A stretch of 35,348 nt of DNA from an uncultured Pelagibacteraceae bacterium (GTDB lineage: Bacteria; Pseudomonadota; Alphaproteobacteria; Pelagibacterales; Pelagibacteraceae): the NCBI GenBank assembly GCA_902523495.1, contig CABYZU010000009.1:1-35348 (forward strand), written 5' to 3'. The stretch's first letter is position 1, and every line of letters begins with the position of its first letter. Made by a program: the position numbers and the translations under genes. Below the pieces are notes generated by a model. The model did no database searches and was not told the origin of the DNA. It saw nothing but the letters and a program-made list of their open reading frames with translations. Of the stretch, positions 1-35,348 are shown in pieces.

Positions 1-3000
1 TTCCATCAAAGATTTTCAACAAATACCGCACCTAGCTGGAGTTTAGCTCAACCCTTTAGAGCTGTAGCTCACAATGGTGAAATAAATACTTATAGAGGAA
101 ATAAAAATTGGATGAAAGTTCATGAACAAGAAATGAGCAGTCCCCTTTTTGAAAATGTTGATAACTTAAAACCAGTTATACAAAAAGGTGTGTCAGATTC
201 AGCAGCTCTTGATAATGTTTTTGAGTTGTTAAATAAATCAGGCCATTCTGCGCCACTAGCTAAATTAATGTTAATTCCTGATGCATGGTCAAAAAAAAAC
301 AAAACTCTTCCAAGAAGTCATCAACAATTATTTAATTTTTTGAATAGCACTATGGAACCATGGGATGGTCCAGCTGCTATTGCTGCTACAGACAATGAGT
401 GGGTAATTGCTGCAAATGATCGTAATGGGTTAAGACCTTTAAGATATACAATTACAAAAGACAAACTGCTTTTTGCTGGCTCAGAAACAGGAATGATAGA
501 TCTAAATGAAAAAAAGATACTATCTAAAGGAAGGTTAGGTCCAGGTGAAATTATAGGTGTAAGAATTGAAAAAGGTAAAATATTCCTCAATAACCAAATT
601 AAAGATTTTTTAGCAAAAGAATATAAACACTTTCATTCCCAAATTATTGATCTTGATGAAAAATTATTAATTTCTAATGAAAAAAATAGTTTTGATGGTG
701 AAGATTTAAGAAGGAGACAACACACTTTTGGTTTGAGCTTAGAAGATCTAGAGTTAATTTTACATCCCATGGCAGCGGATGCTAAAGAGGCAACAGGTTC
801 AATGGGGGACGATACTCCTTTAGCAGTATTATCTGATAAATACAGACCACTTTATCATTTTTTTAGACAAAATTTTAGCCAGGTTACAAATCCACCAATT
901 GACTCTCTAAGAGAAAATAAGGTTATGAGTTTAAAAACTAGATTTGGAAACTTAGGAAATATTCTTGATTTTGATACTCTCACTAAGGAAAACATTTATG
1001 TTTTGAATAGCCCAGTATTATCAAATTCACAATTTAACAAATTTATAAATTTTTTTGGAAAAAATTCAATTTCTATTGATTGTACTTTTTCAGAGGAAGA
1101 GAGCCTTTCAATCGCAATTTTAAGAATACAAAAAGAAGCTGAAATTGCTGTAAGACAAGGTGTCACCCAAATTATTTTAACTGACAAGAATCTTTCTTCA
1201 AAAAAATTACCAATGCCTACAGTCTTATGCGTTGGAGCTATTAATACATTTTTAATTAATAAAAAATTAAGAGGATATGTTTCAATTAATGTTCAATCAG
1301 GTGAAGCATTAGACACCCATTCTTTTGCCACTCTAATTGGTGTTGGAGCAACAACCATAAATCCGTATTTGGCATTTGATAGCTTACATCAAAGATTTGA
1401 AAAAAAATTATTTGGACAATTAAATTATGATGACTGTGTAAAAAGATATATTAAATCTGTCAATTCGGGTCTTTTAAAGATTATGTCTAAAATGGGTATC
1501 TCGGTCTTAAGTTCATATAGAGGCGGATGTAATTTTGAAACAGTTGGGCTTAGTAGAACAATAGTTAATGATTATTTTCCTGGAGTAACTTCAAAGATTT
1601 CAGGGATCGGTCTTAATGGTATTGAGAAGAAAATTCGACAAATACATAAAGAGGCTTTTGAGAGCACAGATACAGTTTTGCCTATAGGAGGCATTTACAG
1701 ATATCGAAAAAATGGTGAAACACATCAATACCAAGGAAAACTTATTCATTTATTGCAAAGCTCTGTAGGATCAAACTCTTACTCATTGTATAAAAAATAT
1801 GCCGAGGGGATTTATAATTTACCACCTATCAATTTAAGAGACTTAATTGATTTCAGAAAAAAGAAACTTGGAGCTTCAATAAATATTTCTGAGGTTGAGC
1901 CAATTGAAAAAATATTAAGAAGATTTGGAAGTGGAAGTATGTCTCATGGCGCATTATCAAAAGAAGCTCATGAGACATTAGCGATTGGAATGAACAGAAT
2001 TAAAGGAGCGTCGTGTAGTGGAGAGGGTGGTGAAGATGAAAATAGATTTAAAATTATGGCAGGTGGAGATAATGCAAATTCAAGAGTAAAACAAATTGCA
2101 TCTGCAAGATTTGGAGTAACTATTAATTATTTAAATAATTGTAACGAAATTGAAATTAAAATTGCGCAAGGTGCTAAACCTGGTGAAGGTGGTCAATTGC
2201 CCGGCTTTAAAGTGACAGATGAAATTGCAAGATTACGACATTCAACACCAGGAGTTACTCTAATTTCACCACCACCACATCATGATATTTATTCCATTGA
2301 GGATCTAGCTCAGTTAATTTATGACTTGAAACAAATTAATCCAAAAGCACGTATTGGTGTAAAATTGGTTGCCTCATCTGGTGTAGGAACAATAGCTGCA
2401 GGAGTAGCTAAAGCAAAAGCGGACATTATTTTAATATCTGGCCATAATGGTGGGACCGGTGCAACGCCACAAACAAGTGTAAAATATGTTGGTATACCAT
2501 GGGAGATGGGTCTAACCGAAGCTAATCAAGTACTAACCTTAAATAATTTAAGACACAAGATTACTCTTAGAACTGATGGAGGCATAAAAACAGGTAGAGA
2601 TGTGGTCATTGCAGCAATGATGGGAGCTGAAGAGTATGGTGTTGCAACTACAGCCCTAGTTGCAATGGGATGCATTATGGTTAGACAATGTCATTCCAAT
2701 ACATGTCCAGTTGGTGTTTGTTCGCAAGATGAGGAATTAAGAAAAAAATTTACTGGAACACCAGATAAAGTTGTAAATTTATTTACCTTTATTGCCACAG
2801 AGATAAGAGAAATTCTTGCGGAGTTAGGATTTAGAAAATTAGATGAAGTAATAGGAAGAACTGACTTATTAATGCAAGTTAATAAAGGATCTCCAAATTT
2901 AGATGATTTAGATTTAAACCCTTTGTTTGTTCAAGCGGACCCTGGTAAACACAAAAGATATTGTGAAGTCACAGAAATTAATAAAGTACCAAATACTCTT

Positions 3001-3810
3001 GACCAAGAAATTTGGCCTGAGATAGAAAAGTCATTAAATAGTTCAGAAAAAATCCAAAGAGAGTTTATTATAAAAAATACTCATCGAGCGGTAGGAACTA
3101 GAATTTCTCATAACTTGTATAAAAAATATGGATACGAAAAACTTGATGAAAATTTTTTAACTTTAAATTTCAAGGGCTCCGCCGGCCAATCTTTTGGTGC
3201 TTTTGCTACAAAAGGTTTAAAATTAAATTTAAAAGGTGATGCTAATGATTATGTGGGCAAAGGATTATCTGGAGGAACAATCTCAATACGACTTCAAGAC
3301 GAAAGTAATTTAGTTTCAAAAGAAAATACAATAATTGGAAATACTGTTTTATATGGCGCTACTTCGGGAAAACTTTTTGCTGCTGGGCAAGCGGGAGATA
3401 GATTTGCAGTAAGAAACTCTGGTGCAATTACAGTTATTGAGGGATGTGATTCTAATGGTTGTGAATATATGACAGGTGGAACAGCAGTAATACTTGGAGA
3501 TGTAGGAGACAATTTCGCAGCTGGAATGACAGGAGGAATGGCATTCATATATGATAAATCACAAGAATTTGAAAATAAAGTAAATCCTGACTCCGTAATT
3601 TGGCAAAATGTGGAAACCGAGCATTGGAAAAAATTTTTGAAAAAACTTATTTTAGAACATTCTAAAGAAACTGGGTCTATGATTTCTACAAATTTAATAA
3701 GTAACTTTGAAGATGAAATTAAAAAATTTATTCAAGTTTGTCCAAAAGAAATGATAGATAAAATTGATAACCCAATAACATTAAAGTCTTCAACTCAAGC
3801 AGCTAGTTAA
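1..3810 (+). CDS. gltB: Glutamate synthase (GOGAT) large subunit, 5' end cut by window edge
   Basis: Converts glutamine plus 2-oxoglutarate to two glutamates in ammonium assimilation, with electrons passed on by the small subunit GltD. The frame is open from base 1: the 37 codons before the first in-window Met (base 112) read as GltB sequence (for example RAVAHNGEINTYRGN, part of the class II glutamine amidotransferase domain), so the true start lies outside the window. The 1269 residues seen compare with about 1500 for the family, so roughly 230 N-terminal residues including the nucleophile Cys are missing. The order is amidotransferase remainder, central domain, FMN-binding synthase domain (GSGSMSHGALS; SGHNGGTGA), then the C-terminal glycine-rich beta-helix. 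The 3Fe-4S cysteines follow the expected C-x5-C-x4-C spacing, with codons at 2671, 2689 and 2704. The 3' end overlaps the opposite-strand hydrolase by 8 bases. gltD does not follow it. Confidence 0.97.
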   Translation, partial: FHQRFSTNTAPSWSLAQPFRAVAHNGEINTYRGNKNWMKVHEQEMSSPLFENVDNLKPVIQKGVSDSAALDNVFELLNKSGHSAPLAKLMLIPDAWSKKNKTLPRSHQQLFNFLNSTMEPWDGPAAIAATDNEWVIAANDRNGLRPLRYTITKDKLLFAGSETGMIDLNEKKILSKGRLGPGEIIGVRIEKGKIFLNNQIKDFLAKEYKHFHSQIIDLDEKLLISNEKNSFDGEDLRRRQHTFGLSLEDLELILHPMAADAKEATGSMGDDTPLAVLSDKYRPLYHFFRQNFSQVTNPPIDSLRENKVMSLKTRFGNLGNILDFDTLTKENIYVLNSPVLSNSQFNKFINFFGKNSISIDCTFSEEESLSIAILRIQKEAEIAVRQGVTQIILTDKNLSSKKLPMPTVLCVGAINTFLINKKLRGYVSINVQSGEALDTHSFATLIGVGATTINPYLAFDSLHQRFEKKLFGQLNYDDCVKRYIKSVNSGLLKIMSKMGISVLSSYRGGCNFETVGLSRTIVNDYFPGVTSKISGIGLNGIEKKIRQIHKEAFESTDTVLPIGGIYRYRKNGETHQYQGKLIHLLQSSVGSNSYSLYKKYAEGIYNLPPINLRDLIDFRKKKLGASINISEVEPIEKILRRFGSGSMSHGALSKEAHETLAIGMNRIKGASCSGEGGEDENRFKIMAGGDNANSRVKQIASARFGVTINYLNNCNEIEIKIAQGAKPGEGGQLPGFKVTDEIARLRHSTPGVTLISPPPHHDIYSIEDLAQLIYDLKQINPKARIGVKLVASSGVGTIAAGVAKAKADIILISGHNGGTGATPQTSVKYVGIPWEMGLTEANQVLTLNNLRHKITLRTDGGIKTGRDVVIAAMMGAEEYGVATTALVAMGCIMVRQCHSNTCPVGVCSQDEELRKKFTGTPDKVVNLFTFIATEIREILAELGFRKLDEVIGRTDLLMQVNKGSPNLDDLDLNPLFVQADPGKHKRYCEVTEINKVPNTLDQEIWPEIEKSLNSSEKIQREFIIKNTHRAVGTRISHNLYKKYGYEKLDENFLTLNFKGSAGQSFGAFATKGLKLNLKGDANDYVGKGLSGGTISIRLQDESNLVSKENTIIGNTVLYGATSGKLFAAGQAGDRFAVRNSGAITVIEGCDSNGCEYMTGGTAVILGDVGDNFAAGMTGGMAFIYDKSQEFENKVNPDSVIWQNVETEHWKKFLKKLILEHSKETGSMISTNLISNFEDEIKKFIQVCPKEMIDKIDNPITLKSSTQAAS

Positions 3811-4549
3811 TAATTAATTTTAATTCTTTTTTAATCATATTTAACCATTTGGGCGAAGATAAGCTATGATCGCCTTTTTTTATTAAAACCAATTTCTTTT
3901 TAGCATTTTTAAAAACCTTTAAAGTTTTACGAGAAAAAACTACTGGTACAGATTTATCTTCACTGCCATGTATCATAGTGACGTAAATCTTTGAATTAAT
4001 AATTTTATTTAGAACCTTATTTTTTCTCCCATCTAAAATAAGTTGATATGAAATAGGATATTCATAATCTCCGTGTTTTAAATTGATTAGCCCATTTTTT
4101 TTAATTTCTTTTTTTACTTTCTTGGTAAATTTATTCCACATAAGTCTCTCTAAAAATTCTGGAGCTGATCCAATCCCTATAAAACCTTTAATTTGTCTAA
4201 TAAAATATTTAAACAGGTTCAAAGAAATCCATGAGCCCATACTAGATCCTATTAAAATAATATTATTTTTTTTTACTATCCTTTTTATTAGAATTTTACT
4301 ATCCCTTGTCCAACTGGAAATATTTCCACTCGTAAATTTGCCTGAAGATTTTCCATGACCGTTGTATTCTAGAGCTAAAAAACCATATTTATTTTTTTTA
4401 GCAAAATTGTAAAAAAACTCTGGTTTTTTACCCTCTAAATCTGACATAAATCCATGCAAAAAAACAATATAGGTTGCACTAGCTTGGTTGTATTTTAAAT
4501 ACCTAATTTTTTTTGACTTGTTTATTTTAAGGTAATTGAACTTGGTCAT
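3803..4549 (-). CDS. Alpha/beta hydrolase, ABHD10-like
   Basis: A 248-residue serine hydrolase of the alpha/beta fold. The oxyanion-hole HG motif is at residues 32-33 (FLHGFMSDLEGKK), the nucleophile elbow G-S-S-M-G at 101-105 gives Ser103, the likely acid is Asp198 (HGSEDKSVP), and the catalytic His is His228 (KKGDHSLSS). All three triad members are therefore present in the right order. The HGFMSD segment and the EYNGHGKSSG segment resemble ABHD10-type (depalmitoylase or thioesterase-like) proteins common in alphaproteobacteria; the natural substrate cannot be read from the sequence. There is no signal peptide, so it is probably cytoplasmic. It converges on gltB (8-base overlap) and diverges from the GT4 gene across a 42-base gap. 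The family call is secure; the substrate is unknown. Confidence 0.85.
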   Translation of the reverse strand: MTKFNYLKINKSKKIRYLKYNQASATYIVFLHGFMSDLEGKKPEFFYNFAKKNKYGFLALEYNGHGKSSGKFTSGNISSWTRDSKILIKRIVKKNNIILIGSSMGSWISLNLFKYFIRQIKGFIGIGSAPEFLERLMWNKFTKKVKKEIKKNGLINLKHGDYEYPISYQLILDGRKNKVLNKIINSKIYVTMIHGSEDKSVPVVFSRKTLKVFKNAKKKLVLIKKGDHSLSSPKWLNMIKKELKLIIN

Positions 4550-4570
4550 AAAAGTTTATTAGTTATGTCT

Positions 4571-4578
4571 ATTATAAT
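4571..4578. promoter_or_regulatory. Candidate bidirectional -10 region between hydrolase and GT4 genes
   Basis: The 42-base gap between the two divergent start codons holds a perfect TATAAT on the + strand (4573-4578) and, offset by two bases, another on the - strand (ATTATA at 4571-4576). Each is placed plausibly upstream of its gene: about 13 bases before the GT4 ATG and about 21 before the hydrolase ATG. No convincing -35 hexamer lies at 16-18 bases for the + strand. In DNA this AT-rich, chance matches are common, so this is a candidate only. Confidence 0.35.
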
Positions 4579-4591
4579 ATAATCTAATTCT

Positions 4592-5746
4592 ATGTCGTCT
4601 AATATTAAAGTTTTGCAAGTAATACCAAAGCTAGGTTATGGAGGAGCGGAAACAGGTTGTTATGATATTGCTCATTATTTACCTGAAAATGGATGTGAGT
4701 CTTTTATTGTAACAAGTGGTGGTGAATTAACCAAGTTTGTTGATAAGAAAAAAGTAAAATTAATTAAGTTACCAGTTCACAGTAAAAATCCTTTAATGAT
4801 TTTATTAAATACAATTTTTTTAGTTGGAATAATTTTATTTTATAAAATTTCAATTGTTCATGCAAGAAGTAGAGCACCAGCATGGTCATGTTTGTTTGCT
4901 ACAAAATTAACAAGAAAAAAATTTGTTACAACATTTCATGGCACATATAATTTTAGTGGAAAGTTTAAGAAATTCTATAATTCTATTATGGTTAGATCTG
5001 ATTTAATAATTGCAGGATCAAATTTTATTTTTTCACATATTAAAGAAAATTATTCTGAATTTTTAACACCTAAAAAAAAATTTTTAGTCATCTTCAGAGG
5101 TATAAATGTTGATTATTTTGATTCCTCTACAAAATTAGAAACTGATGAAAAAAATTTACTACAAAAATGGAAAATAAATGATGAAAAAAAAATAATTTTG
5201 ATGCCAGGAAGACTCACTTCTTGGAAGGGGCAAGAATTATTTATTGAAGCAATCAATTTAGTCAAAATTGAATTAGGATATGAAGCCTTTCATGCTGTAA
5301 TTCTTGGTAACGACCAAGGGAGAGATTTGTATAAAAAAAAGCTAATTCGACTTACCGAGCAATATCGACTGACCAATCAAATAAAATTTATAGATCATTG
5401 CAAGGATATGGCTCTAGCATATAAAGTTTCAGATATAATTGTGTCTGCTTCTATTGAACCAGAGGCTTTTGGAAGAGTAGCTGTCGAGGCACAATCTATG
5501 CAAAAACTAATTATAGCCTCTAATATTGGTGGATCAAATGAGACGATTAACGATGAAAAAACAGGTTTTTTATTCACATCAGGTGACGCAAATTCTTTGA
5601 GTAAAAAAATAATTCGAGGATTAACAATGGATGAGACATCTGTAAATCATATGGGTAAAGAAGGAAGAAGTAATATAATAAAAAAATTTAATGTTGAAAA
5701 AATGTGTTTTTCTACTTATTCAGAGTATAAAAGATTATTAAATTAA
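4592..5746 (+). CDS. Glycosyltransferase family 4 (GT-B fold)
   Basis: A 384-residue retaining glycosyltransferase of the GT4 type, which transfers a sugar from a nucleotide-sugar donor, typically in surface polysaccharide or glycolipid synthesis. The N-terminal acceptor-side Rossmann domain starts IKVLQVIPKLGYGGAET (about 5-21), a hallmark of the family. The donor domain has PGRLTSWKGQE (205-215) and the E-x7-E motif at 291-299 (EAFGRVAVE), followed by ASNIGGSNETI. A hydrophobic stretch near 68-84 may mediate membrane association. Donor and acceptor cannot be assigned. The stop codon is followed immediately, in the same frame, by the thrS start, so this gene appears to head the translation operon, which is an unusual position for a glycan gene. 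Confidence 0.9.
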   Translation: MSSNIKVLQVIPKLGYGGAETGCYDIAHYLPENGCESFIVTSGGELTKFVDKKKVKLIKLPVHSKNPLMILLNTIFLVGIILFYKISIVHARSRAPAWSCLFATKLTRKKFVTTFHGTYNFSGKFKKFYNSIMVRSDLIIAGSNFIFSHIKENYSEFLTPKKKFLVIFRGINVDYFDSSTKLETDEKNLLQKWKINDEKKIILMPGRLTSWKGQELFIEAINLVKIELGYEAFHAVILGNDQGRDLYKKKLIRLTEQYRLTNQIKFIDHCKDMALAYKVSDIIVSASIEPEAFGRVAVEAQSMQKLIIASNIGGSNETINDEKTGFLFTSGDANSLSKKIIRGLTMDETSVNHMGKEGRSNIIKKFNVEKMCFSTYSEYKRLLN

Positions 5747-7666
5747 ATGCTTACAATTACACTACCTGATGGAAAAAATATAAAATTTTCAAGAGAAGTT
5801 ACAGGATTAGATATTGCAGAAAAAATAAGTAAATCATTATTGAAGCAAGCATTAATTATGAGTGTGGATGGTGAATTAAAGGATTTGTATTTTTCAATTA
5901 AAAATGATTGTTCAGTAAAAATCTTTACTGCAAAAGACCCTGAAGGCTTAGAGGTCATCAGGCATGATGCTGCACATATTATGGCCATGGCTGTTCAAGA
6001 ATTATATCCTGGCACACAGGTCACAATTGGACCTGTAATTGAAAATGGATTTTTTTATGATTTTGCTCGGAAAGAACCTTTTACAGAGGATGATCTAGAA
6101 AAAATAGAAAAAAAAATGTCTGAAATAATTGATAAAGACGTAAAAACAAGAAGAGAAGTTTGGGAAAGAGATAAAGCAATAAGTCATTTTAAAAAAATTG
6201 GTGAAAAATACAAAGCTGAAATAATAGAGAGTATTCCTGAGAGTGAGGAGCTTACAGTTTATCATCATGGGGATACTTGGCATGATCTGTGTAGAGGCCC
6301 ACATCTTTTATCCTCTGGTAAAATTGGAAAAGCTTTCAAGCTTACAAAAGTTGCGGGAGCTTATTGGCGTGGAGACTCCAATAATGAGATGTTGCAGAGG
6401 ATCTACGGGACAGGTTGGGCATCACAAAAAGATTTAGATGAATATTTAAAAAGAATTCAAGAAGCCGAAAAAAGGGACCACAGAAAACTTGGTAAAGAAA
6501 TGGATCTATTTCATTTTAGAGAAGAGAGTCCTGGATCTGTCTTCTGGCATGAAAAGGGATGGGCGTTATTTCAAAAATTGATTAATTATATGAAAACAAA
6601 ACAAGACATTGCTGGATATAAAGAGATAAATACTCCTGAGGTTTTAGATAGAAGTTTATGGGAAAAATCAGGTCATTGGGAAAAATTTGGAGCAAATATG
6701 TACACATCAACTACTCCAGATGAAAAAGTATTTGCTATTAAACCCATGAACTGCCCAGGTTGTGTAGAGGTCTTTAATCAAGGCCTTAAAAGCTATAAAG
6801 ATTTACCATTAAAGATGTCTGAGTTTGGAAAGGTTCATCGTTATGAACCTTCTGGAGCTCTTCATGGTCTATTAAGAGTTAGAGCTTTTACACAAGATGA
6901 TGCACATATATTTTGTACTGAGGATCAAATAACAAAGGAATGTTTAACAGTAACTAATCTTATCTTAGAAATTTATAAAGATCTGGGTTTTGAAAATGTT
7001 ATTCTGAAATATTCTGACAGACCAGAATTAAGAGTTGGAGATGATAGTGTATGGGATAAAGCAGAAGCAGCTTTATTAGAGGCGGTTAAAGCTACTAAAT
7101 TAGAATATACCATAAACAAAGGCGAGGGTGCATTTTATGGACCTAAAATTGAGTTTGTTTTAAGAGATGCTATTGGAAGAGATTGGCAATGTGGAACTTT
7201 GCAGGTTGATTTTAATTTACCAGGAAGATTAGGTGCTTCATATGTAGATAAAGATGGATCCAAAAAAGTTCCAGTAATGTTGCATAGAGCATTATTCGGA
7301 TCACTCGAGAGATTTATTGGTATTTTAATTGAAAATTACGCAGGAAAATTTCCATTTTGGATATCACCACTGCAAACTGTAGTAATTCCAATCTCAGATG
7401 ATTTTAATGATTATGCAAGTAAAGTTGCAAAAAAAATAAAAGAAGCAGGCATTAGTTCAATAGTTGATTTAAAAAATCATAATTTGAATAATAAAATAAG
7501 AGAACATTCACTTGCAAAAGTACCTATTTTGTTAATTTGTGGTAAAAAAGAAGTTGACAGTAACTCTGTAACCATTAGAAGATTAGACACTAAGAAACAA
7601 GAAAATATGGAATTAAGTAAGTTTTTAAAAACATTTTCTGCATTAAACAAAGCTTCTTCAATTTAA
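5747..7666 (+). CDS. thrS: Threonine--tRNA ligase
   Basis: Charges tRNA-Thr in the cytoplasm. At 639 residues it is full length (E. coli about 642). The domains in order are TGS (about 1-60), editing domain with HxxxH at 73-77 and C182/H186 (DLCRGPH), class II catalytic core, and C-terminal anticodon-binding domain (about 540-639). The zinc ligands C336 (MNCPGC), H387 (DDAHIF) and H513 (MLHRALFG) are all present and keep E. coli spacing, so both synthesis and editing sites look intact. The ATG directly follows the TAA of the GT4 gene with no spacer, so there is no leader for an operator-like element of the E. coli type and no T-box. infC follows, also with zero spacing. Confidence 0.98.
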   Translation: MLTITLPDGKNIKFSREVTGLDIAEKISKSLLKQALIMSVDGELKDLYFSIKNDCSVKIFTAKDPEGLEVIRHDAAHIMAMAVQELYPGTQVTIGPVIENGFFYDFARKEPFTEDDLEKIEKKMSEIIDKDVKTRREVWERDKAISHFKKIGEKYKAEIIESIPESEELTVYHHGDTWHDLCRGPHLLSSGKIGKAFKLTKVAGAYWRGDSNNEMLQRIYGTGWASQKDLDEYLKRIQEAEKRDHRKLGKEMDLFHFREESPGSVFWHEKGWALFQKLINYMKTKQDIAGYKEINTPEVLDRSLWEKSGHWEKFGANMYTSTTPDEKVFAIKPMNCPGCVEVFNQGLKSYKDLPLKMSEFGKVHRYEPSGALHGLLRVRAFTQDDAHIFCTEDQITKECLTVTNLILEIYKDLGFENVILKYSDRPELRVGDDSVWDKAEAALLEAVKATKLEYTINKGEGAFYGPKIEFVLRDAIGRDWQCGTLQVDFNLPGRLGASYVDKDGSKKVPVMLHRALFGSLERFIGILIENYAGKFPFWISPLQTVVIPISDDFNDYASKVAKKIKEAGISSIVDLKNHNLNNKIREHSLAKVPILLICGKKEVDSNSVTIRRLDTKKQENMELSKFLKTFSALNKASSI

Positions 7667-8212
7667 GTGGCAGATTTCAAACAAAATTATTTTCAGCGAA
7701 GAACTAAAGATAGAGGACCTAGATCAAATAATAGAATTTCATCTCCAGAGGTTCAGGTAATAGCCAGTGATGGAGAAAATCTAGGGGTCCTGAATACAAA
7801 TGAAGCAATATCCATGGCTAAAAACTCGGGATTAGATCTAATTGAAATTGCTCCTAATGCAAACCCACCAGTTTGCAAAATCATGGATATGGGTAAATAT
7901 AAATATGACGCGCAAAAAAAAGCCAATCTAGCAAAAAAAAAACAAAAAATTATTGCTTTAAAAGAAATTAAAATGAGACCTGTTACAGAAACGCACGATT
8001 ATGAGTTTAAAGTTAAAAATGCAAAAAAATTTATTGCCAAAGGAGACAAAGTAAAATTTACAATAAGATTTAAAGGTCGAGAACTTCAGCACTCTCATTT
8101 GGGAAATGAGTTGATGACTAAGATTAAGGAAGACATGAAGGAAATTGGTAAGGTAGAATTGCACCCAAAGTTTGACGGAAAACAAATGATAATGGTAATT
8201 CAGCCTTTATAA
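7667..8212 (+). CDS. infC: Translation initiation factor IF-3
   Basis: IF-3 binds the 30S subunit, blocks premature 50S joining and proofreads the start codon. At 181 residues it has the usual two-domain form. The N-terminal domain contains RSNNRISSPEVQVIASDGE and the NTNEAISMA helix, then comes a lysine-rich linker (AKKKQKIIALKEIKMRP) and the C-terminal domain (GDKVKFTIRFKGRE, ending in IQPL). The start is taken as GTG at 7667, immediately after the thrS stop and in the same frame. infC is known in enterobacteria for a rare AUU start under autogenous control; here the start is a moderately weak GTG, so similar control is possible but not shown. It is part of thrS-infC-rpmI-rplT-pheS-pheT. 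Confidence 0.97.
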   Translation: MADFKQNYFQRRTKDRGPRSNNRISSPEVQVIASDGENLGVLNTNEAISMAKNSGLDLIEIAPNANPPVCKIMDMGKYKYDAQKKANLAKKKQKIIALKEIKMRPVTETHDYEFKVKNAKKFIAKGDKVKFTIRFKGRELQHSHLGNELMTKIKEDMKEIGKVELHPKFDGKQMIMVIQPL

Positions 8213-8225
8213 GCTTTAATAGTAG

Positions 8226-8254
8226 TTGTAAATTAATAGCATTCTTTGTATAAA
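8226..8254 (+). promoter_or_regulatory. Candidate internal promoter upstream of rpmI
   Basis: In the 53-base infC-rpmI gap, TTGTAA (8226-8231) and TATAAA (8249-8254) are separated by 17 bases, matching the sigma-70 consensus at 4 of 6 and 5 of 6 positions. A start site near 8261 would leave only about 5 bases before the rpmI ATG. It could boost ribosomal protein expression over thrS/infC. AT-rich sequence makes false positives likely. Confidence 0.35.
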
Positions 8255-8265
8255 CTCGACAAATT

Positions 8266-8472
8266 ATGCCTAAACTAAAAACTAAAAGCTCTGCAAAAAA
8301 AAGATTCAAAATATCTGCAAGGGGAAAGGTTATAACCGCTCAAGCTGGTAAGCGACATGGCATGATTAAAAGAACAAATTCTCAAATAAGAAAATTAAGA
8401 GGCACCACAACTATGTCGAAACAAGATAGTAAAATTGTTAAGTCATATATGCCTTACAATTTAAGAGGTTAA
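8266..8472 (+). CDS. rpmI: Large ribosomal subunit protein bL35
   Basis: A 68-residue basic protein of the 50S subunit. It begins [20 protein letters not shown], the conserved bL35 signature, continues with [19 protein letters not shown], and is within the usual 64-68 residue length. It lies one base upstream of rplT and 53 bases downstream of infC. In enterobacteria L20 represses translation here by binding the rpmI leader; the short gap leaves little room for that structure and none is obvious. Confidence 0.97.
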
Positions 8473-8473
8473 A

Positions 8474-8830
8474 ATGGCTAGAGTTAAAAGAGGTGTAACT
8501 AGTAGGGCAAAACATAAAAAAGTTTTAAAAGCTGTCAAAGGTCAATGGGGTAGAAGAAAAAATACCATCAGAGTTGCAAAGCAAGCTATGGAAAGAGCTA
8601 TGCAATATGCTTACAGAGATCGTAGAAATAAGAAAAGAGATTTTAAATCACTTTGGATACAAAGAATAAATGCTGGGGTGAGAGCAGAAGGTTTGACATA
8701 TTCTAAGTTTATTAATGGATTAAATAAATGTGGAATAAAAATTGATAGAAAAATTCTAGCTGAAATAGCGTATGATAGTCCAGAAGCCTTTAAAACTATC
8801 GTTCAAAAAGCTCAATCTGCTTTAAATTAA
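8474..8830 (+). CDS. rplT: Large ribosomal subunit protein bL20
   Basis: A 118-residue basic protein that binds 23S rRNA early in 50S assembly. The conserved start [19 protein letters not shown] and the segment [20 protein letters not shown] identify it, and the length is exactly typical. It is one base after rpmI and 43 bases before pheS, as in the classical cluster. Confidence 0.98.
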
Positions 8831-8873
8831 TCTTCGCTATTGTTTTATTTCTCTGAAGAAATAATCTGTAAAA

Positions 8874-9941
8874 ATGTCAGATCTTAAAAAAATAAAAGAT
8901 GAATTTCTTTCAAAAATTAATAAAAAATTAAATATTTCTGAAATAAACCAAATTAAATCTAATCTATTTGGTAAAAACGGGTTAATTTCAACCCAATTTA
9001 AAAAGATTGGATCAATTAAAGCGTCAGAAAGAAAAAAATTTGCTTCCGACTTAAATATTATAAAAGATGAACTCCAAGATTTAATAAGTTCAAAAATAAA
9101 CGAAGTTGAAAATGCCGAAATTAACAAAAAATTAGAAAAAGAAAAAATTGATATTACTTTGCCTGAAAGATCATTTGTTAGAGGAAAAATCCATCCAGTT
9201 TCACAAACGATCGATGAAATATCATCAATTTTTTCTGAAATAGGTTTTAGTGTTGAGGAAGGGCCAGACGTTGAAAATGAATATAATAATTTTACAGCAC
9301 TAAATACACCAGAAAATCATCCAGCTAGAGATATGCATGATACTTTCTATCTAGATGAAAAAAAGAAAAAACTATTACGAACGCATACTTCTCCAGTTCA
9401 AATAAGAACTATGCTGAAAGATAAGCCACCGTTTAAAATTATCGCACCCGGAAGAACTTATAGATCAGATAGCGACCAAACTCATTCACCAATGTTTCAT
9501 CAAGTTGAAGGACTTCACATAGATAAGAATATAAACATGGGTCATTTAAAAGGATGTCTAAATTATTTTATAAAAGAATTTTTTGAGGTAGATAAAATTA
9601 AAATGAGATTTAGGCCAAGCCATTTTCCTTTTACAGAACCATCTGCGGAGGTTGATATTGGATACGAGATGAAAGATGGAAAAATTATAATAGGAGAGGG
9701 TAATCAATGGTTAGAGATTTTAGGGTGTGGAATGGTTCACCCAAATGTTTTAAAAAATGTTAAAGTTAATCCAACAAAGTTTCAGGGATATGCATTTGGT
9801 ATTGGGATTGATAGACTTGCTATGCTAAAATACGGAATAAATGACTTAAGAGCTTTCTTTGATTGTGATTACAGATGGTTAAATCATTTTGGATTTGATC
9901 CTTTAGATGTACCCACAAATTACAGAGGTCTAAGTAGATGA
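8874..9941 (+). CDS. pheS: Phenylalanine--tRNA ligase alpha subunit
   Basis: Catalytic subunit of the alpha2-beta2 synthetase. At 355 residues it is slightly longer than the E. coli protein (327). An N-terminal lysine-rich coiled coil (about 1-95) that contacts tRNA precedes the class II core. Motif 2 is around residues 185-213 ([20 protein letters not shown]) and motif 3 around 305-325 ([14 protein letters not shown]), both intact. The ATG at 8874 gives the expected N-terminus. The end overlaps pheT by four bases (ATGA), which suggests translational coupling and balanced subunit synthesis. Confidence 0.98.
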
Positions 9942-12343
9942 AAATAACATTTGATTGGTTAAAAGATCACCTAAAGACCAATTTAAAAGAGAAAAATCTT
10001 TTAGAGCAACTGACTAATATAGGCCTAGAGGTAGAAAGTGTGGAAAGTCTTTCTGCAGAAAACAAATTATTTAAAGTGGCTGAAATTATAAAAACTGAAA
10101 AACACCCTAATGCAGACCGACTTAAAGTATGTGATGTCAATGTTGGAGAAAAAGAAATTAAAAAAGTTGTGTGTGGTGCCGAAAATGCAAAAGAGGGTTT
10201 ACTTACTATATATGCTCCTCCAGGTGCAATTATACCAAAAACTAAGATGAAATTAGTAGTCGCTAAAATAAGAGGTGTTACCTCTTACGGAATGCTTTGT
10301 TCTGAGTTTGAATTGAATTTGTCTGATGAAAGTGATGGAATTACTGAATTATCAAAGAAGTATAAAAAAAATATTGGTAATAGTTATTTTTCAAAATCAA
10401 AATCGAATCTTATTGATTTATCTATAACACCTAATAGACCAGATTGTCTTGGAATTAGAGGAGTCGCTAGAGATCTTGCTGCATCTGGTTTTGGAAAATT
10501 AGTGGATTTTAAAGAAAAAAAAATTCATTCAAAAAATAAACAATCCTTAAAAGTAAAAATTAATAGAGAAAATGACCAAGGATGTACTGCTTTTGGAAGC
10601 TGTTTAATTAAAAATGTGAAAAATTCTGAAAGTCCCAATTGGCTTAAAGAAAAATTAGTTTCAGTTGGTCAAAAACCTATTTCAGCAATAGTTGACGTTA
10701 CAAATTATGTTATGCTTGATATGAATCGTCCATTACATGCATATGATGCTGATAAAATTGAAAAAGGTATAATTGTGCGAAACTCTAAGTTTGGAGAAGA
10801 ATTCACAGCACTCGATAATAAATTGTATAAATTGGAAAGTGGCATGTGTGTTATCAGCGATAACAAAGGTATTTTAGGACTTGGAGGAATTATTGGTGGC
10901 ACAAGATCTGGCACAGAATTTAATACGAAAAATATACTACTCGAGTCAGCTTATTTTGAACCGCGGTCAATAAGAAATACAGCAAAAAAATTAAATCTTG
11001 ATACGGATGCAAAGTTTAGATTTGAGAGAGGTATAGATCCGTTATCAATCGAAGACGGTTTGAATAAAGCTGCAAAATTAATAAAAGAGATTTGTGGTGG
11101 TGAAATTAGCAAAATAGATATTCAAAAAACACAAACTTTCAAAATAAAAAAAATTATATTTGACCCAAATATATTTGAGAAAATAACTGGTTTCAAAATT
11201 CCTCTGAAAAAAATGATTAAAATTTTAGAGGATCTTGGTTTTGGTGTTAAAAAAGAAAAAAAAAATTTCAAATTAAGTATTCCTTCATGGAGACCCGATA
11301 TCTCACAGGAAGTAGATATTGTTGAGGAGCTGGTAAGAATAAGTGGTTATGATAAGATAAATTATATAAACCCAATTAAACAAAGAAAAAAATCTACTTT
11401 AAATAAATATCAGAAATTATTTCATTTTTTACAAAGATCCGTTGCATCTAAAGGTTATCTGGAGGCAATAACTTGGTCATTCACAGATAAACGTTTTAAC
11501 GACCATTTTAGGAATAAAAAAAAAGAAATTAAAATTATTAATCCTATCAGTTCGGAATTAGGAGTTTTAAGGAATTCAATATTTTCAAATTTAACAATGT
11601 ATATAAATAAAAACCTTGATAGAGGTTTTAAGGACTTATCAATATTCGAAATAGGTCCTATTTTTAATGGCCCTAATCCTGGTGAACAAAATACTGTCAT
11701 TTGCGGTTTATCAGCAGGTAAAAAATCAAGATTATCTTGGATTGAAAAAGATAGAAACATAGATGTATTTGATGTGAAAAGAGATGTAGTTCAAACTTTA
11801 GTGGAAGTAGGTTATGACTCTAAAAAATTTTCTATTGATAGTAAAACACCTAACTATTATCACCCCGGTAAATCAGGAAGATTATTTTTAAGTAACGAAA
11901 AAGTTCAAACTGCAGCGTATTTTGGAGAAATACACCCTAACATTTTAAAGCAGATTGATATGAAAACAGAGTCTCTAGTTGGTTTTGAGATTTTTATGGA
12001 TAATCTAAAATTACCTGAAAAAACCCTTAAAGATCTTAAAGCAAAATTTTCATTTTCTGACTATCAAAAATCTGAGAGAGATTTTGCATTTATAGTAAAC
12101 AAAGATGTAAAGGCTCAAGATTTGATTGACTCTATCTCAAGTATAGATGGAAGTTTAGTAAAAAATGTAAAAGTTTTTGATGTTTATGAGGGTGATAATA
12201 TTCCTGAAAATCAGAAATCAATAGCGATCAGTGTAACAATACAGTCGTCTGAAAAAACTTTAAACGAGGATGATTTAGAAAAAATTAATAACTTGATAAT
12301 CAAAACAGTTGAAAATAAAACTGGTGCTAAAATTCGATCTTAA
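9938..12343 (+). CDS. pheT: Phenylalanine--tRNA ligase beta subunit
   Basis: An 801-residue partner of PheS carrying editing and tRNA-recognition domains. In order these are an N-terminal EMAP-II-like tRNA-binding domain (about 40-150, with [11 protein letters not shown] and [11 protein letters not shown]), a B3/B4 editing domain (about 210-385, [19 protein letters not shown]), a B5 domain (about 405-475), a core resembling a class II fold without catalytic motifs, and a C-terminal ferredoxin-like anticodon-binding domain (about 705-801, SERDFAFIV). The length and domain set match the bacterial family. It overlaps pheS by four bases, and lepA follows after 7 bases, so lepA is probably in the same transcript. 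Confidence 0.98.
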
Positions 12344-12350
12344 TATTTAA

Positions 12351-14156
12351 ATGAACACTATCGATAATATTAGAAATTTTTCAATTATTGCTCACATTGA
12401 TCATGGCAAATCAACAATTGCTGATAGGATAATTCACAAATGTGGCGGTCTAACAGAAAGGGAAATGAAAGCCCAGGTTTTAGATTCTATGGATATCGAA
12501 AGAGAAAGAGGAATCACAATTAAAGCTCAAACTGTCAAATTAAACTACAAAGCCAAAAATGGAAAAGAATATGTATTAAATATTATAGACACTCCGGGAC
12601 ATGTTGATTTTAGTTATGAAGTTAGTAGATCATTATATGCTTGCGAAGGATCAATATTAATCGTTGATAGTACACAAGGTGTTGAAGCACAAACATTAGC
12701 TAATGTTTATCAAGCTTTAGATACCAATCATGAAATAATTCCAGTTTTAAATAAGATTGATCTACCAGCATCAGATTTAGAGAGAACTAGTAAACAAATT
12801 GAGGATGTGATTGGCATTGATACTGAAAATGCTATTCCGTGTTCTGGAAAAACTGGAGAGGGTATCGATGAGATATTAGAACAAATTATAAATCGTTTGC
12901 CAGGACCGGAAGGTGATTTAGAGCAAGATCTAAAATGTTTATTAGTAGATAGTTGGTACGACACATACCTTGGAGTAGTTATTTTAGTAAGAGTTATAAA
13001 TGGAAAGATTTCTAAAAATATGAAAATTAAGATGCTCTCAACCAATCAAGATTATATTATTGAAAAAGTTGGTGTTTTCACTCCTAAACCAAAAGATATA
13101 AATGAATTAAATGCTGGTGAGATTGGTTTTATAACAACCGGAATAAAAGTTTTATCTGATACAAAAGTTGGAGACACAATTTGTGATGCTACTAAGCCAT
13201 CAGTAAATCCATTACCTGGCTTTAAACCAAGTAAACCTGTTGTTTTCTGTGGGTTATTCCCAGTTGACAGTTCAGAATATCAAAAATTAAAAGATGGGTT
13301 AGCAAAACTTCAGCTAAATGATGCGAGCTTTTCATTTGAAGCCGAATCCTCATCTGCTCTAGGTTTAGGTTTTAGATGTGGTTTTTTGGGACTACTTCAT
13401 CTTGAAATCATTACAGAAAGATTAGAGAGAGAGTTCGATGTAAATTTACTTACAACAACCCCAGGCGTTGTTTACAAAGTAAATTTGAACAAGGGAAATA
13501 CAATTGATTTACAGAACCCATCAAGTTTACCAAATCCTTCATTAATTAAATCTATTGAAGAGCCTTGGATAAAAGCTACAGTTATAACACCAGATCAATA
13601 TTTAGGTTCAATAATAAAATTGTGCCAAGATAAAAGAGGTGTTCAAATTAATTTAACCTATTCAGGTAATAGGGCAGTTTTAAGCTATGAGCTACCTTTA
13701 AACGAAGTAGTTTTTGACTTTAATGATAGAATAAAATCTATGACAAGTGGATATGCAAGCTTTGATTATGAAATCATTGATCATAGAGAGGGCGATTTGG
13801 TAAAACTAGGAATTTTAGTAAATGCTGAACCAGTTGATGCATTAGCAATGATGATTCATAAAGATTTTGCACAAAGAACAGGAAGAGAGGTATGTGAAAA
13901 ATTAAAAGATTTGATACCAAGACATAACTTTATGATACCAGTACAAGCTGCAATTGGAGGTAAAATTATTGCAAGAGAGACAATTAAAGGTTTCAAGAAA
14001 GATGTTTTGACAAAAATTCATGGAGGTGGAGCCACTGATAGGAAAAGAAAACTTCTCGAAAAACAAAAAAAAGGCAAGGCGAGATCTAAGCAGTTTGGTA
14101 GAGTTGAGATACCACAGGAAGCATTTATTGGAGTATTAAAAATTTCTAAAGACTAA
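12351..14156 (+). CDS. lepA: Elongation factor 4 (LepA)
   Basis: A translational GTPase related to EF-G that acts on stalled or mis-translocated ribosomes and in 30S biogenesis. At 601 residues it is normal length. GTPase motifs are G1 AHIDHGKS (14-21), G2 GITIKAQ (54-60), G3 DTPGH (80-84) and G4 NKID (134-137). The C-terminal LepA-specific domain is intact ([19 protein letters not shown], then [14 protein letters not shown]). It is spaced 7 bases from pheT. Its 3' end overlaps the convergent GT61 gene by 11 bases, so any intrinsic terminator would have to lie within coding sequence. Confidence 0.98.
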
Positions 14157-15243
14157 CATTATCATTAATCATTTTTAAATGCCTTTTATTTAAGTGAATT
14201 TTAAAAGGAAAATTTTTATCATTATTGTCGGGTTTTGTTTTTATTCTAAAATATTTAAGTTTTAAAATTTTACAAATTCTTTGGCATTTTTTATTTGGGT
14301 GATCAGAAGGTATAATCTCAATAATTTTTGTCCCTGGTTTGCAAAATATTATATTTGTAAGCGCTGCTCCATGGGGACTTAAGATTATTGAGGCATTTTT
14401 AAAAAGATAGATTTGTTTTTCTTGGGATAATTTTTCTGGAGCGTAAATGGTAAAATCATTTTTTTTTAGCCAGCTATTCAAATAATTTTGATTAAAGATT
14501 TTGCAATGATTAAATTTAGAGGTTGATCTGTCTAAAAAAATTTTTTTGGAGTTATTAAACCTTTTTGATTTATTCAATAAAATTTTTCTATTTACAAGTA
14601 TTACCCACCTAGGTATTTTCTTCACTTCATTTTGAAAATAACCTTTATTATACCATGGATGATCTATACAAATTATCTTATCAGCAAAAATATGTTTGTA
14701 TTTTGAGCTATCAATTAATTTTTTTTTTGGAACACCTAAAATCGCGAATATTTTGATTTGCCATTTTTGTGGTCTAGAGACATAATAAAAATTTATTTTT
14801 TTTTTAATTTTTTTTTGTGAAATATGAATTCTTGGAATAATATCAAATATGAAATGAAAATAATTGTTTCCACTACCTCCTTGAGAGAGATTTAAAACTG
14901 TGCCTGAGAATCTTTTTACAAATGATGTTGTCCCTTTCTTTAATACTGAGTTATATCCTGCACTTTTTAATTTTCCATTTACTTGTTGAAAAGATAATTT
15001 AGGTAATAAAAGATTATTTTTAATAACCGCAACATTTTCATTATTATCTGTGAATATTCTTGCTTTTTTAACGACATAAAATTTATATTTTTTATTTTCA
15101 AAATTTCTAATTTTAGGATCATTGATTTGTGATACGTCAACAAAAGAAGAGAAATTTTTCTTAACCCTTATTTTGCCATGAATATGTTCAAAAACTTTTG
15201 ATCTTAAATTTTTATAATATGATTTTATTTTCTTCTTAATCAT
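14146..15243 (-). CDS. Glycosyltransferase family 61 (DUF563-type)
   Basis: A 365-residue protein with the two hallmark GT61 segments: [14 protein letters not shown] (about 126-139) and [20 protein letters not shown] (about 288-307, usual family form SxHGAxLTNxxF.kPGt.viEl). In bacteria such enzymes transfer sugars to surface polysaccharide or lipopolysaccharide; donor and acceptor are unknown here. The N-terminal third is lysine-rich and poorly conserved. There is no signal peptide or clear membrane helix. It converges on lepA (11-base overlap), and its start codon sits 2 bases from the longest possible start of the divergent oxidoreductase. With that gene and the GT17 gene it forms a short glycan cassette inserted between lepA and tRNA-Ser/gyrB. 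Confidence 0.85.
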
Positions 15244-15245
15244 TT

Positions 15246-16295
15246 ATGATAAAGAATAATTATATTATGGGTGATGTAGTAAAATGGGGAATAATTGGAC
15301 TTGGAAATGTTGCTCATGAGTTTGCTAACTCTTTTTATAATACAAAAAAAGCCAAGTTAATAGCTATTGCAAGTAAATCGCAAAGTAAATTATCAAAGTT
15401 TAAGGCCAATTTTAATATTGAAAATATTAATTGTCATAACGATTACGAAAAATTATTAAATAATAATAAGGTTGATATTGTATATATAGCTTTACCAAAC
15501 AGTCTTCATTATGAATGGACACATAAGTCATTGAACTTTAAAAAACATATCTTAGTTGAAAAACCCGCATTCCTAAATTTTCAAGAAACAAAAAATATTT
15601 TTAATCACAAAGGCTTTGATAAATTTTTTATTGGAGAGGGTTTTATGTTTAGATATCACCCCCAAATAATGAAAACAATTGAGCTAATAAAAAATAAGGA
15701 AATCGGTCGCATTATCTCTATGGAGACTTCATTTGAAAAAAATTTATTAACAAAAAAACGTTTCTTTGGACTTTTTAACTCAAGTAAATTTAACAAAAAA
15801 AAAAGAATTTTTTCTGAGTCATTAGGTGGTGGAGCTATATTAGATCATGGTTCATATACGGTTTCTATGAGTTTATTAATTGCATCTTTGATAGATGGAT
15901 TGAATATTGAAAATTTTGAGTTATTGGAAAACAAAAAAAAAAAAATTAAAAATATTGATGTAGAAAGTTCTGTAAAATTAATAATTGATAATAAATTTCA
16001 AGCAAAAATTACAGCATCTTTTTCAAGAGATATTGGAAATTCTACTACAATAAATGGTAAGAATGGAAAAATAATAATCACAAATACTTGGAACCCAGAT
16101 GAGGGTGAAATAATTTTAGATAATGATAAGAAAAAAATATTTAAATTAAAAAATGAAAAAAATATTTACTCTAGAGAAATCGATGAAATAAGTAATGATA
16201 TCTTAAATAATAAAAAAGAAGCTAGTTTCCCAGGTACAAAAAAAAAAGACATATATATATGTAGTAAAATTTTGGAAAAATGGATTAATGACTAA
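15246..16295 (+). CDS. Gfo/Idh/MocA-family NAD(P)-dependent oxidoreductase
   Basis: A 349-residue sugar-type dehydrogenase. The N-terminal Rossmann fold has the nucleotide-binding motif GLGNVA (18-23), the conserved VEKP (104-107) carries the catalytic-type Lys106, and the C-terminal domain has GGGAILDHGSY (194-204). Such enzymes oxidise or reduce nucleotide sugars or free sugars; between two glycosyltransferases it may make an unusual sugar donor (inference). Start: the longest frame begins at 15246, but an in-frame ATG at 15267 (MGDVVKWGIIGLG) gives the usual family N-terminus and leaves 23 bases rather than 2 to the divergent GT61 start. I list the longer frame, but 15267 is at least as likely. 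A run of 13 A at 15933-15945 lies in the coding region. The 3' end overlaps the GT17 gene by 8 bases. Confidence 0.87.
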   Translation: MIKNNYIMGDVVKWGIIGLGNVAHEFANSFYNTKKAKLIAIASKSQSKLSKFKANFNIENINCHNDYEKLLNNNKVDIVYIALPNSLHYEWTHKSLNFKKHILVEKPAFLNFQETKNIFNHKGFDKFFIGEGFMFRYHPQIMKTIELIKNKEIGRIISMETSFEKNLLTKKRFFGLFNSSKFNKKKRIFSESLGGGAILDHGSYTVSMSLLIASLIDGLNIENFELLENKKKKIKNIDVESSVKLIIDNKFQAKITASFSRDIGNSTTINGKNGKIIITNTWNPDEGEIILDNDKKKIFKLKNEKNIYSREIDEISNDILNNKKEASFPGTKKKDIYICSKILEKWIND

Positions 16296-17094
16296 AAATA
16301 AATTAATTGATTGTATTACTTTTTTTGATAATAACTTTATGTTTAATCTAAGATATAATATTCTCCAAAAATATGTTGATTACTTTGTTGTTTGTGAGTC
16401 AAAGTATGATCATAAAAATAATATCAAAAAATTGAATTTTAATTTTAAAAACTACGACCCAAAAAAGATTAAATATCTAATTCTAGACAAACCATTTCCT
16501 GACAATATTGATGTATGGAAAAACCAAGCTATTCAAAGAGAATTTATTTTAGAGAATTTATCTTTTGCACAACCAGATGATTATGTTTTTTTCTCAGATC
16601 CTGACGAAATTCCAAAGCCACAAATATTTAAAAAATTTAATTTGATTAAAAAATATGGAATTTTTTATCAAAAATGCTTTAATTATAAATTCAACCTTTA
16701 CAACCCTTACGAAACACCTTGGGAGGGAACAAGGGTTTGTAAGAAAAAAAATTTAAAGTCTATAGATTATATGCGTCAAAAAATTAGATCAAAAAACCTT
16801 GAATATACCTTTTTAAGATTTGATAAAGAAAAAAGTATACAAATCTATGAAAATGCTGGTTGGCACTTTAATAATATAATGGAGCCTGATGAAATATCTC
16901 TTAAACTCAAAACATTTGCTCACACAGAATTTAGTGATAATAAGTATTCTAATACTAATATAATAAAATCAAAAATTGATAAAAAAGTTGATTTATTTAA
17001 TAGAGGACACCAGTATAAAAAAGTTATGTTAGATCGAACTTTTCCAAAATATCTTCATGATAATTATCAATTGTATAAAAAATTTATTTTGTGA
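16288..17094 (+). CDS. Glycosyltransferase family 17-like protein
   Basis: A 268-residue protein resembling GT17, the family of eukaryotic beta-1,4-N-acetylglucosaminyltransferase III and many bacterial and viral relatives. It starts with LIDCITFFDNNFMFNLRYN, continues with VDYFVVCESKYDH, and has an acidic motif FSDPDEIP (102-109) whose Asp104-x-Asp106 probably binds the metal and nucleotide sugar; the AGWHFNNI segment (about 190-197) also fits. It is probably cytoplasmic. The reading frame overlaps the oxidoreductase by 8 bases, so the two are co-translated. It ends 3 bases before tRNA-Ser. Substrate unknown; surface glycan synthesis is an inference from its neighbours. Confidence 0.82.
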   Translation: MTKNKLIDCITFFDNNFMFNLRYNILQKYVDYFVVCESKYDHKNNIKKLNFNFKNYDPKKIKYLILDKPFPDNIDVWKNQAIQREFILENLSFAQPDDYVFFSDPDEIPKPQIFKKFNLIKKYGIFYQKCFNYKFNLYNPYETPWEGTRVCKKKNLKSIDYMRQKIRSKNLEYTFLRFDKEKSIQIYENAGWHFNNIMEPDEISLKLKTFAHTEFSDNKYSNTNIIKSKIDKKVDLFNRGHQYKKVMLDRTFPKYLHDNYQLYKKFIL

Positions 17095-17097
17095 TTT

Positions 17098-17187
17098 GGA
17101 GAGGTGGCCGAGTGGTTGAAGGCGCACGCTTGGAAAGCGTGTAAAGGAGTAATCTTTTCATGGGTTCGAATCCCATTCTCTCCGCCA
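17098..17187 (+). tRNA. tRNA-Ser (GGA anticodon)
   Basis: The 90-base gene folds as a class II tRNA. The acceptor stem GGAGAGG (17098-17104) pairs with TCTCTCC before discriminator G and an encoded CCA (17185-17187). The anticodon stem CACGC/GCGTG encloses TTGGAAA, giving anticodon GGA. A long variable arm (AAAG...CTTT) is diagnostic for serine. The T-arm contains GGGTTCGAATCCC. It starts 3 bases after the GT17 stop. Confidence 0.98.
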
Positions 17188-17189
17188 TT

Positions 17190-17217
17190 AATTAAGGCTT
17201 ATTTTTCAAGCTTAATT
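17190..17217 (+). terminator. Candidate hairpin downstream of tRNA-Ser
   Basis: AATTAAgGCTT (17190-17200) can pair with AAGCTTAATT (17208-17217), giving a 10-bp stem with one bulged G and a 7-base loop. Only three T residues end the structure (17216-17218), so it is a weak intrinsic terminator at best; it may instead be a tRNA processing or 3'-end structure. Confidence 0.35.
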
Positions 17218-17269
17218 TGAAATTTAGCGATTAAAATCTTGAAGATAAATAAGCATTTTTTTTAAAAAA

Positions 17270-17278
17270 TGTTATGAT
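17270..17278 (+). promoter_or_regulatory. gyrB: Candidate extended -10 promoter for gyrB
   Basis: TGTTATGAT (17270-17278) is an extended -10 element (TGn plus TATGAT, 5 of 6 to consensus) 23 bases before the gyrB ATG. No good -35 lies 16-18 bases upstream, which extended -10 promoters can tolerate. A T8A6 tract (17256-17269, probably curved DNA) lies directly upstream. This is the longest gap in the window and the only obvious place for a gyrB promoter. Confidence 0.45.
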
Positions 17279-17298
17279 TTATTTTTTCCATATTTTAA

Positions 17299-19356
<2,058 letters not shown>

Positions 19357-20640
19357 ATGATGAAGTTTTTTGAAACTTCAAAATTTCATACGCTCAAAAA
19401 ATCCACCTATATTTCCTTAAGATGGATTGGTATTATTGGTCAGCTATTTTCAGTCAATATTGTTTATTTTTATTTCAATTTTGGGTTTAATTTTTTATTG
19501 GCAAACTTTATAATTTTTGTGGGAATATTAAGTAATTTTTACTTAATTTTTGTATATAATAAAACACAACTTTCGGATAGGTCAGCATTAATTTTTTTAG
19601 TAATTGATATTTTTCAATTAGGATCTTTAATTTATTTGACTGGAGGGGTTGTAAATCCATTTATAGTTTTTTTGTTAATACCAAGTGTGTTTGCTTCTTC
19701 AAATTTAGGCTTTAGAACAAATTTATTGCTTGTGATAACAACTATATTTATAATTATCTTTTTAACTTTTTACTCTGAAAATTTACCTTCACCTTTAAAT
19801 GACAACTTTTATGTAGACTCATATTATTATTATTCTATCCCAGTCGCTTTGATAATTGCTTTAATTTTTTTGAATTATTTTGCTATTGTATTCGGAACAG
19901 AGTCTAGAAAAAGAAAAGAAGCTTTGAGTAAGATGGAGGAGGTAATGGCTCAAGAACATGAGATGTTATCTTTGGGTGGTCAAGCAGCAGCAGCAGCTCA
20001 TTCTTTGGGGACTCCTTTATCTACAATTAAAATTATTACACAAGAACTTAAAGATCAATTAAAAGATAAAAAAGAATTAACTCAAGATATAGAATTATTA
20101 TCGAGTCAAGTTGAAAGATGTAATCAAATATTAAAAAAATTGTCTATAAATCCTGTCGAAAAAGATGACTTTATTGACGAAGATTTAACCTTAAAAGAAT
20201 ATATTAATCAAATAGTTTCCTCTTTCCAGGAAACAAGCAATAAAAACTTTATCCTAAATTTTGATCAAGACTCAAACCCAAAAAAAATTCCTAGATCTAT
20301 AGAGATTATTTATGGTCTAAGAAATTTTATTGGTAACGCTAATAAATTTGCTAATAAAAAAATATTTATAACATTAAAAAGTAACAATGATTATAGTGAA
20401 GTATTTATTGAGGATGATGGAGAAGGCTACCCTAGTGAAATTTTATCAAAAATTGGTGAGCCTTATCTTAGATCGTTAACTGAAAAAAAAAAGGATAAAA
20501 TAGGTCTTGGGTTAGGCATATTTATTGGAAAAAATTTGCTTGAAAAAAATTTTGCTTCTTTGAATTGTCAAAACTCAAAAACAAGATCAGGTGCTGAAGT
20601 TAATATAAAGTGGAGAAATACAGATTTATTAAAACTTTAA
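19357..20640 (+). CDS. regB: RegB/PrrB/ActS-like redox sensor histidine kinase
   Basis: A 427-residue membrane sensor kinase. The N-terminal half has about six hydrophobic helices (roughly 22-180), with the quinone-sensing heptad GGVVNPF at 96-102 that marks the RegB family. The HisKA H-box is [14 protein letters not shown] with His215. The redox-active Cys of RegB has a counterpart at Cys255 (QVERCNQIL). The catalytic domain has the N-box [10 protein letters not shown] (323-332), G1 DDGEGYP (353-359) and G2 GLGLGIF (383-389). In the family, RegB phosphorylates RegA and controls energy metabolism in response to quinone and oxygen state. Here the residue after His is Ser rather than the usual Glu. 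No RegA gene is in the window. It directly abuts gyrB and overlaps convergent cobT by 4 bases. Confidence 0.9.
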
Positions 20641-22439
20641 TGAAATTTTATTTTTTTTTCAAATAATGAGCTCAATTGTGAAATCATTACGTCTCCTAGT
20701 TCATTAACATCTGAAATCTTTATTGCTTTATTATAATACCTTGATACATCGTGACCTATCCCAATAGCAAGTATTTCAATTTCTGATTTGTCCTCGATAA
20801 ACTTTACCATTTTTTTTAAATGTTTTTCCAAAAAATCTCCTGAATTAACTGATAGAGTTGAGTCATCAACAGGAGCTCCATCAGAAATAATCATTAAAAT
20901 TTTTCTTTCCTCTTTCCTTCTTTTAATTCTATTAAAAGCCCATGATATAGCTTCACCGTCTATGTTTTCTTTAAGCAATCCCTCTTTTAACATTAGCCCG
21001 AGATTATTTTTTGCTTGTCTCCAATGTGTATCAGCCCCTTTGTAAACGATATGTCTCAAATCATTTAATCTGCCAGGTGTTTTTGGTTTACCTTTATTAT
21101 TCCAATGCTCTCTACTTTGACCACCTTTCCAATTTTTAGTTGTGAACCCCAATATTTCAACTTTAACGGAGCATCTTTCAAGTGTTCTAGATAGTATGTC
21201 TGCACAAATAGCTGCAATTGTAATTGGTCTACCTCTCATTGAACCAGAATTATCTATTAAAAGTGTAACTACGGTGTCTTTAAAATCTAGATCCTTTTCT
21301 TTTTTGAATGAAAGTGAATTATAAGGATCCATTATTATTCTTGGTAACTTGGAACTATCAAGCAATCCTTCCTCTAAATCAAATTCCCATGCTCTGTTTT
21401 GCTTAGCAAGTAGTTGTCTTTGAAGTTTATTTGCCAGTTTTGTAATAATATCTTGGAAGCCTATTAGTTGTTGATCTAATGTCTTTCTAAGTTTATTTGC
21501 CTCGTCTGCATTTTCAAGATTTTCTGCTTTAATAATTTCGTCAAATTCTGTCGAAAAAATTTTATACTCGATATCTAAATCTCTTAAGTTTTTTTTTTGA
21601 AATATTTGTTCAGAGTTTTGTTTTTCTGTATCTGAGTCTACAATCTGCTCATCAAGTTTATATTCATCTATATTATAATCTGTATCCATACTTGCATCTG
21701 TTTCTTCGTTTTGATCGCGGTCCTTGTTATCCTCAGAATCACTATTATCATTTTCATTAGATGGGTTTTCTTGATTTTCCTCTTGGTTTTCCTCATTGGG
21801 ATACTCTTCATTGTTAGACTCGAAAATATCCATTTCTTGTAAAATTTTAGTAAATCGAGAACTATAAATATTCTGATTCTCTAAATTATTTTTTAAAAAT
21901 TCAATATGGTGAAAAATTGATTTGTCAAAATCTTTTTTCCAAACATTAAGCATTTTTGTGGCGATAGAATTAAAATTGATATTATAAAAATTTTTTAACA
22001 TATATAATTCAAAAGCCTCAATTACAGGGACATCTTCTTTCGATTTAATCTGATCTTTTTTTTTTAGGCTTATTATTTGATTATAATTTTCTATTAAATT
22101 CTTTTCGATTCCCTTTAGCATTTTTGAACCCAAAGTTTCATATCGCACTTTTTCTGCTATTTTATAAAGAGACTTACATGAAGAGTTGGTAGGTGAGTTT
22201 TTTTTGAATATTAAATCGTCTGAAAATTTTTTTTTCAAAGCTCTAGAGTCTGACTCAGCTCTTGCTTTTATAAAATCGTTTCTGGTATTTAAATTATCAA
22301 TCTCAAAATAACTAAAATTTTGAGAATTTTTATCTTTATTATTATTTATTACATTATCAAAATCCTCTGAAATAACCCTTGCAGTAGAGGATAGAGCTTG
22401 TTTGAGCTTTTCTTTTAAAGTTTCAGATTTATTATTCAT
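20637..22439 (-). CDS. cobT: CobT-like cobaltochelatase subunit, VWA domain
   Basis: A 600-residue protein matching CobT, which with CobS (AAA+) and the large subunit CobN inserts cobalt in aerobic cobalamin synthesis. The order is an N-terminal helical region (1-205), a very acidic low-complexity linker (about 207-275, rich in Glu, Asn and Asp), a conserved region (about 287-390, [18 protein letters not shown]), then a C-terminal VWA domain with the MIDAS motif DNSGS (396-400), Thr and Asp metal-site partners further on, and ISDGAPVDD (518-526). The start shares one base with the cobS stop (TAATG), implying translational coupling. No cobN or other corrin gene is in the window, so the cobalamin role is uncertain; a MoxR/VWA-type remodelling role is equally possible. 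Confidence 0.93.
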
Positions 22440-23413
22440 TAAATTTGAATATTCAACAAAGACTCTGGTAATTCTTCACCAAAGCATCTTTGATAGTATT
22501 CAGCGATTATATTCTTTTCAATGTCATCACATTTATTTAAAAATGTTAATCTAAAAGCATAACCAGTATCTTTAAAAATTTCGTAGTTTTCAGCCCAATG
22601 TAATACAGTTCTAGGACTCATTACAGTTGAAATATCACCAGCTATAAATCCTTTTCTTGTTAACGAGGCAACTTTTATCATATTTGAAACTATTTCTTTG
22701 CCTTTTGAATTATTAAGTTCCTTATTTTTACCTAAGATGATTTCCATTTCTTTATCAAGACTTAGATAGTTTAAGGTTGTGACAATATTCCATCGATCCA
22801 TTTGTCCTTGATTTATTTGTTGTGTCCCATGATAAAGACCTGTTGTGTCACCCAAACCAATTGTATTAGAAGTAGCAAATAATCTAAAAAACTTGTTTTG
22901 TTTAATAACTTTATTTTTATCTAGAAGAGTAAAACTACCTTCAGATTCCAGCACCCTCTGAATAACAAACATAACATCAGGTCTACCAGCATCATATTCA
23001 TCAAATACTAATGCTACTGGATTTTGAATAGACCATGGTAATATACCTTCATTAAATTGTGTAACTTGTTTTCCATCTTTTAAAATGATTGCATCTTTAC
23101 CAATCAGATCTATTCGACTGACATGGCTATCTAGATTAACTCTTATACAGGGCCAGTTTAATCTAGCTGCGATTTGCTCAATGTGAGTTGACTTTCCTGT
23201 ACCATGGTAGCCTTGAACTAAAACTCTTTTATTGAAAGCAAAACCTGAGATGATAGCAAGAGTTGTGTCTCTATCAAATTTGTAATTTTTATCTATTTCG
23301 GGAACATATTCGCTTTTTTTTGAAAAAGCGTCTACTTCCATCTTAGACTCAATTCCAAAAGTCTGTTTAATAGAAAGTTTGATATCAGGTAGATTGTTGA
23401 TGTTTGGTGTCAA
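22439..23413 (-). CDS. cobS: CobS-like cobaltochelatase subunit, MoxR-type AAA+ ATPase
   Basis: A 324-residue AAA+ ATPase. Walker A is GYHGTGKST (68-76), Walker B is ALVFDEYD (134-141) and sensor 1 is ATSN (180-183). The N-terminal segment (SIKQTFGIE, then [11 protein letters not shown]) and [11 protein letters not shown] match CobS. CobS and CobT form stacked hexameric rings that power metal insertion by CobN in the known system. It overlaps the J-domain gene by 4 bases (ATGA) and cobT by 1, so the three genes look like one translationally coupled operon. The ATPase site is intact. Confidence 0.95.
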
Positions 23414-23931
23414 TTTTTTTCTCTATATGTATTTTTTAGTTGAGTGTATGCCAAAGTAATTGATTTAAGTTTTTCTTCAAATTTTTTATTCCCAGAATTC
23501 ATATCAGGGTGGAATTTTTTAACAAGTATTTTAAATTTATCATAAATTTTCCCCCATTTAGATCCTACTGAAATACCCAAAATTTCAAATGCTTTAACAT
23601 CTTTATGGCTATATCTAAATTGTCCCATGTGATTAAAATCGCTTTTTAATTTTTCTTTATCTAAATCATCTCTCAAAGTATTATTCCACAAGACTCTAAA
23701 AAAATTGTCTGAAGAACTAAAACTTTGTGTTGGCTTATGCCAAACCATATCTGATTTCAAAAAATTAATTACTTGGTCATCATTCATCCCTGAAAAGTAA
23801 TTCCAATTTTTATTAAATTCTTTAACATGATCTAAACAAAGTAATCGATATTTTTTGCTATTATCTTTTTCAACTGGTGCTTTATATTCACCAATTTTTG
23901 AACAATTATTCCAGTCACAAATATTTTTCAT
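23410..23931 (-). CDS. J-domain (DnaJ-like) co-chaperone with N-terminal Cys/His motif
   Basis: A 173-residue protein. A C-terminal J domain (about 112-173) carries the HPD motif at 141-143 ([10 protein letters not shown]), which stimulates Hsp70 ATPase in this family. The N-terminus has C5-x4-C10 and C32-x2-H35, a plausible small zinc site. I start it at the ATG at 23931 rather than the longer frame from 24045: the extra 38 residues look like translated spacer, would overlap bolA on the other strand by 98 bases, and the [10 protein letters not shown] start places the Cys motif at the N-terminus. It is first in the operon with cobS and cobT (4-base overlap) and 16 bases from the divergent bolA start. 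The context suggests it serves the CobS/CobT complex or its clients, perhaps with DnaK (inference). Confidence 0.88.
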
Positions 23932-23947
23932 GATATAAATATTATAT

Positions 23948-24208
23948 ATGAATATAAACGAATTAATTGCAATCGTAAAAAAAAAATTAGAAAAAAATAT
24001 AAATTTTGAAGATCTTCTAATTGAGGATAAAACTTTTTTGCACAAACATCATATTGGACACGATAGCAGAAAGTTTCATTTAAAAATAAATATTAATTCA
24101 AAAGAGCTTTCAGCTCTCGCTAAAATTGAAAGCAATAAAAAAATTTATAAAATTTTAGATGATGAACTAAAAACTTATATCCATTCTTTACAAATTATAA
24201 TCCATTAA
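23948..24208 (+). CDS. bolA: BolA family protein
   Basis: An 86-residue BolA-like protein. The conserved region is HHIGHDSRKFHLKININSKE (35-54), with the SxHFxlxIvS-type pattern, followed by KIESNKKIYKILDDEL (about 59-74) matching the family helix, normally R...H..vy..L. BolA proteins pair with monothiol glutaredoxins and affect Fe-S cluster handling; some act as regulators. The 16-base AT-only-but-one spacer to the divergent J-domain gene leaves almost no leader. The 3' end overlaps convergent aroB by 21 bases. It is short but recognisable. Confidence 0.88.
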   Translation: MNINELIAIVKKKLEKNINFEDLLIEDKTFLHKHHIGHDSRKFHLKININSKELSALAKIESNKKIYKILDDELKTYIHSLQIIIH

Positions 24209-25303
24209 GTTTTTTTGAATAAATTTTTTTATAATCCTATCAGAAAATTCTTTTTCAATTATAGGACCACCAATCCTTTTTATTAGCATTAATTTTATTT
24301 TTTTAGAAATATTTTTTTTATCTCTCATCATAAAAGAAATTATCTTATCAATATCTTTTAGAGAAAAATAAGTTTGAATAGAAGTTGGAAATTTTGAATT
24401 ATTAAAATGATTTGATACAAAATCAAATTCTCTTTTACTAATAATTTTTTTTTCTAAGCTAAAACTCAGTGCGGACCTCATTCCTAAAATAACTGCCTCT
24501 CCGTGATTTAATTTTTTCGAAAAATTTAATCCTGCTTCGTATGCATGAGCAAATGTATGTCCAAAATTTAAAATTTTTCTTAAATTCGATTCTTTTTCAT
24601 CCTTCTCAACCACTGATTTTTTTATTTTACAGCTCTGAAATATAGATTTTTCTATATGCGGAGTTTCTAATTCTAAAATTTTTTGAATATTTTTATCAAG
24701 ATAAGTATAAAACTTTTTATCAAAAATAAGTGAGTGTTTTAGTATTTCTGCATAACCACAAATTATTTCTCTAGATGGAAGGCTTTCTAAAAATTGGATA
24801 TCACTGATTACAAGTTTTGGCTGATAAAAACTTCCAATAAGATTTTTACCCTCTGTTGTGTTAATACCTGTTTTTCCACCAATAGATGAGTCTACTTGAG
24901 ATAATAATGTTGAGGGTATATTTACAAATTTTAAACCTCTTTTAAAAATACTTGCTGCAAATCCTGTTACATCACCAGTTATACCTCCACCAATCGATAC
25001 CAAACAATCATTTCTAGTAAAATTTTTTTTTAGCAGAATATTTAATATCTTATTGATACTTTTTTGATTCTTGTTTTTTTCATTAGCCTCGAATGTATAC
25101 TTAAAAAGTTCAAACTTTTTTAGGGATTTTGTAACTTTAGAAATAATTTTGTTTGGTATTTTTTTATCTATTATTAACAAGTACTTTTTACTGTTAATTG
25201 AATTTCGACTAAATAGACTTGACAAATTTTCAACTAGATTTCTACCTATCAAAACAGGATATTTCTCTGTTTCAGTTCTAATAACTAATTTAATTGGTTT
25301 CAT
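24188..25303 (-). CDS. aroB: 3-Dehydroquinate synthase
   Basis: Second step of the shikimate pathway: DAHP to 3-dehydroquinate, NAD- and metal-dependent, cytoplasmic. At 371 residues it is family length (about 360-380). The NAD site GGGITGDVTGFAAS (105-118) is followed by PSTLLSQVDSSIGGKTGIN (130-148). The metal ligands are Glu186 (GYAEILKH), His249 (NFGHTFAHA) and His267 (LNHGEA). It overlaps aroK by 14 bases, so the pair is coupled, as commonly found in bacteria. The 3' end overlaps bolA by 21 bases. Confidence 0.97.
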   Translation of the reverse strand: MKPIKLVIRTETEKYPVLIGRNLVENLSSLFSRNSINSKKYLLIIDKKIPNKIISKVTKSLKKFELFKYTFEANEKNKNQKSINKILNILLKKNFTRNDCLVSIGGGITGDVTGFAASIFKRGLKFVNIPSTLLSQVDSSIGGKTGINTTEGKNLIGSFYQPKLVISDIQFLESLPSREIICGYAEILKHSLIFDKKFYTYLDKNIQKILELETPHIEKSIFQSCKIKKSVVEKDEKESNLRKILNFGHTFAHAYEAGLNFSKKLNHGEAVILGMRSALSFSLEKKIISKREFDFVSNHFNNSKFPTSIQTYFSLKDIDKIISFMMRDKKNISKKIKLMLIKRIGGPIIEKEFSDRIIKKFIQKNLMDYNL

Positions 25304-25802
25304 AAATTTTAATTATTTTTTTTGCGATTTCATGTTTTGTAAGATTTTCACAGTCTATTTTATACAATGCCTTTGAGTAAATTAGGGACCGTTTTTTAAT
25401 TATTTCTATTAGTTTATTTCTGCTAGAATTAATGGCCAGGGGTCTTTTTTTACTGTTTTTGATACGATTGATTAATGTATCGTTTTCCCAATTCAACCAA
25501 AATGATAAATGGTTTTCTAATACCTCCTTTTTGATTACTTTGTTCATGAATGCACCCCCTCCAAGTGCAATCACTCCTTTTTTATTACGCAAGATGTCCA
25601 AAGTAATTTTTTTTTCGATGTCTCTAAAAAACCTTTCACCCTTTGATTGAAAGATTTTAGCTATCTTCATCTTTTCAAAATTTTCAATTGCTTGGTCTAT
25701 ATCAAAAAAATTTAGATTTAATCTTCTAGATACTATTGAGCCAATAGAAGTCTTTCCGGAGCCCATCATTCCTAAAAAAACTATATTTTCTTTTGATTTC
25801 AT
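25290..25802 (-). CDS. aroK: Shikimate kinase
   Basis: Phosphorylates shikimate at the 3-hydroxyl using ATP. At 170 residues it is typical. The P-loop is GMMGSGKTS (11-19), the shikimate-binding DID motif is in NFFDIDQAIE (31-40), then GERFFRDIE with the substrate-binding Arg, the GGG loop in ALGGGAF (about 80-86) and the lid Arg in KRPLA. All key residues are present. It is upstream of and overlapping aroB. A 57-base gap separates it from the divergent small membrane protein gene; no clear sigma-70 site stands out there beyond general AT richness. Confidence 0.96.
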   Translation of the reverse strand: MKSKENIVFLGMMGSGKTSIGSIVSRRLNLNFFDIDQAIENFEKMKIAKIFQSKGERFFRDIEKKITLDILRNKKGVIALGGGAFMNKVIKKEVLENHLSFWLNWENDTLINRIKNSKKRPLAINSSRNKLIEIIKKRSLIYSKALYKIDCENLTKHEIAKKIIKIYETN

Positions 25803-25859
25803 AAGTTTCTATATTGAAAAAACACAAATATGTCTTAATTTGAAATTAATTAAATCTAT

Positions 25860-26039
25860 ATGCAATTTACAAGAAAAACAAGTTCTAGCAAAACTATATT
25901 AGGGTTGTTGATTAAACTAACTTTGATTATTTTAGTCCTTATAGGAATTATTTTTCTTTTAAATAAAATAGATTTTCCCGCACCAAAAAAAACGATTGAA
26001 AAAATTATTCCAAATGAAAATTTTAAGATTGTTAAATAA
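25860..26039 (+). CDS. Small single-pass membrane protein, unknown
   Basis: A 59-residue frame from ATG 25860 to TAA 26037-26039. A basic N-terminus (MQFTRKTSSSKT) precedes one strong hydrophobic helix (about 13-34, ILGLLIKLTLIILVLIGIIF), then FPAPKKTIEKIIPNE and a short charged tail. The positive-inside rule predicts N-terminus in, C-terminus in the periplasm. Codon use and composition match the neighbours. The last 26 bases overlap the start of the next gene in another frame. I do not recognise a family. Its support is the shape of the protein, the fact that it fills the space after the aroK promoter region, and the overlap typical of coupled genes here. It may be an inner-membrane partner of the exported protein that follows. 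Confidence 0.6.
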   Translation: MQFTRKTSSSKTILGLLIKLTLIILVLIGIIFLLNKIDFPAPKKTIEKIIPNENFKIVK

Positions 26040-27783
26040 AAAATATTTTTCAATTATAACTATTTTCTTACTTATGATGGTAAACTCTTTTTCAGAAAAC
26101 CAACCAGTTGATATATGGAATATTGATAAAAGTGAAACTCAAGAAAATTTGGAAAATAAAGAATTAAAATCTGATCCAGAAATCAATTTAGAGAAAAATA
26201 GTATTGATGTATTTAATATGCAAAACGATCCTGAAGATCTATTGATTAAAGTAGATGAAACTCTTAATTCGAAAGAAATTAAAATTATAGGTTTATACGA
26301 TCCAGAAGATTTTGGATTAAGTATGGACATGTGGTCTAATTCTAACGGAGACCAACTTAAATATCTTTTCTCTAATTTAGCCAAAATAAATTTATCTAAG
26401 GATGCCGCGGAACTTATGAATATAGTGCTTTTGACTAATGCTTATTATCCAAAAAAAAATATAAGTGAAAAAAATTTTTTAAAAATAAAATCTGACTGGC
26501 TAATGAAACATAATGATTTAGAATTAATTGAAGAATACATAATAAAAAATAATATTATTAATCTCCACCCTAAATTAACAAAATTTTTAGTTGATAATCT
26601 CCTATCAGAGTCCGAACTTAATAAAGCTTGTGAAATATTTTCCAAAAATTCTGAACCTATAGAAAGTCAGTATTTATCAAAATTTAATATCTACTGTTTA
26701 GTTTTCAATGATAAAAAAGAACAAGCAAAATTGATTTTAGATCTCAAAAAAGAATTAGGATTTAAAAATAAGTATTTTGAAAATAAGTTAGATTATTTAT
26801 TTGGTTACATAGATGTTGTTGATAAGTCTATTTCTGAAAAAAATATTTTAGAATTTCATCTAGCACATAAAACTAATGTAGATTTTTCATTTGAACCAAA
26901 CAAAAATACAAATCCATTGATTTGGAAATATTTAGCTACCTCAAATTTATTATATAAAAAAAATGAAATTGATCTGGCTGAGCTAGATAAAATAAAGCTA
27001 ATTGAATATGCTACACATAACAAAAATTACAGTGAAAATGATTTATTTGAAATTTATAAGAGATTTCAGTTCAGTATAAATCAATTCTTAAACTTTAATG
27101 ATGCTTTTAAATCTCTTACAAGCACTGAGAGTAGAGCATTATTGTATCAAAGAATTTTGCTAGAATCTGAAATAAACAAAAAAATGGAATTAATTAAAAT
27201 TTTAAAAAATTTATTTATTCAGGATAACTTAGATAATGCGTTTAAAGACAAACTTAAAGAATTATTAAAAGTATATGATCTAAATCAATTATCATCAAAA
27301 CACACTAGTTTCTATTTGAAATATATTGATGATGAAAAGATTCCAAAAAAAATAAAGTATAATGAGGATTTAATACATCAATCTAAGCTTTTAAAATATT
27401 TTGATGGAGAATATGATATGTCAAAAACACAGAAAGATTTAAATAATTATCTGAAGAAAATCAAAAAGAATAAAAAGTATGTCCTTTCAAAAAAAGATAT
27501 AATTTTGATTGAGTCATTAAAGTCAGACGGAATAAAAATTGATAAAAAGTATAATAACTTATACGAGATATTAGAGTCTGAAATGCCCACAGATATTCAA
27601 GTGATGATAAATAATAATGAGATAGCATCAACAATTTTAAGATTAATTGAAGTTATTGGTCAAGACAGGCTTGAGGCATTAGATGAAGATACATTATTTT
27701 TTATTATTAGCGCTCTGAACCAATTAAACGTAGATACTTTGCGTAACAAAATTTTATTAAAAGTTCTTCCTTTAAAAGTTTAA
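26014..27783 (+). CDS. Exported alpha-helical protein of unknown function
   Basis: A 589-residue protein I do not recognise. A signal peptide fits residues 1-27 (KILRLLNKKYF, then SIITIFLLMMVNSFS, cleavage near FSENQ), which is why I choose ATG 26014 over the upstream ATG at 25996 that only adds six residues in front of the charged n-region. An acidic linker follows (about 28-85), containing DIWN and NDPEDLL. The rest is predominantly helical, without transmembrane segments, with an irregular TPR-like or solenoid look (repeated short Leu-rich helices such as DLELIEEYIIKNN). Probable periplasmic location. It overlaps the 59-residue membrane gene by 26 bases and precedes def by 23 bases. A structural or scaffolding role is speculation. 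Confidence 0.75.
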   Translation: MKILRLLNKKYFSIITIFLLMMVNSFSENQPVDIWNIDKSETQENLENKELKSDPEINLEKNSIDVFNMQNDPEDLLIKVDETLNSKEIKIIGLYDPEDFGLSMDMWSNSNGDQLKYLFSNLAKINLSKDAAELMNIVLLTNAYYPKKNISEKNFLKIKSDWLMKHNDLELIEEYIIKNNIINLHPKLTKFLVDNLLSESELNKACEIFSKNSEPIESQYLSKFNIYCLVFNDKKEQAKLILDLKKELGFKNKYFENKLDYLFGYIDVVDKSISEKNILEFHLAHKTNVDFSFEPNKNTNPLIWKYLATSNLLYKKNEIDLAELDKIKLIEYATHNKNYSENDLFEIYKRFQFSINQFLNFNDAFKSLTSTESRALLYQRILLESEINKKMELIKILKNLFIQDNLDNAFKDKLKELLKVYDLNQLSSKHTSFYLKYIDDEKIPKKIKYNEDLIHQSKLLKYFDGEYDMSKTQKDLNNYLKKIKKNKKYVLSKKDIILIESLKSDGIKIDKKYNNLYEILESEMPTDIQVMINNNEIASTILRLIEVIGQDRLEALDEDTLFFIISALNQLNVDTLRNKILLKVLPLKV

Positions 27784-27806
27784 AAATTAGTTTATCTATT
27801 CATTAA

Positions 27807-28331
27807 ATGAGTATTAAAGATATAATTACTGTGCCAGATGACACTCTTAAAAAAATTTCTAGTCCGATAGAGAATGTAGGTGATAACGAAAAAGAATTAA
27901 TAAAAGATTTATTTGATACAATGTATAACTCAAATGGAATTGGGTTAGCAGCAGTGCAAGTAGGTATTTTGAAAAGAATTTTAGTAATTGATATATCAGG
28001 AAAAGATGAAAAAAAACAACCGTTAAGTTTTATCAACCCTGTGATAAAAACAGTAAGTGATGAAACTTCAGTTTATGAGGAGGGATGTTTGTCAATTCCA
28101 AATACCTTTATAGAAATCGAGAGACCCAAAACTTGTGAGGTAGAATTTATTGATATTAATGGAAAAGTAAAAAATTTAAAATGTGATGGTCTTTTATCAA
28201 TTTGTCTACAACATGAAATTAACCATTTAGATGGAAAATTAATTATTGATAACTTATCTAAATTAAAAAGAGATTTGATTATTAAAAAAATTTCAAAAAC
28301 ACAAAAAAATCCCGATAGAATAATAGTATAG
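27807..28331 (+). CDS. def: Peptide deformylase
   Basis: Removes the formyl group from the N-terminal Met of nascent proteins. At 174 residues the three family motifs are intact: GIGLAAVQ (44-51), EEGCLS (91-96) with metal ligand Cys94, and QHEINH (135-140) with ligands His136 and His140 and catalytic Glu137. Its TAG stop is immediately followed by the fmt ATG in the same frame, so formylation and deformylation genes are directly coupled, as in many bacteria. Confidence 0.97.
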   Translation: MSIKDIITVPDDTLKKISSPIENVGDNEKELIKDLFDTMYNSNGIGLAAVQVGILKRILVIDISGKDEKKQPLSFINPVIKTVSDETSVYEEGCLSIPNTFIEIERPKTCEVEFIDINGKVKNLKCDGLLSICLQHEINHLDGKLIIDNLSKLKRDLIIKKISKTQKNPDRIIV

Positions 28332-29264
28332 ATGGCTCAAAAAATTATTTTTATGGGCACACCATTTTTTGCTGTTCCAGTTTTAAAATCCTTACATCAA
28401 AATGGATATCCTATATCAGTTGTCTATACTCAGCCACCACAAAAATCAAAAAGAGGGCAAAGGCTAAAAAAATCCCCAGTGCAGGTTATATCTGAAACAT
28501 TAAAAATAGATTTTAGAGCTCCAAGTAACTTAGAAAATAATCAGGAAGAGTTTGAATTTTTAAAGAAACTTGATGCGGATCTTGCAATAGTGGTGGCTTA
28601 TGGACAAATAATTCCTAAAAATTTTCTAGACTTAACTAAAAAAGGTTTCATCAACTTGCATGGGTCAGTGCTTCCAAAATGGAGAGGAGCAGCACCAATT
28701 CAAAGATCAATTATGAATTTAGATAATGAGACAGGTATAAGTATAATGAAAATTGTAGAAAAATTAGATAGTGGCCCTGTTTGTAATATTTATAAAGTGA
28801 AATTAAATGATAATGAAAATACACAAGACGTCTCTGATAAATTATCTTTTTTAGCAGCAGAGAAAATTTTAGATAACATAGACATTATCCTTAAAGATAA
28901 AGCAAAATTTATTGAGCAAGATCACTCTAAAGCAACATACGCAAAAAAAATTGACAAAAAAGAAGGACAAATAAACTGGAATACTAGTGCTAAACAAATC
29001 ATTGGAAAAATAAACGGCTTAACTCCAAATCCAGGTGCTTATTTTAGTTTTAAAGGTGAAAGATATAAAATTTTAAAAGCTAAATTAGGAAGTGGAGTCG
29101 GTAAATCTGGGGAAGTAATTTCAAATAATTTAGAAATTGCATGTGTAAATAATGAGTCCATTAAGATACTACAAATTCAAAGACAAGGAAAAAAATCTCA
29201 AAAAATTAGTGAATTTATACTTGGTTCGCAAATCAAAAAAGGGTCAATAATATCTTATGTTTAG
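28332..29264 (+). CDS. fmt: Methionyl-tRNA formyltransferase
   Basis: Transfers a formyl group from 10-formyl-THF to initiator Met-tRNA. At 310 residues it has the usual N-terminal formyl-transferase domain (IIFMGTPFFAVPVL, 5-18) with catalytic Asn108, His110 (INLHGSVLPKWRGAAPIQ) and Asp146 (KLDSGP), and a C-terminal tRNA-binding domain (about 205-310, NGLTPNPGAYF). Zero spacing from def, 8-base overlap with truA. Confidence 0.97.
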   Translation: MAQKIIFMGTPFFAVPVLKSLHQNGYPISVVYTQPPQKSKRGQRLKKSPVQVISETLKIDFRAPSNLENNQEEFEFLKKLDADLAIVVAYGQIIPKNFLDLTKKGFINLHGSVLPKWRGAAPIQRSIMNLDNETGISIMKIVEKLDSGPVCNIYKVKLNDNENTQDVSDKLSFLAAEKILDNIDIILKDKAKFIEQDHSKATYAKKIDKKEGQINWNTSAKQIIGKINGLTPNPGAYFSFKGERYKILKAKLGSGVGKSGEVISNNLEIACVNNESIKILQIQRQGKKSQKISEFILGSQIKKGSIISYV

Positions 29265-29997
29265 ATATCAAATATTAATCGAATATGTAGGTACAAATTT
29301 TAGAGGATGGCAAGTTCAAAAAAAAGGAAAAACTATCCAGGGGATTATTCAAGATAAGATTTCAAAACTTTTAAAAGAGGAAGTAGTATTATTTGGGTCC
29401 GGTAGAACTGATACTGGTGTACATGCAATTGAACAATCTGCTCATTTTGATTGTAAAAAAAAAATAGTTAATAACGGTAAATTTTTAAAATCAATAAATT
29501 ATTTTCTGAATGAGAAAAAGATTGCAATTTTAAAAATTAGAAAAAGAAGTAATAAATTTCACGCAAGATTTTCAGTTAAGATGAGAATATATAAATATAT
29601 AATTATTAACCGTTTTAGTGGACCAGTTTTAGAAAAAAATAGAGGTTGGCATATTATGAAAGAACTTGATGTTGATACAATGAGAAAAGGTGCAAAAAAA
29701 CTCGAAGGGACAATAGATTTTTCAACATTTAGAGCATCAACCTGTAGAGCCAAGAGTCCAATTAAAACAATGAAATTAGTTAAAATTATTTCTTCAAAAA
29801 ATAAAATTATTATAGAATTTAGATCACAATCATTTTTACAAAAACAAGTTCGATCAATGGTTGGATGTTTAAAATATCTTGGGGAAAAAAAGTGGTCATT
29901 AAAAAAATTTGATGATATAATCAAATCGAAAAAAAGAATACTATGTGCTCCCCCAGCACCTCCGGAGGGTTTATTTTTGTCAAGAATTATTTACTAA
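29257..29997 (+). CDS. truA: tRNA pseudouridine(38-40) synthase
   Basis: Converts uridines 38-40 of the anticodon stem-loop to pseudouridine. At 246 residues it is normal. The N-terminal EYVGTNFRGWQVQ (9-21) and the catalytic motif GSGRTDTGVHA with Asp52 are present, as are the RSFLQKQVRSMVG-type helix (here RSQSFLQKQVRSMVG) and the C-terminal APPEGLFL. It overlaps fmt by 8 bases, forming def-fmt-truA. The 3' end overlaps the convergent SET gene by 11 bases. Confidence 0.96.
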   Translation: MFRYQILIEYVGTNFRGWQVQKKGKTIQGIIQDKISKLLKEEVVLFGSGRTDTGVHAIEQSAHFDCKKKIVNNGKFLKSINYFLNEKKIAILKIRKRSNKFHARFSVKMRIYKYIIINRFSGPVLEKNRGWHIMKELDVDTMRKGAKKLEGTIDFSTFRASTCRAKSPIKTMKLVKIISSKNKIIIEFRSQSFLQKQVRSMVGCLKYLGEKKWSLKKFDDIIKSKKRILCAPPAPPEGLFLSRIIY

Positions 29998-30469
29998 TTT
30001 TTTTTTTATTAGCCATAGAGTATCTTTTATTAATTCTCCATCTAGACTCTGCTCTAACAATATAACCACAACAATTTTTAGATTTGCATTTGCAAGGAAA
30101 TTGTTTGTAGTCCTCATCATAACCAAAACCATAATCACATGTGAATTCCTCCCCTTTCTTGATATTCTTTATTGCTGTAACCCAGACTTTAAGACCTTTG
30201 CCCTCATAATCACAGTTATTATCACATGAGTGATTAATTAAACCAGCAGTATTCCAAGAAAAATCTCCATCCAGAGTATACTTTTTATTCAATGTAAATA
30301 AATAAATTGGTTTTTTATTATCAAACTTGCAGGAGTCATCAACTTGTTTATTTGTAATAATTTTACCAATATAATTTATTATTTTAGTACCTTCTTTAAT
30401 ATCACACGCCGCATAAAGACCTCTCCCTTTATTATCGATTTTAGATTTTTTGATTTTATATAATTTCAT
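29987..30469 (-). CDS. SET-domain protein (putative lysine methyltransferase)
   Basis: A 160-residue, essentially stand-alone SET domain. Visible are the SAM-binding GRGLYA (15-20), the core NHSCDNNC (79-86), EEFTCDYGF (107-115, with the catalytic-type Tyr113), and a post-SET zinc motif C126-x-C128-x4-C133, which with a Cys of the core completes the site in the eukaryotic family. There is no signal peptide. Eukaryotic relatives methylate histone lysines; bacterial substrates are mostly unknown, with ribosomal or nucleoid proteins as possible targets. It lies 29 bases after the HDAC-like gene on the same strand. The family call is strong; the substrate is open. Confidence 0.87.
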   Translation of the reverse strand: MKLYKIKKSKIDNKGRGLYAACDIKEGTKIINYIGKIITNKQVDDSCKFDNKKPIYLFTLNKKYTLDGDFSWNTAGLINHSCDNNCDYEGKGLKVWVTAIKNIKKGEEFTCDYGFGYDEDYKQFPCKCKSKNCCGYIVRAESRWRINKRYSMANKKKISK

Positions 30470-30498
30470 TTAGATGATTTATAATGATTAAATTTTAA

Positions 30499-31422
30499 TC
30501 AACTAAATTCGATTAAAGCGTTGACATGTTCATTCGCACTTTCAGCTAAAGCGTTTAAATCATAACCACCCTCAAGTATAGATATAACTTTTCCATTAGT
30601 AAACTGATTCGTAGCGACCAAAGTTCTTTTAGTGATCTCATAGAAATCTTTTGAGCATAATTGAAACTGAGCTAAAGGGTCATCTTTATGAGCATCAAAT
30701 CCGGCTGAAAATATTAAAAAATCAGGTTTATATTTAATTAGTCTTTCTAAAACTTTATCAAATGCATTAAAATATTGTTCTGAATTTGTGCCTGCTGGCA
30801 AAGGTATATTTAGTGAATTATTAAAGTCACCTTTATCTTTTTCAGTTCCTCCTCCAGGATAGAAAGGATGTTGATGAGTTGAAATATATAATGAATTTTT
30901 ATTATCACGCATGACGTCGTAATTCCCATTACCCCAGTGTACATCAAAGTCTACACATGCAACCTTTTTATATTTATATTTACTAATTAAATAGTTCGTT
31001 GCTATACCTGCGTTTGAAATACAGCAAAATCCCATAGCCTTATTCTTTTCAGCGTGATGTCCGGGCGGCCTTGCCAAACAAAAAGCATTATGAAATTGCT
31101 TACTTTCAATTCCATCGATTGCTTTTATTGTTGAACCTGCGGCATCAAAAACTGCTTTTTTACTTTCCGGTGATACAACTGTATCGCCATCTAAGAATTT
31201 TAGACCTTTTTGAGGAAAAGAGTTTTTTAAATCCTCAATATAGTTTTTTGAATGTGTCATCAACAATATATCCTCAGGTACTTTACTTGGCTTGTCCCAG
31301 ATTAAATCCCTCCTTTTGCTTAACTTTTCTTTTATAGCAATTACCCTTTTAGGTTGTTCAGGATGACCATCCCCTGTGTTATGTTTCTCATAGGAATCTG
31401 AATTTATAATTGCAGTTTTCAT
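30499..31422 (-). CDS. HDAC-like deacetylase (class II type, acetoin utilisation superfamily)
   Basis: A 307-residue arginase-fold amidohydrolase. Motifs are HPEQPKR (20-26), RPPGHHAE (118-125, His122/His123 as the general base pair), DFDVHWGNG (158-166, Zn ligands Asp160 and His162), SAGFDAHKDDP (239-249, ligand Asp243) and EGGYDL (284-289, transition-state Tyr287). All catalytic residues are present. The common HHGNGT is HWGNGN here; the changed His is not a metal ligand. Bacterial members deacetylate acetyl-lysine, acetylpolyamines or other amides; the substrate is undetermined. It overlaps dapE by 4 bases (ATGA) and lies 29 bases before the SET gene. Confidence 0.92.
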   Translation of the reverse strand: MKTAIINSDSYEKHNTGDGHPEQPKRVIAIKEKLSKRRDLIWDKPSKVPEDILLMTHSKNYIEDLKNSFPQKGLKFLDGDTVVSPESKKAVFDAAGSTIKAIDGIESKQFHNAFCLARPPGHHAEKNKAMGFCCISNAGIATNYLISKYKYKKVACVDFDVHWGNGNYDVMRDNKNSLYISTHQHPFYPGGGTEKDKGDFNNSLNIPLPAGTNSEQYFNAFDKVLERLIKYKPDFLIFSAGFDAHKDDPLAQFQLCSKDFYEITKRTLVATNQFTNGKVISILEGGYDLNALAESANEHVNALIEFS

Positions 31423-32576
31423 TTAAAGTAATTTTGTAAAATTTTTTCATAAATGTTTGTTAAATTTTTTAAATCTTTAAGAGATACAGCCTCATCTACT
31501 TTATGCATAGTTTTACCTACTAAACCAAACTCTAAACCAGGGGCAATCTTTTTAATAAATCTCAAGTCTGAAGTCCCACCGGTAGTTGATAATTTAGGTT
31601 TTATTTTGGTAACTTTTTTTATGATATTCTGAACCATAAATGTTGTCTTATTTGGTTTAGTTAGAAAAGCTTCACCAGAAACTTTGTAATCAATTTTAAA
31701 TTTTGATTTATTTTTAGTATTAATTTTAACAATAATCTTATTCAGTTTTTTCATTAAAGATTTTGAAGAATATTTGTTATTAAATCTTATATTAAATGTT
31801 GCTTCAGCTTTAGCTGGGATAACGTTGTCTGCATTATTATCAATCTTTATTTTTGTTACCTCCAGGTTTGTCGGTTGAAAATCTTTTGTTCCTTTATCAA
31901 ATTTAATATCTTTTAATAGTTTTAAAATTTTTACAATTATAGTTGAGGGATTATTTGCCCTATGAGGATAAGCAACATGTCCTTGAAGACCAAATATAGT
32001 TAATTTACCAGTTAGGCTCCCTCTACGACCGATTTTTATCATTTCTCCTAATCTATTCGGGTTTGTTGGTTCACCAACTAGACAAAAATTAATTCTCTCT
32101 TTTCTTTTTTTTAAATATTCTACAACTTTTTTTGTACCATTTATTGCATCACCTTCCTCATCACCTGTAATCAATAAACTAATTGATCCATTAAATTTTT
32201 TATTTTTTAATAAGAAAATACTTGTAGCTGAAACAAATGCTGCAATTGAACTTTTCATATCATTAGCACCTCTTCCGATTAAATACCCTTTTTTTACAGA
32301 TGGCTTAAAAGGATTTATTGTCCAATCATTCATATTTCCTGGGGGCACGACATCTAAGTGACCTGCGTAACATAAATTTGGTTCTTTAGTTCCAAATCTT
32401 GCATATAAATTTTTAACAGGTGGAGAACCTTTTTCTTTAAATTTTAATATTTTTGTTTTAAACCCTAGTATTTTTAATTTTTTTTCTAAAAATTTCATCA
32501 CTCCAGCATCAACAGGAGTGACAGAAGGAAATTTGATTAGCTCTTTAGCTAATTTTAACTCATTTAAAGTTTTCAT
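31419..32576 (-). CDS. dapE: Succinyl-diaminopimelate desuccinylase
   Basis: Cleaves N-succinyl-LL-diaminopimelate in lysine and peptidoglycan precursor synthesis; M20 family, two zinc ions. At 385 residues it is family length. Zinc ligands and catalytic residues are His73 and Asp75 (AGHLDVVPPG), Asp106 (GRGANDMKSS), the catalytic Glu140 and ligand Glu141 (TGDEEGD), Glu169 (VGEPT), and a C-terminal His in GKTMHKVDE. STTGGTSDLRF supports DapE over other M20 peptidases, as does dapD two bases upstream. Confidence 0.96.
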   Translation of the reverse strand: MKTLNELKLAKELIKFPSVTPVDAGVMKFLEKKLKILGFKTKILKFKEKGSPPVKNLYARFGTKEPNLCYAGHLDVVPPGNMNDWTINPFKPSVKKGYLIGRGANDMKSSIAAFVSATSIFLLKNKKFNGSISLLITGDEEGDAINGTKKVVEYLKKRKERINFCLVGEPTNPNRLGEMIKIGRRGSLTGKLTIFGLQGHVAYPHRANNPSTIIVKILKLLKDIKFDKGTKDFQPTNLEVTKIKIDNNADNVIPAKAEATFNIRFNNKYSSKSLMKKLNKIIVKINTKNKSKFKIDYKVSGEAFLTKPNKTTFMVQNIIKKVTKIKPKLSTTGGTSDLRFIKKIAPGLEFGLVGKTMHKVDEAVSLKDLKNLTNIYEKILQNYFK

Positions 32577-32578
32577 TA

Positions 32579-33406
32579 TTAATCTCTTAAGAGGTCGTTT
32601 ATAGATGTTTTAGATCTTGTTTTTTCATCTACCTGTTTAATTATTACTGCACAATACAAAGATGGTGCAGATGAATTATTTCTATCCGGTAATGAACCTG
32701 GAACCACAACTGAATAAGGTGGTATTTTGCCATAACTGATTTCACCAGTTTTTCTATCAACTATTTTTGTAGATTGACCAATATACATTCCCATACTTAA
32801 AACTGAGCCCTCACCTACAATTACTCCCTCAACTACCTCAGACATTGCTCCTAAAAAAACATTATCCTCAATTATAGTTGGCAATGCTTGAGCAGGTTCT
32901 AAGACACCTCCAACCCCAGAACCAGCTGATATGTGACAATTCTTTCCAATCTGACAGCAGCTGCCTGCTCTTGCAAAAGTGTCAATCATCGTTCCCTCAT
33001 CAATGTATGCGCCTATATTTACATAGCATGGCATTAGGACAGCATTTTTACCAATGAAAGATCCTTTTCTTACAGGTGAATTAGGTACCATTCTGAAACC
33101 CGCTTTTTCATGATTTTCTTTTGACCATCCCGCAGTTTTACCTTTTAACAAATGCGATTTATCATACCAACTGCTATATGGACCATTTAAATTCTCCATA
33201 GGATAAATTCGAAAACTTAACATAATTGCTTTCTTTAAATGTTGACGAGTAATCCATTTACCATTTACTTTTTCAGCCACTCGAGATTTACCACTATCTA
33301 AATCACTTATAACTTGATTAATAGCATCTTTTAATGATTTATCTGAATTTTGATTTACTTGATCTTTATTTTCCCAGGCATCGTTTATAATTTTTTCTAA
33401 AGACAT
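32579..33406 (-). CDS. dapD: 2,3,4,5-Tetrahydropyridine-2,6-dicarboxylate N-succinyltransferase
   Basis: Succinylates tetrahydrodipicolinate in the diaminopimelate pathway. At 275 residues it matches the family (274-284). The N-terminal helical domain is followed by a left-handed beta-helix with hexapeptide repeats (roughly 105-235, for example NCHISAGSGVGG and EVVEGVIVGEGSVLSMG). RMVPNSPVRKGSFIG and MPCYVNIGAYIDEGTMIDTF are family hallmarks. Two bases separate it from dapE and three from the HAD gene, in an operon with argB. Confidence 0.97.
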   Translation of the reverse strand: MSLEKIINDAWENKDQVNQNSDKSLKDAINQVISDLDSGKSRVAEKVNGKWITRQHLKKAIMLSFRIYPMENLNGPYSSWYDKSHLLKGKTAGWSKENHEKAGFRMVPNSPVRKGSFIGKNAVLMPCYVNIGAYIDEGTMIDTFARAGSCCQIGKNCHISAGSGVGGVLEPAQALPTIIEDNVFLGAMSEVVEGVIVGEGSVLSMGMYIGQSTKIVDRKTGEISYGKIPPYSVVVPGSLPDRNNSSAPSLYCAVIIKQVDEKTRSKTSINDLLRD

Positions 33407-33409
33407 AAT

Positions 33410-34102
33410 TTACTGACTTTTTAATAACCTTATTTCCTTGAGAAATAAAGACAGATTTTCAATTTTGTGAGAGATATAATCTTTATCAGAATCCATTTTG
33501 CCAAAATGCTCATTATTAACTAACCAAACAGTTACACATCCTCGTTCATAACCAATGCTCAAGTTTTTTGCTATATCCTCTATATAAATGGTTTCTTTTG
33601 GATTTATTCCAAATTTCCGAACCATCAAATCAAAAGTTTTTGCCTCAGGTTTAGGAACGTATCCTGCGTCTTTAATATCAAAAATTTTATCCCTGCCAAA
33701 AAGATCATAAATACCCAGATGTGTTAAAATATTTTTAGCATGCTCAGCACTACCATTTGTAAAAATAAATTTTTTCATATCTAAATTTTCGAGTTCATTT
33801 CTCATAATTCTATCCTCTTTCATGAATGAAAGATCTATTGTATGAACATATCTTAGGAATTCTTCAGGTGGTATATCATGATGTATCATTAGTCCATTTA
33901 AACTTGTATTATATTTATAAAAATAATTAGTTTGTAATTTTTTTGCTTCTTCCAAACTTATTTTTAATCTTTCAGATATAAACATTGTCATTCTTTTAGA
34001 TACTTGACCAAATACTTTTTCAAGCGAATAGTTGTTATGTTTTCCGTAACAAACTCCATCAAGGTCTAGCAAAAGATACTTCATTTTTCCAAAATTTTTC
34101 AT
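33410..34102 (-). CDS. HAD-superfamily hydrolase, pyrimidine 5'-nucleotidase-like
   Basis: A 230-residue HAD phosphatase with motif I LLLDLDGVCY (nucleophile Asp13, acid Asp15), motif II FTNGS (Thr115), motif III Lys151 (VPKPEAKTF) and motif IV IYIEDIAKN (Glu175, Asp176). The helical cap after motif I, and its position between argB and dapD, match the SDT1-like pyrimidine 5'-nucleotidases found in alphaproteobacterial genomes at this locus. Motif I reads DLDGV rather than the DLDNTLY usual in that family, so the substrate assignment is tentative. An in-frame Met at codon 7 is an alternative start. It overlaps argB by 4 bases. Confidence 0.82.
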   Translation of the reverse strand: MKNFGKMKYLLLDLDGVCYGKHNNYSLEKVFGQVSKRMTMFISERLKISLEEAKKLQTNYFYKYNTSLNGLMIHHDIPPEEFLRYVHTIDLSFMKEDRIMRNELENLDMKKFIFTNGSAEHAKNILTHLGIYDLFGRDKIFDIKDAGYVPKPEAKTFDLMVRKFGINPKETIYIEDIAKNLSIGYERGCVTVWLVNNEHFGKMDSDKDYISHKIENLSLFLKEIRLLKSQ

Positions 34103-34947
34103 TTTCTAATTAGAGTTCCAGATCCCTTATCAGAAAAGATTTCGAATAATACGGAGTGTTTTTTTCTTCCATCAATAATTCCAACTGCAGTAACTCCATT
34201 ATTAACTGCGTCTAGACAAGTATTTATTTTAGGAATCATACCTTCAGTAATAGTATTGTTTTGTATCATCTTTAAAATTTCTGAGGAGGTGATTTCCTCA
34301 ATCAGTTTTTTTTCCTTATCTAAAACTCCATTTACATTTGTCATTAAAAGAAGTCTTCTAGATTTCAATGATTTAGCAATAGCACCAGCTGCTGTGTCAC
34401 CATTAATATTATATGTGCTATTATTAAGATCTAAGCCTAATGGTGAAATTATAGGAACCTGGTTCATATTAATTACTTCCTCAATAATATTATTATTTAT
34501 TTCTTTTGGTATTCCTACATAACCAAGTTCTTTGGCTTCAGGGATCACTGTGATAATATTATTCTTCTTTGTGTGTATTGAGACAGCATTAGTTCCGTGT
34601 TTCTTTAAAGAATTAACAATATCATTATTAAAATCAATTAATACATTTTCGACAATACTTATTATATTCTCATCAGTTACTCTTAAACCTCTAATAAACT
34701 TTGATTGAATATTTGATTTATCTAATTCTCTTTTAATTCTTGGGCCTCCTCCGTGCACAACTGCAATAGAGATACCTAAGTTATTTAGTATTTTTATGTC
34801 TGAAATAAAGTTATCAAAAATATTTCTGTCTATAAAAACATTTCCCCCATATTTGATAACAATTAAGTCATTTTTATATTTTTCTATGTATTTGGAAACC
34901 TCATTTATTGGAGGTCCATCTTTGGGAAGTATCTGTTTTAAATCCAT
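34099..34947 (-). CDS. argB: Acetylglutamate kinase
   Basis: Phosphorylates N-acetylglutamate, the second step of arginine synthesis and often the feedback-controlled one. At 282 residues, of the amino acid kinase fold, it has IKYGGNV (31-37, Lys32), VVHGGGPRI (63-71) and NGDTAAGAIA (182-191), and ends with FEIFSDKGSGTLI. The N-terminal helix before residue 25 (about 20 residues) is of the type associated with arginine-sensitive hexameric enzymes, though this cannot be settled here. It lies 30 bases after yidC with no engB between, and overlaps the HAD gene by 4 bases. Confidence 0.96.
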   Translation of the reverse strand: MDLKQILPKDGPPINEVSKYIEKYKNDLIVIKYGGNVFIDRNIFDNFISDIKILNNLGISIAVVHGGGPRIKRELDKSNIQSKFIRGLRVTDENIISIVENVLIDFNNDIVNSLKKHGTNAVSIHTKKNNIITVIPEAKELGYVGIPKEINNNIIEEVINMNQVPIISPLGLDLNNSTYNINGDTAAGAIAKSLKSRRLLLMTNVNGVLDKEKKLIEEITSSEILKMIQNNTITEGMIPKINTCLDAVNNGVTAVGIIDGRKKHSVLFEIFSDKGSGTLIRK

Positions 34948-34977
34948 TTATCTAATGTTTAGAAGTAATTCAAAATT

Positions 34978-35348
34978 TTAAGTAACAGTTTTAACCGTTG
35001 TTCTTTTCATGATGAACAATTGTTGGGCCATAGTCAAAATGTTATTTACTGTCCAATAAATTACCAGTCCACTTGGGAATGGTGCAAGTATCACAGTTAA
35101 AAAGAGTGGAAAAAACATAAATATTTTTGCTTGCATTGGATCTGTTGGAGCAGGATTTAATTTTTGTTGCACCCACATCGATACTCCCATTGCAACGGGC
35201 CAAGCACCAATCATTAAAAATGAAGGTACATCGTAAGGAAGTAGACCAAATAAATTAAATATACTTGTAGGGTCTCTTTCACTCAAATCATGTATCCAGC
35301 CGTAAAATGGCATATGTCTCATTTCTATTGTTACGAATAAAACTTTAT
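34978..35348 (-). CDS. yidC: Membrane protein insertase YidC, C-terminal part, cut by window edge
   Basis: Inserts and folds inner membrane proteins, alone or with SecYEG. Only the last 122 complete residues are in the window. The frame stays open to the right edge: upstream of the first in-window Met it reads KVLFVTIE, and [20 protein letters not shown] is the conserved family segment, so that Met is internal and the true start is outside. Hydrophobic segments include [20 protein letters not shown] and [15 protein letters not shown], then the family motif [15 protein letters not shown]. It heads the argB-HAD-dapD-dapE run on the same strand. Confidence 0.95.

Follow-up and report, generated by a model that had tools for sequence, protein, structure and literature searches.

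CobS and CobT are conserved in the CobN-less SAR11 order and very likely serve a function other than B12 synthesis

We propose, with a probability of roughly 0.6, that the CobS/CobT motor of Alphaproteobacteria has a job independent of CobN, that its client is, as a best guess, a metalloprotein that it matures, and that CobN borrows the motor in B12-making species. The existence of a CobN-independent job is, taken by itself, highly probable. In the SAR11 order the motor very likely does something other than help to make B12, because CobN is absent, no sign of B12 making was found and the motor is kept. CobS and CobT, together with CobN, power cobalt insertion in aerobic B12 synthesis; to our knowledge, SAR11-type organisms are generally regarded as lacking de novo B12 synthesis.

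The cobS-cobT locus

The analysed stretch, here called the window, comprises 35,348 nucleotides of Pelagibacteraceae contig CABYZU010000009.1 (assembly GCA_902523495.1). On its minus strand lie cobT (20637..22439; 600 aa), cobS (22439..23413; 324 aa, TTG start) and a gene for a J-domain protein (23410..23931; 173 aa). The overlap is 1 base between cobT and cobS and 4 bases between cobS and the J gene; bolA (23948..24208, plus strand) diverges from J-cobS-cobT after a gap of 16 bases. This confirms the gene block as described in an earlier note on this DNA.

The CobT product has an N-terminal CobT domain, an acidic middle and a VWA domain, with Pfam matches to CobT_C (315 bits; 20661-21311, minus strand) and CobT (127 bits). 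The Pfam domains elsewhere at the locus are CobS_N, AAA_5, DnaJ and BolA (PF01722, 44.3 bits, the BolA fold family), so that a gene for an AAA_5-type ATPase (cobS) adjoins one for a VWA protein (cobT). Pfam, NCBIfam and PDB relatives place CobS among the AAA+ ATPases, in the CobS/CbbQ/NorQ/midasin group. Its Walker A motif is GYHGTGKST (23186..23212, minus strand, counted by hand from the translation), in which Gly, Lys and Ser are invariant in 76/76 rows, and its Walker B motif is VFDEYD. Strict patterns missed 7 rows for Walker A and 4 for Walker B; according to column counts, variable positions alone were responsible. The MIDAS core of CobT (DNSGS) is intact, and DNSGSM and SDGAP are present in 81/81 rows; the pattern TH[WY], also tried across the rows, was not conserved. 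CobS scores above the NCBIfam equivalog cut-off (570.2 vs 558.55) and CobT below that of TIGR01651 (631.8 vs 759.05). The closest named relatives of CobS are from Pelagibacteraceae (SAR11), with identities of up to 95%.

Distribution of CobT, CobN and the corrin pathway

By profile search, CobT was present in 235/247 genomes of the SAR11 order, with no stops within the listed matches. CobN/BchH (PF02514) was found in none of these 247 genomes and is likewise absent from the window's own genome (872,558 bases, 75.57% complete). The corrin pathway marker CbiC/CobH (PF02570) was detected in 0/147 order genomes, own genome included. CobN/BchH was also missing from 85 of the 168 CobT-bearing genomes of the class Alphaproteobacteria; among the controls, Caulobacter gave a match to CobT and none to PF02514. 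Two of the 12 CobT-negative order genomes carry CobS, at loci that end near the match, and contig ends are the likely cause there; true loss of CobT is thus improbable in these two and may apply to the other 10.

The earlier note had seen no cobN in view and had named a cobN gene with a complete cobalamin pathway elsewhere in the genome as the result that would contradict it; the searches of the order and of the 75.6% complete genome returned neither CobN nor the marker. An ordinary cobaltochelatase, whose CobN and corrin pathway were missed or whose large subunit is much diverged, would agree with this incompleteness and with CobS passing its equivalog cut-off. We strongly disfavour it, however, since PF02514 matched its family in 85/212 class genomes and in none of the 247 order genomes, and CbiC/CobH was equally lacking from the 147 searched.

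Conservation and phylogeny of CobS and CobT

The absence of CobN and of the corrin marker, together with the CobT score below the equivalog cut-off, could also be explained if cobS and cobT were decaying remnants of a lost B12 pathway. Conservation refutes this. CobT is kept almost throughout a streamlined order, CobS is more conserved than GyrB within the window's family (88.5% vs 82.1% identity) and the catalytic columns are invariant. Of the columns invariant in CobN-bearing species, CobN-less rows retained 134/136 in CobS and 147/150 in CobT, and SAR11 retained 130/136 and 137/150, respectively; retention was lower for small proteins (J 11/14, BolA 6/12, AroB 24/28, AroK 22/42). We looked for relaxed CobN-contact residues in CobN-less rows, and no column of CobS or CobT that is invariant in CobN-bearing species fell below 70%. 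The earlier note's suggestion of a role outside B12 synthesis is thus supported by an intact, strongly conserved pair in a genome in which no tested B12-dependent enzyme was found.

A tree of the 76/81 loci with both CobS and CobT, made by a quick method and with 29/73 inner branches open, showed no separate CobN-bearing subfamily. The CobN-bearing label was scattered (17 changes; mean of shuffles 17.1, 285/500 as low). The CobN-less label was clustered (18 changes; mean of shuffles 25.6, 1/500 as low), an effect due in part to the separate label given to SAR11.

Gene order across the Alphaproteobacteria

We compared 81 loci, 60 of which were hand-picked from 165 genomes that carry CobT and belong to other orders of the class (40/82 CobN-less and 20/83 CobN-bearing, the genomes with the lowest-scoring CobT being left out). 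The order bolA / J-cobS-cobT occurred in 20/21 SAR11-order loci, 34/40 CobN-less loci and 16/20 CobN-bearing loci. Conservation across the class shows that the arrangement is not due to chance. Far from being peculiar to the window, the block has the usual order of Alphaproteobacteria, which rules out a SAR11-specific invention. The earlier note had asked whether J-cobS-cobT-bolA co-occurs without cobN; it does, but the same order accompanies cobN, and the locus is thus no SAR11 novelty.

Among the clusters of neighbouring genes, none encoding a client enzyme accompanied cobST consistently. The gene for ribosomal protein L28 lies on the downstream side in 41/81 loci; regB stands in place of rpmB in the window and its genus relatives.

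The J-domain protein and BolA

The J protein was recognized by its DnaJ domain, its homologues and a structure model. The HPD motif occurs in 74/74 homologues (73/74 by pattern on trimmed rows, L073 missing), and a Cys/His module, C-x4-C ... C-x2-H, is invariant in all 74. This N-terminal module (23707..23922, minus strand; placed by homologues, alignment A1 and match position) is probably a metal site, judging from its residues. Of the fragments collected, 36/37 entered alignment A1 and 43/46 alignment A2. The module had no PDB relative at E <0.1; a Foldseek search with the J model gave, among the matches listed, mostly J-domain proteins and none at E <0.001.

The 212 class genomes comprised 159 with J and CobT, 25 with J only, 9 with CobT only and 19 with neither, which contradicts a strict tie between J and CobST. 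At 18 J-only loci, bolA adjoined J in 5 and aroB in 3. The coupling to a J co-chaperone that the earlier note had inferred is weakened, since J persists in 25 of the 44 CobT-less class genomes, and we regard it as doubtful that J acts with the CobST motor. BolA is a divergent neighbour and no more than a candidate part of the CobST system, which likewise weakens that reading.

B12-dependent enzymes

Among the B12-dependent enzymes tested, none was found in the window genome (75.57% complete). Its ribonucleotide reductase is class I NrdA, with NrdB adjoining, and a B12-binding match was traced to IMPDH. NrdJ-like matches in SAR11 were below cut-off in 21/21 genomes of the window's family, and the two examined were NrdA.

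One alternative is that CobST serves B12-dependent enzymes rather than B12 synthesis, by loading or repair of the cofactor in, for instance, methylmalonyl-CoA mutase. The gene for this mutase lies near cobT in 17/81 loci and that for MeaB in 18/81, including 6/6 loci of the second SAR11-order family, and all 53 genomes of that family carry a B12-binding domain over cut-off, as do 68/85 CobN-less CobT genomes of the class (none in 17/85). A B12-handling role outside SAR11 may exist on account of these 68 genomes. As a general role, however, it is opposed by 165/194 genomes of the window's family in which CobT is present and no B12-binding domain exceeds the cut-off (family counts were made by hand from genome listings), and by ten class genomes with such a domain and without CobT. 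QueG (0/21 genomes tested in the window's family) and the class I reductase of the own genome also speak against this explanation, which we consider improbable.

Comparison with related systems and the proposed motor

Relative to the CobNST cobaltochelatase (PDB 9ujv, 9uka), CobS and CobT are orthologous over nearly full length and carry the same motifs: CobS with Walker A/B and the CobS N-terminal domain, CobT with VWA/MIDAS. The SAR11 system differs in lacking CobN and CbiC/CobH and in its CobT score. MoxR-type AAA+/VWA pairs include NorQ/NorD, CbbQ/CbbO and RavA/ViaA. The window shares with them an AAA_5 ATPase gene adjoining a VWA gene and a weak CbbQ/NorQ match; it differs in that its conserved block has no client enzyme gene, and CobS/CobT form a branch of their own, with CobS_N and CobT N-terminal domains. 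Orphan ChlI/ChlD pairs likewise combine a small with a medium chelatase subunit while both the large subunit and the pathway are missing, but they are of the ChlI/ChlD type and occur in other bacteria (PMC9227772). The passages of that paper at hand call their function unexplored and make no mention of orphan CobS/CobT in Alphaproteobacteria.

We suggest that CobS, as AAA+ ATPase, and CobT, whose VWA/MIDAS domain would hold the client, form an ATP-driven two-part motor. Its job in Alphaproteobacteria would be old, conserved and independent of CobN, corrins and B12; SAR11 would retain that job alone, and B12-making relatives would reuse the motor to drive CobN. The likeliest client would be a protein that depends on iron or another metal; the motor would open or remodel it so that it can mature or be repaired. 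We propose such a client because of the analogy with NorQ/NorD, CbbQ/CbbO and RavA/ViaA and because of a Caulobacter phenotype: a single sentence in PMC12004947 states that cobT of this CobN-less species affects EDTA fitness, with no direction given in that sentence. PMC8224329, cited for copper genes, does not name cobT in its main text, and a limited literature search on the essentiality of Caulobacter cobT gave nothing useful. The earlier note's MoxR/VWA-type machine is consistent with the AAA_5/VWA pair; its metalloprotein client, which the EDTA phenotype aids, has by analogy somewhat less than even odds.

Alternatively, CobST might be a general, midasin-like remodelling motor that acts on ribosomes, nucleic acids or other complexes, its client being unrelated to metals. 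Outside cobaltochelatase, the best PDB matches of CobS were midasin chains (E 9.9e-25), the match to CbbQ/NorQ being weak (E about 1e-5); by this measure CobS is closer to midasin, and a metal client need not follow. The L28 gene downstream and the position of phage cobS near replication or sigma-factor genes in two of three records viewed point the same way. Against this, the same motor serves metal insertion in CobNST, the Caulobacter phenotype arises under chelation (in the sentence cited) and the rpmB neighbourhood may be inherited order only, regB occupying the place in the window and its genus relatives. We consider a motor without a metal client unlikely and prefer a CobN-independent motor with a metalloprotein client.

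More tentatively, CobST could be an ancestral alphaproteobacterial AAA+/VWA machine for the maturation or repair of a metal-dependent protein that is itself widely conserved. CobN would be an optional customer, and J, with its putative metal site, may feed the machine; SAR11 would then represent the machine stripped to its original function.

Implications and viral CobS/CobT

If the proposal is correct, two textbook subunits of a B12 enzyme mainly do something else in a large bacterial class, SAR11 included, which could be tested in CobN-less species such as Caulobacter. The presence of cobS and cobT alone would then be no evidence of B12 synthesis. As far as the parts consulted go, marker sets in PMC2667541 and PMC8269236 include CobS/CobT subunits among others, and PMC4303638 takes cobT to imply the whole pathway, although it may mean another enzyme called cobT.

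Cyanophages, pelagimyophages, CHUG roseophages and haloarchaeal viruses carry a CobS/CobT pair, as does the window. The best 20 of 507 phage CobS records are 28.9-33.5% identical to the window's CobS, and all 507 are below 60%; phage CobT matches (15 records) cover the C-terminal half or less of the window's CobT. In the three stretches viewed, CobN was not among the annotated neighbours of phage cobS, and no client gene was evident. Neither the bacterial neighbourhood nor this phage context yielded a client of CobST. Viral CobST has been proposed to hijack host CobN (PMC8651126), and SAR11 phages carry cobS and cobT (PMC7029224), as stated in the portions seen of both papers. If CobST has a CobN-independent job, this proposal is weakened for SAR11 phages, because CobN is absent from the 247 order genomes searched.

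Results and discussion

The window carries bolA (23948-24208, plus strand; Pfam BolA) and, on the minus strand, the J-domain protein gene J (23410-23931; Pfam DnaJ), cobS (22439-23413; TTG start, Pfam CobS_N and AAA_5) and cobT (20637-22439; Pfam CobT and CobT_C). These coordinates bear out the four genes and the overlaps described in an earlier note. CobS scored above its NCBIfam equivalog cut-off (570.2 vs 558.55) and CobT below its own (631.8 vs 759.05). The window CobS was 95% identical to the closest named CobS, from uncultured Pelagibacteraceae bacterium AG-910-B05; judged by its sequence, the source organism is a SAR11 bacterium. The end of cobT is overlapped by 4 bases of a convergent RegB/PrrB-type kinase gene (20637-20640), and the convergent ends of aroB and bolA share 21 bases (24188-24208).

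We screened 247 genomes of the SAR11 order, Pelagibacterales. CobT_C was present in 235, including 143 of the 149 that were at least 90% complete; two of the 12 CobT-less genomes carry CobS, with a contig cut near the gene. The earlier note had seen no CobN or corrin genes with CobS and CobT (CobST), and this held across the order: profile searches detected CobN/BchH (PF02514) in 0/247 genomes and the corrin-ring marker CbiC/CobH in 0/147, with controls positive in 5/14 and 7/14 well-known genomes, respectively.

The B12-binding domain (PF02310) exceeded its cut-off in 76/247 order genomes, by hand count 53/53 of a second family of the order (f2) and 23/194 of the window's family (f1). In these 23, the matches lay within frames of 478-724 aa. 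CobT was found in 186 of the 194 f1 genomes, and in 165 of the 194 it occurred without a B12-binding domain above cut-off. A weak B12-binding match in the window's own genome was rejected as IMPDH. QueG was found in 0/21 f1 genomes tested. For ribonucleotide reduction the own genome encodes the class I enzyme NrdA together with NrdB, and one relative that we examined also has NrdA. Most of f1 thus gave no sign of B12 use among the enzymes tested (B12-binding domain, QueG, ribonucleotide reductase). Methylmalonyl-CoA mutase and MeaB were encoded near cobT in 6/6 f2 loci and adjoin it at L265:2413-5537, which indicates that f2 uses a B12-dependent mutase without CobN.

For the class, we sampled alphaproteobacterial genomes of ≥90% completeness and added the own genome, giving 212 in all. 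CobT occurred in 168 and CobN/BchH in 85, an upper bound for true CobN because PF02514 also matches BchH. Both were present in 83 genomes, CobT alone in 85, CobN/BchH alone in 2 and neither in 42. The 85 CobN-less CobT genomes included 68 with a B12-binding domain above cut-off and 17 without. Fourteen of these 17 were non-SAR11 and were checked for QueG (above cut-off in 2) and NrdJ (above cut-off in 1; 2 more with high sub-cut-off scores, 353 and 328 vs 400).

Among 81 cobT neighbourhoods, the order bolA< J> cobS> cobT> was found in 20/21 SAR11 loci (the remaining one is broken by a contig end) and in 34/40 CobN-less and 16/20 CobN-bearing class loci. The block is ordinary for Alphaproteobacteria. 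A 595-aa protein without Pfam or NCBIfam match (25996-27783, plus strand) adjoins aroK, and its relatives lie near the same genes in 49/81 loci across the class.

On a 76-row CobS+CobT tree, on which SAR11 forms a single clade, possession of CobN required 17 changes (shuffled mean 17.1; 285/500 shuffles as low), at least 8 of them forced by well-supported branches. The CobN-less label was clustered (18 changes vs a shuffled mean of 25.6; 1/500 as low), in part an effect of giving SAR11 its own label. CobST is nearly identical between genome G277, which has CobN, and G385, a genome of the same family that lacks it. We then counted columns invariant in CobN-bearing rows as kept if conserved in ≥90% of CobN-less rows. 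The latter kept 134/136 CobS and 147/150 CobT columns, with random splits giving similar values, and SAR11 kept 130/136 and 137/150. Constraint on CobST is therefore not visibly CobN-dependent. Within f1, CobS had the highest mean identity of nine proteins compared (0.885), others being GyrB (0.821), J (0.756), CobT (0.678), AroB (0.574) and BolA (0.531).

All 74 J homologues share an N-terminal C-x4-C ... C-x2-H pattern and HPD. Pfam matched only the DnaJ domain, and the N-terminal Cys/His module (23707-23922, minus strand) had no Pfam match and no convincing PDB relative; it looks like an undescribed domain and, from its residues, probably binds metal. The AlphaFold model shows the J domain (mean pLDDT 77.6, pTM 0.41). 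The module occurred in 184/212 class genomes, 159 with CobT and 25 without; 9 had CobT only and 19 neither. The coupling of CobST to a J co-chaperone proposed earlier thus stands as an association, but the persistence of J in 25 CobT-less genomes counts against a strict J-CobST machine.

Outside cobaltochelatase CobS, the nearest PDB relatives of the window CobS were midasin, then CbbQ and NorQ. Caulobacter was CobT-positive and PF02514-negative among our control rows. Its cobT, described as a B12 gene, stood out from the other copper-fitness genes by its strong effect on fitness in EDTA, in a section that leaves the direction unstated (PMC12004947). We therefore propose that CobST is a motor acting on a putative client that is conserved and does not depend on CobN, most likely a metal-dependent protein. 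A serious rival is a remodelling motor with a non-metal role, consistent with the similarity to midasin and with the presence of a gene for L28 downstream in 41/81 loci. That so ordinary a block is kept, under undiminished constraint, where neither CobN nor a corrin pathway nor any use of B12 was detected is both surprising and testable. Our searches of an open-access library turned up no description of orphan CobS/CobT, whether from SAR11 or from Alphaproteobacteria at large; novelty is unproven, as subscription papers lay mostly outside this scope. Orphan ChlI/ChlD pairs of unexplored function are discussed in PMC9227772.

A role unrelated to B12 is likewise possible for phage CobST. Phage P-RSM4 has cobS within a group of T4-like replication genes, RHEph10 has it beside a sigma-factor gene and close to the gene for a DNA polymerase III alpha subunit, and CRP-810 carries cobS-cobT as a pair.
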